A stretch of DNA of 64,000 nt from Longicatena caecimuris (GTDB lineage Bacteria; Bacillota_I; Bacilli_A; Erysipelotrichales; Erysipelotrichaceae): positions 1 through 64,000 of the forward strand of contig NZ_SMBP01000013.1 in NCBI RefSeq assembly GCF_004341945.1, in the 5' to 3' direction. The notes under the pieces are model-generated. The model saw nothing but the letters and a program-made list of their open reading frames with translations, did not search any database and was not told the DNA's origin. Below are positions 1-64,000 of the stretch, one piece after another (position 1 is the first letter of the stretch; each line of letters opens with the position of its first letter). Both the position numbers and the translations under genes were made by a program.

Positions 1-17
1 CCATAGTTAAATTATAC

Positions 18-61
18 CAAAAAAATACGCCATTCTCTTATGAGTTTGACGTATTTTTATT
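18..61 (+). terminator. intrinsic terminator of an upstream gene
   Basis: The arms AAAAATACG (21-29) and CGTATTTTT (50-58) form a hairpin with A and T runs outside, as in an intrinsic terminator. A second weaker hairpin follows (GAGGCT 65-70 with AGCCTC 87-92). Together they suggest that the pilus operon starts after a transcript end, but the upstream gene lies outside the window. Confidence 0.5.
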
Positions 62-121
62 TGTGAGGCTATTTCTTATTCGTTACAGCCTCTTTCACTT
101 TATAGAAAGGAAGGGATAAAG

Positions 122-892
122 TTGGAAAAGATACTTATCATATTTTACGTATATGCATTCTTAATCGGTATATGTATTGCCAGCTTTATCAACGTCGTGA
201 TTTGGCGCGTACCTCAAGGTTTGTCTGTGGCAAAGGGTAGATCATATTGCCCCAATTGTCATCATACATTAGCGTGGTATGATTTATTTCCTATTTTCAG
301 TTATCTCCTTTTGAAAGGGAAATGTCGTTATTGTGGTGTTAAAATTCCCATGCGAGATACGATCATAGAATTTCTTGGTGGTGGTGTAGCAATCTTTTGC
401 TTTCATCGTTATCAATTCACATGGGATACCCTTATCATCTTCTCTGTTATCATGATTTTTTTGGCAATAACAATGATTGATTTTGATACGATGACTATTC
501 CAAACGGTCTTATTATCGCATTGGTAGTACCGGCTGTTCTGATGACTATTTTACATCCTGAAATCACGTTGCTTGAAAGAGGTATTGGCTTTTTTATCGT
601 ATCCTTACCAATGTATCTTTTAACTTTAATGATTCCTGATTGCTTTGGCGGTGGGGATATTAAATTATTGGCTGTTTCAGGTTTTATGATTGGATGGAAA
701 GGCATACTTTTAGGAGCATTTATTGGTGTTTTAACTTGTGGCTGTTATGCAAGTTGGTTATTGATAACTAAAAAAACACAAAAAGGCGCACATATTGCGT
801 TTGGTCCTTATTTATGCTTTGGAATTGTGGTATCATTAATGTATAGTGAATTTATCATACATACGTATTTATCTATGTTTGGTTTAAAATAA
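122..892 (+). CDS. pilD: type IV prepilin peptidase / N-methyltransferase (PilD/ComC/GspO family)
   Basis: This polytopic membrane aspartyl protease cleaves prepilin leaders after Gly and methylates the new N-terminus. The N-terminal cytoplasmic loop has the zinc-type double CxxC (C43, C46, C68, C71), the signature of the bifunctional methylating form. Catalytic aspartates are expected in the FDTMTIPN motif (D122) and the FGGGD motif (D179). The rest is a series of hydrophobic helices. The length of 256 aa is normal for the family. The start is TTG at 122, behind AAGGAAGGG (106-114). It is the first gene of the pilus operon visible here and is followed 14 bp later by pilC, so its substrates are very likely the prepilins encoded at 5.4-7.9 kb. 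Confidence 0.93.
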   Translation: MEKILIIFYVYAFLIGICIASFINVVIWRVPQGLSVAKGRSYCPNCHHTLAWYDLFPIFSYLLLKGKCRYCGVKIPMRDTIIEFLGGGVAIFCFHRYQFTWDTLIIFSVIMIFLAITMIDFDTMTIPNGLIIALVVPAVLMTILHPEITLLERGIGFFIVSLPMYLLTLMIPDCFGGGDIKLLAVSGFMIGWKGILLGAFIGVLTCGCYASWLLITKKTQKGAHIAFGPYLCFGIVVSLMYSEFIIHTYLSMFGLK

Positions 893-906
893 ACGAGGTG
901 ACGATC

Positions 907-2100
907 ATGGCTACGTTTAAATATACTGCAAAAGATATGGATGCAAAAAAAATAACCGGCAAGATGGAGGCAAATGATCGTAAAGAGCTTGCCGCTTTTC
1001 TGCGTAGTGACGGCAAATTTTTAATAGAATGTAAAGATGTTACGAATATTGAAAAAAACACTTATAAACTAAAATTGAAGGAATTATCAGATTTCTCACG
1101 TCAATTAGGAACGATGATAGGCTCTGGAGTAAGTTTAATACGTGCGATTTCAATCTTAGTGCAGAGACAAAAAAATCCTAAAATCAAAGCTATTTATACA
1201 GATATCTATCGAAAGCTGCAACAGGGTATGACATTATCATATGCTATGGAAGAGCAAGGAAAAGCTTTTCCAGAATTAATGATTAATATGTATCGAACTG
1301 GTGAAACCAGCGGTCAAATGGAACGTGTTGCGATGACGATGGCTTTACAATATGAAAAAGATAATCGAATAAAAGGTAAAGTACGTAATGCGATGATTTA
1401 TCCTATTATTCTGATATGTGTTACGATTTTTGTTGTAATTGGAGTATTCACCTTTATCATTCCAAGTTTCTCTAAGGTCTTTAATGGTATGGAACTTCCT
1501 ATGATCACCAAAATTGTAAATGCAATCAGTGAAGCAATGCTTGCTTATTGGTATTGGATGCTTATTGGTGTGTTGTGTATGGTGGCTTTGATTGCAGGTA
1601 TGTTGCGTGTTGAAAAAATACGATACAAAGTGGATCAAATGAAATTGAAATTTCCTAAATTAGGTAAATTATTAGGAACGATTTATACATCAAGATTTGC
1701 CAGAAATATGTGTTCCTTATATACAAGTGGGATATCTATTATTAATGGCTTAATGATCGTAAAAGATAATATTGGAAATAAATATATAGAATCACAATTT
1801 GATCAAGTTATTCGCATGGTACGTAATGGCACTTCTTTATCTCAAAGTATTCAAAAAATTGATGGTTTTGATGCAAAATTAGCAAGTTCTATCTATATTG
1901 GCGAAGAGAGCGGTAAGCTAGAGGATATGCTATCATCATTAGCAGATGATTTTGACTATGAGGCAGAAATGGCAACACAAAAAATGGTTGCTATGCTAGA
2001 ACCAATTATGATTATCTTTTTAGCACTTATCGTATTATGTGTTATGTTATCAGTATTATTACCAATCTATCAAATGTATCAGAATCCAACAATTGGATAA
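907..2100 (+). CDS. pilC: type IV pilus inner-membrane platform protein PilC (GspF family)
   Basis: PilC is the polytopic platform that couples the PilB/PilT motors to pilin assembly. Two GspF domains are visible, about residues 55-180 and 255-385, each ending in hydrophobic segments; the repeated SGxS...A motif appears as GSGVSLIRAI and TSGISIINGL. An in-frame GTG at 898 lies inside the ribosome binding site GAGGTG (895-900), so I place the start at ATG 907 (MATFKYTAKD), which gives 397 aa. The N-terminal FKYTAKD resembles the usual GspF opening. It lies between the prepilin peptidase and pilM. Confidence 0.93.
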   Translation: MATFKYTAKDMDAKKITGKMEANDRKELAAFLRSDGKFLIECKDVTNIEKNTYKLKLKELSDFSRQLGTMIGSGVSLIRAISILVQRQKNPKIKAIYTDIYRKLQQGMTLSYAMEEQGKAFPELMINMYRTGETSGQMERVAMTMALQYEKDNRIKGKVRNAMIYPIILICVTIFVVIGVFTFIIPSFSKVFNGMELPMITKIVNAISEAMLAYWYWMLIGVLCMVALIAGMLRVEKIRYKVDQMKLKFPKLGKLLGTIYTSRFARNMCSLYTSGISIINGLMIVKDNIGNKYIESQFDQVIRMVRNGTSLSQSIQKIDGFDAKLASSIYIGEESGKLEDMLSSLADDFDYEAEMATQKMVAMLEPIMIIFLALIVLCVMLSVLLPIYQMYQNPTIG

Positions 2101-2117
2101 AGATGGGAGGAAGTAGC

Positions 2118-3029
2118 ATGGGAAAGGAAAATGTTATTTATATATCTTCACATGGAGTACAGCTAATCAGCGGCTCTAATGATAAAGAAGATATGATCAA
2201 AGTGGATGCTTTCCGCGAATATCCGTTAGCAGAAGGTGCTATGATTAATGGTGTTATCACGGATGATACCCCTATTTTGGAAATCTTAAAGGAAATGAGA
2301 AGTAATGGGATAACGACTGCCAGATTGTTGATAGACAGCGGACAGATTCTTACCAAAAATGTAGATGTACCTATTTTAAAAAAGAAAGAATTACTGCAAA
2401 TCACAAGAGATGAATTATCAGATATTGAAGGCAGTTATGAAGATTTGGTATATGATTACTGTGTGTTACGTCCCAAATATGAAGATGGCAGAAAAGGTGG
2501 AGAAATTTTATGTTGCGCGATTGAGCGAAAACTGTTAGCTTCTTATATAGAACTGTTTGAAAATGCAGAAATCACTTTAAAAGGGATTGATATTTCTGTA
2601 AACGCATTGCAAAAGTTAACAAATGAATTAGTTGATATGGCGGATAAAACCTATGTGATATCTGTTATTGATGGAAATAATGTATCCAGTTATTTATTTG
2701 AGAATAACCATTATACCTTTTCAAATCGTACACGTTTATTTTCTGATCGAGGAACTTATGAATTTATTATGGAAATGAATAGTAATATCTCACAATTAAT
2801 ACAATTCAGCAAATCGAAACGGAGTCAGTATACTATTGAAACGGCTTATTTTTGTGGCTTAGATGATGAAGAAGAACAAAAGGTATTTAAGAATATAAGG
2901 GAAAATCTTGATATTGAAGCAAAAGAATTTCCCAATTCAAAAATTATATACATAACAGATAAAAGTAGAGAAAAGGCATTTCAGTTACACGATTATGTAT
3001 TTACTGTCGGATGTCTGATTAGAAAGTGA
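2118..3029 (+). CDS. pilM: PilM-like pilus assembly protein (actin-like ATPase fold)
   Basis: In characterised systems PilM is a cytoplasmic actin/FtsA-fold protein that binds the PilN N-terminus and links the inner-membrane subcomplex to the rest of the machine. Similarity here is weak and is supported mainly by position (pilC, then this gene, then two single-TM coiled-coil proteins), a length of 303 aa, and the absence of TM segments. The open frame extends upstream to 2037 inside pilC, but the best start is ATG 2118 behind GGAGGAAG (2106-2113). The stop overlaps the next gene's ribosome binding site, implying coupling. Confidence 0.72.
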   Translation: MGKENVIYISSHGVQLISGSNDKEDMIKVDAFREYPLAEGAMINGVITDDTPILEILKEMRSNGITTARLLIDSGQILTKNVDVPILKKKELLQITRDELSDIEGSYEDLVYDYCVLRPKYEDGRKGGEILCCAIERKLLASYIELFENAEITLKGIDISVNALQKLTNELVDMADKTYVISVIDGNNVSSYLFENNHYTFSNRTRLFSDRGTYEFIMEMNSNISQLIQFSKSKRSQYTIETAYFCGLDDEEEQKVFKNIRENLDIEAKEFPNSKIIYITDKSREKAFQLHDYVFTVGCLIRK

Positions 3030-3041
3030 GGTGTACCTGAA

Positions 3042-3770
3042 ATGGCAAGTAAGCTTAGTAAGAAAGATATTGATTTGCTTTCTGCTTATAAGCAGAAAAA
3101 AGAAACACCTAAATATACAGGGGCTTTAAAGTATGCGGCATTACCATCAGGTATGCTGATCGTAGTTTTAGCTTTATTTATTTACTTTACGTTATCAAAT
3201 CATCAATTAGAAAATGAAACAGAAGATTTAAAGCAACAAACTACAAAAATACAAGAACAAATCGCGAATGATCCTAACCTAGAACGCTATAATTCCTTAC
3301 AAACAGTAAAAAGAGATATTGCTGCTTATAAAAAATTTAAAAAAGATATTCAATCCTATCCGGAACTTAGTCAGGATACTTTTGATAAAATTTTATTGGC
3401 AAGTGATGTAGATATTACTGTTACTAGCTTTAATTATACAAGAGAATCGCAAATTGTTACCCTGCAAATCGAAGGCACGAATGTAAACTCCACGGAACAA
3501 TTTGTGAGAAGGTTAAAAAATACCGATTTATTTGCGATGGTTAATTATTCTGGATATGTACAGAATGAAAAAATACTTGCAAACAATGATACTGTAAGTA
3601 AAAAGCAAGACGCTACAGATAATAAACAGACGAATAAGAATGTAAGTGATGCTCAGGCATTGATGGAACTTTTAGAAAATTTGAATAAGACACAACAACA
3701 AGAAACAATTAAACAACAACCAGAAACACAGAAAGTTTATACTGCGACTATTCTGTGCACATTGAAGTAG
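3042..3770 (+). CDS. PilN-like pilus assembly protein
   Basis: A 242 aa bitopic protein. It has a basic cytoplasmic N-terminus (about 1-30), one TM helix (about 31-49), a coiled-coil stretch (about 50-90, QLENETEDLKQQTTKIQEQI) and a periplasmic-type globular part ending in a Gln/Asn-rich tail (about 185-235). This is the architecture of PilN, which pairs with PilO and binds PilM through its N-terminus. GAGGTG lies 8 nt before the ATG, overlapping the pilM stop. Identification rests on architecture and position, since the sequence is divergent. The polar Q/N/K-rich tail is unusual. Confidence 0.62.
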   Translation: MASKLSKKDIDLLSAYKQKKETPKYTGALKYAALPSGMLIVVLALFIYFTLSNHQLENETEDLKQQTTKIQEQIANDPNLERYNSLQTVKRDIAAYKKFKKDIQSYPELSQDTFDKILLASDVDITVTSFNYTRESQIVTLQIEGTNVNSTEQFVRRLKNTDLFAMVNYSGYVQNEKILANNDTVSKKQDATDNKQTNKNVSDAQALMELLENLNKTQQQETIKQQPETQKVYTATILCTLK

Positions 3771-3780
3771 GTGATGAAAC

Positions 3781-4407
3781 ATGAAACAGACATTAACAAA
3801 ACGTGAAAAAGTATTGTTGTATATATTATTATGTATCATCATCGTTGTAGGTGGATTCTTTTATTTAATTATGCCAGCGATGGAAAAACATACGGTTTTG
3901 CAAGCAAAAAAAGATACTGCAGAAATGGAATTGATTAGTACAAAAGCATCTATTCCACGATATGATGATCTTGATAAAGAAATAAAAGAGGCTAGCAAAG
4001 AGTTAAAAGCGATAAAGGCAAAATTTTATGACAATCTGAAAAAAGAAGATGTTGATAAAATAATCACGAAATTAGCTATGGATCATTATTTAGAACCAAC
4101 AAGCTTGAGTATTACAGATGTTAGTGAAGAAGAAATTCTTAATTATAAGGAAAGTTTAAAAGCCATTGAGAAAAAAGATGAAAATAAAAATGAGGACGGT
4201 ACAAAAGAAAAAAAGAAAAACATCCTCAAAGTGTATAACATTTCATTAAGCGTAGATGGAACTGTCTTAAATTTGCAGAATATGATAAATGATGCGAATA
4301 AAATGAAATCTTTAAAAGTGGCAAGCGTGAATTACAATAGTGTCATTTCAAAAGATGAAAAATCAAATAGCATGATGGTAACTTTTAAATTATTTATGCT
4401 GTCATAA
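3781..4407 (+). CDS. PilO-like pilus assembly protein
   Basis: A 208 aa protein with an N-terminal TM helix (about 11-32), then a coiled coil (about 40-85) and a small C-terminal domain. That is the PilO plan: a membrane-anchored partner of PilN that aligns the pilus platform. A charged Lys/Glu/Asn low-complexity insert (about 125-145) interrupts the globular region. It follows the PilN-like gene after 10 bp and has its own AGGTGAT ribosome binding site. Assigned from architecture and order rather than strong motifs. Confidence 0.65.
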   Translation: MKQTLTKREKVLLYILLCIIIVVGGFFYLIMPAMEKHTVLQAKKDTAEMELISTKASIPRYDDLDKEIKEASKELKAIKAKFYDNLKKEDVDKIITKLAMDHYLEPTSLSITDVSEEEILNYKESLKAIEKKDENKNEDGTKEKKKNILKVYNISLSVDGTVLNLQNMINDANKMKSLKVASVNYNSVISKDEKSNSMMVTFKLFMLS

Positions 4408-4423
4408 AGTAGGAGGTGAGAAT

Positions 4424-5434
4424 ATGAAAGACAATAAAAAAGGCTCAGCTTTATTATGGGCAATTGTTGTCGTTATGGTTCTTGAGATTGTTATTGCAGC
4501 CTCAATGACGATTGCATATTCTTACTATAATCGCTCAGTTGAAAAGAATATAGAAAGGCAGGCCTATCTTTCTGCTAAGAGTGTTGTGACAAATGTTACA
4601 GAAAATATTCTGAATAAAAATTCAGATTATATAAAGTTAATTCCAGATGGTACAAATAGTGTGACTACGACGATCAATGACGTGGTGAATGGTAAACATA
4701 CATTCCCAGAAGCATTAGGTAAATTAAAATTATTGACATTGAGTGTTTCTACTAAAACGGTAGATGATGTTGAATATGTCTTTTTAACGATTAGTGGAAC
4801 TGTAACTTATGCTAGTAAGACATGTACCATAAGTGCGGATTTAAAAAGACTTGTAACTGAATCAAATAAAAATTGGACATTGATTAAATATTATGAAGGC
4901 AGTAAAGAAGTTCAATTACCATATAATATTCAAACAGGTAAGGATACATATGATTCTATTGATACAATTTTCACTTATTTTAAGAATGGTGATAAAGCGG
5001 CAATGCAAGAAGAGTATAAGAAACATGGTATAAGCGTAACAGATGGATTAACATTTAATAACGATAAATTACGAATTTATATTTATCAAGTGCTTATGAA
5101 TGGCTCTTCACCAAAGTTGAATATGGATGAGTTTAACTTGCCAAAATCATTAGCTGGTTCGCAATTATATGCTCATGTAATGTTTGGTGTAGTAGATGGC
5201 GAGCCTGTCTGTTTCATCTATGCAACGGCAACGGAAAGTGGTGCTGTTTCTGATTGGAAACCAATTTTAGTTTTTGATCCAATTACGCAACACTGGTATT
5301 TTAGAGTAAATCAATGGGGGAATAATGATTATCTTAGCATGGCACAATTGAATAGTGGGACTCCCGAAAATAGAAGAATTATATATGATAATTTAGTAAG
5401 TAGCTTTGTAGAAGAAAATATAGCAGACAAATAG
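4424..5434 (+). CDS. PilX/GspK-like pseudopilin
   Basis: A 336 aa protein that starts with a short basic, Gly-containing leader (MKDNKKGSALLWAIV) and a hydrophobic helix of about 20 residues, followed by a long soluble domain. The leader matches the loose PilX N-terminal pattern (G-SALL-x-hydrophobic) and lacks the Glu at position 5 of true major pilins, which is typical of GspK/PilX tip proteins. The extracellular part (35-336) is not recognised. A strong AGGAGGTG ribosome binding site precedes the ATG. It stands first in a run of three (pseudo)pilin genes, consistent with a minor pilin that primes assembly. Confidence 0.65.
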   Translation: MKDNKKGSALLWAIVVVMVLEIVIAASMTIAYSYYNRSVEKNIERQAYLSAKSVVTNVTENILNKNSDYIKLIPDGTNSVTTTINDVVNGKHTFPEALGKLKLLTLSVSTKTVDDVEYVFLTISGTVTYASKTCTISADLKRLVTESNKNWTLIKYYEGSKEVQLPYNIQTGKDTYDSIDTIFTYFKNGDKAAMQEEYKKHGISVTDGLTFNNDKLRIYIYQVLMNGSSPKLNMDEFNLPKSLAGSQLYAHVMFGVVDGEPVCFIYATATESGAVSDWKPILVFDPITQHWYFRVNQWGNNDYLSMAQLNSGTPENRRIIYDNLVSSFVEENIADK

Positions 5435-5460
5435 CTTAAAATGAGAAGGAGGTTATAGGT

Positions 5461-6429
5461 ATGAACAATAAAGGTGTTACATTAATTGAAATGATTGTCG
5501 CTATCTTGATTCTGTCTATTTCCTCTATAACGATTGCGGCAGGGTTCAATGGTGTTATTCAACGAATGGGCAAAGCTGCTAAAGTTAAAACAGCTAGCAA
5601 TGAGATGTTTTCCTTTATCGAAGGCAATCAAGAAGTTAAAGATAAAGTAAAGGTGAATAAAAAAGATCAAGATGCCTCTTATATATTGCATGCTGATAAT
5701 GGTGTTGATGATATAGAAGTACAAGCTACCTATAATGAGTATACAGGTACAAACGGTGCAGATATCGTTTTAAAAGCAATCACTAAAATTAAACAGAGCA
5801 CCACTCCGTTAAAGGATTTTGATGTATATAAAGATAGTGTAAATATAGGAAATGATCTATATGCTACATTAAATGATAGTGAAACAAAGAGTTGTGGATT
5901 AAATCAAAGTACTTGTAAAAGAGATGGCTATAATGATCATGTTTTTAAAAATTTAAAAGATACTTATCAAATTCAACCATTTCCAAATGAACTATTGCCT
6001 TCTGAATATAAAAGCCAATCATTTTATATAAATGCGTTTTATGCTTGGGAAAATAAGACGATATCAACAAATTGTAGTAATGAAAAGTTGATATATTTAT
6101 CGACAACTAATAAATATTATGAATATTCTCCTTATGAATTAAATGTCGATAATATTTCAATTATTTATAATTATTTAGATAATAAATGGTATTGTAAGCC
6201 TTCCAATATTACAGTTGCGATTGTTTATGATGATAAGATGTTTAGTGGCGCTTATTATCATGACACTTATATATCTGTAAATGGGGCAACAGAACAAAGG
6301 TATGATGATTTTCAGGATTTTATACATAAAGAAGTGAAGAAACAAAATTCAGGTTGGTATGTCTTAGATCCTGATGAGAACTATGATGGTGAAAATATTG
6401 ATGATTGTTGGATTTCAGTAAATTCATGA
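5461..6429 (+). CDS. prepilin-type minor pilin
   Basis: The leader is short and class III-like: MNNKG, then cleavage before VTLIE with the conserved Glu at +5, then a hydrophobic helix to about residue 28. The product should therefore be processed by the prepilin peptidase at the start of the operon. The 290-residue ectodomain is Asn/Tyr/Asp-rich and contains several Cys residues (for example around 140-147), possibly disulfides; I do not recognise a named domain. Its size (322 aa) exceeds that of typical major pilins, so a minor or tip role is more likely. AAGGAGG precedes the ATG. Confidence 0.8.
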   Translation: MNNKGVTLIEMIVAILILSISSITIAAGFNGVIQRMGKAAKVKTASNEMFSFIEGNQEVKDKVKVNKKDQDASYILHADNGVDDIEVQATYNEYTGTNGADIVLKAITKIKQSTTPLKDFDVYKDSVNIGNDLYATLNDSETKSCGLNQSTCKRDGYNDHVFKNLKDTYQIQPFPNELLPSEYKSQSFYINAFYAWENKTISTNCSNEKLIYLSTTNKYYEYSPYELNVDNISIIYNYLDNKWYCKPSNITVAIVYDDKMFSGAYYHDTYISVNGATEQRYDDFQDFIHKEVKKQNSGWYVLDPDENYDGENIDDCWISVNS

Positions 6430-6453
6430 TGACGTTAGGAAGGAGAAATAACT

Positions 6454-7875
6454 ATGAAGTCAAAAAAACTTAATAATAAAGGCTTTACTTTAATGGAAAT
6501 CATTGTGACTTTGCTTATTTCTTCTTTAGTTATGATGATTGCTGGTTCTTTAATTTTGAACTCTCTAGGGTATTTTAATAAAGCTGCCACAACAGATGCG
6601 GATAAACAATCTTTAGATCTATTGGCGGATTTCGTAAGAGATCAGCTGTTATATGCAAGTGATGTAAAGGTTTTAAAAAGTAATGAAGAAAGACCTGAGG
6701 GAAATGATTGGAAATGGCTTTATGTCAAAGATGGTAGATTAATGCTCGGTCATGTTGACGCAACAGATAGTGAAGCATATAATGATGATTTTTATAATAG
6801 ACGAATATTAGAAATAAGTGCTAAGGGTTTTAATGAAAATCGACTTGATTTGAAATTCATTTATTATAAGAATAACGATAGCGAGAAAAAAGAAGTATAT
6901 AAAACTTCAACAACATTAGAACTTTTGAATATGGAACATAATAAAAATGCAAATCCTCTACAGGCGGAAACAAAAAATTTGACAGACCATATTATTTATT
7001 ACCGCAATGGTGAATTTGAAAATAAAGAATCTAGTGGCGGTGGTGAAGAAGAACCGGATGATACAGATTATGATGGAACTGTTGGAGGGGAAATCGCTTG
7101 TAAGAATGAATTAAATACCGCAACTCAGTGGGTAGCAAGGGGAACTTATAAAAAAGGAACTTTTGTTGAATTTAAAGGTACTTGGTATAGGGCAATAGTA
7201 GATGTCGAAAATGATGATTCTGATCCACATACGAATGATAAAGGGCAATGGAAAGCTATTATGACAGGCTGGCAAGTTACAAGCTCTTATGAAAAAGGCG
7301 ATGTTGTTGAATTTCCAATAAATACGAAGTTTTATTATAGAAAAATTATTGATTATAATCCTGCTCACAGAGGTCAAATTTATAATCCAGACCATCGAGA
7401 TGTATGGGAACCTATCAAAAAGGAAGATATACAGCCATTAAAATGTAAAATTATTGAAGATACTCCTACAGATAACAGCAGTAAAACGGTAGCAAGTGAA
7501 TATGAACGTTGCCCAAGTAATGTTTTGGAATGGGATAGTGGAAATAAACTATATCCAGGAGAATATGTAAAATATAATGGACAGTTATATCGCTGTATTA
7601 GTAATGAAGAAATCAACTGGGGACATGCTCATCAATTACCACCAGGTACAATAAATAGTCAGAAATATTGGAAAAAGATCAGCGAGGATTTTGATGAATA
7701 CAGTACGTATTTTAAAGGAGATATAGTTAAAGATACAGATGGAAAATATTATCAATTACTTACAGAAAATACGACAACAACACATCATCCTAGTCTTGTT
7801 CCTGCAGTGTGGAAATTAATTGATATTGATGATGTTTCAATTACCACTCCATCATGTAGAACTTCATGGTTATAA
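6454..7875 (+). CDS. prepilin with four CBM5/12-like repeats (candidate adhesive tip pilin)
   Basis: The N-terminus KLNNKGFTLMEIIVTLL is a textbook prepilin leader and helix (cleavage after Gly10, Glu at +5). After a pilin-like domain (about 40-190) and a Gly/Glu/Asp-rich linker (about 190-215) come four repeats at about 222-269, 272-320, 354-408 and 410-456. Each has the pattern Y-x-K/P-G-(D/T/E)-x-V...(W/Y)-Y-R/Q...P...W-K/E-x-I. This aromatic-rich pattern resembles the chitin-binding type 3 (CBM5/12) module, which binds polysaccharide through exposed Trp/Tyr. I infer a surface-displayed, carbohydrate-binding minor pilin. Ligand specificity cannot be read from sequence. The AAGGAG ribosome binding site is 8-9 nt upstream. 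Confidence 0.82.
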   Translation: MKSKKLNNKGFTLMEIIVTLLISSLVMMIAGSLILNSLGYFNKAATTDADKQSLDLLADFVRDQLLYASDVKVLKSNEERPEGNDWKWLYVKDGRLMLGHVDATDSEAYNDDFYNRRILEISAKGFNENRLDLKFIYYKNNDSEKKEVYKTSTTLELLNMEHNKNANPLQAETKNLTDHIIYYRNGEFENKESSGGGEEEPDDTDYDGTVGGEIACKNELNTATQWVARGTYKKGTFVEFKGTWYRAIVDVENDDSDPHTNDKGQWKAIMTGWQVTSSYEKGDVVEFPINTKFYYRKIIDYNPAHRGQIYNPDHRDVWEPIKKEDIQPLKCKIIEDTPTDNSSKTVASEYERCPSNVLEWDSGNKLYPGEYVKYNGQLYRCISNEEINWGHAHQLPPGTINSQKYWKKISEDFDEYSTYFKGDIVKDTDGKYYQLLTENTTTTHHPSLVPAVWKLIDIDDVSITTPSCRTSWL

Positions 7876-7955
7876 ATTATTTTATAACCTACTCATTACT
7901 TCCCACCTAAATGTAGAAGAAGTAATCATTATCATAAAAAGGAGGACGCACTCTT

Positions 7956-9629
7956 ATGAAAAATATACCAATAGGTGAAGTGTTAAAAGAATATGGTTAT
8001 ATCTCTGAAGAACAACTTCAAACAGCACTTGCCGAGCAGAAGAAAGATCGATCAAAACGTTTAGGTCAGCATTTGATTGATTTAGGCTTTATCAGCGAAA
8101 AACAGATGTTAAAAGCATTGAGTGATAAGTTAAATGAACCATTGGTTGATATGAACAATGTAGAAATCGAAGTCGATGCCGTAGCAAAGATTCCAAAGAC
8201 TTTAGCATTAAAGTATGATCTGATTGCGATTTCTGAGAATAATGGACGCTTAACGGTGGTTACCAGTGATCCATTGAATTTCTATGGTATTGAAGATGTA
8301 CGATTAGTTACAGGTATGAATCTTGCTATATGCTTAAGTGAAAAGAAAGAAATTCTACGAGCGATTGATTATTATTATGCGGAAATCAAGGCACGTGAAG
8401 CTGCCAGTGTGGCAAATGAAAATGTTGTTTCTTTTGAATTTGATGAAAGTGAATTATTTAATTCTGAAGAAGATGATACACCGGTTGTTAAACTGTTTAG
8501 CTCTTTGCTGACAAGAGGGTATAATGCAAATGCAAGTGATATTCATATTGAACCATTTGAAGATAAAACCATGGTACGTATGCGTATTGATGGAATGATC
8601 ATTGATTATGTTCAGCTGGCAAAGAATCTACATCAATCTCTTATTGTGCGTATCAAGATCATGGCAAATATGGATATTGCTGAAAAACGTGTTCCTCAGG
8701 ATGGTCATTTTGTTACGACCTTAGAAGGTACGAAGATGAACCTTCGTGTATCTGTTATTCCTACAGTGTATGGAGAAAAGGCCGTTTTACGTTTTTTAAA
8801 TAGCAATACGCCAATTCTGAATGATACTCAATATGGTATGAATTTAGAAAATTATCAAAAGATGCGCAAGATGATGGAAATGCCGCATGGTATCATATAC
8901 TTAACCGGGCCTACCGGAAGCGGGAAAACAACGACGTTATATATGATTTTGGAAACTTTGGCAAAACGTCAGGTAAATATTTCAACGATCGAAGATCCTG
9001 TGGAGAAAAACATTGAACGTGTCAATCAGATGCAGATTAATAATGCGGCAGGCTTGACCTTTGAAAAGGGATTGCGTGCATTATTGCGACAGGATCCCGA
9101 TATTATCATGGTTGGTGAAACACGTGATGGAGAAACCGCTTCTATATCTGTCAGAGCAGCAATCACCGGACACTTGGTATTAAGCTCTTTACATACCAAT
9201 GATGCAATTAGTACGATTGTTCGTTTGCAGGATATGGGGGTAGAGCCGTATATGGTAGCCAATTCTTTAATTGGTAGTGTTTCACAGCGTTTGGTTAGAA
9301 CAATCTGTCCACATTGTAAAGAAAAGATACGAACAACGGCGCTTGAACGTGAAGAACTTGGTGAAGATGTCGAATATATGTATCGTGGAGCAGGATGTCA
9401 TCAATGCAACCAGACAGGGTATAAAGGCAGAACCGCAGTGCATGAAATTATTTTGATTGATAAAGAAATGCGACGTATGATATCCAGTCATAAAGATATT
9501 GATGATATTTATGCTTATGTGAAAAAAAGTCAAAATTTAAGAACGCTGCGTGAAGAAACAATACAGCTTGTGAAAGATGGTTTAACAACGATTGATGAAT
9601 TACGTAAAATCAGTGTATACTCTGATTAG
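7956..9629 (+). CDS. pilB: type IV pilus extension ATPase PilB (GspE family)
   Basis: A hexameric cytoplasmic motor that drives pilus polymerisation. The order is an N-terminal MshEN/T2SSE_N domain (about 1-150), a linker, the N2 domain with SDIHIEP (about 194-200), Walker A GPTGSGKT (318-325), an Asp box and Walker B in the DPDIIMVGE region, a His box (SSLHTND), and a C-terminal zinc motif CPHC...CHQC typical of GspE/PilB. The length is 557 aa, as usual. It follows the CBM-like prepilin after an 80 bp gap and has an AAGGAGGA ribosome binding site. PilT follows 8 bp after its stop. Confidence 0.96.
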   Translation: MKNIPIGEVLKEYGYISEEQLQTALAEQKKDRSKRLGQHLIDLGFISEKQMLKALSDKLNEPLVDMNNVEIEVDAVAKIPKTLALKYDLIAISENNGRLTVVTSDPLNFYGIEDVRLVTGMNLAICLSEKKEILRAIDYYYAEIKAREAASVANENVVSFEFDESELFNSEEDDTPVVKLFSSLLTRGYNANASDIHIEPFEDKTMVRMRIDGMIIDYVQLAKNLHQSLIVRIKIMANMDIAEKRVPQDGHFVTTLEGTKMNLRVSVIPTVYGEKAVLRFLNSNTPILNDTQYGMNLENYQKMRKMMEMPHGIIYLTGPTGSGKTTTLYMILETLAKRQVNISTIEDPVEKNIERVNQMQINNAAGLTFEKGLRALLRQDPDIIMVGETRDGETASISVRAAITGHLVLSSLHTNDAISTIVRLQDMGVEPYMVANSLIGSVSQRLVRTICPHCKEKIRTTALEREELGEDVEYMYRGAGCHQCNQTGYKGRTAVHEIILIDKEMRRMISSHKDIDDIYAYVKKSQNLRTLREETIQLVKDGLTTIDELRKISVYSD

Positions 9630-9637
9630 GAGGCTTT

Positions 9638-10696
9638 ATGAATCAATTACTTGAAGAAGCTTTGCAATATGCGCGTGAGAATGGATGCAGTGATTTACAT
9701 TTGAATGTAGATGGTCCGGCAATGATTCGTAAAAATGGAAAGCTGATTGAATTTCCTAAACAGTTTGATAATGCACAAACAACAGAAATGATCTTATCCA
9801 TGTTGAATGATTTGCAAATGGAACAGTTGAAACAGGGAAAAGATATTGACTTTACGTATGTTGATCAAATGCATGAACGTCAACGTGTGAATGTATATCG
9901 ACAACAAGATAAGTTAGCAGCGGCTATTCGTATTATTGATAATCGTATTCGTTCCTTAGAGGAATTGATGCTGCCGGATGTTCTTAAAAACTTAGCAATG
10001 GAACCACGTGGTTTGGTACTTGTGACAGGTCCTACCGGAAGTGGGAAATCTACCACATTGGCAGCTATCATGCAGTATATCAATGAGCGTAGAGATTGTC
10101 ATATCTTAACGATTGAGGATCCAGTAGAGTATTTATATGAACGCTCGAAAGCTTTGATTCATCAACGTGAAATCGGATGTGATGTTGATTCCTTTGATAC
10201 GGCATTACGCAGTGCAATGCGTGAAGATCCGGATGTTATTTTAGTTGGAGAAATGCGTGATTATGAAACGATAGCAGCAGTAGTTACTTTGGCGGAAACT
10301 GGACATTTAGTATTTTCCACCTTACATACGATTGGTGCAGCTAAAACAATTGATCGGATCATTGATGTGTTTCCTCCTCATAAACAGGAACAGATCCGTA
10401 TGCAAATATCAGGAATCTTACGTGCGGTAATCACACAGCAATTACTTCCAACACTAGATGGAAAAGGCAGAGTAGCTGCTTTGGAAATCATGGTTGGAAA
10501 TGATGCGATTAGCAGTATGATTCGTGATAATAAGGTACATCAGATCAATTCGCAGATTCAAACAGGGGCAAAAGATGGCATGCAGACATTGAATTTTGCG
10601 TTAGCTAAGCTTGTGCGTACACAGAAAATTGGGTTGGATATTGCGGAGAAATATAGTGATGATGCAAAAGAATTACGTCAGTATTTAGGCATGTGA
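9638..10696 (+). CDS. pilT: type IV pilus retraction ATPase PilT
   Basis: PilT depolymerises pili, powering twitching and retraction. The protein is 352 aa, lacks the large N1 domain and zinc motif of PilB, and has Walker A GPTGSGKST (131-139), Walker B-like DPDVILVGEMRD and the His box STLHT. A PilT-type IIDVFPPHKQEQIR segment follows. The start ATG lies 8 bp after pilB, behind AGGAGG. Its presence argues that these are dynamic pili rather than a static competence pseudopilus. It is the last gene of the operon, and a T-run follows its stop at about 10709-10715. Confidence 0.95.
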   Translation: MNQLLEEALQYARENGCSDLHLNVDGPAMIRKNGKLIEFPKQFDNAQTTEMILSMLNDLQMEQLKQGKDIDFTYVDQMHERQRVNVYRQQDKLAAAIRIIDNRIRSLEELMLPDVLKNLAMEPRGLVLVTGPTGSGKSTTLAAIMQYINERRDCHILTIEDPVEYLYERSKALIHQREIGCDVDSFDTALRSAMREDPDVILVGEMRDYETIAAVVTLAETGHLVFSTLHTIGAAKTIDRIIDVFPPHKQEQIRMQISGILRAVITQQLLPTLDGKGRVAALEIMVGNDAISSMIRDNKVHQINSQIQTGAKDGMQTLNFALAKLVRTQKIGLDIAEKYSDDAKELRQYLGM

Positions 10697-11066
10697 GAAA
10701 TCATGTGCTTTTTTTGTTGCTGTAAGAATTTACAGATGTAGATATAAAAACAAAAAGCAGATCCGTCCTTTTTGTTTTCGGTGTGCTATAAAAGAAATTA
10801 GAGAAACTATTAGGATAGATGTGTTTTTAAAGTGGACCTATGTAGGGAAAGGAGGTTGAGAAAATATTATTTTACATAGTTAAAAGCATATAAGTGGAAA
10901 TGATTTTGCGAAATTTTCTCAAAAATGAAGTTGATATATTGAAAAAAATTTAAATAAATTATATTATAATAACTAATAATAGTCCAAGAAAGAGGACTTG
11001 GGTAATTGTGTTGCTTAAGTGCTAGAGAGTAAATTTTCAAAATAAGTGATGAAAGGAGATTGAAAT
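10697..11066 (+). other. intergenic region: direct-repeat copy A and promoter of the two-gene module
   Basis: The left part holds direct-repeat copy A. The right part is very A/T-rich, with promoter-like TATATT (10960-10965) and TATAAT (10965-10970) preceded by TTGAAA (10939-10944). A small hairpin AGTCC...GGACT (about 10981-10998) lies in the presumed leader of the next gene. No protein-coding frame is convincing here. Confidence 0.5.
10705..10832 (+). repeat. direct repeat copy A (~128 bp)
   Basis: This segment is repeated in the same orientation at 12676-12805. The best-conserved core runs from the TTTTTGTTTTCGGTGTGCTA element (10769-10788) through AGAGAAACTATTAGGATAG to GTGTTTTTA (10828). 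The outer part is similar but more diverged (GTGCTTTTTTTGTTG against GTGCCTTTTTTGTTG). The two copies bracket the gene pair at 11067-12300, so copy A marks the left boundary of an inserted or duplicated block. Confidence 0.8.
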
Positions 11067-11510
11067 ATGACGACTAGTGAAGCTGAAGAATTGATTACAA
11101 TTTTAAAAAAATTGTTAGCAAAAAAGTTCGAAATTCCTAATATCGGATATGATAAAGAATATGAAATACAAGGTATAGACAATCCTAGATTCAAGTTCTT
11201 CTTTATTATTAATAGGAAGGTTCGAATTAGTAATAAATGTACATATATAGTACGTGATAAAAATACTGGAATTAATTTGTTGCGTTTGGATATAGGAAAT
11301 GTGGAGCATAAAAACCCTAACGGCGAAAGAATTCAAGGACCTCATCTTCATATTTTTAAAGATAATTATAATACTAATAATAACATACCTTATGCTATTA
11401 GATTTGATATAAATGATCCATCTTTAGTTGCTAATTGTGTAGCTTTCCTAAAAAAGTTTAATGTAATTGAATATCCTACGATTGTTGAACAAGCAGTTTT
11501 ATTTAATTAA
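11067..11510 (+). CDS. DUF6978-like protein, first gene of a repeat-bounded pair
   Basis: A 147 aa soluble protein of unknown function. The central block, LLRLDIGNVEHKNPNG, followed by GPHLHIF and a C-terminal FNVIEYPT, matches what I remember of DUF6978 proteins: a conserved LRLD, H-x-NPxG, HLHIY and a hydrophobic C-terminus. The assignment is from memory and needs a profile search. An AAAGGAG ribosome binding site is 8 nt from the ATG. The next gene starts 37 bp downstream on the same strand, so the two are probably one transcript. Base composition is more A/T-rich than the neighbouring pil genes, and the pair lies between direct repeats, which suggests horizontal arrival. Confidence 0.6.
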   Translation: MTTSEAEELITILKKLLAKKFEIPNIGYDKEYEIQGIDNPRFKFFFIINRKVRISNKCTYIVRDKNTGINLLRLDIGNVEHKNPNGERIQGPHLHIFKDNYNTNNNIPYAIRFDINDPSLVANCVAFLKKFNVIEYPTIVEQAVLFN

Positions 11511-11547
11511 ATTATGAAGTATACTTATTATGAAGGAGGTGGTATTT

Positions 11548-12300
11548 GTGAATATCAACGAATTAATAAACGATTATTATAATTTTATAAAAAATAATAT
11601 TAAAGTAAAAGAAATAAATGGTTTTCATGAAATTACGACTCCTTTTTTGGATCATTTTAATGATTATATACAGGTTTACATAAGTATTAATGGTGATGAA
11701 ATAACCATAACTGATGATTCATATACTATAAGTAATTTAAGAGCTGGAGGACTTTCTTTTTCAGAAAAGAGAATTATTTTAATAGAAAAAATATGTGCAC
11801 AATTTGGGATGAAATTAGAAGAGGATGAAATATTTGCAAGAACTAGTAGAGATGATTTTGGAGCGAAACTTGATGCTATATTACAATGCATTGTTAAAGT
11901 AGATGATTTGTGTTATACATCTAGAGAAAATGTTGCCAATTTTTTCAGTGAAGATGTAAAAGAATATTTTTTGAAAAAAGAATTGTATTTTACGGAAAAT
12001 GTTTCTTTAGTCGGTAAATCAGGGTTCCCATTTTGCTTTGATATGTCATTCCAACGCACTAAATTAAAACCCACACGTTGGGTTAATATAGTGAATAAGG
12101 CTTCGAAAACAAATTGCATTGCCACCTCATTTGGATGGGATGATACTGCAGCATTGCGAGACGAAAATGAGCAAATGTTTGTCATTATAAATGATAAAAA
12201 TCCAATAGACAAAGGTGTTATTGACGGTTTTAAAAACTTAAATATAAATCCAATATACTGGAGTAATATAGAAGAAAGCTTAGATTTATTTACAAATTAA
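11548..12300 (+). CDS. DUF1828/DUF1829-like protein, second gene of the pair
   Basis: A 250 aa soluble protein. The N-terminal half (about 15-100) has the DUF1828 look: an ITTPFLDHFNDYIQVYI stretch, then DEITITDDSYTISNLRAGG. The C-terminal half (about 130-235) has the DUF1829 look: VSLVGKSGFPFCFDMSF...KLKPTRWVNIVNKA and a terminal FVIINDK...YWSNIEE. The biochemical role of these families is unknown to me. An ATG at 11530 lies upstream of, and reads through, the strong AAGGAGGTGG site (11533-11542), so I choose GTG 11548, 8 nt downstream. Paired with the DUF6978-like gene; the arrangement is compatible with a two-component defence or toxin-antitoxin module, but that is inference. Confidence 0.6.
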   Translation: MNINELINDYYNFIKNNIKVKEINGFHEITTPFLDHFNDYIQVYISINGDEITITDDSYTISNLRAGGLSFSEKRIILIEKICAQFGMKLEEDEIFARTSRDDFGAKLDAILQCIVKVDDLCYTSRENVANFFSEDVKEYFLKKELYFTENVSLVGKSGFPFCFDMSFQRTKLKPTRWVNIVNKASKTNCIATSFGWDDTAALRDENEQMFVIINDKNPIDKGVIDGFKNLNINPIYWSNIEESLDLFTN

Positions 12301-12814
12301 TAAAAGTTTAGTTATTCAAAAGGAAATATAGTAATTATTCTATTGAATAAGAACAGCATTTTTACTCTAATAAAAAAATATATCTAGTTTTACCATCTCT
12401 TTTTTTCAGTATCGTATAACTACTGGTTAAACAATAAACATGATGATTCAGAGATAATGCATTTTTTATCAAACATGAAAAGTTATTTATACCATTGTAA
12501 ATTGTCAGATTCTATGAATATTTTGAGAATGTATATTACTAAACTTTTCGTCATAATACAAAGATATTATTTGGAATAGATACCTTACTAGAGGTATCTA
12601 CACAAAAACTTAGAAATGGTAAAAAACAGCAACACTAAAGTTTAAACATTTGGCACACTAACACACTATTTTAGAGTGCCTTTTTTGTTGGTTAAAGAAT
12701 TTAAAACATACAAAAAGCACACCCATCTTTTTTGTTTTCGGTGTGCTATAGGTGTGCTATAAAAGAAATAAGAGAAACTATTAGGATAGATGTGTTTTTA
12801 TAAAGATTTTTCTA
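12301..12814. other. intergenic region with a possible gene remnant, a hairpin and direct-repeat copy B
   Basis: This stretch follows the DUF1828-like gene. A 40-codon frame (ATG 12457 to TAG 12579) is preceded by further open codons back to about 12390, but no convincing ribosome binding site precedes it and I recognise nothing in it; it could be a gene remnant. A hairpin AGATACC/GGTATCT lies at about 12578-12599. The right end is direct-repeat copy B, which ends about 10 bp from the stop of the convergent peptidase gene. Confidence 0.45.
12676..12805 (+). repeat. direct repeat copy B (~130 bp)
   Basis: Second copy of the repeat at 10705-10832, same orientation, about 1.97 kb further on. 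This copy contains a short tandem duplication of GGTGTGCTATA (about 12740-12760) that is absent from copy A. It also has a cleaner hairpin, AGCACACC with GGTGTGCT, which could act as a terminator between the convergent genes. The two copies enclose the DUF6978/DUF1828 pair. Confidence 0.8.
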
Positions 12815-13495
12815 TTATGGATCAATAACTGTAGGTGTTCTGCCAATACCTACTACTTCATTCACAAGACGTGTCCATGTTCCGCAACCACTTATGCCAT
12901 CTGCTGTTAATCCATTATTACGTTGGTAAGCGATAAGAGCGGCGCGAGTATTACTTCCAAAGGCGCCATCCAATGTTTGTGTGCTATAACCTAAAGCATT
13001 TAAAGCATCTTGTAAAATGAGCACATACACACCTCGACTGCCTTGTCGCAGGGTAGGATAACCAGCACTGCACGCAGGAGTGCCATAACGTTTATCGAAA
13101 TGAACCCATGTCGGTGTCATTGAAATAGGCTCTACATATACCCAAACACCTAGATTCTTTGCGACATTCCATATCCGATTTCGCTGTGTTTGCGACAACG
13201 CCTGACCGACATCAAAGGATACCCCTGCATAATGCTGGGACTGTCTGCCATGCCCGCCTTCCCATATACGTTTAAAGGCATAACGAAAGGGAATGGGAGC
13301 GCCATAAGATCGTCTTGTCGCGTTCCAGGATTCCATGGCAGCATTCGTCGTCCATAAAACATTAGAACGTGAAGAACCACGGAACTCACTTACCCGCATG
13401 GTATCACCATACACATATGGCATAGTGTCATTTTCACTCAAATCAAAAACTTCTAAAGCTTCGCTATATACATCATAAACGATAACTTTTGCCAC
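12815..13495 (-). CDS. M15-type D-Ala-D-Ala carboxypeptidase-like protein with C-terminal peptidoglycan-binding domain
   Basis: A 226 aa cell-wall hydrolase. The catalytic part (about 30-145) shows SQHYAGVSFDVG, matching the SxHxxGxAxD zinc motif of M15 peptidases, and a later TWVHFD that would supply the last His. The C-terminal part (about 155-222) is a PG_binding_1 repeat (LRQGSRGVYVLILQDAL, then DGAFGSNTRAAL and TADGISGCGTW). No signal peptide is visible, so export would need another route, as for some spore or phage-type lysins. The frame is open upstream to 13660, but an AAGGAGG site sits 8 nt before GTG 13495 (VAKVIVYD), which I take as the start; the nearby ATG is out of frame. Convergent with pilT and the inserted module, divergent from oleate hydratase. 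Confidence 0.8.
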   Translation of the reverse strand: MAKVIVYDVYSEALEVFDLSENDTMPYVYGDTMRVSEFRGSSRSNVLWTTNAAMESWNATRRSYGAPIPFRYAFKRIWEGGHGRQSQHYAGVSFDVGQALSQTQRNRIWNVAKNLGVWVYVEPISMTPTWVHFDKRYGTPACSAGYPTLRQGSRGVYVLILQDALNALGYSTQTLDGAFGSNTRAALIAYQRNNGLTADGISGCGTWTRLVNEVVGIGRTPTVIDP

Positions 13496-13745
13496 ATGAA
13501 GAACCTCCTTTCTTTCCACTTTATGAAATTTCTGGACAAATGGTATGGGGTAAATCCACAAACTTCCTTGAAAACAGTTACAAAGCAAAAATATTAGCTT
13601 ATGCAGATATTGGTGATTTCTGAACTTGCTATATTTAAGTATCATAAACAAATCATACAAAAAAACATATATGTATAGATACTTTCCAAATGGAAATGAC
13701 TATACTTAAATTGTAGATAAACATACAGAAGAGAGGAATATCATT

Positions 13746-15458
13746 ATGAAACAGGAAAATGTAAAAAAACTCATTATCGCAACAAGTGTGGCAGCCGGCG
13801 CCGGTGTAGCCGCAGGCGTTGTAAAACGTATGCAAGAAAGAAATAGGGAAACTGCTCGTTGTAAAGTTTCATCAGGACGTGAAGGAGAGCGCCAAGCTTA
13901 CTTAATTGGTGGAGGTTTGGCAACGATGGCAGCAGCTGCCTATTTACTGCAGGATGGTGGATTTCATGGAGAAAATATTCATATCATAGAAGGTTTACCG
14001 ATCCTTGGCGGCAGTAATGATGGTGCCGGCAATATGCAAAACGGTTTTGTTTGTCGTGGCGGTAGAATGTTGAATGAAGAAACTTATGAAAATTTCTGGG
14101 ATTTATTCTCAACGATTCCATCTCTCGATTGGAAAGGGAAAAGCGTTACAGAAGAAATTTTAAACTTTGATCATTTGCATCCTACGCATGCACAAGCACG
14201 TTTAATAGATCGCTATGGAGTAATTCAGGATGTTACCAGCATGCAGTTCAACAACACTGATCGGGTGTTGATGACAAAACTTCTGGCAACCCCTGAGGAA
14301 AAATTGGATAATGTGACCATTGAAGAATGGTTTGCGAACAGTCCTCATTTTTTTACAACGAATTTCTGGTATATGTGGCAGACAACATTCGCTTTCCAGA
14401 AATGGTCAAGCGCATTTGAATTCCGCCGGTACATGAACCGCATGATCTTAGAATTCCCACGTATTGAAACCTTAGAAGGTGTTACACGTACACCATATAA
14501 CCAATATGAATCCGTTATTCTTCCTTTAAAGGCATATTTGGATGGCTTTGGTGTTGATTTTAGCATCAAGGCAGTTGTGAAGGATATTGATTTTAAAGAG
14601 GATGCCATTACAGTTACTGACATTCATCTCAATGAAAATGGCAAAGAGCGTACCATTCATCTAAATGAAGAAGATATTTGTATCATGACCAATGGCTGTA
14701 TGACTGATAATGCTACTTTAGGCGACTATCATCACGCTCCAGCGTTTACCCCGGATGCCCCTATGAGTGGAGAATTATGGCGTAAGGTTGCTGAAAAGAA
14801 ACCTTCACTAGGTGATCCAACACCATTCTTTGGCAAACCTGAGGAAACAAATTGGGAAAGTTTCACAGTCACGATGAAAGGTAATAAGCTGTTAAAGATG
14901 ATTGAGCAATTCTCAGGGAATATCCCAGGCAGCGGAGCGTTAATGACATTTAAAGACTCTAGCTGGCTGATGAGCATTGTAGTTGCCGCACAACCGCATT
15001 TTAAAGCGCAAGATGCGGATACCACGATTTTCTGGGGCTATGGTCTCTATACCAAGGCAATCGGAGATTATGTTAAAAAACCTATGCGGGAATGTACAGG
15101 AGAAGAACTGTTGCTTGAGTTATTAGGACATCTGCATTTTGAAAAGGATACGAAGGATATTCTTGAAACTGTAGTGAATGTCATTCCTTGCATGATGCCA
15201 TACATTGATTCCCAATTCCAACCACGTGCGAAATCTGATCGTCCACTGGTTGTGCCTGAAGGTTCTACAAACTTTGCGATGATTTCTCAGTTTGTTGAGA
15301 TTCCAGAGGATATGGTCTTTACTGAAGAATACAGCGTCCGTGCAGCACGTATTGCTGTGTATACGTTGTTAGGCATTGATAAGAAGATATGTCCGGTAAC
15401 ACCATACAATAGAAATCCCAAAGTATTAGCAGTAGCAGCAAAAACAATGTTGCGTTAA
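13746..15458 (+). CDS. ohyA: oleate hydratase (FAD-dependent fatty acid double-bond hydratase)
   Basis: Adds water to the cis-9 double bond of unsaturated fatty acids, giving 10-hydroxystearate from oleate (EC 4.2.1.53); known in gut bacteria and linked to detoxifying host fatty acids. The FAD Rossmann motif is LIGGGLATMAAAAYL (about 52-66), followed by the family blocks GGSNDGAGN and RGGRMLNEETYENFWDL. The length of 570 aa fits the myosin-cross-reactive-antigen family. Odd feature: an N-terminal extension of about 45 residues contains a Gly/Ala-rich hydrophobic stretch (about 9-26), which could anchor the enzyme to the membrane. The start is ATG 13746, behind GAGAGGA. Monocistronic, ending at a strong bidirectional terminator. 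Confidence 0.95.
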   Translation: MKQENVKKLIIATSVAAGAGVAAGVVKRMQERNRETARCKVSSGREGERQAYLIGGGLATMAAAAYLLQDGGFHGENIHIIEGLPILGGSNDGAGNMQNGFVCRGGRMLNEETYENFWDLFSTIPSLDWKGKSVTEEILNFDHLHPTHAQARLIDRYGVIQDVTSMQFNNTDRVLMTKLLATPEEKLDNVTIEEWFANSPHFFTTNFWYMWQTTFAFQKWSSAFEFRRYMNRMILEFPRIETLEGVTRTPYNQYESVILPLKAYLDGFGVDFSIKAVVKDIDFKEDAITVTDIHLNENGKERTIHLNEEDICIMTNGCMTDNATLGDYHHAPAFTPDAPMSGELWRKVAEKKPSLGDPTPFFGKPEETNWESFTVTMKGNKLLKMIEQFSGNIPGSGALMTFKDSSWLMSIVVAAQPHFKAQDADTTIFWGYGLYTKAIGDYVKKPMRECTGEELLLELLGHLHFEKDTKDILETVVNVIPCMMPYIDSQFQPRAKSDRPLVVPEGSTNFAMISQFVEIPEDMVFTEEYSVRAARIAVYTLLGIDKKICPVTPYNRNPKVLAVAAKTMLR

Positions 15459-15468
15459 TAAAAAAAGA

Positions 15469-15500
15469 CACCGGTGAAGCTACCCTTCATCGGTGTTTTC
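15469..15500. terminator. bidirectional terminator between ohyA and the convergent small membrane protein gene
   Basis: ACACCGGTGAAG (15469-15480) pairs with CTTCATCGGTGT (15486-15497) with one wobble or mismatch. There is an A run on the left and a T run on the right, so it can end transcription from both convergent genes. Confidence 0.85.
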
Positions 15501-15809
15501 TCATGCAATGATTTGAATCTTTACATCATAGGTATGTGAAGATTGTTTGATATGTAGGATATAGTTGCCGGTTTTATCTGTGTTGACTTGGGACATGTCC
15601 ATTTCTACTTTTTTGGGATTGGTGATGCCTTTTACATAATAAGTTGCTTTCTTTGGCAAGACTTCACCTTTATGAAAGGTAAAAACTTTTTGGCGGGCAG
15701 CCAAAGCTTTCCCATTGGCACCTACACCAATCATATAGATTAGTAACAATAGGACAACACCAACGCCTATATAAAACCAAGTCTGTTTTCTTTTCATCTT
15801 TATCACCAT
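15501..15809 (-). CDS. small membrane-anchored protein with a bacterial Ig-like (DUF5011-type) domain
   Basis: A 102 aa protein: basic N-terminus, one TM helix (about 12-28), then an extracytoplasmic beta-rich domain (about 42-100). The KGEVLPKKATYYVKGITNP...VNTDKTGNYILHIKQSS pattern resembles the Ig-like DUF5011 fold (V-D-T-x-K-x-G-x-Y). The function is unknown; such domains usually mediate wall or surface contacts. A second ATG four codons in (MKRKQT) is an alternative start. Convergent with ohyA, with which it shares a terminator. Confidence 0.6.
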   Translation of the reverse strand: MVIKMKRKQTWFYIGVGVVLLLLIYMIGVGANGKALAARQKVFTFHKGEVLPKKATYYVKGITNPKKVEMDMSQVNTDKTGNYILHIKQSSHTYDVKIQIIA

Positions 15810-15883
15810 GCCTATTGTATCGCAAATAAGGGTAAAATACTATGATGAAATCGATGAAGCAAAAGAAATATGATGAAAGTACA

Positions 15884-15912
15884 AAATAAAAACGATGATA
15901 GGAATCATCGCT
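15884..15912 (-). terminator. intrinsic terminator of tRNA-Gly
   Basis: On the minus strand CGATGAT and ATCATCG (15893-15899 and 15904-15910) form a 7 bp hairpin followed by TTTTTATTTTG. It lies just downstream of the 3' end of the tRNA. Confidence 0.7.
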
Positions 15913-15924
15913 TATCGTTCTTAA

Positions 15925-15998
15925 TGGAGCGGGTGATGAGAATCGAACTCACGTAGTCAGCTTGGAAGGCTGAAGTTCTACCATTGAACTACACCCGC
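15925..15998 (-). tRNA. tRNA-Gly (anticodon TCC)
   Basis: The minus strand reads GCGGGTG...CACCCGC as a 7 bp acceptor stem, then T and an encoded CCA (15925-15927). The D-arm (GTAGTTCAATGGTAGAAC), the anticodon arm TCAGC-CTTCCAA-GCTGA with TCC at 34-36, and the T-arm GTTCGATTC are all present. The molecule is 74 nt. TCC decodes GGA and, by wobble, GGG codons. It stands alone, with its own terminator. Confidence 0.97.
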
Positions 15999-16083
15999 AT
16001 CTTGATTGCGTTAATAATATACAATATTTTTGTGAATTTGACAATACCTTTTTGTAAAAAAGAGCCATCTATATTCGCAAAAG

Positions 16084-16112
16084 AAAAAGCCATCCGGATA
16101 GATGGCTTTGAA
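16084..16112 (-). terminator. intrinsic terminator after the AIM24-family gene
   Basis: AAAGCCATC (16086-16094) and GATGGCTTT (16101-16109) form a hairpin. On the minus strand it is followed by TTTTTCTTTTG, ending the convergent-side transcript of the AIM24-family gene. Confidence 0.75.
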
Positions 16113-16124
16113 AGGAAGCATGGT

Positions 16125-16802
16125 TTATTGGTGTGGTACAATATCGATGATACGATCAGCTAAGACAGAGAATGGCATGGTTTGTAACCATACTTTGCCC
16201 GGACCTTTACAGGTTGCCAAGAAGAAACCTTCACCACTTAAAAACTTATTTTTTAAACCTTTTACTGTTGTGATATCAAAATCCACATGCTCTTCAAACA
16301 TCGCGATATAGCCTTGATCGATCTTTAACAGCTGTCCTGGTTGTAACTCCTTCTCGACAATATCACCATCAATTTCTAAGAAGGCAGTTCCCGGTCCTAT
16401 CAGTTTTTGCAGGATAAAACCTTCTCCGCCAAAGAAACCGGCTCCTAAACGCTTACGGAAGAATGGTTGCAGGGTGACACTGTCTTCCGCAGCTAGAAAG
16501 GCTGTTTTCTGAATGATGATGCATTCTCCATCACCTAAGGTAATGGGTAAGATCTTACCGGGGAAACTAGAGCCAAAGGCAATCTCACTATTATCGTTGC
16601 CGGCAGTATAGGTTGTTAAGAAAATAGATTCACCAGCCATAGCTCGGCCTAATCCTTTTAGTAAACCACCACGTGTATTCGCATACATTTCAAATCCATC
16701 ATCCATCCAGCACATGCCACCGGATTCGGTAAATACTTTTTCATCTTTTTGTAAATGACAAACAACAACCGGTAATTGCCCGCCTTCGATTTCATATTCC
16801 AT
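16125..16802 (-). CDS. AIM24 / TIGR00266-family protein
   Basis: A 225 aa protein of the AIM24 family, which has a double-stranded beta-helix fold resembling TRAP (tryptophan RNA-binding attenuation protein). The biochemical role in bacteria is not established. Family blocks are visible: an N-terminal EYEIEGGQLPVVVCHL, the GGMCWMDDGFEMYANTRGGL segment (normally around residues 30-50), GESIFLTTYTA, LGAGFFGGEGFILQKLIGPGTAFLEIDGDIVE and LSGEGFFLATCKGPGKVWLQT near the C-terminus. An in-frame ATG at 16826 lies upstream, but AGGAGG sits about 8 nt before ATG 16802, which I prefer. No TM segment; probably cytosolic. Confidence 0.85.
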   Translation of the reverse strand: MEYEIEGGQLPVVVCHLQKDEKVFTESGGMCWMDDGFEMYANTRGGLLKGLGRAMAGESIFLTTYTAGNDNSEIAFGSSFPGKILPITLGDGECIIIQKTAFLAAEDSVTLQPFFRKRLGAGFFGGEGFILQKLIGPGTAFLEIDGDIVEKELQPGQLLKIDQGYIAMFEEHVDFDITTVKGLKNKFLSGEGFFLATCKGPGKVWLQTMPFSVLADRIIDIVPHQ

Positions 16803-16913
16803 TTTAAAAGCCTCCTTTTTTTTCATTATAACAAAGAATCAAACATATGAAAATGACTTCTTTACGAGTTGTATCTCCTTGCGTTACAATAAAGGAAAAG
16901 GAAGGTAACGTCT

Positions 16914-17882
16914 ATGAAAAATATCGGTATCATGGGATTAGGAAAGATTTCACATCGTGTTGCAAAGGGGATTGCCTATGCACACAATGCACAGCTATAT
17001 GCGGTAGCATCGCGAAATATCGCACACGCTCAAGATTTTCAAAAACAACATCCTTGCCCCAAAGCCTATGGGAGCTATGAGGGAATGCTGCATGATCCTC
17101 AGGTAGATATGGTGTATATCTGTACCCCTAATTATTTGCATTATACACATATCATGGCATGCTTACAGCATCATAAGCATGTAGTATGTGAAAAACCATT
17201 TGTTGCTAATCATGAGCAAGTAGTGGAGTGTTTTGCCTTTGCGAAAAAACAAGGATGTTTTTTAATGGAGGCAGAAAAAACGATTTTTACTCCTTTAAAT
17301 CAGACCATTCAACAAATGATACAGGATGGAGCAATCGGGCAATTGAGCTATATTGAGGCAAGTTATGGTTATGATCTTGGTAAGGAAAATATGCCGGATG
17401 ATTTTTGGGGCTATCGTCAAGAAGATGGTGGCTGTAGTTATGATGTCGGTGTATACCCATTGGTTTATGCAAACTTTTTTGCCAATAGCAGACTTGTGTC
17501 CTGCAAAGATATGGTCCATCTTACGCAAAAAGGATATGATGATTTTATGCAATGTTTATTGCAATATGAAAATGGCATCATGGCTAGTATTCGCAGCTGT
17601 TGGAATATGACAGTTGAAAATAAGGGGTTTTTATATGGAGATAACGGCTATATCGTTTGTGAAAATTTTTGGAAGAACACCGAGGCACTTCTTGTGAAAG
17701 AGGATGGGCAAGAGAAGATTCAAGTTTGTATGGAGAGTGATTTTACACCGGAAATCGAACATGCTGTAGATTGCATGGAACAAGGACTATTGGAAAGTCC
17801 GCTAATGTCACAGGCAGCCAGTATGGAGGTCATGCGGGTATTGGATCAGATCAAAGGAAGAACCTGTGTAGGAGTGAAATAA
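16914..17882 (+). CDS. Gfo/Idh/MocA-family oxidoreductase
   Basis: A 322 aa NAD(P)-dependent sugar or cyclitol dehydrogenase-like protein. The N-terminal Rossmann fold begins GIMGLGKISHRVAKGI (about 4-19), a variant of GxGxxA/G. The family's C-E-K-P motif is VVCEKPFVAN (about 90-98), and YDVGVYPLVYANFF is the substrate-side block carrying the usual D-x-G-x-Y/H. The substrate cannot be assigned. The start is ATG 16914 behind AAGGAAGGT. It lies 64 bp upstream of metY on the same strand, but a connection to methionine metabolism is not evident. Confidence 0.88.
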   Translation: MKNIGIMGLGKISHRVAKGIAYAHNAQLYAVASRNIAHAQDFQKQHPCPKAYGSYEGMLHDPQVDMVYICTPNYLHYTHIMACLQHHKHVVCEKPFVANHEQVVECFAFAKKQGCFLMEAEKTIFTPLNQTIQQMIQDGAIGQLSYIEASYGYDLGKENMPDDFWGYRQEDGGCSYDVGVYPLVYANFFANSRLVSCKDMVHLTQKGYDDFMQCLLQYENGIMASIRSCWNMTVENKGFLYGDNGYIVCENFWKNTEALLVKEDGQEKIQVCMESDFTPEIEHAVDCMEQGLLESPLMSQAASMEVMRVLDQIKGRTCVGVK

Positions 17883-17946
17883 AAATAGATTGAATAATGA
17901 AAGAAATGATAGTAAAATTAAACATATGAAAATTGGAGGAGTGTTT

Positions 17947-19212
17947 ATGAAAATAGAAACAAAATGCTTACATGCAGGGTATGAACCAAAGAATGGGGAA
18001 CCACGTGTATTGCCCATTTATCAAAGTACGACATATAAATATGATTCAACTGATTTTGTAGGACAATTATTTGATCTAACAGCAGAAGGGCATATGTATT
18101 CACGTATTTCCAATCCTACTGTAGATGCAGTAGAAAAAAAGATTGCCGCATTGGAAGGCGGTATCGGTGCACTATGTACAACAAGTGGACAGAGTGCTTC
18201 TTTCATAGCTTTGATGAATTTGTTGGAAAGCGGAGATCATGTGATTTCTTCTTCAACGATTTATGGCGGAACGGTGAATTTATTTGCCATTACTTTGAAG
18301 AAGTTTGGCATTGAAGTTACCTTTGTTGACCCGGATGCACAGCCAGCCGAAATTGAAGCTGCTTTTCGTCCGAATACCAAGGCCGTTTTTGGTGAGATCA
18401 TGGCGAATCCGGCCATGAATGTGTTGGACATTGAAAAGTTTGCCAAACTAGCACATGCCCATGATGTACCTTTATTAATTGATAATACATTTGCTACACC
18501 GATTTTGTGCCGTCCATTTGCATGGGGTGCCGATATCGTAATCCATTCAACGACAAAATATATGGATGGACATGCCTTGCAGGTAGGCGGTGTGATCGTA
18601 GATAGTGGGAACTTTCCTTGGGATAATGGAAAATTTCCTGGCTTAAGCACACCGGATGAATCTTATCATGGTATTGTTTATACCGAAAGCTTTGGTAAGG
18701 CTGCTTATATTACCAAAGCACGCGTACAGCTGATGCGTGATTTAGGTTGCTATCCAGCTGCCCATTCTGCTTTCCTATTAAACCTAGGCTTAGAAACACT
18801 GGCTTTGCGCATGGAGCGTCATTGTGCAAATGCCCAGAAAGTGGCTGCATATTTAGAAAGTCAGGAAGCTGTTGAATTTGTAAACTATCCAGGCTTAAAA
18901 AGTTCTAAATACTATACTTTGGCACAGAAATATCTGCCAAATGGCTGTTGTGGAGTTATTTCCTTTTCCATTAAAGGGGGAAGGGAGCGCGCCGCTGCCT
19001 TTATCGATCATTTACAACTCGCTTCTTTGGAAGTCCATGTAGCCGATATTCGTACCTGTGTCTTGCATCCGGCAAGCTCAACACATCGTCAGTTAAGTGA
19101 TGAACAGTTGGTAAATTGCGGTATTACCCCAGGCTTGATACGTTTATCATGCGGTATTGAAAATGTGGAAGATATCTTAGATGATCTGAAACAGGCCTTT
19201 GCGCAAATTTAG
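17947..19212 (+). CDS. metY: O-acetylhomoserine sulfhydrylase (PLP-dependent, MetY)
   Basis: Makes homocysteine directly from O-acetylhomoserine and sulfide, bypassing cystathionine. It is a Cys/Met metabolism PLP enzyme of 421 aa. Visible blocks are ETKCLHAGYEP at the start, the phosphate-binding TSGQSASF, the DNTFATP motif with the cofactor-contacting Asp, and the PLP lysine in STTKYMDGHA. The C-terminal HPASSTHRQL and SCGIENVEDILDDL are typical of MetY. An open frame reaches back to 17890, but GGAGGAG precedes ATG 17947. It is followed after 11 bp by metA, whose predicted product is this enzyme's substrate. Confidence 0.95.
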   Translation: MKIETKCLHAGYEPKNGEPRVLPIYQSTTYKYDSTDFVGQLFDLTAEGHMYSRISNPTVDAVEKKIAALEGGIGALCTTSGQSASFIALMNLLESGDHVISSSTIYGGTVNLFAITLKKFGIEVTFVDPDAQPAEIEAAFRPNTKAVFGEIMANPAMNVLDIEKFAKLAHAHDVPLLIDNTFATPILCRPFAWGADIVIHSTTKYMDGHALQVGGVIVDSGNFPWDNGKFPGLSTPDESYHGIVYTESFGKAAYITKARVQLMRDLGCYPAAHSAFLLNLGLETLALRMERHCANAQKVAAYLESQEAVEFVNYPGLKSSKYYTLAQKYLPNGCCGVISFSIKGGRERAAAFIDHLQLASLEVHVADIRTCVLHPASSTHRQLSDEQLVNCGITPGLIRLSCGIENVEDILDDLKQAFAQI

Positions 19213-19223
19213 GGTGATTTGGT

Positions 19224-20144
19224 ATGCCAATTAATATACCAAATGGATTGCCTGCTAAGGAGATTTTGGAAAGTGAAAAAATCTTTGCCTTAGAAGAGGA
19301 TGTTGCCCGAAAACAAGATATTCGTCCATTGCGCATTGCTATTTTAAATCTGATGCCGAAAAAGATTGAAACAGAAACGCAGATCTTGCGTTTGATCAGT
19401 AAATCACCTTTACAGGTAGATATTGACTTTATGAAGGTCAGTAACCATGTTTCTAAGAATACCAGTGCCGATCATCTATTGAAATTTTATGATGATTTTT
19501 CCATGTTGAAGGAAAATCATTACGATGGTCTTATCATTACCGGAGCACCGGTAGAACATTTAGAATATGAAGATGTGGATTATTGGCAAGAGCTTTGTAC
19601 GATCATGGAATGGAGCAAATCCCATGTTTATTCCACCGTGCATATCTGTTGGGGTGCGCAGGCAGGCTTATATTATCATTATGGGATCCAAAAGCATTTA
19701 CTTCCACATAAAGTATTTGGTATCTTCCCGCAGCTCTTGTGTGATGAATATAACTTTTTGACCAATGGCTTTGATGAGGTACATATGACACCGCATTCTC
19801 GCCATACAGCGATTGATGAAGAAGCTTTAGCAGAGGTCAAGGAACTGGAAGTTTTATCACGCTCTAATACAACAGGCTCTAATATTATTGCTACACGTGA
19901 TTTTCGCCGTATCTTCATTATGGGGCATTTAGAATATGGAAAGGATACCTTAGCACAGGAGTATTTCCGTGATCTGAACCAGGGCAAAGAAATTCAGATT
20001 CCATATAATTATTTTCCTGAAGATGATCCTAGCAAAGAACCGCTTTTTAAATGGCGTGCCCATGCCAACTTGCTTTATCGCAACTGGCTGAATTATGTAT
20101 ACCAAATGACACCATTTGACCTAAAGGAATTGACAACAGGATGA
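19224..20144 (+). CDS. metA: homoserine O-acetyltransferase (MetA/HTS family)
   Basis: Activates homoserine for methionine synthesis. The catalytic Cys142 lies in HICWGAQAG, and later blocks HMTPHSRHT and MGHLEYG carry the His and Glu of the active site. In this family residue 111 decides the acyl donor: Glu in the Bacillus enzyme favours acetyl-CoA and Gly in E. coli favours succinyl-CoA. Here residue 111 is Glu (ITGAPVEH), so acetylation is predicted despite frequent annotation as succinyltransferase. This fits the upstream metY. The length is 306 aa, with a GGTGAT ribosome binding site 11 bp after metY. Confidence 0.93.
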   Translation: MPINIPNGLPAKEILESEKIFALEEDVARKQDIRPLRIAILNLMPKKIETETQILRLISKSPLQVDIDFMKVSNHVSKNTSADHLLKFYDDFSMLKENHYDGLIITGAPVEHLEYEDVDYWQELCTIMEWSKSHVYSTVHICWGAQAGLYYHYGIQKHLLPHKVFGIFPQLLCDEYNFLTNGFDEVHMTPHSRHTAIDEEALAEVKELEVLSRSNTTGSNIIATRDFRRIFIMGHLEYGKDTLAQEYFRDLNQGKEIQIPYNYFPEDDPSKEPLFKWRAHANLLYRNWLNYVYQMTPFDLKELTTG

Positions 20145-20208
20145 AATAGTCCTGTTTTCTTTTAAAATTTCATAGTATAATGATAAAAAAAGTAGGAGGT
20201 ATTTTCAC

Positions 20209-21327
20209 ATGGAATATAGAGAGATGAAACATGGATATACACCATCTTTATTAGGATTTGGCTGTATGCGTTTTCCAACGAACAAGGATGGCAGCATTGA
20301 TGAGAAACAAGCAACGAAAATGTTGGATACAGCCATTGCCCATGGAGTGACGTATATTGATACGGCTTTTCCTTACCATCATGGTGATAGTGAACCTTTT
20401 GTGGGCAGGGTGCTGAAAAAATATCCACGTGATAGTTTTTACCTGACAACCAAACTTCCTTTATGGGATCTTACTTCTTTAGATGATGCAAAGGTAATGT
20501 TTGAGAAACAGCTTGCGCGTTTAGATGTAGACTATGTTGACTTTTATTTGTTACATGCCTTAGACAAAGCAAAATGGGAAAAGGCAAAACAATTAGGTAT
20601 TGTGAGCTATTGTGAGGAATTAATGCAAGCAGGAAAGATTCGCAATTTTGGTTTTTCTTTTCATGATAGTTATGAGGTCTTTGAAGAAATTCTAACTTAT
20701 CGTGCTTGGGATTTTTGTCAGATTCAATATAATTATGTAGATACGGATGTACAGGCCGGAGATCGTGGCTATGCTTTAGCTGAGCAGCTAGGGATTCCAA
20801 TGGTCATTATGGAACCAATCAAGGGTGGTTCATTATCTTATTTACCAGAAGATATCGCTGCCGAAATGAAGGCATACGCTCCAGAAAAAAGCATTTCTTC
20901 TTGGGCATTGCGTTGGGTTGCCAGCAAACCAAATGTGAAGGTTGTCTTAAGTGGCATGTCAAGCATGGAACAGGTCTTGGATAATCTTTCCACCTTCGAG
21001 CAATTCACACCATTGCAAGAGGAAGAACGTCAGTTGGTTGAAAGAGCAGCGAAGAAGATCAAAGAGCGTACCCGCAATGGCTGTACCGGATGTAGTTATT
21101 GTATGCCTTGCCCTTTCGGTGTAGATATTCCTAAAAATTTCAAATTGTGGAATGAGTATGCTAAATATGCCTTTGTACAAAAAACCAAAGATGCGTATAC
21201 TAGTATGAAGGAAGAAGAAAAAGCTAGTCATTGTCAACAATGTGGAAAGTGTGAAACGCTATGTCCGCAAGCCTTAACTATTCGTAAGGATCTAAAATGT
21301 TTAGATGAGGAATTAACTAATTTATAA
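20209..21327 (+). CDS. aldo/keto reductase with C-terminal 4Fe-4S domain
   Basis: A 372 aa oxidoreductase. Residues 1-280 form the AKR barrel: GFGCMRFP at the start, DTAFPYHHGDSE carrying the Asp and catalytic Tyr, and the YVDFYLLHALD strand. The C-terminus (about 285-360) has two Cys clusters, CTGCSYCMPCP and CQQCGKCETLCP, typical of the ferredoxin-like extension of this anaerobic AKR subfamily. The substrate is unknown. AGGAGG precedes ATG 20209. Monocistronic: it starts 64 bp after metA and ends at a clear terminator. Confidence 0.9.
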   Translation: MEYREMKHGYTPSLLGFGCMRFPTNKDGSIDEKQATKMLDTAIAHGVTYIDTAFPYHHGDSEPFVGRVLKKYPRDSFYLTTKLPLWDLTSLDDAKVMFEKQLARLDVDYVDFYLLHALDKAKWEKAKQLGIVSYCEELMQAGKIRNFGFSFHDSYEVFEEILTYRAWDFCQIQYNYVDTDVQAGDRGYALAEQLGIPMVIMEPIKGGSLSYLPEDIAAEMKAYAPEKSISSWALRWVASKPNVKVVLSGMSSMEQVLDNLSTFEQFTPLQEEERQLVERAAKKIKERTRNGCTGCSYCMPCPFGVDIPKNFKLWNEYAKYAFVQKTKDAYTSMKEEEKASHCQQCGKCETLCPQALTIRKDLKCLDEELTNL

Positions 21328-21333
21328 ACCGAT

Positions 21334-21370
21334 AAGATATTTGCAAACATCTCTTGCAGATATCTTTTTT
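21334..21370 (+). terminator. intrinsic terminator after the aldo/keto reductase
   Basis: AAGATAT (21334-21340) pairs with ATATCTT (21360-21366), extended by TGCA on both sides, followed by a T run. Confidence 0.75.
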
Positions 21371-21510
21371 ATTATATACGAATTCTCTATGTTTTTGTCT
21401 TAAGTTATACAACCTAGCTGCATTTGTACACATATCTTATTCTATGTCTAGGTATTTGCCATCAGCTATTTTTACCAGGTTCAATATACTAACATAGGAG
21501 GTGTTTAAGG

Positions 21511-21753
21511 ATGACATTACAGGAGGTGCCTTTGCTTACACAGGTGGAAATCATAGCATTACATCATGAGGCACATATGAAACGCCGGCTGATGGATCTG
21601 GGCTTTGTTGTGGGTAATATCGTAGAACCTATTCTTTCCTCACCCTCCAAAGGTATGCGGGCATATATTGTAAAAGGTGGTAAGATTGCTTTGCGTGCGA
21701 GCGATGAAAAGAACATCGAAGTTCGCGAAAAGGGGGAGTTTCGTGCTGTTTGA
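21511..21753 (+). CDS. feoA: FeoA ferrous iron transport accessory protein
   Basis: An 80 aa SH3-like cytoplasmic protein that assists FeoB. The family block RRLMDLGFVVGNIVEPI (about 27-43) is clear, and the C-terminal KIALRASDEKNIEV is typical. The start is ATG 21511, with AGGAGGTG 8 nt upstream. Its stop overlaps the start of feoB by 11 bp, so the two are translationally coupled. Confidence 0.93.
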   Translation: MTLQEVPLLTQVEIIALHHEAHMKRRLMDLGFVVGNIVEPILSSPSKGMRAYIVKGGKIALRASDEKNIEVREKGEFRAV

Positions 21754-23863
21754 GAAATTAATGCAGATGAATGAGGAAATTAATGAATTATATGAAAAAG
21801 AAACAAAGGGCTATACAATTGCCTTGTTGGGAAATCCAAATGTCGGAAAAAGTACAGTGTTTAATGGTTTGACAGGCATGAAACAGCATACGGGGAATTG
21901 GCCTGGTAAAACTGTTGAACTGGCTAGTGGCACTTTTACACATCATGATTGCATTCATGAAATGATCGATCTTCCTGGCACTTATTCACTTTTAGCACAT
22001 TCTAGTGAGGAAGAGGTAGCACGCAATTTCGTTTGTTTTGAAAAATGTGATGTCTGTCTGGTCGTTTGTGATGCGACGATGTTAGAACGCAATATGAATT
22101 TAGTCTTACAAACCATGGAAATTACGAATCGTGTTGTAGTAATTGTTAATTTGATGGATGAAGCCGAAAAGAAACACATCCATCTGGATCTTGATAAATT
22201 AGCTAACTTATTACAGGTTGAAGTCGTTGGCATGAGTGCTCGTAATGGAAAAGGATTTCGCAGCTTAAAGGAAGCCATTGAAAAAACAGCTCAAAAACCA
22301 CTGCGTGAGTGGTGTGTACTGTCTTATGATGCACAATTGCAACAGGCAATCGAAAGACTGGCACAGACTATTCATGCGCCTGGATGGAATCATCATTTTC
22401 TGGCATTAAAATTACTTGATCCGCAAGTAGAGGACGAAAAATTTTATGCCGTCTTGACGAATAAAGAGGAAGTTCAGACTATGGTCAGACAGGAACAGGA
22501 ACATCTAAAAAGAAGTGGCTGCTATGAACAATTTGAGGATATCATAGTGAATGCCTTACAAAAAAAAGCGAAGATGATCTGTGATCAGTGTGTCAAGATT
22601 GAGGATGGATCCTATTTAGAAAAGGATATGCGTATGGATCGTATCGTTACGCATAAGGTGTGGGGCTTTTTGTGTATGATCGTGTTATTGGCATTGATTT
22701 TTTGGATCACAATTGCCGGTGCCAATGTTCCAAGTGCTTATCTAAGTGCCTTCTTTGTTCAATTGGAAGCATGGCTACATCAGGCTTGTGAGCAGCTGCA
22801 TGTGGCAAAACTGCTAGAAGGTTTATTCGTGGATGGTATGGTAAAGACAGCAGGATGGGTCATTGCCGTCATGTTGCCACCTATGGCTATTTTCTTTCCC
22901 TTATTCACCTTATTAGAAGACTTTGGCTATCTTCCGCGTATTGCCTTTAATCTGGATGGCTTTTTTCAAAAGGCTTGTACGTGTGGAAAACAGGCATTGA
23001 CTATGGCAATGGGCTTTGGATGCAATGCAGTTGGGGTTAGCGGTGCTCGCATTATTGATAGCCCTAGAGAGCGTTTGATTGCTATTTTGACGAATGTCTT
23101 TGTGCCGTGCAATGGACGTTTTCCTACGCTTATCAGTATTATCACCATGTTTTTTGCCGGTATGTTTGCAGCACCGTGGAATGGTTTATTTGCTACGCTC
23201 CTGCTGACTCTTGTCATCTTGTTTGGTATCTTTTTGACCTTTTTGGTATCAAAATTCTTATCGAAAACCTTATTAAAGGGTATACCTTCTAGTTTTTCTC
23301 TGGAACTACCGCCATATCGCCGCCCACAGTTTGGTAAGGTCATCCTTCGTTCTATCTTTGATCGTACTTTATTTGTTTTGGGAAGGGCCATCAGTGTGGC
23401 GTTACCAGCCGGCATCATCATTTGGTTGTTCGCCAACGTGGAGGTGCAGGGAATTACGATCTTAGCATATGTCTCCGGTTTTCTAGATCCTTTTGCGAAA
23501 TTGATGGGATTGGATGGGGTAATTCTATTAGCATTCTTATTAGGATTTCCAGCAAATGAGATTGTCGTACCTATTATGATTATGGCTTATATGGCAAGTG
23601 GTTCTATGAATGATCTAAGTAATCTGACCTTACTTAAGAGTTTATTTGTTGATCATGGTTGGACATGGATCACTGCCATTTGTACGCTGCTGTTCTCCCT
23701 TGTGCATTTTCCATGTGCTACCACATTATTGACTATTCATAAAGAAACGCAAAGCTGGAAATGGACATGGCTGGCATTTCTGATTCCTACAATATTAGGA
23801 ATCCTGTTGTGTATGAGTGTGAATGCTGTTGCACATCTGATTCTTCTGATTTTCCCCTTGTAA
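21743..23863 (+). CDS. feoB: FeoB ferrous iron transporter (GTPase-permease)
   Basis: Imports Fe(II) across the cytoplasmic membrane. The N-terminal G domain has G1 GNPNVGKST, G2/G3 HTGNWPGKTVE and DLPGTYSL, and G4 NLMDE. It is followed by a helical spacer and the membrane part from about residue 310 with the two gate regions (the Cys-containing GFGCNAVGV and GFPANEIVVP). About 706 aa, normal length. The frame is open back to 21677 inside feoA; I place the start at GTG 21743 behind AGGGGGAG (21731-21738). ATG 21761 is an alternative. Confidence 0.95.
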   Translation: MLFEKLMQMNEEINELYEKETKGYTIALLGNPNVGKSTVFNGLTGMKQHTGNWPGKTVELASGTFTHHDCIHEMIDLPGTYSLLAHSSEEEVARNFVCFEKCDVCLVVCDATMLERNMNLVLQTMEITNRVVVIVNLMDEAEKKHIHLDLDKLANLLQVEVVGMSARNGKGFRSLKEAIEKTAQKPLREWCVLSYDAQLQQAIERLAQTIHAPGWNHHFLALKLLDPQVEDEKFYAVLTNKEEVQTMVRQEQEHLKRSGCYEQFEDIIVNALQKKAKMICDQCVKIEDGSYLEKDMRMDRIVTHKVWGFLCMIVLLALIFWITIAGANVPSAYLSAFFVQLEAWLHQACEQLHVAKLLEGLFVDGMVKTAGWVIAVMLPPMAIFFPLFTLLEDFGYLPRIAFNLDGFFQKACTCGKQALTMAMGFGCNAVGVSGARIIDSPRERLIAILTNVFVPCNGRFPTLISIITMFFAGMFAAPWNGLFATLLLTLVILFGIFLTFLVSKFLSKTLLKGIPSSFSLELPPYRRPQFGKVILRSIFDRTLFVLGRAISVALPAGIIIWLFANVEVQGITILAYVSGFLDPFAKLMGLDGVILLAFLLGFPANEIVVPIMIMAYMASGSMNDLSNLTLLKSLFVDHGWTWITAICTLLFSLVHFPCATTLLTIHKETQSWKWTWLAFLIPTILGILLCMSVNAVAHLILLIFPL

Positions 23864-23891
23864 TTTCAGCATAAGTTCTTTATAATAATAA

Positions 23892-24117
23892 AGAATACGT
23901 TGATGAGGACTAGTAGTAAAATGCCTTCACCCAGAGAGAAAAGACACCAGCTGAAAGTCTTTTTGTGAAAAGCCTTTATGAATTCACCTAGGAGTGGGAG
24001 TAATGATCCCCCGTATCACACAGCGGTTATCTGTGTATTGTAAGTAAGTGTGTCGCAAGATGAAACAGGATGGTACCGCCCATACGCATGGGTTCCTGTA
24101 GCTTGCGGCTTTTTTTA
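23892..24117 (+). promoter_or_regulatory. T-box leader (Phe) controlling pheST
   Basis: The leader contains the AGTAGTA-type Stem I bulge (about 23911-23917) and a candidate specifier TTC at 23983-23985 (in GAATTCACC), matching Phe. The T-box sequence CAGGATGGTACCGCC is at about 24066-24080. The terminator pairs CGCAAG, ACAGGA and ACCGCCCAT with ATGGG, TCCTGT and CTTGCG, followed by a T run (24111-24117). Uncharged tRNA-Phe should favour the antiterminator and raise pheST expression. Family and position agree; the exact specifier assignment is by eye. Confidence 0.92.
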
Positions 24118-24138
24118 TAAGCAGAAAGGAATGAAAGT

Positions 24139-25182
24139 ATGGAAAAGCTTACAAGTATCAAAGAAGAAGGCCTTGCTAAGATTGCAGCCTGTGAAAGTTT
24201 GCATGATCTGCAAGAATTACGTGTATTGTATCTTGGTAAAAAAGGTCCGATTCAGGAAGTTATGAAATCAATGAAAGATCTTCCTAAGGAAGAACGCCCT
24301 GCCTTTGGCCAACAGGTCAATGAGGTCAAAACAATGTTTGCGGATGCGATAGAAGAACGCAAGCAGGTGTTGGAAATCAAAGAAATGGAAGAAAAGATTG
24401 AAAAGGAAAAAATTGATATCACTTTAGATGGTCAAAAGCCGAACCTGGGCAATTTACATCCTTTGATGCTCATCCAGCAGGAAATTGAAGATTTGTTTAT
24501 TGGTTTAGGCTATACGGTAGCTGAAGGTCCGGAAGTAGAAGAAGACTTCTATAACTTTGAACGTGCCAATATACCAAAGGATCACCCTGCCAGAGATATG
24601 CAGGATACCTTCTACATCAATGAAGAAGAATTGCTACGTACCCACACGACTGCCGTACAAATGCGCCAATTGGAATACTATGCAAAACAAAATTGCCATC
24701 TGCCAATCAAGGTCATCTGCCCAGGTAAGGTCTATCGCCGTGATGATGATGATGCAACGCATTCTCATCAGTTTATGCAGTGTGAAGGTTTGGTTGTCGC
24801 AGAAGGCATCACCTTATCTGATTTAAAGGGAACCTTGGAATTCTTAGCACAGAAAATGTTCGGTGAAAGCCGTACGATTCGTTTCCGTCCAAGCTATTTC
24901 CAGTTTACAGAACCTAGCGTGGAAGTTGATGTTAGTTGTCATGTATGTGGAGGCAAGGGCTGCCCGGTTTGTAAAGGAACCGGTTGGATTGAAATCTTAG
25001 GTGCCGGCATGGTGCATCCAAATGTGCTACGTATGGCTGGGTATGATCCTGAGAAATGCAGCGGTTTTGCGTTTGGTGTCGGTATTGAACGTGTAGCTAT
25101 GCTGAAATATGGCATTACGGATATACGTAATTTCTATACAAATGATCTTCGCTTCTTGAAGACATTTAATCGTTTCGAGTAG
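24139..25182 (+). CDS. pheS: phenylalanyl-tRNA synthetase alpha subunit
   Basis: The 347 aa alpha subunit of the (alpha-beta)2 PheRS. An N-terminal coiled-coil arm (about 1-100) binds tRNA. The class II catalytic core follows, with [37 protein letters not shown] (motif 2 side), [11 protein letters not shown], the [21 protein letters not shown] block and motif 3 near [15 protein letters not shown] zinc-like [14 protein letters not shown] insertion lies at about 272-285. It is the first gene downstream of the T-box, with AAAGGAATG before ATG 24139, and is followed by pheT after 12 bp. Confidence 0.97.
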
Positions 25183-25194
25183 GAGGATGTTGGC

Positions 25195-27600
25195 ATGATA
25201 ATAAGTAAAAAATGGTTAGGACAGTACATGGATCTGTCCGATATTACGATAGAAGAAATGGCCGAACGCATTACCGATGCTGGCTTGGAAGTTGAAGGCG
25301 TTGCGCATATGTCAAGTGGCAGTAAATTGGTGATTGGTAAGGTATTGAGCTGTGAAGCACATCCAGATAGTGACCATTTGCATGTTTGTCAGGTGGATCT
25401 AGGGGATACAAGTGAGCAAATTGTTTGTGGGGCACCAAATGTTGCCGCTGGACAAAAGGTCATCGTTGCTCGTGTTGGGGCAAAGTTACCTGATGGTGAA
25501 ATCAAAGCCGGTATGATTCGCGGACAAGCCTCTAATGGCATGATCTGTTCTTTATTGGAGCTTGGTGTTGATGCACATATGCTGAGTGAAGAAAGTAAAA
25601 ACGGAATTGAGGTCTTGGATGAAGATGCACCTGTTGGCAATGAAGATCCATTAGGATATCTAGGCTTGGATGATGCCATTTTGGATGTTGGATTAACACC
25701 AAATCGTAACGATTGTATGGCTGCTTGGTCTATGGCTTTGGAAACCGGGGCTATCTTACATAAAGAAGTGACATTGCCCTATGAAGAAGGCAGTGCTAAT
25801 ATAGGAACACCTACGAAATTAAAAGTTTCCAGTGAAACAGAAAAATGTCCATTATTCTTAGGAAAGGTTATCAATCATGTGACTATCAAACCTTCACCAA
25901 AATGGATGAAAGAGCTGTTAATGGCAGCCGGTATGAAATCGATCAATAACGTGGTAGATATTTCCAATATCGTCATGTTAGAAACCGGACAGCCTTTGCA
26001 TTTCTATGATATCAATGCGATTCCGGCTCAGGAAATCACGGTAAAAGATCATCAAGCATGCACATATACCGCGTTAGATGGTGTTGATTATGCTTTAACT
26101 GATGATGATATCGTAATTACCACCGAAGGAAAACCAATTGGTATTGCCGGTATCATGGGCGGCGATGATTCTAAGATTGAAGATACAACAAGTGGAATTA
26201 TCATTGAAGCAGCCATCTTCCATCATGTGGCAATCCGTAATACGGCACGCCGTTTGAATCTGAATACCGATGCCAGTGTGCGTTACCAAAAAGGCATTGA
26301 ACCGATGGCAACCTTCAAGGCAATGGATCGAGCAGTTGCTTTATTACGTGAATATGCAGATGCGGATGGTATTGAAGAAACTGTTCAGTATGGGGATAAT
26401 CACTATACACCGGTTGCCTTTGATGTGAATCTGGACAGCATCAACAAACTGCTAGGTACAACCTTTGCCGAAGCAGAAGTTATGCAAGTATTAGAGGATT
26501 TGCACTTTGCTCCTAGCAAACAAGGGGAAAACATTCATGTCTGCATTCCTAGCTATCGTACCGATATCAGTATGGAAGCAGATATTGCAGAAGAAATCAT
26601 TCGTATTTTAGGGTATGATCGTTTGCCTAGCACTTTGCCATATATGCCAGCAACTTTAGGGGCTTTAGATAAACGTCAAAGAATGCGTAGAAGAGTGCGC
26701 GATATCTTAAGTAATCTTGGTTATAATGAGGCTGTCAGCTACTCTTTGGTAAGTAAAAAACATATCGAAGATGCTATCCTTCCATGCAGTCAGGATATCG
26801 TAGAAATGGCATCACCAATGAGTGAAGATCGCCGTTATGTACGAAACAGCTTACTGCCATCCTTGTTGGGATGTATTGCTTATAATCAGGCAAGAAATCA
26901 GCATGATGTAGCATTGTTTGAAATCAGTAATGTGTATGGCAATCATCATGTAGAAGAACGCTTAGCTGTTGCGGCAAGTGGTGCTTTGCAGAAAAACCGT
27001 TGGCAGAAATTCAGTGTGGATGTTGATTTCTACACGTTAAAAGGCTTAGCTGAAAGCATGCTGGAAGCATTAGGTTTTAGTAATAATCGTATTCGTGTTC
27101 AAGAAAATAAATTAGATACGAAACATTTCCACCCATATCGCAGTGCAGAGTTATATTTGGGTAAAGAATTACTGGGTATTTTTGGAGAAATTCATCCGGC
27201 AATGGCAAAAGAATATGCGATTGATGATGTGTATGGCATGGAATTAAATCTTGAAGTGCTGTTAAACAATAAAGCAAGTAAGGTTAAATTTATCGAAGTC
27301 AGCAAATATCCTAGTGTATCACGTGATTTGGCATTGGTTGTTAAAGAAGATGTAAAGGTTGCGGATATCTTAAACAGCATTCGTAAAAATGGTAAATTGG
27401 GTAAAGAAAACATCATTCAAAACGTGGAAGTCTTTGATGTTTATACCGGTGAACATGTAGAAGAAGGACATAAATCAATAGCATTGTCCATCAACTTCCA
27501 GTCAAATGAGCGTACCTTAAAGGATAAGGAAATCAATGAAATCTTTGATAAAATCCTGGAAACTTTGAAACATGATGTTGATGCCCAATTACGCGCATAG
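25195..27600 (+). CDS. pheT: phenylalanyl-tRNA synthetase beta subunit
   Basis: The 801 aa beta subunit. It has an N-terminal tRNA-binding OB-fold (about 40-150, KVLSCEAHPDSDHLHVCQVD), the B3/B4 editing region (about 210-390, with NVVDISNIVMLETGQPLHFYD), the B5 domain (about 400-475), a catalytically inactive synthetase-like core and the C-terminal anticodon-binding FDX-ACB domain (about 705-800, FIEVSKYPSVSRDLALVV). Full length. Same transcript as pheS, with an AGGAGG ribosome binding site, ending at a strong terminator. Confidence 0.97.
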   Translation: MIISKKWLGQYMDLSDITIEEMAERITDAGLEVEGVAHMSSGSKLVIGKVLSCEAHPDSDHLHVCQVDLGDTSEQIVCGAPNVAAGQKVIVARVGAKLPDGEIKAGMIRGQASNGMICSLLELGVDAHMLSEESKNGIEVLDEDAPVGNEDPLGYLGLDDAILDVGLTPNRNDCMAAWSMALETGAILHKEVTLPYEEGSANIGTPTKLKVSSETEKCPLFLGKVINHVTIKPSPKWMKELLMAAGMKSINNVVDISNIVMLETGQPLHFYDINAIPAQEITVKDHQACTYTALDGVDYALTDDDIVITTEGKPIGIAGIMGGDDSKIEDTTSGIIIEAAIFHHVAIRNTARRLNLNTDASVRYQKGIEPMATFKAMDRAVALLREYADADGIEETVQYGDNHYTPVAFDVNLDSINKLLGTTFAEAEVMQVLEDLHFAPSKQGENIHVCIPSYRTDISMEADIAEEIIRILGYDRLPSTLPYMPATLGALDKRQRMRRRVRDILSNLGYNEAVSYSLVSKKHIEDAILPCSQDIVEMASPMSEDRRYVRNSLLPSLLGCIAYNQARNQHDVALFEISNVYGNHHVEERLAVAASGALQKNRWQKFSVDVDFYTLKGLAESMLEALGFSNNRIRVQENKLDTKHFHPYRSAELYLGKELLGIFGEIHPAMAKEYAIDDVYGMELNLEVLLNNKASKVKFIEVSKYPSVSRDLALVVKEDVKVADILNSIRKNGKLGKENIIQNVEVFDVYTGEHVEEGHKSIALSINFQSNERTLKDKEINEIFDKILETLKHDVDAQLRA

Positions 27601-27641
27601 ACAAAAAAGTATTAGAATCAAAGCGTAGATATAGTAAAAAG

Positions 27642-27669
27642 ATCAGGCAAAACACTGCCTGATTTTTTC
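27642..27669 (+). terminator. intrinsic terminator of pheST
   Basis: ATCAGGCA (27642-27649) and TGCCTGAT (27656-27663) form a perfect 8 bp stem with a 6 nt loop, followed by TTTTTTC. Confidence 0.93.
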
Positions 27670-27994
27670 TTTTTGTATGTATGTTTGCGATAAAATGAAT
27701 TCATAGTATGTAAGAGGATTAGCAAATGCATGGAAAAGGAAATAGTAACATTATAAATCGTTTTTTCGATTCTCAGCAAATGCGATTTGCTCCTTATTGC
27801 ATGAAATAGGGATGCTTTAATATATTTGTGCAGGCGCTGGCTTTACGATAAACTATGCCAGCTAGACATCCTTCTGTGATATGATTCTTATAGTAACTTC
27901 CATAAATTTATGATTTCGTACTATTTTATGTATGTTTCATAATTATCTGTTGAATTTAGCGTAAACAAAAGACTAGTACATAGCTGAAATATGC
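27670..27994 (+). other. 325 bp intergenic region with three hairpins and a 27-codon frame
   Basis: No known gene is seen. On the plus strand there are AATCG/CGATT (about 27756-27771), a perfect AGCAAAT-GCG-ATTTGCT hairpin (about 27774-27790), and a nested structure GGATG (27810-27814) with CATCC (27867-27871) enclosing GCTGGC (27836-27841) with GCCAGC (27857-27862). A small frame runs from ATG 27726 to TAG 27809 (27 codons) with only a weak AGAGGA site. The region could hold a small RNA, but conservation is unknown. Confidence 0.4.
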
Positions 27995-28882
27995 TTACAT
28001 CAGATAGTCGCTAAGGAGAAGTTTATCATAATAAGGTTTATCTTCAGCTTTTTCAATGCATTTCAATAGTTTTTTTTGTAGGAGAAATTGAATGCGTGCA
28101 TGTAAAAAAGTATCATGAATTCCAACAGCTTCTTTGCTAAGAAGCTTTCCTATTACAAAGGCTTCAACAACCGGTTTATGAAATTTAGCAAAAGTTTTTA
28201 TGATGAGGAAATCATAAAAAGTAAGTGGAACAGTAAGTAAGTTATTATTGATGATGGCACGTAAACTACCATTTTCCTCTTGCAATGTATGCCAGCATTG
28301 TGCATAATACTGAATCAGCGATGGGGGAGCAACTTGTTGAAGGGGAAGGTAAGAGAAGAAGGCTTCTGGGGCAACTTCACTCCAAAGATGGTTCACATTA
28401 ACATGATCTCCATCATGATATTCCCAATCAGGTAGTTTCAGAAGATATACAGTATTTGAAAACTGCCATTGCTGTAATAGATGACAAAACCAATAAAATC
28501 CACAAATATCATCCGGTGTTTGGCTGTACCAGATACGGATTGTTTCTTTTTCTTGTAAGCGTTTCTTTAACATCGTCATTTGCTGCTTGGTTTGTTCTAT
28601 GCAATCCTTAGCCATTTGTGTTCCACTAGGAAGATCTTTTGGTAAATCATGATAAAGCTGCTGCAGTATATCTTGACGTTGGGAAAAGAACAGCTCTTCA
28701 GAAATCTTTCCAACACTTAACATAAGGGAAAAACAAAACACATTTTCCCCTACATATGCTTGAAAAGAAGGTGGGATTTCTGTTGGCAAGGTGGTTTGTG
28801 AAGAAGATTGCTGATTGTGCAAAAGGGCATGAGCCATTTTTAAACCGCCACCGGCACTTTCTGTAAATGTGATTTCAATCAT
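27995..28882 (-). CDS. DUF1835/DUF3658 domain protein
   Basis: A 295 aa soluble protein. The N-terminus IEITFTESAGGGLKMAHA matches the DUF1835 opening (V-F-t-x-S-a-a-G-s-L-k-x-A), and the C-terminal part (about 190-290) with LRAIINNNLLTVPLTFYDFLI...IGKLL fits DUF3658. These families are often paired in Bacillota, with unknown function. AGGAGGTT precedes the ATG at 28882. It is co-directional with the phosphoesterase-like gene upstream (44 bp gap), so they may be co-transcribed. Confidence 0.7.
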   Translation of the reverse strand: MIEITFTESAGGGLKMAHALLHNQQSSSQTTLPTEIPPSFQAYVGENVFCFSLMLSVGKISEELFFSQRQDILQQLYHDLPKDLPSGTQMAKDCIEQTKQQMTMLKKRLQEKETIRIWYSQTPDDICGFYWFCHLLQQWQFSNTVYLLKLPDWEYHDGDHVNVNHLWSEVAPEAFFSYLPLQQVAPPSLIQYYAQCWHTLQEENGSLRAIINNNLLTVPLTFYDFLIIKTFAKFHKPVVEAFVIGKLLSKEAVGIHDTFLHARIQFLLQKKLLKCIEKAEDKPYYDKLLLSDYLM

Positions 28883-28926
28883 GAAAGAACCTCCTTTTAG
28901 AAGTGATGTTTGTAAAAAGGTGCATG

Positions 28927-29793
28927 TTAATTTTCATGCACCAAACGAAAGATCAAAATTTGTGGTCTGGCAAACAAACGCATATCCATATTAACAGTCC
29001 CCAAACCATTGGAAACATAGAGCTTAGTTTCATTGATGCTATATTTACCATGTGAATATGTATCAGCACCTTCACTTTTCTGTAAAGCTCCTATCAATGG
29101 CAAATAAATTTGACCACCGAGAGAATGACCACTGAGGATGATATCTAAATACTTTGTGTTAATTTCATTATTATTAATGATATCAGGACAATGCGTTACC
29201 ATAATATTAAATTCATCAGAACTAATGTTATCAAAAGGCTTGGATACATTTGGGTTGCCATTGATCATGGAATCTAAGCCAATGAGTGTAATGCTATCTT
29301 TACTGCCGTTGCGAATTTGCAATTTCTTATTGGTGATAATTTCAAAATCACTGTTATAAAGAATAGTAGTGACTTTTTGCTTGGCTTCTTTGCTTACTAG
29401 ATCTTCATCTCCTAATACAGCAAATTTACCTAATGGAGCTTTAATATCTTGTAACAGGGAAGTAATTTCACGCACGGTTTGTGAATCGGGTTTTTGTTCT
29501 TCAAAGGAAGTAAAGACATCGCCGCCAAAGATAACAATGTCAGCCCCTGCGGTTTCTAAGGTTTCCATCATGGTAGAAAGTCTTTCTTTTTTCATAAACC
29601 CATGATATTTGATATCGCTTATAAAAGCAATTTTAATATCATTCATTGAAGTGGGGATTTTTGTACTACTGATTGTTTCATTTACAAGCTTCACATGATC
29701 CACAGAATAGTAGATAGAATAAAAGAAAACACCTGCAATTAGAAGGGCAAAAAGTAATAATACAGAAACAATTTTTACTAGTTTTTTCACCAT
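28927..29793 (-). CDS. metallophosphoesterase-fold membrane protein with degenerate metal site
   Basis: A 288 aa protein with an N-terminal TM anchor (about 7-27) and an extracytoplasmic calcineurin-like domain of the YkuE/YaeI type. The fold motifs can be followed, but most ligands are changed. Family D-x-H is SDIKYHG (His replaced by Lys), GD is kept (FGGDVF), GNH[D/E] is LGDEDL (Asn and His lost), the lone His is kept (THCPD), and GHxH is GHSLGGQ (second His lost). In normal members these residues hold two metals, so catalysis is doubtful. GAGGTG lies 8 nt before the ATG. Probably a binding or regulatory descendant, or an enzyme with altered chemistry. Confidence 0.8.
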   Translation of the reverse strand: MVKKLVKIVSVLLLFALLIAGVFFYSIYYSVDHVKLVNETISSTKIPTSMNDIKIAFISDIKYHGFMKKERLSTMMETLETAGADIVIFGGDVFTSFEEQKPDSQTVREITSLLQDIKAPLGKFAVLGDEDLVSKEAKQKVTTILYNSDFEIITNKKLQIRNGSKDSITLIGLDSMINGNPNVSKPFDNISSDEFNIMVTHCPDIINNNEINTKYLDIILSGHSLGGQIYLPLIGALQKSEGADTYSHGKYSINETKLYVSNGLGTVNMDMRLFARPQILIFRLVHEN

Positions 29794-29845
29794 GCTGTTT
29801 ACACCTCATATTCTCATTTATTTTACCATAAAGAAGAGGATAAGA

Positions 29846-29873
29846 AAATAAAAACCGAAGGTTTCCTTCGGTT
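29846..29873 (-). terminator. intrinsic terminator of RNase J
   Basis: AACCGAAGG (29853-29861) with CCTTCGGTT (29865-29873). On the minus strand it is followed by TTTATTTTC. It overlaps the stop codon of the RNase J gene. Confidence 0.85.
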
Positions 29874-31713
29874 AAGATGGTTCATGTGTTGTTGGTTTTC
29901 GTGGCGTTTTTCGTTGATTGACGCGTGTGGCTCTAGCTTGTGCCATGGCTGCCATAGCCGCTTTTGAATTAATGATAACAGGAATAACGATAGGATTACG
30001 ATGTGTCTTATTGTATAAGAACGGTTCCAAAGTAGAACGCACGCAATTCTTTAAATCAGAAAAGGTTGTACGCTGTTTCATTTTTTCCTTCAATGCATCG
30101 TATACAATCATTTCTGCTTCTTTCAATAAGCCCTGACTATCTTTAATAAAGACAAATCCACGAGATACAATAACAGGTTTGCATAACACTTTATTTTCTT
30201 TTGAATCAATCGCTATGATAGCTGCAACTAATCCATTATCCGCCAAAATCTTACGATCTTTTAAAACGGCAGTAGATACACCGCTGATATCATTACCATC
30301 AACATAAATATCATCAGCCGCAATACGGAAGCTGCTTTCGTATACATGGTGATTACGCAAAATCAATACATCCCCATTTGCACAAGTAAAGATATTTTCT
30401 TCAGGAATACCAGTCTCCATAGCTGTTTCTTTGTGCTGTTTCAACATTTTATATTCCCCATGGACAGGCATGAAGTATTTCGGCTTAATCAACTGCAGCA
30501 TCAATTTCTGCTCTTCCTGTGAGGCATGGCCGGTCGTATGCAAATTACCTAAAATTGATTTTGTCAGGACATTTGCCCCGGCTTTAAATAATTTGTTAAC
30601 AACCTGATTGACACTAGCTCCGTTACCAGGTATCGGAGAAGAAGAGAAAATTACGGTATCACCAGGAATCAGTTTGATGAAACGATGTGTTCCATTCGCA
30701 ATACGAGACAATGCCGCAAGTGGTTCTCCTTGGCTGCCGGTACATACGATACATGTCTTTGATGCTGGTGTATGAGAAAGCTGTTCCGGTTTTAAGAAGT
30801 GTTCTTCACCAACCTTGATCTTACCCATTTTACGTCCAATGGTTACAACATTCTCCATGCTACGTCCAAAGATAATGACCTTACGTCCACAAGCAACAGC
30901 CGCTTCTAAGATTTGCGAAACGCGATAGACATTACTAGCAAAGGTTGCTACAATTAAACGTCCATCCGTTTTTTTCATGGTATCTAAAATTTCTGCTGCC
31001 ACTTTCTTTTCAGAAATGGAAAAATCCGCTACACCAGAGTTGGTAGAATCACTCATTAATAAGTCTACGCCAATCTGTCCCATATAAGCCATGACCTGAT
31101 AATCAGCATTGCTGCCAACCGGTGTCAAGTCAAATTTAAAGTCACCAGTTTCAACGATACGCCCATTTGGCGTATTAATCAAAATACCCAAAGAATCAGG
31201 TATCGAATGTGTCGTGTTGAAGAAACCACATGTGAAATGTTGCATCTTGACCGAACTACGATCATTGATTTCTACGATTTTAACGCCTCTTAGCATTTTA
31301 CGTTCTTCTAATTTTTTATTGATTAACGCTACCGCAAAAGCCGGTGCGTAAATAGCTTCGATATCAACACTTTTTAAAAGGAAGGGAATTCCTCCAATAT
31401 GATCCTCATGACCATGCGTGATAATTAATATTTTACGTTTACGATTATTCTTCACCAGATAGTTATAATCTGGAATGACATAATCGACACCGAGAAGATC
31501 GTCCTCAGGAAAACGAACACCAGAGTCAATGATTAAGATTTCATTCTCGTGTTCAAAGCAGTACATATTTTTTCCGACTTCGCCTAATCCGCCCATTGCA
31601 TAAATTAGCGTATCGCCTCGTTCGGTATTTATTTTATTATAACTGTCTTTATTCGTTGTATCCTGACTGATTCTCGGTGCACGATTTTTATTTGTTGTAT
31701 GATGATTTATCAT
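29872..31713 (-). CDS. rnj: ribonuclease J
   Basis: A metallo-beta-lactamase/beta-CASP ribonuclease with endo- and 5'-3' exonuclease activity, central to mRNA turnover and rRNA maturation in Bacillota. Motif 2 is THGHEDHIGG; further blocks are GDFKFD, LMSDSTN (beta-CASP entry), SSSPIPGNG and MPVHGEYKML near the metal-binding C-terminal His. A disordered, Asn/Thr-rich N-terminus precedes GDTLIYAMGGLGEVGKNM. The frame starts at 31746, but AAGGAG precedes ATG 31713, giving 613 aa, somewhat longer than the usual 555-560. The Arg/Lys/Pro C-terminal tail is also extra. Confidence 0.94.
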   Translation of the reverse strand: MINHHTTNKNRAPRISQDTTNKDSYNKINTERGDTLIYAMGGLGEVGKNMYCFEHENEILIIDSGVRFPEDDLLGVDYVIPDYNYLVKNNRKRKILIITHGHEDHIGGIPFLLKSVDIEAIYAPAFAVALINKKLEERKMLRGVKIVEINDRSSVKMQHFTCGFFNTTHSIPDSLGILINTPNGRIVETGDFKFDLTPVGSNADYQVMAYMGQIGVDLLMSDSTNSGVADFSISEKKVAAEILDTMKKTDGRLIVATFASNVYRVSQILEAAVACGRKVIIFGRSMENVVTIGRKMGKIKVGEEHFLKPEQLSHTPASKTCIVCTGSQGEPLAALSRIANGTHRFIKLIPGDTVIFSSSPIPGNGASVNQVVNKLFKAGANVLTKSILGNLHTTGHASQEEQKLMLQLIKPKYFMPVHGEYKMLKQHKETAMETGIPEENIFTCANGDVLILRNHHVYESSFRIAADDIYVDGNDISGVSTAVLKDRKILADNGLVAAIIAIDSKENKVLCKPVIVSRGFVFIKDSQGLLKEAEMIVYDALKEKMKQRTTFSDLKNCVRSTLEPFLYNKTHRNPIVIPVIINSKAAMAAMAQARATRVNQRKTPRKPTTHEPS

Positions 31714-31834
31714 AATAACTCCTTTCTTACTATATTTGATATGCACCCTATATCTTTTTCTATTATAACATAAATCAGCGAAAATAATCAGCTTCTGTAT
31801 CTTTTTTTCATTTAACTACCTGTTTTGGGCATAA

Positions 31835-31858
31835 AAAATGCTCTTAATGAGCATTTAT
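31835..31858 (-). terminator. intrinsic terminator of def
   Basis: AAATGCTC (about 31836-31843) with GAGCATTT (31849-31856), loop TTAAT. On the minus strand it overlaps the def stop codon and is followed by TTTATG. Confidence 0.65.
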
Positions 31859-32412
31859 TCAATAACCTTAGCGTCTGGAATTTCCTGCCAAGGATTCGTA
31901 ACATTGATATGATCATAAAACAAAGTACCATTGAAATGATCCATTTCATGTTGTAATACAATGGCGAGATAACCGCTAGCTGAAATTACGATTTCTTCAT
32001 TACGTAATAAATCAAAGCCTTTGACCTTAATGCGGGCAGCTCGAGGAACGATGCCTTCATGTTCTTCTTCTACAGATAAACAGCCTTCACCGTTTTTCAG
32101 ATATGCTTTTTGAATTGATTCAGAAATAATCTTAGGATTTGCTAAAGCAAATTCATAATCTTCTTCTTCATCTTTAGGAACAACAACAGCAAGCATTTTT
32201 TTAGGAATTCCTAATTGAATCGCCGCTATGCCGACGGCTGGGCGTAGGTTCTGCTTTTCTGCCAGTTCACTGTCTTGTGAGTCATGAACATATTGCAACA
32301 TGTCCATTAACAATTCTTTATCTTCTTCATGCATCGGAATTGGTACGGTGACGCTTTTTTCTCTAACGATAGGATCACTATCCTTAACGATGTTATCATA
32401 ATTAAAGCTCAT
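31855..32412 (-). CDS. def: peptide deformylase
   Basis: Removes the N-formyl group from nascent proteins. All three family motifs are present: VGIAAIQLGIPK (motif 1, GxGxAAxQ with Ile for the second Gly-type position), GEGCLSVEE (motif 2 with the metal Cys) and LQHEMDHFNG (motif 3, HExDH). The length of 185 aa is typical of Bacillota type 2 enzymes. AAGGAG-type site before the ATG at 32412. Divergent from the FtsW/RodA-type gene. Confidence 0.94.
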   Translation of the reverse strand: MSFNYDNIVKDSDPIVREKSVTVPIPMHEEDKELLMDMLQYVHDSQDSELAEKQNLRPAVGIAAIQLGIPKKMLAVVVPKDEEEDYEFALANPKIISESIQKAYLKNGEGCLSVEEEHEGIVPRAARIKVKGFDLLRNEEIVISASGYLAIVLQHEMDHFNGTLFYDHINVTNPWQEIPDAKVIE

Positions 32413-32547
32413 ATACAGACTCCTTTTCTTTCGTTCTTTATTTTATACGCTTTTCTTTCAGAATGGAAGAGTTTTGCTAAATAAATATTAAAAAATGATA
32501 TAGAATATGATATCATTAAGAGTACATGAAAGAAAGGAGAATGTCAC

Positions 32548-33816
32548 TTGCGGATAAAAAATATAATTGTATCTTTAAAGATGCCTAAGAAATTTGATGT
32601 GGCGCTGCAGGCAGCTGTGTTGATCCTAATTGCTTTTGGTACTTTAATGATCATTTCAACGAATGCCGGAAAGGCCGGTGGCTTACTGGTTCTGGTGAAA
32701 GTTATCCTCAAACAGATGGCTTTTGTGGTATTCTCATATGTCTTAATGACTTTTTTTGCTAATAACTTTACGATGACAAGGGCAAAGAAGCTTTATCTTT
32801 ATGCTGGTTTAATACTATTAGGCTTATTGGCATTTACTTTAGTATCAAAAGAAACGTTTGGTTCTAAGGCATGGATTCAAATTCCGATTCCTGGAATGGA
32901 GGTCACTTTGCAGCCTTCGGAATTTGCTAAAATCTTCATGGTGGTTATCATGGCTGTGTATGTAGAATTGGCAGGTCGCAAAAACTATGATTTTTGGACA
33001 ATTGTGCGCATTCCAGTCATATTCTTTATTGTTTTCTTTGTGATAATTTTATTTCAGCGCGATTTAGGTACGATGTTGGTATTGACGATGATCACGATAA
33101 TCTGCTTTTTAATACCTTCCCATCGCAGCTTAAGAAAAGCACAGCGTACGGTAAAACTGTTACTCATAGTTGGCACAGTATGTACATTGTTCCTTATGAG
33201 TGAAACCGGAAGTACGATGGTAGCAAAACTGCCTGTTTTTAAACATGTAAGTAGTCGTGTGGATATCGCCATCGATCCTTTCCAACATCCGCATGGTGTA
33301 GGGTATCAATTGATTAATGGCTTATATGGTTTCGCCAGAGGCGGTATCACAGGTGTAGGTTTTGGTAGCTCTATTCAAAAATATGGATATCTTACACAGT
33401 CCGATAATGATTTCATCCTCTCTATCGTTGTAGAAGAATTAGGCGTGTTTGGATTAGGTATCGTAGTAATCGGCTACTTGCTTATTTTACAACGCTTATT
33501 CTATTATGCTTTTCATACGCAAAGTGAAGGCTATAAAATTATTTTGATTGGTACCGGCATGTATATTTTTGTACATTTTGTTTTGAATGTCGGTGGTGTC
33601 AGCGGATTGATACCGTTGACTGGTGTACCATTATTGTTTATATCCAGTGGCGGTAGTTCTTTGATGTCTATCATGAGTGCCATAGGAATATCTCAGGGGG
33701 TCATCTCACGCATTCGACGTCAGGGCAGTGTGAAAGTAGGCGTAGATAAAAAAAGAGCCCCAAGGGGTAGGGACTCTTTAAGAAAGGGAAGAGGAGAAAC
33801 AAAGATTGGGGGGTAG
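32548..33816 (+). CDS. FtsW/RodA/SpoVE-family (SEDS) peptidoglycan glycosyltransferase
   Basis: A polytopic SEDS protein of 422 aa with about 10 TM segments, which polymerises lipid II for elongation, division or spore cortex. Family blocks are QPSEFAKIFMVV, LFQRDLGTML (with the catalytic-side Asp region), HPHGVGYQLINGLYGFARGGITGVGFG, YGYLTQSDNDFILSIVVEELG and the C-terminal LTGVPLLFISSGGSSL. The start is TTG 32548, 8 nt after AAAGGAG. The HxxGxGYQL and QSDNDFI forms are closer to RodA than FtsW, but I cannot separate them. The charged 25-residue tail is encoded through a terminator-like hairpin (33752-33780). Confidence 0.9.
   Translation: MRIKNIIVSLKMPKKFDVALQAAVLILIAFGTLMIISTNAGKAGGLLVLVKVILKQMAFVVFSYVLMTFFANNFTMTRAKKLYLYAGLILLGLLAFTLVSKETFGSKAWIQIPIPGMEVTLQPSEFAKIFMVVIMAVYVELAGRKNYDFWTIVRIPVIFFIVFFVIILFQRDLGTMLVLTMITIICFLIPSHRSLRKAQRTVKLLLIVGTVCTLFLMSETGSTMVAKLPVFKHVSSRVDIAIDPFQHPHGVGYQLINGLYGFARGGITGVGFGSSIQKYGYLTQSDNDFILSIVVEELGVFGLGIVVIGYLLILQRLFYYAFHTQSEGYKIILIGTGMYIFVHFVLNVGGVSGLIPLTGVPLLFISSGGSSLMSIMSAIGISQGVISRIRRQGSVKVGVDKKRAPRGRDSLRKGRGETKIGG
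33748..33780 (-). terminator. terminator-like hairpin inside the 3' end of the SEDS gene
   Basis: AAAGAGCCCC (33752-33761) pairs with GGGACTCTTT (33771-33780) with one mismatch. The long A run lies on the left, so the T run occurs on the minus strand; it looks like a terminator for antisense transcription, embedded in coding sequence. Confidence 0.5.
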
Positions 33817-33886
33817 CAACCATTTACTTGGTTGCACTAGTATGATGCCCATCCAATTTTGGTTTATACATAAGGAGTTGAAAAAA

Positions 33887-34438
33887 ATGCGAATAGTTGC
33901 AGGAAAATTTCGTTCTCGTGTTATAGAGGCAGTAGATGGGGATGCGACACGGCCTACTTTAGATAAAGTAAAAGAGGCAGTATTCTCAAGAATTGGGCCA
34001 TATTTTGATGGTGGTGAGATGCTGGATTTGTTTGGCGGTAGTGGAAATATGTCTTTGGAAGCTATCAGTCGTGGCATATCCCATTCCATCCTTTGTGATA
34101 TTCATGGCAAGGCGATTGCGACTATACGTCGGAATATTAAAACATTAGGCATTCAGCAAAATTGTGAAATATGGAAGATGGATTACAAGAAAGCTCTAGC
34201 AGCTGCTAGTGAACAAGGAAGAAAATTTGATCTTGTTTATCTAGATCCACCTTATCAAATACAACAGATTGATTGGATCTTAACTTACTTGGAGGAACAT
34301 GATCTGCTTTCTTCAGGAGCTGATGTTGTTTGCGAAAGTCTTAAAGAGGATTCCTTTAAAGAGTATTATGGAACATTAGAGCAGGTAAAAGATGCCACCT
34401 ATGGCATTACGCGTATTACATATTATAAGAAGAGGTAA
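33887..34438 (+). CDS. rsmD: 16S rRNA (guanine966-N2)-methyltransferase RsmD
   Basis: A 183 aa SAM-dependent methyltransferase. It opens MRIVAGKFRSRVIEA, followed by the TRPTLDKVKEAVFSRI block, the SAM motif LDLFGGSGNMSLEAISRG, and the catalytic YLDPPYQ (the [DN]PPY motif of base N-methyltransferases). The open frame extends upstream to 33806, overlapping the SEDS gene, but AAGGAG 8-9 nt before ATG 33887 fixes the start. The rsmD-coaD adjacency is common in Bacillota. Confidence 0.95.
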   Translation: MRIVAGKFRSRVIEAVDGDATRPTLDKVKEAVFSRIGPYFDGGEMLDLFGGSGNMSLEAISRGISHSILCDIHGKAIATIRRNIKTLGIQQNCEIWKMDYKKALAAASEQGRKFDLVYLDPPYQIQQIDWILTYLEEHDLLSSGADVVCESLKEDSFKEYYGTLEQVKDATYGITRITYYKKR

Positions 34439-34626
34439 GGGTGAAAACTTGATAAAAATGGGGAACTTAAAAATACGGCAAAGGTACTTATTTAAATTAA
34501 GCAAATAAGAAATACCATTTACTTCCACATGCTCTATATTGTTCTTTCCTAAAAACTATAAAACAACTAGTGGTAAGTGTGTTTAGAAAATTTGTGCCCG
34601 CATGTAGCGAAAGAATGGAGGCTATT

Positions 34627-35118
34627 ATGAAAAAAGCCATTTTTCCCGGCAGCTTTGATCCAATCACCAATGGACATCTGGATATTATCACCAGAGCTAG
34701 CCATTTGTTTGATGAAGTTATTGTTGTCATATTAGAGAATTCAGAAAAACGTTCTGCGTTCACTTTAGAAGAGCGCCTACAGTTTATGAAAGCAGCCTGT
34801 GCGAAATTAGCGAACGTACGCATTGATCACGATACCTGTCTGACGGTAGAATATGCAAGAAAACATGGAGCTTCTGCCATCATTCGCGGTGTTCGCAGTG
34901 TGAAGGATTATGAGTACGAACGCGATATTGCTAGTATCAATCAGCATATGGCTGAAGATATTGAAACAATCCTTTTATTTGCTTCTCCTTCACAATCTTT
35001 TGTATCTAGTACCATCATTCGGGAAATGGTACGCTATGGTCAAGATATTTCCGCATTTGTGAATGATGAAGTAAGGAAGGCATGTGTACAACGTTTAAAA
35101 GATGAAGAAGGTAAATAG
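34627..35118 (+). CDS. coaD: phosphopantetheine adenylyltransferase
   Basis: Converts 4'-phosphopantetheine and ATP to dephospho-CoA. The nucleotidyltransferase motif GSFDPITNGHLDI is at residues about 9-21, RGVRSVKDYEYE is the second family block, and SSTIIREM is the ISSSxIR-type motif. The length is 163 aa, as usual. The frame opens at 34570, but GGAGG precedes ATG 34627. A 188 bp gap separates it from rsmD, so it may have its own promoter. A strong terminator follows. Confidence 0.96.
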   Translation: MKKAIFPGSFDPITNGHLDIITRASHLFDEVIVVILENSEKRSAFTLEERLQFMKAACAKLANVRIDHDTCLTVEYARKHGASAIIRGVRSVKDYEYERDIASINQHMAEDIETILLFASPSQSFVSSTIIREMVRYGQDISAFVNDEVRKACVQRLKDEEGK

Positions 35119-35128
35119 AAAAGGGAAG

Positions 35129-35174
35129 GAATCCAACACGCTTAGGATTGATCATAGCAGTGTTGGATTCTTTT
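35129..35174 (+). terminator. intrinsic terminator of coaD
   Basis: GAATCCAACAC (35129-35139) and GTGTTGGATTC (35160-35170) form a perfect 11 bp stem with a 20 nt loop, followed by TTTTATTTC. Confidence 0.88.
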
Positions 35175-35351
35175 ATTTCATATATTCATCAACATCGTAT
35201 GATTATATAAAAAGATGGTCTTGTTGAGACTTGATAAAGGAGAAATCAAATATGCGATACGTAATAAGTAAGAAATACGTAAGAAGAAAGCATGGTAACG
35301 ATTCATAAAAAATGGTATACTAAATAGGAAGTCAACAGAAAGGATGAGTGT

Positions 35352-36233
35352 ATGAGCACACACTTTAAACCGCCTGGAAAAGAGGCAATGAAAAGTAAAA
35401 CCATTACCTCAATCTGTATGCTGGCAATTATCATCAGCTTGTATGCGACTTGTTATATGTTGTTTTTTAGAACAGTTGATGTTGATTTAACAAAGGACAT
35501 TTCTATTGTATATGATGGAGAAAGTGGTTCTGCCAGTGTTAAGGTTTTTAATAGTATTACGGATTACAATCAACGGAAACAAGAATTTATGGATTCCGTT
35601 GCGTATAAGGTTTCACCTAAGAAGAATTTGCAAAATGGCGATACGCTTTTGATAAGCAGCACCTATGATGAAGATTTGGCGGATCAATACCATATTCATC
35701 CCATTCATACGATACGAAAGATAACAGTAGAAAATTTACCGGAACGTTTAAGCAGTGTCGATGAATTGCAACCAGCTTTTTTGAAAGAAATCAATCAAAG
35801 AGGAACCAGTTATTTAAAAAAGAATATGGAACAGATTTTAAATGAAGATTTCACTGATTTCTACATTAATTCGAAACCAGAACTACAAGAGCAAAAATTA
35901 ATGTATCGTATTTTTATGGATGCAAACAAGAAAAGTAATAAAGACCGAATCTTAGATATTTATGCCATAACGGCAAAAGGTCAGGTCAATGTTTCCGCAA
36001 AAGGTGAAAAGCTAGAAGAGAAGGAAAGTACGATTTATTATATGATTACATATAATGAAATTAATACCTCTTTCATGTTACGTGAGGAAAATATCTATGG
36101 TGAAAAACTGATTTATAGTGGTACAAAAGATTTAACAAATCAAAAAGTGTTTGAAAAAGTCATTCAGAATAAATATGGGAAACAATTCCATATAACATTT
36201 TTAGATTTACCTGTGTATACCGATGACAAATAA
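35352..36233 (+). CDS. single-pass membrane protein, unrecognised
   Basis: A 293 aa protein: about 20 cytoplasmic residues, one TM helix (about 20-39) and a soluble extracytoplasmic domain. I recognise no family. The ectodomain is mixed alpha/beta and Lys/Asp/Glu-rich, without Cys and with no obvious catalytic motif. AAGGATG lies before ATG 35352. It stands alone between the coaD terminator and the IS element. Its original downstream terminator has been split by the IS, so its transcript may now run into the element. Confidence 0.6.
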   Translation: MSTHFKPPGKEAMKSKTITSICMLAIIISLYATCYMLFFRTVDVDLTKDISIVYDGESGSASVKVFNSITDYNQRKQEFMDSVAYKVSPKKNLQNGDTLLISSTYDEDLADQYHIHPIHTIRKITVENLPERLSSVDELQPAFLKEINQRGTSYLKKNMEQILNEDFTDFYINSKPELQEQKLMYRIFMDANKKSNKDRILDIYAITAKGQVNVSAKGEKLEEKESTIYYMITYNEINTSFMLREENIYGEKLIYSGTKDLTNQKVFEKVIQNKYGKQFHITFLDLPVYTDDK

Positions 36234-36284
36234 CAATGACCATGGATAGCTTCTTATATGGAATGGCATGATACGAAGCGTAAT

Positions 36285-36300
36285 AAAAAAAGGATTCATT
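36285..36300. terminator. left arm of a bidirectional terminator split by the IS element
   Basis: AAAAAAAGGATTCATT here is complementary, with one G-U pair, to AATGGATCCTTTTTTT at 37823-37838. Before insertion the two arms would have lain a few bases apart as a bidirectional terminator between the convergent membrane-protein and HIT genes. Confidence 0.75.
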
Positions 36301-36301
36301 T

Positions 36302-36332
36302 TGAAATGAAATGAACCCCAAAGTTTGGACAA
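36302..36332 (+). repeat. left terminal inverted repeat of the IS
   Basis: 31 bp, beginning TGAAATGAAATGAACC. It matches the reverse complement of 37787-37817 at 26 of 31 positions. Confidence 0.9.
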
Positions 36333-36357
36333 TCAAATGAAAGGGGTTCATTTTTAA

Positions 36358-36876
36358 ATGTCAAAACTTACAAGAGAACAAAAAATAGAAATATATAAAA
36401 GAAGAAAGCAAGGAGAAAACTTAAAATCATTGTCAAAAGAATATTCTGTTCTTAAGGGTAATATATATTACATGATAAAACTAATAGATGAACATGGTGA
36501 AGATATTCTAAGGAAAGATAAGAATAGGCACTACTCTCCTTTATTAAAAGAAGAAATCATAAACAAAGTCTTACATCAACATCACACGATTATGTCCACT
36601 GCAATTGAGTATGGACTATCTTCAGATGGTATATTATTTAATTGGATTAAGTCGTATAAAGAGAATGGATATGTTATAGTAGAGAGGAAAAAAGGAAGGC
36701 CTCCAACTATGCCAAAGAAAAACATTGTAAATAAAGATTATAAAGATATGACACCAGAGGAAAAGATTAAATATCTTGAAGATAAAAATTTATATTTAGA
36801 AGCGGAGAATGAATATTTAAAAAAATTGAGAGCTGTAATTCAGGCAAGGAAGAATCAACAATCAAAGAAAAAGTAG
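36358..36876 (+). CDS. IS3-family transposase OrfA (helix-turn-helix)
   Basis: A 172 aa DNA-binding subunit. Two HTH-like segments (about 5-55, EQKIEIYKRRKQGENLKSLSKEY, and about 65-105) are followed by a basic stretch with KKGRPP and a leucine-zipper-type coiled coil at about 135-160 (EKIKYLEDKNLYLEAENEYLKKL), which mediates multimerisation. The A7 run at codons about 154-156 (36819-36825) is the expected -1 frameshift site, giving an OrfAB fusion as the active transposase. The start is ATG 36358, only 25 bp inside the left inverted repeat. Confidence 0.9.
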   Translation: MSKLTREQKIEIYKRRKQGENLKSLSKEYSVLKGNIYYMIKLIDEHGEDILRKDKNRHYSPLLKEEIINKVLHQHHTIMSTAIEYGLSSDGILFNWIKSYKENGYVIVERKKGRPPTMPKKNIVNKDYKDMTPEEKIKYLEDKNLYLEAENEYLKKLRAVIQARKNQQSKKK

Positions 36877-37769
36877 CGGTTGTTTTTGAATTACAGCGTA
36901 AATACCCAATTCGTATTCTTCTACATATTTCAAGACTGAAAAGATCTACATATTATTATACTTTATCTAAGACCAATAAGGATATGAAGAACGATAAAGT
37001 TATGAACACTATTATTGATATCTACTATACACATAAAGGTCGTTATGGATACCGCAGAATCACGCTAGAATTGATAAATAAAGGGTTTATGATGAATCAT
37101 AAGAAGGTAAAACGGTTGATGTCTGTGATGGGCTTATATGGCGTTACACCAAAAGCAAAATACAAGTCTTATAAAGGTGATATGAATGGCACTGTAAAAA
37201 ACCAACTGCTTACACAAGTTATCGATAAAGAAAATCACAAAACTTATTATGAGAGAAATTTTGAAACAACACGGTGCAATCAGAAATGGTCGACAGATGT
37301 TTCTGAATTTCATATAGGAGCAGGTAAACTGTATTTATCCCCAATCATCGATTTACATAATCGTGAAATCATATCCTACAGCATATCGAAAAGTCCTAAT
37401 TTTAAACAAACAAAGGACATGCTTGATCAAGCATTTGACAAACATCTAAACCTTAATGGATTAATCTTTCAATCTGATCAAGGATGGCAATATCAAATGG
37501 AAGTTTATCATAAAAGCCTAGAAGAGAAAGGGATTATTCAATCCATGTCACGTAAAGGAAATTGCTTAGATAACTCTCCTATGGAGAATTTCTTTGGTAA
37601 GATGAAGAATGAAATGTTTTATGGACATGAATATGAATATAAAACATTAGAAGAATTAGAACTTGCCATGGAAGAATATATTACGTATTATAATACTCAG
37701 AGAATAACAACCAAATTAAAAGGATTAACTCCTGTACAATACAGAAATCAATCCTTATTAACTACTTGA
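36828..37769 (+). CDS. IS3-family transposase OrfB (DDE integrase), made by -1 frameshift
   Basis: The catalytic domain of the IS3 transposase. An internal ATG at 36984 gives 261 aa, but the frame is open upstream, and the codons from about 36846 read the usual OrfB start (EESTIKEKVAVVFELQRKYPI), so the functional product should come from frameshifting at the A7 run in orfA. DDE residues lie in WSTDVSEF, FQSDQGWQY and PMENFFGKMKNE; the HTH_21 segment HKGRYGYRRITLEL is also present. The frame is intact to the stop at 37769. Confidence 0.9.
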   Translation, partial: ESCNSGKEESTIKEKVAVVFELQRKYPIRILLHISRLKRSTYYYTLSKTNKDMKNDKVMNTIIDIYYTHKGRYGYRRITLELINKGFMMNHKKVKRLMSVMGLYGVTPKAKYKSYKGDMNGTVKNQLLTQVIDKENHKTYYERNFETTRCNQKWSTDVSEFHIGAGKLYLSPIIDLHNREIISYSISKSPNFKQTKDMLDQAFDKHLNLNGLIFQSDQGWQYQMEVYHKSLEEKGIIQSMSRKGNCLDNSPMENFFGKMKNEMFYGHEYEYKTLEELELAMEEYITYYNTQRITTKLKGLTPVQYRNQSLLTT

Positions 37770-37786
37770 TTTAGCTTATTTACTTT

Positions 37787-37817
37787 TTGTCCAAATAATT
37801 GGGTTCACTTCATTTCA
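37787..37817 (+). repeat. right terminal inverted repeat of the IS
   Basis: 31 bp ending ...CTTCATTTCA, complementary to the left repeat at 26 of 31 positions. Confidence 0.9.
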
Positions 37818-37822
37818 CAATT

Positions 37823-37838
37823 AATGGATCCTTTTTTT
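37823..37838. terminator. right arm of the IS-split terminator
   Basis: AATGGATCCTTTTTTT pairs with the left arm at 36285-36300. The IS separates the arms by about 1.5 kb, so the hairpin should no longer form efficiently. Confidence 0.75.
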
Positions 37839-37869
37839 ACCTTCATTAAATGCTATCGTGATAACAATG

Positions 37870-38268
37870 TCATACAGTCTTTAAGAGTTCAGCCAAAGCC
37901 TCTAAATCTTGTTTTTCACTTTCATGAAATTGAATGACACAAGCATCTTCCTTTGAATAACGTGGAATTAAATGGATATGGAAATGCGGAACGCTTTGTC
38001 CAGCCACTTCATTTACATTACTAAGAATGTTCATTCCTTCTGCTTGCAATGTTTTACATATTCTATTAGCCAGCTTTTGAGCAACTTCCATCATGTGTTT
38101 CAAGGTTTTACTGTCACATTCTAAAAAGTTATCATAATGTTGCTTAGGAATTACCAGAGTATGGCCCTTGGTTACTTGTGAAATATCTAAAAAAGCCATG
38201 ACCTCATCATCTTCATAAAGGCAATAGGAGGGAATTTCCTTTGCGGCAATCTTACAAAAAATACACAT
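37870..38268 (-). CDS. HIT-family nucleotide hydrolase/transferase
   Basis: A 132 aa cytosolic protein of the histidine-triad superfamily, which hydrolyses AMP-linked or dinucleoside substrates. The triad is PHFHIHLIPR (His-x-His-x-His near residues 98-102), and the N-terminal FCKIAAKEIPSYCLYEDDEVMAFLDI is standard, including a CxxC-type pair of cysteines at the start that is common in Hit-like proteins (CIFC). AAGGATG precedes the ATG at 38268. Convergent with the gene at 35.4 kb; the IS now lies between them. Confidence 0.93.
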   Translation of the reverse strand: MCIFCKIAAKEIPSYCLYEDDEVMAFLDISQVTKGHTLVIPKQHYDNFLECDSKTLKHMMEVAQKLANRICKTLQAEGMNILSNVNEVAGQSVPHFHIHLIPRYSKEDACVIQFHESEKQDLEALAELLKTV

Positions 38269-38314
38269 CTTATGATCATCCTTTCTGTAACGTCATTATA
38301 ACAGAATTCAGATA

Positions 38315-38339
38315 AAAGAAAAAGAGCGGCAACGCTCTT
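38315..38339 (-). terminator. intrinsic terminator of the prsA-like gene pair
   Basis: AAGAGCG (38322-38328) and CGCTCTT (38333-38339) form a 7 bp stem with a 4 nt loop. On the minus strand it is followed by TTTCTTTTATC, overlapping the stop codon. Confidence 0.85.
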
Positions 38340-39222
38340 ATTTCTGGGTAATATAGCTTTCGTTTGTGCTCTTAATCTGATTTAAGATATCAATATCATA
38401 GATTGTAAAGTTATACTTCTTCAAATAATGTTCCATCATGGTGTTTGATAAATCACTAACACCAGCAACTAAAGCGTCATTTGCTTCATCAGCAAAACTA
38501 CTAGGATCAATATTTGTTAAATTGACAAGATAATAGGTTTTACCTTCTGTATCTTCAATCACTTCTTTGATAAGTCCCTTACTGGATGTTGCAGTAATTT
38601 TACTGAAAACAACATCAGGAAGTCCAGATCCGCTGAAGTAGATTTTTTCACTTCCATCATAGGTTCCTGTCTTGCCATATTTTTTAGCTACTGTTTTCGC
38701 ACTATCGCCTTTTTTTAAGGCAGCAAGTGCTTTTTCGGCATTTTCTTGCTTTTCTATCTGAATCACATTCGCTTTTACCGGATGGTATTTTTCAAATAAT
38801 GTTTTTTGATTGTCTTTTGCATATTTCTTTAATAATTCTTTGTTTAATAAAGAAGGGTAGCTCGCTTTTTCTAAATATTCTTCTTCACTGTTGAATCCAT
38901 AACTTTTAATAGCATTTAGAAAGGCTTCTTCGCCGCCAAACGTTTTTTTCGTGGATGCCAATGTCTTTTTGGCCTCTTTTTTCATATCTTCGCTAAGCTT
39001 GATACCTTCTTTTTCATATATTTTATTTTGTACTAATTCTATTGTAGCACTGCCACCATTGCTGCCTTTTAGCAGATTATACAATTTATCTTTAGTTATT
39101 GTCGTATCGCCAACGCTTACTAATTTTTCACTGCCATTCGATATATCCGCAACGGCATCCTTACATCCTGTAAGAGTTGCCAGCATGGCGAATGCACATA
39201 CGATAAGTCCTGCTTTTTTCAT
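38338..39222 (-). CDS. PrsA-like foldase lipoprotein
   Basis: A lipoprotein of about 294 aa. The signal peptide ends in the lipobox LTGC (Cys about residue 20), so it is anchored outside the membrane. The N-terminal SurA/PrsA-type helical part (about 30-130, VSVGDTTITKDKLYNLL) is followed by a parvulin-like region (about 140-235) that has lost much of the canonical HILV/GG pattern, so isomerase activity is uncertain. Two ATGs lie close together; AGGAGG is 1 nt from the first and 7 nt from the second, so I choose 39222. The companion gene upstream ends 12 bp before it. Confidence 0.82.
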   Translation of the reverse strand: MKKAGLIVCAFAMLATLTGCKDAVADISNGSEKLVSVGDTTITKDKLYNLLKGSNGGSATIELVQNKIYEKEGIKLSEDMKKEAKKTLASTKKTFGGEEAFLNAIKSYGFNSEEEYLEKASYPSLLNKELLKKYAKDNQKTLFEKYHPVKANVIQIEKQENAEKALAALKKGDSAKTVAKKYGKTGTYDGSEKIYFSGSGLPDVVFSKITATSSKGLIKEVIEDTEGKTYYLVNLTNIDPSSFADEANDALVAGVSDLSNTMMEHYLKKYNFTIYDIDILNQIKSTNESYITQK

Positions 39223-39234
39223 TTCCATGCCTCC

Positions 39235-40236
39235 TTATTTGCTTTCCAGGGATGCCTGGATGTCTTTTTTGATATCATCATTACCATATGTTACATCTAA
39301 TTTCTTCATGGCTTCACTGATGTATTTGCTTGCTAAATCACTATTTGCGTTTTCAATAGCGCTATAGATGGAGTCTTTTGCTTTTTTATCCTTTAGGATA
39401 GCATCTTTATCGGTTTCTTCTACCTTGATCATATGCCAGCCATTGTAATTGTCATTACTTTCTTTGACCCAATTGCTAACTTCACCTTTTTTCATCTTCA
39501 ACGCCTGTTTCTTAAAGCTGTCTACAAAGCCTGTTGTAGAATCCATGTATCCAAGATAGCCGCCTTTTTCAGCACTTGATGTGTCGCCTTTATCCTTGTA
39601 TTTCTTAGCGACTTCGGCAAAACTCATGGTCTTTAAATCTTTTTCAATTGCTTTGACGGTTTTCATCTCTTCCTCAGTAGGATTGTTAGCATCTTTCATT
39701 TTCACTAAGATATGAGAAACCGTACGTCCCTTGTTTTTCTCATAGAGCGGTGTAAATAATTCCTCCATATGTTTGTCGATGTAGTCTTTCTGCATTTTTG
39801 ACATTTTTGCTTGTACGTTACAGAAATAATCTAATTCATCTTCTTGGAATCCATATTTTGCTAATTCTGTTTTCAAATACTCTTCAGCGCTCTGACCAGA
39901 ACTGCTCGCCTGATTTTGCGCATTGCTGTTCAAATACTCTTTTAATTGATCTGCAGTTTTTTCAATTTCATCTGTAGATTTGACGCTTTCATCAATAACA
40001 GCTGCTTGGAAACGCAGATATAAAAGGGTATTACCACCGTTTGATTTGTACATGGAATCATACAGATCATCAGCTGAAATACTTTTTCCATTGATCGTTG
40101 CAATGACATCTTTACCATTTTCGCTTTTACCAGGGAGCTTGCCCTTATTTGTATCATAGATGATAAATACGGTAAATCCGATGAAAATAAGTGCAATCAA
40201 TACAACGAACCATTGCTTCTTTAATGTGTCTATCAT
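39235..40236 (-). CDS. membrane-anchored PpiC/PrsA-type peptidyl-prolyl isomerase
   Basis: A 333 aa foldase. An N-terminal TM anchor (about 8-27) replaces the lipobox. A SurA-N-like helical region (ATINGKSISADDLYDSMYKSNGGNTLLYLRF) is followed by a well-kept parvulin domain: VSHILVKMKDA, FAEVAKKYKDKGDTSSAEKGGYLGYMD, FKKQALKMKKGEVSNWV and GWHMIKVEE. It should help fold exported proteins. The frame extends to 40302, but AGGAGG precedes ATG 40236. Tandem with the more divergent lipoprotein homologue, suggesting an old duplication. Confidence 0.88.
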   Translation of the reverse strand: MIDTLKKQWFVVLIALIFIGFTVFIIYDTNKGKLPGKSENGKDVIATINGKSISADDLYDSMYKSNGGNTLLYLRFQAAVIDESVKSTDEIEKTADQLKEYLNSNAQNQASSSGQSAEEYLKTELAKYGFQEDELDYFCNVQAKMSKMQKDYIDKHMEELFTPLYEKNKGRTVSHILVKMKDANNPTEEEMKTVKAIEKDLKTMSFAEVAKKYKDKGDTSSAEKGGYLGYMDSTTGFVDSFKKQALKMKKGEVSNWVKESNDNYNGWHMIKVEETDKDAILKDKKAKDSIYSAIENANSDLASKYISEAMKKLDVTYGNDDIKKDIQASLESK

Positions 40237-40340
40237 ATAGGTCCTCCTAAACTCATACTGTTTTATTATAATAAATATGGAGATAAATTGCAATTTTTTC
40301 AAAAGGATTACGACAATTTCCCATAAACCTTCACTTATCG

Positions 40341-40380
40341 TTCACATTGCATAAGACTTTATAATCGTTACAATTGTGAA
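40341..40380 (+). promoter_or_regulatory. suf promoter region with an inverted repeat around the -10
   Basis: TATAAT at 40360-40365 is a good -10. It is flanked by TTCACATTG (40341-40349) and CAATTGTGAA (40371-40380), an inverted repeat with one bulged base. This could be an operator for a cluster- or redox-sensing repressor; no regulator is encoded beside it. Confidence 0.5.
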
Positions 40381-40427
40381 TCAAAAGAAAATTTGGTATG
40401 ATAATACTGTTTGAAAGGATGATATAC

Positions 40428-41246
40428 ATGAGTTGTTTAAAAATAGATGATCTGCATGTAGATGTGGATGGGAAACAGATATTAAAAGGTGTAAATTTGG
40501 AAATACATGAGCATGAAACACATGCGTTGATGGGTCCAAATGGGAATGGAAAAAGTACATTGTTAGCTGCCATTATGGGAAATCCCAAATACCATGTAAC
40601 ACGTGGTAGTATTACGTTAGATGGTCAGGATGTCTTAGCCATGGAAGTAGATGAACGTAGTAAAGCTGGACTTTTTTTAGGTATGCAATATCCAAGTGAG
40701 GTTAGCGGTGTTACGAATTCTGATTTTTTAAGAGCGGCAATGAATGCAAGAAGAGAACGTCCGATTCCTTTATTCACGTTTATCCGTGAAATGGAAAAAA
40801 CAGTAAAAGAAATGGAAATGAAACCGGATTTGGCACATCGTTTCTTAAATGAAGGGTTTTCTGGTGGTGAAAAGAAACGTAATGAGATTGTTCAGATGAA
40901 GATGTTGAAACCATCAATTGCAATGCTTGATGAAATAGATTCAGGCTTAGATGTCGATGCATTGAAATTGGTAGCTAAAATGATCCATGAAATGCAAATC
41001 GAACAAGGCATGGGATTGGTCGTAGTAAGTCATTATGCACGCTTTTTGGATTTATTAAAGCCAACACACGCCCATGTTTTAGTGGATGGTGCTATTGTGG
41101 TCAGCGGTGGCAGTGAGTTAATAGAAAAAATCGATCAAGAAGGTTATGACTGGATTGAAAAGGAATATCATGTGCAGGTCGTAAAGGAAGAAAAGAAAAA
41201 AGTTGCGTTGTTGCAGCAATGTGCTGCAGGAACCAAAGGTGTTTAA
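40428..41246 (+). CDS. sufC: SufC, Fe-S cluster assembly ATPase
   Basis: The ABC-type ATPase of the SUF scaffold, which with SufB and SufD assembles and transfers Fe-S clusters. Walker A GPNGNGKST, the signature GFSGGEKKRNEI and Walker B AMLDEIDSGLDVD are all present, with the H-loop in VVSHYAR. 272 aa; the C-terminal tail is about 20 residues longer and Lys-rich. The frame begins at 40398, but AAGGATG precedes ATG 40428. First gene of sufCDSUB. Confidence 0.97.
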   Translation: MSCLKIDDLHVDVDGKQILKGVNLEIHEHETHALMGPNGNGKSTLLAAIMGNPKYHVTRGSITLDGQDVLAMEVDERSKAGLFLGMQYPSEVSGVTNSDFLRAAMNARRERPIPLFTFIREMEKTVKEMEMKPDLAHRFLNEGFSGGEKKRNEIVQMKMLKPSIAMLDEIDSGLDVDALKLVAKMIHEMQIEQGMGLVVVSHYARFLDLLKPTHAHVLVDGAIVVSGGSELIEKIDQEGYDWIEKEYHVQVVKEEKKKVALLQQCAAGTKGV

Positions 41247-41247
41247 T

Positions 41248-42036
41248 ATGGAACTGCATGTATCAACATCTGGCTTTCAGGTGATAACGCTTGATGATAA
41301 CGAAACACAATTTAATCTTCATGTAGACAAACACCTGAACGTAAAACTGGCAATTCCATATGGTGGTATAGAGGCATTAAGAACCTCTTGTATTGAATTA
41401 GAAGAAGGAGCTTCCCTTACAATCTTGATGAAGAATGTAAAACAGCAAAAGAATATGTTGAATCAGCAGGCTGTTTTACATAAAGATGCAATATTAACAA
41501 TCGCCTATTGGGAAATTGAGGATGGGGCATCACAGATTAGACTGGATGTACAATTGATGGAAAGTGGTGCGCAGGTAATGGTGCGCAGCGCTTGTATTGC
41601 CAAAGAACAAAAAGACTTTTATGTGAAATGTCATCATGAGGTAGCACATACGAAAAGTCAAATGGAGCATTATGCGATCGTCGAAGATGAAGGTAATTAT
41701 CGCATGGAAGCTATTGGTAAGATCGTTAAGGGTGCACATGCCAGCGAATCGCATCAGACAACACGCGTTTTGACTTTGAGTGATCATCACAACAGTGAAG
41801 TTGTGCCTGTGCTTTACATTGATGAAAATGATGTAAAGGCAAGTCATGCGACGACGCTTGGGCAACCGGATGAAAATCAATTATATTATTTACAATCACG
41901 CGGATTAAGCCGTTCACAAGCATTAGGTCTTTTGACAGTCGGCTATTTAATGCCTATCAGTGATTTGTTTGATGATGCGACATATCATGATGAAATGAAA
42001 AATGAAATCGAAAAGAGGGTGGGATTGCATGCTTAA
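41248..42036 (+). CDS. sufD: SufD, Fe-S cluster scaffold subunit
   Basis: A 262 aa SufB paralogue that pairs with SufB over SufC2. It is shorter than typical SufD (about 400 aa) and lacks much of the N-terminal region. The beta-helix core and the C-terminal helical block are present: IDENDVKASHATTLGQPDENQLYYLQSRGLSRSQALGLLTVGYL. The start is ATG 41248, one base after the sufC stop; frames opening further upstream overlap sufC. The 8 bp overlap with sufS shows coupling. Confidence 0.9.
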   Translation: MELHVSTSGFQVITLDDNETQFNLHVDKHLNVKLAIPYGGIEALRTSCIELEEGASLTILMKNVKQQKNMLNQQAVLHKDAILTIAYWEIEDGASQIRLDVQLMESGAQVMVRSACIAKEQKDFYVKCHHEVAHTKSQMEHYAIVEDEGNYRMEAIGKIVKGAHASESHQTTRVLTLSDHHNSEVVPVLYIDENDVKASHATTLGQPDENQLYYLQSRGLSRSQALGLLTVGYLMPISDLFDDATYHDEMKNEIEKRVGLHA

Positions 42037-43261
42037 TGTAGAAAACATCCGTCAGGATTTTCCAATGTTGCAAGGAAAAATGATGCAACAACATCCATTA
42101 ATTTATTTAGATAATGGAGCAACGACGTTAAAACCACGTGCTGTGATTGATGCTGTTGTTAAATATTATGAAGAGTATGGTGCCAATGCACACCGTGGAG
42201 ATTATGATCTCAGTTATTTTGTAGATCAGGAATATCAGCAGACAAGAGAAGATGTGGCAGCTTTCTTACATGCGGAAAGTGAAGAAATTGTCTACACATC
42301 AGGTGCTACAGCTGGCTTAAACATGGTGGCTTACGGTATTGGAGAACGTTTGCTGCAAGAAGGCGACATCGTTTTAAGCAGTGAGGCAGAGCATGCCTCT
42401 TGTGTATTGCCGTGGATGCGTGTGGCTACCAAATGTCATGCTAGCTTAGCCTACATCCCTTTACAAGAAGATGGACGCATCGATATGGACATGCTGGAAC
42501 AAATGATGAATGAGCGTGTCAAGGTTATTGCATTAGCACATATTGGCAATGTACTTGGCTATATCGCACCAATGAAGGAAATTTGCGCCCTGGCCCATCG
42601 TTATGGAGCTATCGTTGTTGTTGATGCTGCACAAAGTGCGCCTCATATGCCAATCGATGTTAAAGATATGGATTGTGATTTTCTGGCGTTTTCTGCGCAT
42701 AAGATGTGTGGACCTACTGGTGTTGGTATCCTATATGGCAAGAAAGCATTACTTGCGCAAATGGAACCAATGCTGTTGGGCGGTGACAGTAATGCACGTT
42801 TTGATGTTTGTGGAAATATCCAGTTAAAGGATGCCCCCTATAAATTTGAAAGTGGTACACAACCAATCGAAGGTATTTTTGGATTGCATGCAGCCATACG
42901 TTATTTGCAGGCAATTGGGATGAAAGAAATCCATCGTTATGAACAACAATTGCATGCGTATGCTGTAGCCAGATTGAAACAGATGGATAATATTATCCTT
43001 TACAATGAAAACAATGATACCGGCATCATCACCTTTAATGTGAAAGGGGTGTTTGCACAAGATGCGGCTACCTTCTTTAATGCAAATGGTATTGCCGTAA
43101 GAAGCGGACAACATTGTGCTAAATTATTAAATGAAGTATTACAGACAAGTGCGACGATTCGTGCCAGTTTGTATTTCTATAATACCAAAGAAGAGATTGA
43201 TCGTTTCTTAGCTGTATGCGCAAATGCAACTATGGAAACATGTTTAGATGTATTTTTCTAG
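42029..43261 (+). CDS. sufS: SufS cysteine desulfurase (PLP-dependent)
   Basis: Mobilises sulfur from cysteine as a persulfide for SUF. The 410 aa class V aminotransferase fold contains YLDNGATTLKP, the PLP Lys in FSAHKMCGPTG, and the active-site Cys in RSGQHCAKLL. The loop is the short SufS-type form that needs SufU. The start is ATG 42029, overlapping the sufD end by 8 bp. It is followed by sufU after 14 bp. Confidence 0.97.
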   Translation: MLNVENIRQDFPMLQGKMMQQHPLIYLDNGATTLKPRAVIDAVVKYYEEYGANAHRGDYDLSYFVDQEYQQTREDVAAFLHAESEEIVYTSGATAGLNMVAYGIGERLLQEGDIVLSSEAEHASCVLPWMRVATKCHASLAYIPLQEDGRIDMDMLEQMMNERVKVIALAHIGNVLGYIAPMKEICALAHRYGAIVVVDAAQSAPHMPIDVKDMDCDFLAFSAHKMCGPTGVGILYGKKALLAQMEPMLLGGDSNARFDVCGNIQLKDAPYKFESGTQPIEGIFGLHAAIRYLQAIGMKEIHRYEQQLHAYAVARLKQMDNIILYNENNDTGIITFNVKGVFAQDAATFFNANGIAVRSGQHCAKLLNEVLQTSATIRASLYFYNTKEEIDRFLAVCANATMETCLDVFF

Positions 43262-43275
43262 CAGGAGGAAGTAAG

Positions 43276-43722
43276 ATGAATAATTTCATGAACGATCCCA
43301 TGATGCTACGTTCGATCATCATGGATCATTACGAATATCCCAGAAATCATGAATTGAAGAAAGAGGATGGCTATCTACAGAAACATATGGCCAGTGAATC
43401 TTGTATCGATGATATTTATGTGCAAAGCAAGATAACAGATGGAATCATTGAGGATATACGTTTTGATGGTGTGGCATGCACCATTTCAACTTCCTCAACT
43501 TCCATCATGAGTGAGCTTTTACAAGGGAAAACCATCGATGAGGCAAAAAAAATAATTGCTAATTATTATCAGATGATTGATGGCAAAGATTTTGATGAAA
43601 ATGTTTTACAGGAGGCGATTGCCTTTCATAACGTAGGAAAGCAAGCAAATCGCATCAAATGCGCTACGATCGGCTGGAAAGCAATGGAAGAGCTGATTGA
43701 GGAAAGCGAGGCTAAAAAATGA
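43276..43722 (+). CDS. sufU: SufU, zinc-dependent sulfur-transfer protein
   Basis: Accepts persulfide sulfur from SufS. The 148 aa IscU-like fold has Cys43 and Asp45 (SCIDD), Cys68 (GVACTIS) and the Cys in [10 protein letters not shown] as zinc ligands. Family proteins have C-G-D at the first site, so C-I-D keeps the ligands. The insertion between Cys68 and the last Cys that marks SufU is present. AGGAGG precedes ATG 43276; its stop shares ATGA with sufB. Confidence 0.94.
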
Positions 43723-45116
43723 GTGATATGCAGATACCTAGTGAAGATTATAAATATGGTTTTCATGATGAAGATATAAGCCTTTATAAAACGAAACAAG
43801 GATTAACAGAGGAAACAATACGGGAAATATCTCGTATTAAACAAGAACCAGAATGGATGCTGAATTATCGTTTACAAGCATTCGCTAAATTTATGGAAAT
43901 GCCAATCCAGGATTGGGGACCAGAACTTTCGCGACTGAATTTTGATGAATATACATATTATATCAAGCCTAGTGATAAAACAGAGCAACGTTGGGAAGAT
44001 GTACCAGAAACGATTAAGGAAACGTTTGACAAGCTGGGAATACCAGAAGCAGAAAAGGAATTCTTAGCCGGAGTGACAACACAATATGATTCCGAAGCTG
44101 TATATCATAACATGTTAGAGGAAGTAGAGAGAAAAGGGGTGATCTTTCTTGATACGGATACAGCTTTAAAAAAACACCCTGATCTTTTTAAAAAGTATTT
44201 CGGTAAGCTCGTACCGTATACCGATAATAAATTTGCAGCTTTGAATAGTTGCGTTTGGAGCGGAGGAAGTTTTATTTATGTGCCTAAGGGCGTTCATTTA
44301 GAAAAGCCGCTACAGTCTTACTTCCGTATCAATACCGAACGTATGGGGCAATTTGAACGTACGCTGATCATTGTAGATGAAGGTGCAGATGTACACTATG
44401 TAGAAGGCTGTACAGCACCGATTTATTCAAAAGATTCATTGCATGCGGCGGTTGTTGAAATTTTCGTTCATAAAAATGCCAGATGTCGCTATTCCACTGT
44501 TCAAAATTGGAGTGATAATATTATCAATCTAGTTACAAAACGTGCAAAAGTTTTTGCGAATGGCAGTATGGAATGGATCGATGGCAATATCGGATCAGGT
44601 GTCAATATGAAATATCCTGCTTGTATATTAGCGGAACCATATGCAAAGGGAATTTGTGTTTCTATTGCTGTAGCTGGGAAAAAGCAAATCCAGGATGCTG
44701 GTGCGAAAATGATACATCTGGCAGAAGATACGTATAGCAACATTATTTCAAAATCCGTATCGCGAAATGGCGGTGAAGTAAATTATCGCGGGTTGGTATT
44801 CCATGGTCCAAAGGCACAACGGGCGAAAAGCAAAGTGGAATGTGATACCTTAATTCTTGATAAACAATCTCGCAGTGATACGATTCCAACGAATGTTTCA
44901 AAGAATAAGACAAGTCAGATTGAACATGAGGCAACGGTTTCTAATATCAGTGAGGAACAGCTGTTTTACCTCATGAGCCGCGGTTTATCACGAGGACAGG
45001 CAACTGAGATGATTGTAATGGGCTTTTTAGAACCATTTACCAGAGAATTACCAATGGAATATGCAGTTGAATTAAACCAGCTGTTAAAACTGGATATGAG
45101 TGATTCTATCGGATGA
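43719..45116 (+). CDS. sufB: SufB, Fe-S cluster scaffold subunit
   Basis: The 465 aa main scaffold of SufBC2D. The N-terminal [24 protein letters not shown] block, [15 protein letters not shown] and [10 protein letters not shown] in the beta-helix, [15 protein letters not shown] and the C-terminal [39 protein letters not shown] are all standard. Translation is coupled to sufU by an ATGA overlap and to the next gene likewise. Confidence 0.97.
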
Positions 45117-45643
45117 TGAAAGAAACTGTGCGAAAGCTTGCTCTTGCTCGTCGTAATGCTTTGACACAAAAGGAGATAGCATGCAAAAGTAAAGCCATTG
45201 TCCAACGCTTAGAACCATATTTAAAAGGTACCATTGCCTTATATCGTAGTTATGGCAATGAAGTTTGCATAGATGATGTACATCTAAAGAGCTATGGGCT
45301 TCCAGTAGTATTACACGATACTTCCATGTGTTTTCGCATGTGGTATAAAGGTTGTAAAATGAAAAAAGGAGCTTATGGAATTCAAGAGCCAATCGAAGGA
45401 AAAGTGCTTTTGGCTGATGAACTGGATGTGATCGTCGTGCCAATTGTAGCCTTTGATGAGCATCTATATCGTTTGGGACATGGAAAAGGATATTATGATC
45501 GTTATTTGAAACAATGCAGGGCTCTTAAAATTGGTGTGGCTTATGACTGTCAACAGGTTGAAAAAGTACCAATAGAACCACATGATGTGTGTTTGGATAT
45601 GATTATTACAGAAACATGCATACGTAAGAAAGATCACTTATGA
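45113..45643 (+). CDS. 5-formyltetrahydrofolate cyclo-ligase
   Basis: Converts 5-formyl-THF to 5,10-methenyl-THF with ATP (EC 6.3.3.2), recycling an inhibitory folate. 176 aa: the basic N-terminus [14 protein letters not shown], the E-P-x-x-G-x substrate region ([11 protein letters not shown]) and the C-terminal loop [13 protein letters not shown] with the phosphate-binding Gly-rich motif. Its start overlaps the sufB stop as ATGA, so it is translated with the suf operon. A terminator follows the stop. Confidence 0.93.
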
Positions 45644-45653
45644 TCTTTTTTTC
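45630..45653 (+). terminator. intrinsic terminator of the suf operon
   Basis: AAGATCA (45630-45636) with TGATCTT (45641-45647), loop CTTA, then a T run. The stem overlaps the last codons of the cyclo-ligase gene. Confidence 0.8.
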
Positions 45654-46002
45654 ATGCTAAAAGACAAAGCATACATAGCAGTGCTATGCTAGACTTTAAG
45701 TTTTCTTCATTTTTAAGTTTGATGCAAGACTTATTATCAATCGACATACACATGTTTAGAAACTATCAAATGTTCAACCATACATTACTAAAAAATTATA
45801 TATAGTTATACGACAAAAGGTAGTAAGGAATACCATGTGAAAGCAATATAAAACGAAAGAAAAGGCAGTAATCGCAAATATGTGTTTACAGAATATGTAA
45901 TTTTTATTTTATGTTATGTTTCTGTGTTGCTTTTTATAGAAATGAGTGGTATATATTACTATATGTTATAACAATTAGAAATATATGGAAAGAGGTGTAG
46001 AG
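45654..46002 (+). other. about 350 bp intergenic region before the double-GntR gene
   Basis: No coding sequence is supported. A hairpin AGCATA...TGCTATGCT lies at about 45669-45691. The promoter of the next gene is likely at the right end, where TTGCTT (about 45929) and A/T-rich TATATT-type sequences occur. Otherwise nothing recognisable. Confidence 0.4.
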
Positions 46003-47442
46003 ATGGAACAAGAAAAGACATTATATGAGTGTGTTTACCGCATGATTTTGCATACGATTCATAATGGAAAATATCGTTATAATGAAGAACTTCCATCTTT
46101 AAACACCTTATGTAAAGCGTATGGTGTTGGGCGTAATACCATGCGCACAGCATTACAAAAATTGCAAAGTCATGGTTATGTTGTGCTTGAAAAAGGCAGC
46201 CCGGCTAAAGTGTTGTTTGATATTAATGATTTTGATAACAATGTACAATATCGCCAGACTATGCTAGACTCTTATCAAATGATTTATGATGTTTTCACGG
46301 TCATAGAATGGATCATGCCGGATATTAGTGTTATTTGTATGCGTAAAGCAAGCAAAGAACAAATAAAGGGATTAGAAGAAAAGGTCATTGCGTTATCACA
46401 ACGTCAGTTGGTGAATGAAATTGACGTCTATGAGTACCTATATGATCTTTATCTTTATGTATTATCTTTTTTAGATAATCCGATATTAAATGATTTGTTT
46501 TTAACATTAATGAATTCTCTTACTTTACCGCTTGTTCAAAACGAAGAAGAGCATAAAAAATTAACAAACAATTTTGATGCTATGAAGAAAACCTTTACGA
46601 TAGCTCTGCGTTTTGTATTAAAGGGAAATGATTTCATGCTTCGTAAATTAATCTTTGCATTATGTAAAGGAATAAAGAATATTACTTTAAGTTATACCAA
46701 ACGTTTGACTCAGGGGATGACGATAAAGGAAAAGGCGAAATTCAGTTGGGTCAGCAATCGCTCACAAGAATATTTATACACACGTGTAGTAACGGACATC
46801 ATGAACGATATCAAAACAGGTATTTATCATAATGGGGATTTATTGCCATCTTTGGCAAAGCTTGCGACACTGTATGAAGTCAGTGAGCGGACAAGCCGTA
46901 AAGCGGTCAAAAAACTGAATGAATTTCATATTGTCAATACAATAAACGGCATTGGCAGTCGTATTCAACTCGATGATCAAACGATTAAAGATTTCATGAA
47001 GAGTGCAGATGATCATATGTTGAATGGGTTACAGCATTATCGCCATAGTTTGCAGCTGTTGGATTTATTTGCTGGTTTTATATTTCCGCATGTACAAAAT
47101 CAATTTAATAAAGAACGTTGTCAATCATTAGCTGATAAAATAGGTGAATTGGATGTGTTTACATTCGATGAATACTTCCAGCTTCTTTTCACAGAAGAAA
47201 ATGATTGCCTGCGGGTAATTTATGAAGAGCTGAATAAACCTATGAATTGGAATTTGATAGCTTGTATCATGGCTGATAAACAGGAGATGATTAATGAAAT
47301 TAAAGCCCTGCAACCACTTTATTGTGAGCATCTACGAAAACGACATTTTCATAAGATGAATGAAATCATGCATAAGGTTTTCGCAATACGCTTGCAAATG
47401 GCAGATATGGCAATTGCTGCTTGTCAAAAAGCGTTCCAATAA
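46003..47442 (+). CDS. transcription regulator with two GntR-type winged-helix domains
   Basis: A 479 aa protein made of two similar halves. The first wHTH (about 6-72) reads YECVYRMILHTIHNGKYRYNEELPSLNTLCKAYGVGRNTMRTALQKL; the second (about 254-325) reads VVTDIMNDIKTGIYHNGDLLPSLAKLATLYEVSERTSRKAVKKL. Each is followed by an all-helical effector-type region of 150-180 residues without an obvious ligand motif. The usual GntR regulator is 230-250 aa with one wHTH, so this looks like a tandem duplication within one polypeptide. The frame starts at 45985, but AGAGGTG precedes ATG 46003. No target can be read, though an A/T-rich inverted repeat lies in front of the next gene. Confidence 0.8.
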   Translation: MEQEKTLYECVYRMILHTIHNGKYRYNEELPSLNTLCKAYGVGRNTMRTALQKLQSHGYVVLEKGSPAKVLFDINDFDNNVQYRQTMLDSYQMIYDVFTVIEWIMPDISVICMRKASKEQIKGLEEKVIALSQRQLVNEIDVYEYLYDLYLYVLSFLDNPILNDLFLTLMNSLTLPLVQNEEEHKKLTNNFDAMKKTFTIALRFVLKGNDFMLRKLIFALCKGIKNITLSYTKRLTQGMTIKEKAKFSWVSNRSQEYLYTRVVTDIMNDIKTGIYHNGDLLPSLAKLATLYEVSERTSRKAVKKLNEFHIVNTINGIGSRIQLDDQTIKDFMKSADDHMLNGLQHYRHSLQLLDLFAGFIFPHVQNQFNKERCQSLADKIGELDVFTFDEYFQLLFTEENDCLRVIYEELNKPMNWNLIACIMADKQEMINEIKALQPLYCEHLRKRHFHKMNEIMHKVFAIRLQMADMAIAACQKAFQ

Positions 47443-47535
47443 GACACCTTATTTTACAAATACTATTTTAGAATAATATGATACTCATAACTCCAAAACG
47501 GCAGTAGACATTACGATATTTTATATTATGTGAAA

Positions 47536-47562
47536 GGCAGATGTTAGTAAGCATCTGTTTTT
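47536..47562 (+). terminator. intrinsic terminator after the double-GntR gene
   Basis: CAGATG (47538-47543) with CATCTG (47552-47557), followed by TTTTTA. Confidence 0.65.
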
Positions 47563-47704
47563 ATATTGCTTTGTTAAATTATAACAACAGTATATCATAC
47601 AACAAAAAGAATTTATTTGGTAAAAATATAACCATTTGTTTTTAGAATTCTTGTTATGTTTTTTATATATAATTGCTTTTTACGGTTAAAAATCTACAAA
47701 TTGC

Positions 47705-47753
47705 TTGAAAATTCAACTATATATTATATAATTTAAGCAGTACTATATAGTTC
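47705..47753 (+). promoter_or_regulatory. promoter with flanking A/T-rich inverted repeat
   Basis: TTGAAA (47705-47710) and TATAAT (47727-47732) with a 16 bp spacer form a good SigA-type promoter. AACTATATA (47715-47723) and TATATAGTT (47744-47752) form an inverted repeat that covers the spacer and start region, so it could be an operator, perhaps for the adjacent double-GntR regulator. Confidence 0.5.
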
Positions 47754-47791
47754 AAGGTACGTTGTTAGGGAGAATTGAGGTGAATGGTGGC

Positions 47792-48421
47792 ATGAATGAA
47801 ACAACAACTGCAAAAAAAGAAAAAACATATGTGAATTATCTTTCAGAAAAAAAACGAAATAAGGCCATTTATGCGATGTTGCCTTATTATGAAAATGTCA
47901 TCATCTTAGGGGATTCATTAGCAGAGTCAATTCTGGATTATCGATTATTACGAAAGAAAAATGTTATAGCGAAGCGAGGGCGCTGTGTGGATATGATTGA
48001 GGGGGATATTCAGCGGGCCATTTGTATGGCTCCGGAAATGATTATTTTGGAGTATGGAAAAAATGATATCCTACATTTTCGGGATAATTTTACTTCTTTT
48101 ATTACCTTGTATCGTAAGCATATCCATACATTAAAGGAAGAATTGCCGGAAACAACATTATATGTCAACTCTTTAATTCCTATGGGACAATGTCAATTAG
48201 AACGCATTGGTGGTCTGGAAGTATTTAAAACGTGTAATAGTCTATTACAATTGATGTGTGAAAAAGAGGGTATAGGATTTATTGACAATTCAGCATTAAT
48301 CGAATGGAAAGATGAATTGTTTGAATTTGATGGTATTCATCCCAAATATCCATTCTATCCCAAATGGCTGTATCATATGGCTGACATCACGGGACTTTTA
48401 AAAAGAAATTTTATTATATGA
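47792..48421 (+). CDS. SGNH/GDSL-family hydrolase-like protein
   Basis: A 209 aa protein of SGNH type. Block I is VIILGDSLAES (Gly-Asp-Ser nucleophile), block III is LEYGKNDILH (GxND), and block V is FDGIHPKYPFYPKW with the Asp-x-x-His pair, so all catalytic residues are present. No signal peptide is seen, so it probably acts in the cytosol; the substrate is unknown (esterase or acyl/acetyl hydrolase class). A TTG at 47762 opens the frame, but GAGGTG 9 nt before ATG 47792 is the better start. A terminator follows directly. Confidence 0.75.
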   Translation: MNETTTAKKEKTYVNYLSEKKRNKAIYAMLPYYENVIILGDSLAESILDYRLLRKKNVIAKRGRCVDMIEGDIQRAICMAPEMIILEYGKNDILHFRDNFTSFITLYRKHIHTLKEELPETTLYVNSLIPMGQCQLERIGGLEVFKTCNSLLQLMCEKEGIGFIDNSALIEWKDELFEFDGIHPKYPFYPKWLYHMADITGLLKRNFII

Positions 48422-48446
48422 CCGCATATTTTGCGGTTTTTATTTT
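48421..48446 (+). terminator. intrinsic terminator after the GDSL-like gene
   Basis: ACCGCA (48421-48426) with TGCGGT (48432-48437), followed by TTTTATTTTC. Confidence 0.75.
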
Positions 48447-48508
48447 CTGCAGGGGGATTTAGGTATATCTTTCTATTCTTTCACATAGGCTTTATTGAGG
48501 TTGATACC

Positions 48509-49687
48509 ATGAAAAAAATGATACTTTGCTGTATGGTGGCAGTGTTGAGCATGACGATGCTGACAAGTATACATGCAGATGAGAAAACAAAACAAACGAC
48601 AAAAAACGATCCCCAAATTGCCCAGAACGCGAAATCCTCCTACTTAATGGAATATACAAGTGGGAAAGTTATTTATGCTAAAAATGAAAAGGCGAAATTA
48701 TATCCAGCTAGTATGACGAAAATGATGGGTCTATTACTTATTTTTGAATCTTTGCACGATGGTAAACTGGATTGGAAAGATGAGGTTACTACGAGTGCAT
48801 ATGCTGCTAGCATGGGAGGCAGTCAGGTATTCTTGGAAGAAAATGAAACCATGAGTGTAAAAGATATGATAAAAAGTATTTGTATTGCCTCAGCTAATGA
48901 TGCTATGGTTGCCATGGCTGAAAAAGTAGGAGGAAGTGCTGAACATTTCGTTGAGATGATGAATGAAAAAGCCAAAAAATTAAATCTTTGTAACACCCAT
49001 TTCATGAATCCTACTGGCTTACATGATCCACAGCATTATACCTGTGCTAAAGATATGGCAATTGTTGGGAAAGCTTTAATTAAGGAAGGCGGAGATGATT
49101 TGTTAAAAATCACTTCAACATATGATGCCTATATTCGCGAAGATAGTGAGAAAGCTTTCTGGTTGGTAAATACAAATAAATTATTAAAACAATATCCTGG
49201 CGTTGATGGCTTGAAATCAGGCTTCACCTCACAAGCGATGTCCTGTATCACTATTACCGCAAAAAAGAAAGATTTACGATTAATAGCGGTCGTTATGGGA
49301 GAGCCTAGTTCAAAAGTTCGCAATGGGGAAATCAAGCAAATGCTAGATTATGGTTTCTCACAATATCAGCAAGGCTTATTATATGCAGCAGGTACTAAGA
49401 TGAAAACAATACCAATTGAAAATGGGAAGCCGCAAAAAGTAGATGTGTTAACGGATAAAGATTTAGTTTATGTGTTTGAAAAAGGCAGTGAGCCAAAGGA
49501 AACGGCGAAAGAAATTTCCTTACGTAAAACGCATGCGCCTTTTAAAAAGGGAGAAATTATCGGTAAGGTGCAAATTAAAATGAGTGATGGTTATACTATG
49601 GAAACGGCATTGAAAGCTGCACATGATGTAGCAGCGCTAGATTATACTGATTTATTTATGAAAGCCTTAAAAGATGTTTTTGCGTAA
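48509..49687 (+). CDS. D-alanyl-D-alanine carboxypeptidase (peptidase S11, DacA/DacF type)
   Basis: Trims the terminal D-Ala of peptidoglycan stem peptides. 392 aa: a signal peptide (about 1-24, ending IHA), then the penicillin-binding motifs SMTK (in YPASMTKMMG), SAN (IASANDAMVAM) and KSG (DGLKSGFTSQA), then a C-terminal beta-sheet PBP5-like domain (about 290-390). The KSG form replaces the usual KTG, as in many S11 members. The frame opens at 48431; ATG 48509, behind TGAGGTTG, starts a clean signal peptide. It lies upstream of spoIIA and, as in some Bacilli, might be forespore-linked (DacF), but that is not shown. Confidence 0.9.
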   Translation: MKKMILCCMVAVLSMTMLTSIHADEKTKQTTKNDPQIAQNAKSSYLMEYTSGKVIYAKNEKAKLYPASMTKMMGLLLIFESLHDGKLDWKDEVTTSAYAASMGGSQVFLEENETMSVKDMIKSICIASANDAMVAMAEKVGGSAEHFVEMMNEKAKKLNLCNTHFMNPTGLHDPQHYTCAKDMAIVGKALIKEGGDDLLKITSTYDAYIREDSEKAFWLVNTNKLLKQYPGVDGLKSGFTSQAMSCITITAKKKDLRLIAVVMGEPSSKVRNGEIKQMLDYGFSQYQQGLLYAAGTKMKTIPIENGKPQKVDVLTDKDLVYVFEKGSEPKETAKEISLRKTHAPFKKGEIIGKVQIKMSDGYTMETALKAAHDVAALDYTDLFMKALKDVFA

Positions 49688-49766
49688 ATATCCAAAAAAA
49701 GGTTTGCTACGCTCATCATAACGATGCTAATTAAAGGCATACTACTTCTGAAAAGAGGGATAATTG

Positions 49767-49928
49767 ATGAGTGTTATGTGGACCATTATTGGATTTATAG
49801 CGATATTAGCATTTCTATTCTTAATTTTTGCTGTTGTAAGATCAGCAGCACAATCAGATCATATGCCTAATTATGATGAAGAATATGCAAGTGATTTCTT
49901 TGATGAACAAGAAGATGATATGTATTAA
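49767..49928 (+). CDS. small single-pass membrane protein (53 aa)
   Basis: A short gene missed by length cut-offs. ATG 49767, TAA 49926-49928. One hydrophobic helix (about 6-25, with TIIGFIAILAFLFLIFAVV) is followed by a strongly acidic tail (NYDEEYASDFFDEQEDD). AAGAGGG lies 8 nt upstream, and a perfect terminator starts right after the stop, which supports a real transcript unit. The function is unknown; its position between the carboxypeptidase and spoIIA gives no direct clue. Confidence 0.7.
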   Translation: MSVMWTIIGFIAILAFLFLIFAVVRSAAQSDHMPNYDEEYASDFFDEQEDDMY

Positions 49929-49955
49929 AAACGGATAAGATATATCCGTTTTTTC
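49929..49955 (+). terminator. intrinsic terminator after the small membrane protein
   Basis: AACGGATA (49930-49937) and TATCCGTT (49943-49950) form a perfect 8 bp stem followed by TTTTC, separating this unit from spoIIA. Confidence 0.88.
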
Positions 49956-49976
49956 GTGTGACAGAATAATTACTAA

Positions 49977-50026
49977 TTGTCGAAGTGAAACATCCTTTGT
50001 CGAATATCCCCAAGGATAAGAGAATT
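49977..50026 (+). promoter_or_regulatory. two Spo0A-box-like sites before spoIIA, with a SigH-like -10
   Basis: TTGTCGAA (49977-49984) and TTTGTCGAA (49996-50004) each contain TGTCGAA, the Spo0A box, in the same orientation and 20 bp apart. GAATT at 50022-50026 could serve as a SigH-type -10. In Bacillus, spoIIA is transcribed by SigH with Spo0A~P, so the arrangement fits, although the -35 is not clear. Confidence 0.65.
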
Positions 50027-50057
50027 CATGCTAAGATGAGCTGCGGAGGGATAAAAG

Positions 50058-50375
50058 ATGAAACATCAATTTAAAGATGGTACCCTATATTTTTATTTTT
50101 ATGGGGAACTGGATAATCTGACAGTTTGTAATTTGAAGCAAATATGTATCGATTTAATCGATCAGTATCAACCAAAAACTGTCAAACTGGATTTTGAAGA
50201 AGTGAGTTTTGTAGATAGCACGGGTATAGGGTTTGTTTTAGCTCGCTATAAGCAGTTGCAAAAATATCATGGTGAGTTGATTATTTGTAATTTATCAAAA
50301 GTAAATCATCGCATTTTTGCGATGAGTGGAATTTTTCAGTTAATGAAAGAGGAAAGAAATGGGGTAAAACTATGA
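50058..50375 (+). CDS. spoIIAA: anti-sigma-F factor antagonist SpoIIAA (STAS domain)
   Basis: A 105 aa STAS protein that, when dephosphorylated, releases SigF from SpoIIAB in the forespore. The phosphorylatable serine lies in VDSTGIGFVLAR, the standard DS[ST]G motif, near residue 57. GGAGGG precedes ATG 50058. Its stop overlaps the spoIIAB start (ATGA). Order and sizes match the classic spoIIA operon. Confidence 0.95.
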   Translation: MKHQFKDGTLYFYFYGELDNLTVCNLKQICIDLIDQYQPKTVKLDFEEVSFVDSTGIGFVLARYKQLQKYHGELIICNLSKVNHRIFAMSGIFQLMKEERNGVKL

Positions 50376-50806
50376 ACAAGATGACATTGGAATGTTTGGC
50401 GCATCTGGAAAATGAGGCATTTATCAGAACGAGTGCGATCGCTTTTTTAATGCCATTAAATTTATCCATGGAAGATTGTATGGAAATCAAGACGATGCTG
50501 GCAGAGGCTGTTGTCAATGCGATGATTCATGGTTATGAGGGAAATCATGAAGGGATTGTTCGTGTGCATGTATCTTATGATGAAAATCAGATCGAAATTA
50601 TCGTTGCAGATGAAGGCTGTGGAATCGACGATATATCACAAGCTATGCAACCATTATTCACCAGCAAACAACACTTAGAACGAAGTGGTATGGGTATGAC
50701 AATTATGCAGACATTTGCTGATGATTTTCATATTACAAGCGAAAAGGGAAAAGGGACTGTCGTCACATTACGTAAACGGATTCAACATGAATGTGTCAGC
50801 GAATAA
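50372..50806 (+). CDS. spoIIAB: anti-sigma-F factor / SpoIIAA kinase SpoIIAB
   Basis: A 144 aa HATPase (GHKL) protein that binds SigF and phosphorylates SpoIIAA. The N box (MLAEAVVNAMIHGYEG), G1 (VADEGCGIDD) and G2 (ERSGMGMTIM) with GKGTVVTL are intact. Its start overlaps spoIIAA by 4 bp, and sigF begins inside its last 20 bp, so the three proteins are made in coupled amounts. Confidence 0.96.
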   Translation: MNKMTLECLAHLENEAFIRTSAIAFLMPLNLSMEDCMEIKTMLAEAVVNAMIHGYEGNHEGIVRVHVSYDENQIEIIVADEGCGIDDISQAMQPLFTSKQHLERSGMGMTIMQTFADDFHITSEKGKGTVVTLRKRIQHECVSE

Positions 50807-51512
50807 TGAAGAATTGATTCAAAGAATCAAAGATGGGGATGAAGAAGCAAAAAGTATTTTTGTAGAAAAGAACTCACCGTTAGTATATTCTATAGTTCGT
50901 CGTTTTTCTCGTCAACGCATAGCCATTGATGATTTGTTTCAAATTGGATGTGTTGGATTAATGAAGGCTTTGAACAATTTCGATACAAGTTATCAAGTTA
51001 AATTTTCAACATATGCAGTGCCCATCATCATGGGTGAAATTAAACGCTTTTTTCGTGATGATGGAAATATGCGCATATCGCGTTCATTAAAAGAAGGTTA
51101 TTTGCAAATGTCAAAAAAGAAGGAAGAACTTTTGCAGAAATTGAATCGCGAACCAACTTATCAGGAAATTGCCGACGCTTTGTCAATGGATGTTGCAGAT
51201 GTTATCTTAGCCTTTGAAGCGAATCAGTTTGTTTATTCTTTAGATGAAACTATTTATGAAAACGATGGATCGCCGATATTGCTAGAGGATAAGGTGAGTA
51301 ATCGCAAAGAAGAAGATGTTGTTATGAAGGTGTCTTTGCAAAATGAGATTGCGCATTTAGAACAACGGGAACAATTGTTATTGCACTATCGATATGATCT
51401 GGGAATGAAACAGGAAGAAATTGCCAAAAAATTACAGATATCTCAAGTACAAGTATCACGTTTAGAAAAAAAGATATTATTAAAATTAAAAGAGCGCCTT
51501 ATGGTAACATGA
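50787..51512 (+). CDS. sigF: sporulation sigma factor SigF
   Basis: The first forespore-specific sigma factor. 241 aa of the SigB/SigF/SigG group: region 2 (SPLVYSIVRRFSRQRIAIDDLFQIGCVGLMKALNNFD), the region 2.4 stretch FSTYAVPIIMGEIKRFFRDDG, region 3 (REPTYQEIADAL) and the region 4 HTH (MKQEEIAKKLQISQVQVSRLEKKIL). The frame is open to 50715, but ATG 50787 matches family N-termini and overlaps spoIIAB by 20 bp. All regions are complete. Confidence 0.96.
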   Translation: MNVSANNEELIQRIKDGDEEAKSIFVEKNSPLVYSIVRRFSRQRIAIDDLFQIGCVGLMKALNNFDTSYQVKFSTYAVPIIMGEIKRFFRDDGNMRISRSLKEGYLQMSKKKEELLQKLNREPTYQEIADALSMDVADVILAFEANQFVYSLDETIYENDGSPILLEDKVSNRKEEDVVMKVSLQNEIAHLEQREQLLLHYRYDLGMKQEEIAKKLQISQVQVSRLEKKILLKLKERLMVT

Positions 51513-51981
51513 TGAAATTCCTTTTCGAAAGAAAAGGAGTTGATGGATAGAGAATGTAATGGTTTGATCATCGTCTTTTGGTTTTTGTATTGATGAAAGA
51601 AACGAATCTTAATTGGTTATGCTTTTACGGTAGCAACCAAAGACAGTATCTTTCTTTTTGCAAAAAACATAATGTGTATATGGGCTTATGGCATTTTCGG
51701 TGTTCTTATTATAAGTCTTTGGCTATAAAAGTTTTTTCTTATGTTTTGCGTGTGTTAGCTTTAGCGTTTGATGCTTAAATTAAGTAGAGGACTTAGGCTT
51801 TTTACATCATCTTATCGTGTAAGACTTCATTTTATCTGTTGATCATATGTAGCATGATTGATTACTCAATATAAAAAGAAAGCTCTTGTTTTGTTGCGCG
51901 CAAGATCTTTTCTTTATCCTTACTTGTGCTGGTTTTAACACCTGTGATATAATAAACGGTAGCAGAAATGGATGTGAAAAG
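51513..51981 (+). other. about 470 bp intergenic region after sigF
   Basis: A weak hairpin CCTTTTCGAAAGAAAAGG follows sigF at about 51521-51538. A 66-codon frame (51578-51778) has no ribosome binding site and an atypical composition, so I do not call it. The right end should carry the promoter of the GNAT gene; TATAAT occurs at about 51948-51953. Confidence 0.4.
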
Positions 51982-52620
51982 ATGAATTTGGAACATGTAT
52001 ATCATTTAAGTGATGATGAAATCAGCGAAATTTACCATAGTTTTGCGGATAATTTCTTTCATGATGACTTGTATCGGACGATTTTTCCTTCAGAACCATC
52101 ACGTCGATGGGCTTTGCCATATCTGCTGAAACATTATTTACAGGCAGTAAGACCATATTGTTATTTTATAGCGGATAGTAAAGACTTGAATTGTGTTATG
52201 GTTCTCTTTGACAGTACTTTGGAAAAAACGCTGTTATATCGTTTGCGATTATTACATCTAATTATAAAGCTTATACCAATTGCTGTAGGTGTTCACTCTA
52301 TTCGCAGTATTCATCATGCTCTTGATTGTATGGATATGTTCACTAGCAAATGGACGAGAGAATTTGTGAATGGTGCATATTATCATGTGGATTTATTATA
52401 CACAGATAAAGCAATGCGTCATCATGGTTTGGCGGGACATCTCTTACAGGAAGTAAAACAGGAAGCAATCAAAGAACATCGCGATATCACGTTAGAGACA
52501 CATCATAAAGATAATTTACCATTATATGAACAAATTGGTTTTCATCTGATGAGTACCATTACTCATGAGGAATATGATTTAACGCAGTATTGTATGCTGC
52601 TTAGGACAAGTGAGGAATAG
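51982..52620 (+). CDS. GNAT-family N-acetyltransferase
   Basis: A 212 aa protein. The acetyl-CoA motif A is at about 135-165: YHVDLLYTDKAMRHHGLAGHLLQEVKQEA (the R-x-x-G-x-G/A loop appears as RHHGLAG), followed by ITLETHHKDNLPLYEQIGF, the motif B region typical of GNATs. The substrate is unknown. The longer frame from 51886 crosses likely promoter sequence; ATG 51982 starts the recognisable fold. It is followed after 3 bp by the next gene, so the two are co-transcribed. Confidence 0.82.
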   Translation: MNLEHVYHLSDDEISEIYHSFADNFFHDDLYRTIFPSEPSRRWALPYLLKHYLQAVRPYCYFIADSKDLNCVMVLFDSTLEKTLLYRLRLLHLIIKLIPIAVGVHSIRSIHHALDCMDMFTSKWTREFVNGAYYHVDLLYTDKAMRHHGLAGHLLQEVKQEAIKEHRDITLETHHKDNLPLYEQIGFHLMSTITHEEYDLTQYCMLLRTSEE

Positions 52621-52623
52621 CTT

Positions 52624-53676
52624 ATGTATATCAAACATCGTGTACAAAACTTTTGGAAATATTTTATATTAAACCGTGAAGAACTAGAGCATGCGTTACG
52701 AGAAAATGATCACCATGAGATTACACATCTCTTACAAGATTTAAATGAACATTTAAAAACGATTTGTGCGTGTGGCATGGAAGTTGAGATGAGTGATACA
52801 GGTTTTTATGAAATGACCTTTACACCACAAGGAAATAAGAATGCGCAGTTTGCCACAGCATTATTAAAAAAGGATGCTCCGCAAGCATTAAGTGAAGATT
52901 GGATCATTAATGCCGTACGACCACCATTAAGTGAGCGTGCTATGCATACGATATTACGTATAAAAGATAAAGAAGTTACTGGTGCTGATTTTCATGTTTA
53001 TTATACGATAAATGAAATAAGCAAAACGCTCGATATCAAAGTATATTGCGAGGCTTTAAAAGATGTGGAGGAAAAGCGTCGTGAGTCGATGGTTGCTTTT
53101 ATGTTGGAGTTATTCATTGGTGAGTTAGAATTTGAAGCACGCATATCAAGCATCGAAATCATAGATACACCAGATGAAGAGGCAGAAAATTTCTGTTTAT
53201 TGCCAAACCTGTATGAAGATATTTGTGATATTATCATTGATCAAGATTGGATGGAATATCATGATCCATTATCTATTTACATGGCTTATAAACTTGATGA
53301 AAAGCCAGTTAGCGAAACATTGCGAAAAGATATGAAATTAATCGTAACGACGAATCCACAGCTACAAGAAGAACTCTTAAGCGATAGTTATGAAATGTGT
53401 AAGGAGTTCAAAGACTGTGGTGGAGAATATGGATACTTCTATTATGAAAAGCTATATGAGGATGAAAAAGAAGCATTGGTTCGTCAACAACTGGAAAAGG
53501 AAATAAATGAACTTTTATATGAGATGTCGATTGCCAGAACGATGGGTGGCGCCGTTGGTATTTATTATTCTTATATTGATGTAGCTGTTTTTGATAAAGA
53601 TGCTTTTGCTATCGCATTAGCAAAAATCAATGAAAAGATGAATTTTAAAGTTTATTATCAACCTTTTTTGAAATAA
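52624..53676 (+). CDS. large soluble protein, unrecognised
   Basis: A 350 aa protein with no TM segment, signal peptide or familiar motif. The N-terminal part (about 1-180) is alpha/beta with HRVQNFWKYFILNREELEHAL and FYEMTFTPQGNKNAQF. The second part (about 190-350) is Glu/Tyr-rich, ending IYYSYIDVAVFDKDAFAIALAKINEKM. The acidic composition and repeated helix-strand pattern suggest two similar domains, but I cannot name a family. It is adjacent to the GNAT gene (3 bp) and ends at a good terminator. Confidence 0.6.
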   Translation: MYIKHRVQNFWKYFILNREELEHALRENDHHEITHLLQDLNEHLKTICACGMEVEMSDTGFYEMTFTPQGNKNAQFATALLKKDAPQALSEDWIINAVRPPLSERAMHTILRIKDKEVTGADFHVYYTINEISKTLDIKVYCEALKDVEEKRRESMVAFMLELFIGELEFEARISSIEIIDTPDEEAENFCLLPNLYEDICDIIIDQDWMEYHDPLSIYMAYKLDEKPVSETLRKDMKLIVTTNPQLQEELLSDSYEMCKEFKDCGGEYGYFYYEKLYEDEKEALVRQQLEKEINELLYEMSIARTMGGAVGIYYSYIDVAVFDKDAFAIALAKINEKMNFKVYYQPFLK

Positions 53677-53820
53677 GCTACATGTAATGGGTATTGATCA
53701 TGGAACTTTCATTTAATAAGTAAGTATTAAGAAAATGACAGACCATTAAGTTATTTGATGCGTAACGTATATGGTAAATACGATACCTAATTGTAATTTT
53801 TTGTGGTTTATCAAAGCATA

Positions 53821-53874
53821 TAAGTCTTAAGGATGGATTTATCGAATTTGTTATCTATCCATAAGACTTTTTAT
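53821..53874 (+). terminator. intrinsic terminator of the GNAT-unknown gene pair
   Basis: AAGTCTT (53822-53828) and ATGGAT (about 53832-53837) pair with ATCCAT (53857-53862) and AAGACTT (53863-53869), followed by TTTTA. It has a bulge but is long. Confidence 0.7.
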
Positions 53875-54215
53875 TATCTTTTATTGTATGGGATAAATGA
53901 AAAAGGCTAGCTTTGACATAGGGGATGAAAGCAAACTTATTAACAAAACAGTACAAAAGATCATGTAAAAGAACATCAGTTTTGATATTCTTGAAATGGA
54001 AATGAAGTAATGATTTTTTGGAAAAAGCTGCAGTGAATTTTTATGAAATTACAAAAAGCAGCTATGAGATAGGATAGCAGCTTGGTAAGTATTACTTAAA
54101 ACCAAGCGTTTAAGCGATATCAGCGTTTCTATTTTATATTTTGCAATAGTATAAAAAGCTTGTTTCAAATAGCTTACTTACATACTTACGACACATTATC
54201 ACGAATCTTGATTAG

Positions 54216-54244
54216 ACATATCTTGATAAGATTTTTCATATACT
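54216..54244 (+). promoter_or_regulatory. candidate SigE-type promoter of sigK
   Basis: ACATATCT (54216-54223) and CATATACT (54237-54244), 13 bp apart, resemble SigE -35 (xATATx) and -10 (CATAxxxT) elements. sigK is SigE-dependent in Bacillus. The -10 lies only 17 nt before the chosen ATG, so the transcript would begin about at the ribosome binding site; this is a weak point. Confidence 0.35.
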
Positions 54245-54261
54245 GACAATAGGTGATGGAA

Positions 54262-54996
54262 ATGCTGTTTCCGATATTTGAGATTTTAAGCAGTGCTCTT
54301 GGATATGTCGGCTATATACGTTCAAATTCTTTTTTACAACCTTTAGATAAAGAAGAAGAAGCACATTGTATTGCCGGCTTAAGCTTGCAGGATGAGGAAT
54401 GTCGTAATAAATTAATTGAACATAATTTGCGACTAGTAGCTCATATCGTAAAAAAGTATGATATCAAAAAAGAACAAACAGAAGATTTAATAAGCATTGG
54501 AACTATAGGTTTAATCAAAGCAATTGACTCTTTTAAACCAGAAAAAGGGCATAAATTAACTACGTATGCTTCGCGTTGTATAGAAAACGAAATATTGATG
54601 TATTTACGTAGTTCTAAAAATTATTTTCAGAATGTATCGCTTAATGATCCTATTGCAACGGATAAGGATGGAAGTGAGATTACGCTGATTGATGCAATCA
54701 GTTCTCCGCAAGAAACAAGTATCATTGAAGATATGGTCGTTGAAGATAATATCAGTAAACTAAAACAATTTCTACATGTTTTAGATTCCAGGGAATTGGA
54801 AATCATTACGAAACGATTTGGTTTATACGGTGTAGAAGAAGAAACGCAGCGAGAAATTGCCAAGCAATTGCATATTTCCAGATCATATGTTTCACGTATT
54901 GAAAAAAGAGCTTTTATGAAATTGTATCGTGAGTTTCAAAAAGAAGAAGCAAAGCATGGCGAAAAAGAACCACGGATTAATATATTTAAAGAATAA
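54262..54996 (+). CDS. sigK: sporulation sigma factor SigK (intact gene)
   Basis: The late mother-cell sigma factor. The sequence follows Bacillus SigK closely: a hydrophobic pro-peptide (about 1-20, LFPIFEILSSALGYVGYIRSNSF), then QPLDKEEEAHCI, NKLIEHNLRLVAHIVKKYD, DLISIGTIGLIKAIDSF, LTTYASRCIENEILMYLRSSKN, VSLNDPIATDKDGSEITLIDAI and region 4 TQREIAKQLHISRSYVSRIEKRAFMKL. 244 aa, unbroken, so no skin element interrupts it here. The first in-frame GTG (54253) lies in AGGTGATGG; I choose ATG 54262. Confidence 0.93.
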   Translation: MLFPIFEILSSALGYVGYIRSNSFLQPLDKEEEAHCIAGLSLQDEECRNKLIEHNLRLVAHIVKKYDIKKEQTEDLISIGTIGLIKAIDSFKPEKGHKLTTYASRCIENEILMYLRSSKNYFQNVSLNDPIATDKDGSEITLIDAISSPQETSIIEDMVVEDNISKLKQFLHVLDSRELEIITKRFGLYGVEEETQREIAKQLHISRSYVSRIEKRAFMKLYREFQKEEAKHGEKEPRINIFKE

Positions 54997-54998
54997 AA

Positions 54999-55046
54999 AA
55001 CCTGAGAACAGTATAACATTTGAAATGTCTCTGTTCTCAGGTTTTT
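54999..55046. terminator. bidirectional terminator between sigK and the M42 peptidase gene
   Basis: AACCTGAGAACAG (54999-55011) and CTGTTCTCAGGTT (55031-55043) form a perfect 13 bp stem with A and T runs outside. Confidence 0.93.
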
Positions 55047-55053
55047 ATATAGT

Positions 55054-56088
55054 TTATTTGCTTAATAGATAGGCATATAATAATTTTGCCGTTTCAACAA
55101 CACTATCAATATGACAGCGTTCCATTCCATGACTTGAAAAACATCCCATGCCAAAGGCGGCAGCATATACATTATTACCAGCACGTATTGCGGCACTGGC
55201 ATCTGTTCCATAATGATAAAAAACATCCACACAATAATGAATATTGTTTGTTTTTGCTAATTGGATAAGCTTACTGGTCAAGCCGCGATCATAGGGTGTA
55301 TAATTATCCTTCGCGCAAATGGATACGCCATATTCATCTCCTAAATGATCTGGACCAATCAAGCCGATATCCAAAGCTACATATTCTTCAACCTCAGGAG
55401 GCAGCCAAGCACCACCATGTCCGATTTCTTCATAAAAGGGGAAAGCAAAGAGCACATTGTAATATGGCTTTTTCTGCGCTTTTTGTAAATTCTCCAGTAC
55501 GGCAAAGACAGCACCTACTGCCGCTTTGTCATCTATATGGCGTGACTTGATAAACCCTTTTTCGGTATAATGATAATTTGGATCAATGGAGATGATATCA
55601 CCATGTTCAATACCTAAGGCACGAACATCTTGTGCACACTTGACATGCTCATCTAATACGACCATCATATTACGTTCTTCGCGAACAGCACTTCGTGCAT
55701 CATCAAATACGTGTGTGGAATGTGAAGTACAAGCAACCAATCCGCTATAGCATTTGCCATCGCGAGTATGAACATGCACACATTCTCCATCAATGTTATT
55801 ATAGTTAATGCCACCTAAATTACGCAGTGCCAATGTACCATCCTCATTGATATGACGTATCATCAAACCAATGGTATCTAAATGTGCACCCACACATATG
55901 GTTTTTTCTGGATGTTCACCTTCTACTTTAATATAGATGGTGCGCTTGCGATCATAACTGACCGCATAGCCAAATTCTGTAGCTAAGGCTTCCATGACGG
56001 GTGTGATTTCTTCATAATAGCTGACAGGGCTTGGCGTTTCTATCAGTTTTTTGGTTACACGCTCAATTGTTTTCTTATTAATTTCCAT
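55054..56088 (-). CDS. M42-family metallo-aminopeptidase
   Basis: A 344 aa cytosolic aminopeptidase of the glutamyl-aminopeptidase/endoglucanase M family, forming large dodecamers in known members. Metal and catalytic residues are in VGAHLDTIG (His and Asp), SRHIDDKAAVG (bridging Asp), FYEEIGHGG (catalytic Glu and metal Glu), YVALDIGLIGP (Asp) and CFSSHGMERCHIDS (C-terminal His). AGGAGG is absent; the start ATG 56088 follows AAGAGGTAATC. Convergent with sigK, sharing the terminator. Confidence 0.9.
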   Translation of the reverse strand: MEINKKTIERVTKKLIETPSPVSYYEEITPVMEALATEFGYAVSYDRKRTIYIKVEGEHPEKTICVGAHLDTIGLMIRHINEDGTLALRNLGGINYNNIDGECVHVHTRDGKCYSGLVACTSHSTHVFDDARSAVREERNMMVVLDEHVKCAQDVRALGIEHGDIISIDPNYHYTEKGFIKSRHIDDKAAVGAVFAVLENLQKAQKKPYYNVLFAFPFYEEIGHGGAWLPPEVEEYVALDIGLIGPDHLGDEYGVSICAKDNYTPYDRGLTSKLIQLAKTNNIHYCVDVFYHYGTDASAAIRAGNNVYAAAFGMGCFSSHGMERCHIDSVVETAKLLYAYLLSK

Positions 56089-56466
56089 ACAGATTACCTC
56101 TTTTCTGAAGATTATTTTAACAGTTTTTCAGAGGAGATACAAGTAAAGCTGAAAGCTGTGATGGTGATTATTAACAATTGTTAAAATTACGCGATATCCA
56201 ATTTTTCTCAATGTGAAACTACGTAGTTTGATAAGAGAGCCTTAGGAAAGAAAAGGTAAGTTTTTGTTAAAACCACAGGGGAGCTTTGATCCTGAAAACA
56301 GTAGTCTAATGTATGTATATTGCAATAGAATAAGCTTTTGCCATATGCTTAAAAGCAGCACCATGAAAAAGCCATGTATTAACTATATCAGTATCTGTGA
56401 TATAGAAGTGATCATAGGATTATTTTTGTTGTATTCTTGGATATTTCATAAAATAAAAAATAGGTG

Positions 56467-56495
56467 TTGCAAACGCTTCCATACCTTGCTATACT
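56467..56495 (+). promoter_or_regulatory. promoter of the PTS-psuG operon with overlapping cre-like site
   Basis: TTGCAA (56467-56472), 17 bp spacer and TATACT (56490-56495) make a strong SigA promoter. TGCAAACGCTTCCA (56468-56481) matches the CcpA cre consensus TGWAANCGNTNWCA at 12 of 14 positions and covers the -35, so repression in the presence of preferred sugars is expected. Confidence 0.75.
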
Positions 56496-56508
56496 ATACA
56501 TGTATAAA

Positions 56509-56552
56509 GGTTAGCGAATTAAGGAATCAATCCATTTACTTAATGCTAGACC
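56509..56552 (+). promoter_or_regulatory. candidate antiterminator (RAT-like) hairpin
   Basis: GGT-TAGC-ATTAAG (56509-56523) pairs with CTTAAT-GCTA-ACC (56539-56552), with small bulges. Its last bases (CC, 56551-56552) are shared with the terminator stem, so the two structures compete. This is the layout of leaders controlled by BglG/LicT proteins, one of which is encoded two genes downstream. The hairpin is longer than classical RATs, and the sequence match to them is poor. Confidence 0.55.
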
Positions 56553-56582
56553 ACATCATATATTTGATGTGGCCTTTTTTTT
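56550..56582 (+). terminator. leader terminator of the PTS-psuG operon
   Basis: CCACATCA (56551-56558) and TGATGTGG (56565-56572) form an 8 bp stem followed by CCTTTTTTTT. It lies between the promoter and the first gene, so readthrough is needed for expression. Confidence 0.85.
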
Positions 56583-56602
56583 GTTCTCTGGAGGTATGAA
56601 GA

Positions 56603-57094
56603 ATGCGAATTTCGATATTTAAAAATCAAAAAGTAAACGAAACAGAAATCGTTTCACCGTGTGAAGGTAAGTTAAAACGTTTAGAAACATCTAATGATGA
56701 AGTTTTTGCATTAAAAACACTTGGCGAAGGATTCTTTGTAAGAGCCAGTGATTCACAGATTTATGCTCCTGTTTCAGGTGTTGTTACATCAATCTTTCCG
56801 ACTAAACATGCCATCGGAATACAAACAAAGAATGGAATGGATGTAATGTTACATATTGGTGTAGATACAGTAAAACTACAGAAAAATACGATTGAAAGTA
56901 GGTTACAGGTACATGACGTAGTAAAAAAAATGCAGCCTATATGTGAGATAGATCTTATCACATTTAAAAAATTGGGGATACTACCGGATGTTTATGTATT
57001 TGTCACAAACAGTGCTGAATATGATATCAAAGCAATTAGAGAAGAACAGGATATTTATGAGGGGGATGTTGTATTGAAATGTATTAGGAGGTAA
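56603..57094 (+). CDS. PTS glucose-type EIIA component
   Basis: A 163 aa cytoplasmic phosphocarrier of the Glc family (Crr-like). The fold motifs APVSGVVTSIFPTKHAIGIQTKNGMDVMLHIGVDTV contain both active-site histidines (the phosphoacceptor in MLHIGVDT and the partner in the KHAIGI segment). It passes phosphate from HPr to the EIIB domain of the EIIBC two genes downstream. GGAGG precedes ATG 56603; the next gene follows after 5 bp. As a free-standing EIIA it serves an EIIBC without its own A domain. Confidence 0.94.
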   Translation: MRISIFKNQKVNETEIVSPCEGKLKRLETSNDEVFALKTLGEGFFVRASDSQIYAPVSGVVTSIFPTKHAIGIQTKNGMDVMLHIGVDTVKLQKNTIESRLQVHDVVKKMQPICEIDLITFKKLGILPDVYVFVTNSAEYDIKAIREEQDIYEGDVVLKCIRR

Positions 57095-57099
57095 TTACA

Positions 57100-57960
57100 A
57101 TGAAATACTTCTATCTAAAATCGATTAACAATAATGCTATTAGCGCAATGGATGAACATCATCACGAAGTGATTATCTTAGGGAAAGCAATAGGTATTAA
57201 ATGTAATCGAACAATCCATTCACTTGTGGATAAACAACTTATCGAGCGTATCTTTGTTAGTGATACTAGTAATAAAAAATATATCGAAACCATTTTGAAT
57301 AAAATGCCTTATGCATTATTTATGATCGTTGAGAAAGTCATTAAAACAGCGGAAGAAGATTTACAAACGAAATTTAAAGACGTGTTGTATCTATCGCTTT
57401 TAGATCACATATACTTCGCCTATACGACATGGCAAGATAAACAGAAAATAGAGAATCCATTGCTAAATGAAATTAAGATGTTTCATACGAATGAGTTTCA
57501 TGCCGCATTACATTCCATTGCTATCATCAATCAAGCGTTACATACAGATTTTGATGAACATGAAGCAGCCTTTCTTGCTTTTCACTATATCAATGCGTTA
57601 TCTAATTTAAGCAGTTTGCAAAACAAAACAATTATGAAGGATTTGGAAAGGACGGTAAATTATATAGATACATTAACAGATTATACACTTGATAAAAATT
57701 CATATTTATATGGAAGATTATTGATTCATTTAAAATGTTTATTCAATCGTCTTATTACGGATGAGAAGAAAACATTCGACAGGACGTTTATGGATGAGGT
57801 TTCACGTTCTTTAAAGATAGCACATGGGGAAGAATGGGAATATGCTGCTAAGATATCTGATTTTATGAAATCTGAACTGCACTTAAATGTAAGTGATGAA
57901 GAAGCGGCATATTTGACAATGCACATCGTCCCCATTTTAAAACAGAAGGGAGGAAAATAA
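57100..57960 (+). CDS. BglG/LicT/SacT-family transcription antiterminator
   Basis: A 286 aa RNA-binding regulator. The N-terminal CAT domain (about 1-58: FYLKSINNNAISAMDEHHHEVIILGKAIGIKC) binds a RAT hairpin; PRD1 (about 70-170, with LLDHIYFAY and DEHEAAFLAFHYINAL) and PRD2 (about 180-286, with SDEEAAYLTMHIVPIL) carry the phosphorylatable histidines. PTS phosphorylation should make its activity depend on substrate transport. The expected target is the leader at 56509-56582, so the operon is autoregulated. AGGAGGTAA precedes ATG 57100. Confidence 0.94.
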   Translation: MKYFYLKSINNNAISAMDEHHHEVIILGKAIGIKCNRTIHSLVDKQLIERIFVSDTSNKKYIETILNKMPYALFMIVEKVIKTAEEDLQTKFKDVLYLSLLDHIYFAYTTWQDKQKIENPLLNEIKMFHTNEFHAALHSIAIINQALHTDFDEHEAAFLAFHYINALSNLSSLQNKTIMKDLERTVNYIDTLTDYTLDKNSYLYGRLLIHLKCLFNRLITDEKKTFDRTFMDEVSRSLKIAHGEEWEYAAKISDFMKSELHLNVSDEEAAYLTMHIVPILKQKGGK

Positions 57961-58032
57961 AAAAATTATACAGTATGTTTATATGTTGATGTCATAAAAA
58001 GGTTAGCAGTAGAAAGAGAGAGGTGTAAAAAC

Positions 58033-59412
58033 ATGGCAGACTTTAAAAACATGGCAAAGGAAATTTTGAATTGTATTGGTGGAGTAGATAATATCAAAGA
58101 AATGTCACATTGTATGACACGACTACGTCTTAATTTGAAGGATGATGCGAAAGTTAAAAAGAATGAATTGGAAAAAATTGAGGGTGTGATGCGGGTTGTC
58201 GTCATAGGTGGACAATATCAAGTCGTATTGGGTGGAATTGTAGATGAGGTGTTTGCAGAAGCAAGTACACTAGTTGGTGATACTGTAGATGTAAATAAAG
58301 AAATGATTCAGGAAAATTTAGATGCGGATGTTCCTAAAAAAAGTAAATTCATTGAAAATCTGATAGCATTATTATCCGGAATTGTCAGTCCTATTATACC
58401 GGCAATGTTGGCAGCCGGTTTCATTACGGCTTTGGCGAAACTTGCAGTACTCGCTGGGGTATCAGAAACAAATACGACGATCCAAATATTGAGTGTTGCA
58501 GGTGATGTCTTATATGGCTTTTTCCCTATTTTTATTGGCTGGTCAGCAGCTAAATATTTTAAGGCGAATATATCCATTACATTAATGGTAGTTGGATTAT
58601 TGGTATATCCTAATTTTTCGGCAATATTTGCCAATGCGACAAGCGTCAATTTTTTAGGGATACCAGTAACCAATGTTTATTATGGTAGTTCCATTTTACC
58701 AGCAATCTGTTCGGCCTATTTGATATCTAAATGTGAATTTATTTTACGTAAAATACTTCCAAATGCCTTACGCAGTATCTTTGTTCCGTTTCTGAGTGCA
58801 TTAATCGTAATTCCTTTACTTATTGTTGTGATTGGCCCTATAGGGGTATGGGGTGGAGAATTGTTTGCGAATTTGTTTAGATCGACATATGAGTTGAGCC
58901 CTGTATTAGCAGGTGCTATCATAGGCGGAATCTGGCAAATATTGATTATCTTTGGTATGCACATCGCTATTCTAGGGCTTGTATCTGCGCCTAATATCGC
59001 AATGTATGGAAGAGATATGATTATTATGACGCATGCGCCATCTTTGATTTGTCAAATTACAGCCGGGTTAGCTGTTGCTTTAAAAGCAAAAGATAAGAAA
59101 ATAAAGAAAAATGCACTAACCTTAAGTTTAACATCATTTTTTTCAGGTAACGTCATTGAGCCTGTAATGTATGGTATAAACCTTAAATATAAAAAACCAT
59201 TTATCGCAGTATGTATAGGTGGTGCTATTGGCGGCGCAATTACTGGAGCAGCAGGAGCTGGAACAGTGGCAGCGGTAGCACTAAGTATTTATACATTCCC
59301 AGTCTATTTGGGAGCAGGTTTTGGCGGTTTGATGTTAGGCTGTGTTGTTGGTGGCCTCATAACTTTTGTTTTAACTTATTTGATGGGAATTGATGAAAAG
59401 GAGAATGCATAG
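58033..59412 (+). CDS. PTS EIIBC permease (glucose superfamily, beta-glucoside-like)
   Basis: A 459 aa membrane transporter-kinase. The EIIB domain (about 1-85) has the phosphocysteine Cys27 in MSHCMTRLRLNL; the EIIC domain (about 105-450) has about 10 TM segments, with ALLSGIVSPIIPAMLAAGF, GIWQILIIFGMHIAILGL and SGNVIEPVMYGINLKYKKPF. The lack of an EIIA domain matches the separate EIIA gene. Relatives transport beta-glucosides, sucrose, trehalose or MurNAc, so the sugar is not settled; the neighbouring psuG suggests a nucleoside-like substrate. AGAGGTG precedes ATG 58033. Confidence 0.93.
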   Translation: MADFKNMAKEILNCIGGVDNIKEMSHCMTRLRLNLKDDAKVKKNELEKIEGVMRVVVIGGQYQVVLGGIVDEVFAEASTLVGDTVDVNKEMIQENLDADVPKKSKFIENLIALLSGIVSPIIPAMLAAGFITALAKLAVLAGVSETNTTIQILSVAGDVLYGFFPIFIGWSAAKYFKANISITLMVVGLLVYPNFSAIFANATSVNFLGIPVTNVYYGSSILPAICSAYLISKCEFILRKILPNALRSIFVPFLSALIVIPLLIVVIGPIGVWGGELFANLFRSTYELSPVLAGAIIGGIWQILIIFGMHIAILGLVSAPNIAMYGRDMIIMTHAPSLICQITAGLAVALKAKDKKIKKNALTLSLTSFFSGNVIEPVMYGINLKYKKPFIAVCIGGAIGGAITGAAGAGTVAAVALSIYTFPVYLGAGFGGLMLGCVVGGLITFVLTYLMGIDEKENA

Positions 59413-59414
59413 TA

Positions 59415-60371
59415 ATGAAAAATCGAGTAAAAGATATTGCATTTCAATCAGCTGATCATGTAATAGAAGAAATACGCAATATGAATGTCAAGGGAGGAAG
59501 TCCTTTTGGTAGAGCAGCTGCTTGGGCATTTAAGCTTGCTTTGCAACAAGAGGATTTAAAAACTTTTAGCGAAATCAAAACACGGTTCACCTATTTAAAA
59601 AAACAGATGTATGAATTAAAGCCAACAATGGCAACAATTTATAATAGCTGTGAAGCCATTATGCAAGAATTAGATGAAACGATGGAAGTAAACATACTAA
59701 AAGAAAAGGTGATTCACTTATGTGATAATATTATTGAACAATCGTTTGTAGCTGTAGAAAAAGTCGGGGAAATTGGATCTCATCTTATTCATGATCATGA
59801 TGTTGTTTTGATGCACAGCTATAGTAGTACATTGATGGGAATCTTTCAATCAGCAGCAAATGACAAGAAACGCTTTAAGGTTATTTGTACGGAATCAAGG
59901 CCTTTACGTGAATCACGAAATGCTGTGAATGTATTAACTCGATTAGGTATTGAAACGATGTTTATTTCAGATGCATCGGTATACGAGTTTATGAATGAGG
60001 CAGATATGATCATTATGGGAGCAGACACACTTTGTACCAATGGCGATGTTGCGAACAAGATGGGGAGTGCGCAAATTGCGCGTCTTGCACAAAGTTGCAA
60101 GATACCAGTTTATTTTGCAAGTGAATTATATAAACTTGATATAAGAACCTTAAATGGTGAAAAAGTGATTTTAGAAAGAAGAGACAAATGCGAGCTCGTA
60201 GATGAAGATGATTTTAAGGATTTTGATCAAGTAGAAGTCATAAACCAATTTTTCGATCTGACACCAGCAAGCGATATAACAGGAATCGTTACGGAATTCG
60301 GTGTTCTGCATCCATCCCAGATGTTGCAATACTGGTCAAAATTATGGGATAACATTAAGGAGGGTGAATAA
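59415..60371 (+). CDS. eIF2B-alpha/ribose-1,5-bisphosphate isomerase-like protein
   Basis: A 318 aa Rossmann-like protein of the IF-2B superfamily, which includes the aldose-1-phosphate isomerases MtnA and R15P isomerase. FKVICTESRPLRESR (about 154-168) carries Cys158, and IIMGADTLCTNGDVANKMGS (about 199-218) carries Asp204. A Cys and an Asp at these positions are the catalytic pair in the isomerases, so enzymatic activity is likely. The true substrate is unknown; in this operon a pentose phosphate from psuG-type cleavage is plausible. It begins 2 bp after the EIIBC stop and ends 2 bp before psuG. Confidence 0.82.
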   Translation: MKNRVKDIAFQSADHVIEEIRNMNVKGGSPFGRAAAWAFKLALQQEDLKTFSEIKTRFTYLKKQMYELKPTMATIYNSCEAIMQELDETMEVNILKEKVIHLCDNIIEQSFVAVEKVGEIGSHLIHDHDVVLMHSYSSTLMGIFQSAANDKKRFKVICTESRPLRESRNAVNVLTRLGIETMFISDASVYEFMNEADMIIMGADTLCTNGDVANKMGSAQIARLAQSCKIPVYFASELYKLDIRTLNGEKVILERRDKCELVDEDDFKDFDQVEVINQFFDLTPASDITGIVTEFGVLHPSQMLQYWSKLWDNIKEGE

Positions 60372-60373
60372 AT

Positions 60374-61282
60374 ATGAATGCATTTTTAGATATAAAAGAT
60401 GAGGTGCTGAAAGCAATTGAAGGTAATAAAGCAGTCGTGGCTTTAGAATCAACAATTATTTCACATGGAATGCCGTATCCCCAAAATGTGGAAATGGCGA
60501 AAAATTGTGAAGCTATTATCCGTGAGCAAGGGGCAGTACCAGCAACCATAGCAATTATGGATGGAAAAATTAAAATTGGTTTAAATGATGAAGATTTACA
60601 AACATTGGCAACCGCAAAGGATGTTGCGAAAGTTTCACGTAGAGATTTGGCTCAGGTTTTATCTGAAAAGAAAATAGGCGCTACTACGGTTGCAACTACG
60701 ATGATATGTGCGAAACTTGCTGGTATTAAATTTTTTGTGACAGGCGGAATAGGTGGAATTCATCGTGGATATGAACAGACACTAGATGTTTCAGCTGATT
60801 TAGAAGAGCTTGCACAAACGGATGTTAACGTTATTTGCGCAGGGGCGAAGTCAATCTTAGACTTGCCGAGAACATTAGAATATCTTGAAACGAAGGGGGT
60901 TTGCGTCGTAGGATATAAAACAGATTATTTACCACAATTTTTTACTGCTGAAAGTGAGTATAAATTAAACACGAGAATGGATTGTGTTGAAGATATCAGT
61001 GCCTTAATACATACAAAAGAGAAACTAGGTTTACAAGGTGGCATTTTAATCACCAATCCTATTCCTAAGGAAGATTCTATGGATAAGGCATATATTGATT
61101 CTTTGATTTTGCAAGCTGTAAAAGAAGCTGATGAAAAAGGAATTAAAGGAAAAGCCGTTACACCTTTTCTGTTAGCTGAAATCGTTAAAAACAGTCATGG
61201 TGAAAGTCTTAAAGCAAATATTGCATTAGTATACAATAATGCAAAGCTAGGTGCAAAGCTGGCGGTTGAATATTTTAAATAG
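60374..61282 (+). CDS. psuG: pseudouridine-5'-phosphate glycosidase PsuG
   Basis: Cleaves the C-C bond of pseudouridine 5'-phosphate to uracil and ribose 5-phosphate (in characterised enzymes). The 302 aa family protein shows VALESTIISHGMPYPQN, GAVPATIAIMDGKIKIGL, KVSRRDLAQVL, GATTVATTMICAKLAGIKFFVTGGIGGIHRG and DVSADLEELAQTDVNVICAGAKSILDLPRTLEYLET. A lysine (VSRRD or ICAGAKSILD region) and Asp/Glu metal ligands are kept. No PsuK kinase gene is present in the window. GGAGGG precedes ATG 60374. Last gene of the operon, with a strong terminator after it. Confidence 0.96.
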   Translation: MNAFLDIKDEVLKAIEGNKAVVALESTIISHGMPYPQNVEMAKNCEAIIREQGAVPATIAIMDGKIKIGLNDEDLQTLATAKDVAKVSRRDLAQVLSEKKIGATTVATTMICAKLAGIKFFVTGGIGGIHRGYEQTLDVSADLEELAQTDVNVICAGAKSILDLPRTLEYLETKGVCVVGYKTDYLPQFFTAESEYKLNTRMDCVEDISALIHTKEKLGLQGGILITNPIPKEDSMDKAYIDSLILQAVKEADEKGIKGKAVTPFLLAEIVKNSHGESLKANIALVYNNAKLGAKLAVEYFK

Positions 61283-61295
61283 ATAATATGAATGT

Positions 61296-61326
61296 AGAGG
61301 AGATTGTACTTATCTCCTCTTTTTGA
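61296..61326 (+). terminator. intrinsic terminator of the PTS-psuG operon
   Basis: AGAGGAGAT (61296-61304) with ATCTCCTCT (61312-61320), followed by TTTTTG. Confidence 0.9.
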
Positions 61327-61361
61327 TGTCACAAACATTTCTTATTTTTTAATTATTTATC

Positions 61362-61406
61362 TTGCTAAATACGTAACAAGTTGCTATAATATGAGTAACT
61401 TGTTAC
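61362..61406 (+). promoter_or_regulatory. marR promoter overlapped by a perfect palindrome (operator)
   Basis: TTGCTA (61362-61367) and TATAAT (61385-61390) with a 17 bp spacer are the promoter. GTAACAAGTT (61373-61382) and AACTTGTTAC (61397-61406) are a perfect 10 bp inverted repeat around the -10. Binding here by the MarR protein encoded just downstream would repress its own operon. Confidence 0.85.
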
Positions 61407-61423
61407 TAATAAAGGAGATAAAC

Positions 61424-61915
61424 ATGGAACTACAAGAACTGATACAACGTTTTTCAAAGACGCGTGAGCAACAGGAAAAAGCTATTTTTAGTACTTTATT
61501 CATATTAGGGAATCGTTTGCAGACTATTTTTGATGAACGGATCCCAGATATCACATTAAAGCAGTTTATGTTGCTGTCATTAATTCGCCAAGCAGATACA
61601 CAGATGACCTTTACTCAATTAGGTAGTATGATGGGGTGTTCGAGACAAAATGTTAAAAAGTTAGCAGCTGTTTTAGAACGAAACGGTTATGTAACCATCA
61701 AAAAAAACAAAGCAGATGTGCGGGCAGCTACAATTGTTCCTACACCAAAGATGCATGATTTCTTTGATACGGTATTTGTGAATTATCAAACAGAGCTTAC
61801 GTGTGTATTTGAACACTACAGCAATGAAGAATTACAACAATTGTTTCAATTGTTTATGCGTTTATATGAGGGAGTAGAGTGTTTGGAAAAGAGGACAAAA
61901 AGTGAAAAAGCATAA
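61424..61915 (+). CDS. MarR-family transcriptional regulator
   Basis: A 163 aa dimeric wHTH repressor. The DNA-binding part (about 50-120) includes MTFTQLGSMMGCSRQNVKKLAAVLERNGYVTIKKN, followed by the wing KADVRAATIVPTPK (the D-x-R-x-x motif of MarR proteins). No Cys pair typical of OhrR is evident; one Cys lies in helix 3 (GCSRQ), possibly redox-sensitive. The frame opens at 61304, before the promoter; ATG 61424 has AAAGGAG 8 nt upstream. It controls, most likely, itself plus the FMN-binding and flavodoxin genes. Confidence 0.92.
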   Translation: MELQELIQRFSKTREQQEKAIFSTLFILGNRLQTIFDERIPDITLKQFMLLSLIRQADTQMTFTQLGSMMGCSRQNVKKLAAVLERNGYVTIKKNKADVRAATIVPTPKMHDFFDTVFVNYQTELTCVFEHYSNEELQQLFQLFMRLYEGVECLEKRTKSEKA

Positions 61916-62300
61916 AAAAATGAAACGCATTGCTATCTGTGTACTTGTGGGTTTGGTGGGAATCGGCATTTCCATCGTTGTATTATTACAGGATATTACA
62001 CAAAAAACAAACCGGATAAAGCTTCATACACCGAAACTTGCAGCAATAAAGGATGGTGTGTATGAAGGAAGTTATAGCATATTTCCTGTATCCGCAAAGG
62101 TCAAAGTGTATATTGAAAACAAACGCATAGCCGATGTGAAAATCATTACCCATGAACATGGTTTAGGAAAGGCTGCTGAAAATATCGTAAGCGATGTATT
62201 GCAGAAACAATCCTTAGAGGTAGATACTGTATCACAAGCAACCATTAGCAGTGTATGTATTTTAAAGGCTGCCGAACAGGCGATGGAAAAAGGAGAATAA
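61902..62300 (+). CDS. membrane-anchored FMN-binding domain protein
   Basis: A 132 aa protein: a TM anchor (about 9-29), then an extracytoplasmic FMN_bind domain (about 48-130): DGVYEGSYSIFPVSAKVKVYIENKRIADVKIITHEHGLGKAAE and a C-terminal DTVSQATISSVCILKAAEQAM. In covalently flavinylated members the motif is D-x-x-S-G-A-T; here it is D-T-V-S-Q-A-T, with Gln for Gly. It is probably an extracytoplasmic electron carrier. GTG start, overlapping marR by 14 bp; the flavodoxin follows after 1 bp. Confidence 0.85.
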   Translation: MKKHKKMKRIAICVLVGLVGIGISIVVLLQDITQKTNRIKLHTPKLAAIKDGVYEGSYSIFPVSAKVKVYIENKRIADVKIITHEHGLGKAAENIVSDVLQKQSLEVDTVSQATISSVCILKAAEQAMEKGE

Positions 62301-62301
62301 C

Positions 62302-62838
62302 ATGAAGAATTTAATTATCTATACATCAAAATATGGCGCATCCCAACGCTATGCAGAAATGATATCACATGCGTTAGGGGATCCTGCGACGGAATTAAAG
62401 CAATGTAAGAAGCAAATGTTAGAAACAGCCGATCGTATTATCCTTGTAGGAGGTATTTATGCCGGAAAAATTGCTGGGATGAAGTATGTAAAGAAAATGG
62501 AACGTCATATTAAGATGAAAAAAATTTATGTATTTGCGGTAGGGGCAAGTGCGTATTGTGATGATTATCTTGAAGAAATTAAAATGAATAACATGAAGAA
62601 TTGTAATCTTTCGATTTCGTTTTCCTATGGGCAAGGGACATATGATGAAGAGAAGATGAATTTCAAAGACAGAGCATTATGTCGCTCATTACGCAAAGCT
62701 TTACAGGGGAAAGAGGTTTCGGAAATGGATGCATCTATGCGTGCGTTGGTAAATACGCAAGGAAAAGCCCATGATTGGATAGATAAAAAATATGTGGATA
62801 TGTTCTTAAAAAAGGTGAGTGAAAGTAGTAACGCATAG
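62302..62838 (+). CDS. flavodoxin-domain protein
   Basis: A 178 aa cytosolic FMN protein. It opens with LIIYTSKYGASQRYAEMI, the phosphate-loop T/S-x-T/Y-G-x-x-x pattern, followed by the flavodoxin core strands RIILVGGIYAGKI and KKIYVFAVGASAY. This is the flavodoxin_5/HemG-like type, longer than classical flavodoxins (about 145-150). Co-transcribed with the MarR regulator and the FMN-binding protein, so it may relay electrons to that partner. It starts 1 bp after the FMN-binding gene; the ribosome binding site is AAAAAGGAG. Confidence 0.88.
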   Translation: MKNLIIYTSKYGASQRYAEMISHALGDPATELKQCKKQMLETADRIILVGGIYAGKIAGMKYVKKMERHIKMKKIYVFAVGASAYCDDYLEEIKMNNMKNCNLSISFSYGQGTYDEEKMNFKDRALCRSLRKALQGKEVSEMDASMRALVNTQGKAHDWIDKKYVDMFLKKVSESSNA

Positions 62839-62939
62839 ATATATGCGTAACCTATATGAACTGGCCTCATTTCAACCTTGATAATTTGAAAATGGAAGGA
62901 AAGTGCCTTAATATGGTATGATTGTATGTTTTATGAAAC

Positions 62940-62976
62940 GGTGGCTTCTAATAGAAATGGAAGCTGCCTTTTTTTC
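62940..62976 (+). terminator. intrinsic terminator after the flavodoxin gene
   Basis: GGTGGCTTC (62940-62948) pairs with GAAGCTGCC (62960-62968) with two G-U pairs, followed by TTTTTTTTC. Confidence 0.75.
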
Positions 62977-63052
62977 ATGTGAAAGGGAGATGATCGTCAA
63001 TTAATAAAAATAAACCAAAAAAGTCAATTGTACACGAAAGAAACCATTTAAA

Positions 63053-63104
63053 TTGACATGAGCACTGGAAATTGTTTATAATTAAACTGTGAGTTTAATT
63101 ATAA
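63053..63104 (+). promoter_or_regulatory. tetR promoter with perfect 13 bp palindromic operator
   Basis: TTGACA (63053-63058) and TATAAT (63077-63082), spacer 18 bp. TTATAATTAAACT (63076-63088) and AGTTTAATTATAA (63092-63104) are perfect inverted repeats around GTG, covering the -10 and start site. This is the expected autoregulatory operator for the TetR protein that follows. Confidence 0.88.
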
Positions 63105-63116
63105 GAGGAGGAGACA

Positions 63117-63752
63117 ATGGGACGAAGGAAAAAAGAGCCGAAAAGTACTCATCGGGAAAAGATTGCTGCAGCAGCATCTACCTTATTTATGCAAAAGGGT
63201 ATTACGGCGACTTCTATGGATGATATAGCAAAAGCAGCCGGATACAGCAAAGCGACCCTTTATGTTTATTTTAAGAATAAGGAGGAAATTATCGGTATTT
63301 TGGTTTTAGATAGTATGCGAAAACTTTACGATTCTATATCTTCTGCGTTAGTACAAAAGGAAACAACGAAAACAAAATATGATTTTATTTGTCGTGGATT
63401 GGTGCAGTATCAAGAAGCATTTCCTTTTTATTTTAAAATGGTATTAGATAAAATCAATATTGACTTTGAAAATAATGATTGTTTGCCCGAGGAGAAGGAA
63501 ACATATCAAATAGGAGAAAAAATAAACGATAAGTTAAAAGATTTTCTGATATCTGGTATGGAAAACGGTGATTTGCGTGAAGATCTGAAAATTATCCCAA
63601 CTATATTTACTTTTTGGGGGATGCTATCAGGACTTATTCAACTAGCTACAAATAAGGAGAACTATATTCAAAGTACGATGAATTTATCGAAAAAGCAATT
63701 TTTGGATTATGGTTTTCAAATGTTGTATCAATCTATTGCAAAGGAGAAATGA
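63117..63752 (+). CDS. TetR/AcrR-family transcriptional regulator
   Basis: A 211 aa repressor. The N-terminal HTH (about 13-60) reads KIAAAASTLFMQKGITATSMDDIAKAAGYSKATLYVYFKNKEEI, the standard TetR pattern; the C-terminal ligand domain (about 70-205) is helical and not assignable. GAGGAGGAG precedes ATG 63117. The next gene starts 2 bp after its stop, so it is probably controlled with it, through the palindrome upstream. Confidence 0.93.
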   Translation: MGRRKKEPKSTHREKIAAAASTLFMQKGITATSMDDIAKAAGYSKATLYVYFKNKEEIIGILVLDSMRKLYDSISSALVQKETTKTKYDFICRGLVQYQEAFPFYFKMVLDKINIDFENNDCLPEEKETYQIGEKINDKLKDFLISGMENGDLREDLKIIPTIFTFWGMLSGLIQLATNKENYIQSTMNLSKKQFLDYGFQMLYQSIAKEK

Positions 63753-63754
63753 CT

Positions 63755-64000
63755 ATGAATGAAAAGAATGTACTTGCCATTTTTGGTAGTCCCCATACAA
63801 ATGGGATGACAGCAGCTATGTTTGATTGTGCAGTTCATAAAGCAGAAGAAAGGGGATATACAGTAAGGAAAGTAAATTTATATGAAAAAAATATTTCTTT
63901 CTGCAAAGGTTGTCGGGCTTGTATGGATACCAAAGTTTGTGTTCAAAAAGATGATATACAAGAAATTGTTGCCTTATTACATGAATCCTTGATTGTATTT
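63755..64000 (+). CDS. flavodoxin-fold NAD(P)H-dependent oxidoreductase, cut by the window end
   Basis: Partial: 82 codons to the edge, no stop. The N-terminus LAIFGSPHTNGMTAAMFDCAVHKAEERGYTVRKVNLYEKNI is the NADPH-dependent FMN reductase/flavodoxin_2 opening (G-S-P/N-x-x-x-G-x-T). CKGCRACMDTKVCVQKDDI has the C-x-x-C-x-x-C pattern of iron-sulfur flavoprotein-like members. AAGGAG precedes ATG 63755. Probably a target of the TetR regulator. Confidence 0.85.
   Translation, partial: MNEKNVLAIFGSPHTNGMTAAMFDCAVHKAEERGYTVRKVNLYEKNISFCKGCRACMDTKVCVQKDDIQEIVALLHESLIVF

Follow-up and report, generated by a model that had tools for sequence, protein, structure and literature searches.

A J-like minor pilin carrying four CBM5/12-type modules is a candidate tip adhesin of a Gram-positive type IV pilus

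More than 1,200 modular pilins with 264 architectures have been surveyed across monoderms and diderms, and carbohydrate-binding modules (CBMs) are among the commonest modules that they carry (PMC8179133). Among the closest described systems are two modular pilins of S. sanguinis, PilB, which carries a vWA module, and PilC, which carries a lectin module; both have been modelled at the tip of the type IV pilus (T4P) with an I-like subunit, and the K subunit of the HIJK set, which lacks Glu5, caps the fibre (PMC8179133; PMC9934059). Lectin-bearing modular pilins have been described in Gram-positives before, and the original prediction for the DNA described here, which held that CBM pilins are not standard in Gram-positive T4P, overstated the case in view of the S. 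sanguinis PilC lectin (PMC9934059) and the modular-pilin survey (PMC8179133). The survey's main text makes no mention of CBM or chitin (PMC8179133). In a partial literature search, we found no paper that joins PF02839 or CBM5/12 with a pilin, and Dataset S1 of the survey may list this architecture (PMC8179133).

In the window (the whole 64,000-nucleotide stretch of DNA that was analysed), we found a T4P operon with the gene order PilD, PilC, PilM, PilN-like, PilO-like, K-like, I-like, CBM pilin, PilB, PilT. Three of these are minor-pilin genes (K-, I- and J-like), the CBM pilin coming third, and the genes around it are:

122-892, + strand: prepilin peptidase PilD (PF06750 and PF01478)
898-2100, + strand: platform protein PilC, GspF family (PF00482, 4.9e-54)
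2118-3029, + strand: PilM (PF11104, 6.3e-12)
3042-3770, + strand: PilN-like protein, GspL_C (PF12693, 2.7e-8)
3781-4407, + strand: PilO/GspM-like protein (PF04612, 8e-4, below cut-off; operon position)
4424-5434, + strand: K-like minor pilin without Glu5 (GSALLW), with a weak PilJ_C-like C-terminal domain (PF18223, 2.4e-5, 25.1 bits, cut-off 26.7)
5461-6429, + strand: I-like minor prepilin, 322 aa (N_methyl; ComGE 1.7e-5 and PilV 0.017, both under cut-offs)
7956-9629, + strand: extension ATPase PilB with an MshEN (c-di-GMP-binding type) domain (PF00437, 1.1e-126; PF05157, 7e-16; NF053729 above cut-off)
9638-10696, + strand: retraction ATPase PilT (TIGR01420, 431 bits, above cut-off)

We call the CBM pilin J-like on the basis of its operon position and of matches to J-type models that lie far below their cut-offs (ComGF, 0.0012; PRK10557, 0.0024). 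The MshEN domain on PilB suggests that pilus extension may respond to c-di-GMP. The window begins at a contig end, and a 150-aa major-pilin-like gene (L022:108-560) lies at one end of contig C30 and faces outwards; from the gene order in relatives, this gene may be the missing neighbour upstream of PilD. The host genome also has a second, Com-like locus on contig C1. Promoter-like sites showed no excess over shuffles (71 as compared to 65 ± 8).

The CBM pilin gene encodes a 473-aa protein with these parts:

6454-7875, + strand: J-like modular minor prepilin with four CBM5/12 modules (ORF; Pfam N_methyl and CBM_5_12; homologs of identical layout)
6454-6573, + strand: leader peptide, cleavage site G10/F11, E15 (Glu5 of the mature protein) and hydrophobic helix (TIGR02532; conserved residues)
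6574-7068, + strand: pilin head, about residues 41-205 (matches entire bare J-like pilins of relatives)
7126-7260, + strand: CBM5/12 module R1, residues 225-269 (homolog profile, 21.0 bits; model)
7270-7410, + strand: CBM5/12 module R2, residues 273-319, the most conserved module (homolog profile, 16.6 bits; Y310-N-P312, Tyr-x-Pro)
7411-7527, + strand: linker between the module pairs, residues 320-358 (~40 aa), which holds Cys331 (alignment; Cys survey)
7528-7686, + strand: putative CBM5/12 module R3, residues 359-411 (homolog profile, 16.1 bits; best Pfam stretch 359-383)
7684-7824, + strand: putative CBM5/12 module R4, residues 411-457 (homolog profile, 19.4 bits)

The protein begins with the class III prepilin N-terminus MKSKKLNNKG/FTLME, which both Pfam N_methyl (4.9e-6) and TIGR02532 (1.4e-5) match above cut-off, and it has every feature of a type IV prepilin: a short leader, a Gly before the cleavage site, Glu5 and a hydrophobic helix. 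G10, T12, L13 and E15 are invariant in an alignment of eight homologs.

When we compared the 473-aa protein with Pfam CBM_5_12 (PF02839), the whole protein passed the cut-off of 26.2 bits (43.8 bits, E = 2.5e-11, three stretches), whereas single modules scored weaker (best 22.5 bits). A profile built from homolog modules, without the window sequence, found the four domains listed above with a total of 62.2 bits. In a control with 1000 shuffles of residues 201-473, some match was seen in 815, but the best total was 9.0 bits as compared to 62.2 bits for the real sequence; the four repeats are therefore real, and a chance origin is ruled out. The original prediction had proposed both the class III prepilin N-terminus and four repeats at residues 222-456 (window 7117-7822) with patterns like those of chitin-binding type 3 modules, and all of this was confirmed: the homolog profile spans residues 225-457 with the same repeat count, and the profile match assigns the repeats to the CBM5/12 family by sequence. 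The repeats are not evenly spaced; they form two tandem pairs joined by the linker, and the eight aligned homologs keep this 2+2 layout. Cys216 (seven residues on from where the TVxxx motif begins) and Cys331 (after R2) occur together in 4 of 13 proteins and are both missing from the other 9, and this co-occurrence suggests a disulfide that would close the R1R2 pair.

To model the first pair, we ran AF2 on residues 215-326 with a four-row alignment of the window and Faecalibacillus intestinalis pairs. The model has a pLDDT of 77 and a pTM of 0.70; R1 reaches 80-90, whereas one loop of R2 is weak. The best Foldseek matches to it are Vibrio chitin deacetylases with C-terminal tandem modules (7.6e-6), followed by Agrobacterium phage tail fibres and a baseplate. 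In VIA-align, the R1 model matches the C-terminal region of MmChi60, which is a CBM5 (PMC8449059), with Z 7.0 and an rmsd of 1.7 Å over 44 residues, and matches the ChiA1 CBM12 (1ED7) with Z 4.6. Since such Z values are frequently obtained, the fold assignment draws on Z and the sequence match together, and we hold with moderate confidence for this pair that R1 has a CBM5/12 fold, R2 being less well modelled. A full-length AF2 model from two rows (pLDDT 39) is too poor to give the arrangement of the parts. Of the four small beta domains that were predicted, the R1R2 pair is supported by its predicted fold, R1 matching CBM5 and CBM12 structures, while R3 and R4 are putative CBM5/12 modules identified from their sequence. 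Structure comparison also matches CBM5/12-like folds to phage tail fibres, baseplates and contractile-injection parts, so the fold alone is no proof of glycan binding.

The operon gene order is the same in F. intestinalis (G100) and four more genomes (G117, G116, G111 and G099). In all five, and also in G149, a CBM-type pilin is encoded between the I-like gene and PilB; G099 has an extra small prepilin gene in between. Pfam CBM_5_12 matches 6 of the 8 aligned homologs (E up to 1). Across the order, a CBM-pilin profile matches 24 of 316 genomes at 1e-8, some of them over the pilin part only, as compared to PilT-family matches in 114 of 316, so a recognisable copy of the CBM pilin is missing from the majority of genomes in the order that have PilT. 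Related operons encode J-like pilins of 165-181 aa that are bare; next to PilB, G024 encodes one of 165 aa and G078 one of 180 aa. When the eight-homolog alignment was compared with the 180-aa bare pilin by hhalign, the match covered residues 7-165, and a BLASTP match to the 165-aa bare pilin covered residues 7-126. The bare counterparts align to the pilin part only and are without the modules, which fits a modular pilin and indicates that the CBM modules are a graft. In a tree of PilB built from a small, hand-chosen sample of 14 operons, all nine CBM-carrying operons fall on one side of a branch with support of 96/97 and span two families; this is compatible with a single origin of the CBM-carrying operons and does not prove it. 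The CBM-pilin protein and the R1R2 alignment had no match in viral contigs, and tblastn gave no match in plasmids and phages.

Other genomes contain related arrangements. In G072, a small separate minor-pilin cluster includes a 487-aa prepilin with a vWA domain (L064:7288-8751, 4e-9). In G006, a CBM pilin gene (L025:8812-11291) is without its 5' part and a Tn916-type integrase (Integrase_DNA, 4.3e-32) flanks the truncation, which suggests that the gene was interrupted by an integrative element. G327 encodes a 546-aa non-pilin made of many CBM5/12 repeats (L058:225-1865, 2.7e-28), one of which has a canonical-looking AKYYTQG, and G093 encodes an I-like prepilin of about 277 aa with a weak CBM5/12-like stretch (L048:2580-3413, E 0.036, below cut-off). 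The PilJ_C-like domain, which is on the K-like subunit in the window (under cut-off, as listed), is on the I-like subunit in G117 (L024:9348-10280, 26.7 bits, at cut-off), and its presence on different subunits hints at module exchange among tip subunits.

Together, these observations point, with a probability of roughly 0.6, to a J-type (GspJ/PilW/ComGF) modular minor pilin that serves as a tip-displayed, multivalent glycan adhesin coupled to retraction. By analogy with S. sanguinis, the J-like pilin would belong to the tip complex with its modules pointing outwards. The pilin part (about residues 11-205) would join the I- and K-like subunits encoded upstream in a complex that starts and caps the T4P, and the two tandem CBM5/12 pairs would project from the tip and grip a glycan through many weak contacts. 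PilB, with its MshEN domain, would extend the fibre, and retraction by PilT would draw the cell towards the surface that the tip has bound.

Crystalline chitin is unlikely to be the ligand. In CBM5, chitin is bound by an adjacent Tyr-Trp or Trp-Trp pair (Y282-W283, the exposed pair of CjCBM5), and two other aromatics form the core (PMC8449059). By sequence alignment, this pair is absent from all four modules: R1 has Val-Asp, R2 has Ile-Asp (position read by hand from the second Tyr), R3 has Ser-Asn and R4 has Thr-Glu. In a sequence table of the homologs, their modules also lack the pair, and the Trp-Trp in R1 of homolog L006 occupies a core position (GYWW). GH18, GH20 and AA10 were not detected in the host genome, while control genomes were positive, which counts against chitin as food and not against chitin as an anchor; for GH19, the control genomes themselves gave no match. 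The missing pair and the missing enzymes weaken the chitin reading, and a true chitin-binding tip, directed at fungal walls or dietary chitin, is quite improbable even with CBM5/12 family membership and structural matches to chitinases and chitin deacetylases on its side. The R2 loop also speaks for it: the ligand-binding Trp of ChiA1 CBM12 sits in a Trp-Glu-Pro loop, and the poorly modelled R2 loop has a similar Tyr-Asn-Pro. Tyr-x-Pro is present in R2 of 7 of the 8 aligned homologs, with P312 invariant; among the four modules, R2 is the only one that keeps it, and R4 has His-His-Pro. The predicted lectin-like tip that would bind chitin, mucin-type glycans or fibre thus retains its CBM5/12 modules on a T4P minor pilin whose operon position is that expected of a tip subunit, and loses chitin as a favoured ligand; mucin-type or other host glycans, dietary (fibre) glycans and microbial cell-wall glycans are the candidates. 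The vWA prepilin of G072 carries a module of the type that S. sanguinis PilB uses to bind host proteins (PMC8179133); however, what has been described for the CBM5/12 family is carbohydrate binding, and nothing in the analysis points to a protein, and we consider it highly improbable that the array binds a host or bacterial partner protein instead of a glycan.

The loss of the aromatic pair from every module also suits a structural role, in which the modules have no ligand of their own and form a stalk or spacer to keep the remaining tip parts at a distance from the fibre; the K- and I-like subunits bear extra domains as well. The occurrence of related modules in the phage and contractile-injection structures named above is consistent with this, and rigidity would be expected from a disulfide clamp, if there is one, and from the conserved 2+2 layout. 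In contrast, the retention of the R2 Tyr-x-Pro, the invariance of W244 (R1) and Y294/Y295 (R2) in the eight-homolog alignment, and an R2 conservation no lower than that of the pilin head argue against modules without a ligand, and we regard a spacer as unlikely. A glycan adhesin at the tip is the reading that we prefer, and a bolder form of it has a low probability: that the CBM5/12 fold has been re-purposed as a four-module tip lectin of new specificity (for a mucin-type or bacterial cell-wall glycan, not chitin), and that T4P tip subunits in the order swap modules (none, CBM5/12, vWA or PilJ_C-like) to change grip.

These results provide a candidate pilus-tip adhesin and a short ligand list for gut-type Gram-positives, including F. 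intestinalis, and the CBM-tip operons, beside operons with bare or vWA pilins, offer a test of how tip modules set the adhesion target of T4P.

As compared to known systems, the window protein is close to S. sanguinis PilC (PMC9934059), with which it shares a Gram-positive T4P, a large minor pilin whose pilin part is followed by modules of carbohydrate-binding type, partner minor pilins encoded alongside and a predicted position at the tip; however, PilC carries Ig-like and concanavalin A-like lectin modules and binds sialylated glycans and GAGs, whereas the window protein has four CBM5/12 modules in two pairs. S. sanguinis PilB (PMC8179133) likewise has a module grafted on a pilin and is a tip adhesin, as the window protein may be, but its module is a vWA with a MIDAS that binds proteins, and a vWA prepilin is found in the relative G072, not in the window. 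With the CBM5/CBM12 family (PF02839; the CBM12 of ChiA1, the CBM5 of MmChi60 and CjLPMO10A), the modules share sequence family, predicted fold and a terminal core Trp, and R2 has a Tyr-x-Pro where ChiA1 has Trp-Glu-Pro; they differ in that the CBM5 pair is missing from all four and no enzyme is attached. The Vibrio and Shewanella chitin oligosaccharide deacetylases (4nyu, 3wx7; PMC6415152) have a tandem CBM12 pair that is the best Foldseek match to R1R2, but in an enzyme context and with a poorly matched module orientation (rmsd 7-8 Å over the pair). Relative to the papers reached by our partial literature search, what is new is a four-module CBM5/12 array on a pilin that is conserved in its lineage and has lost the chitin-gripping residues.
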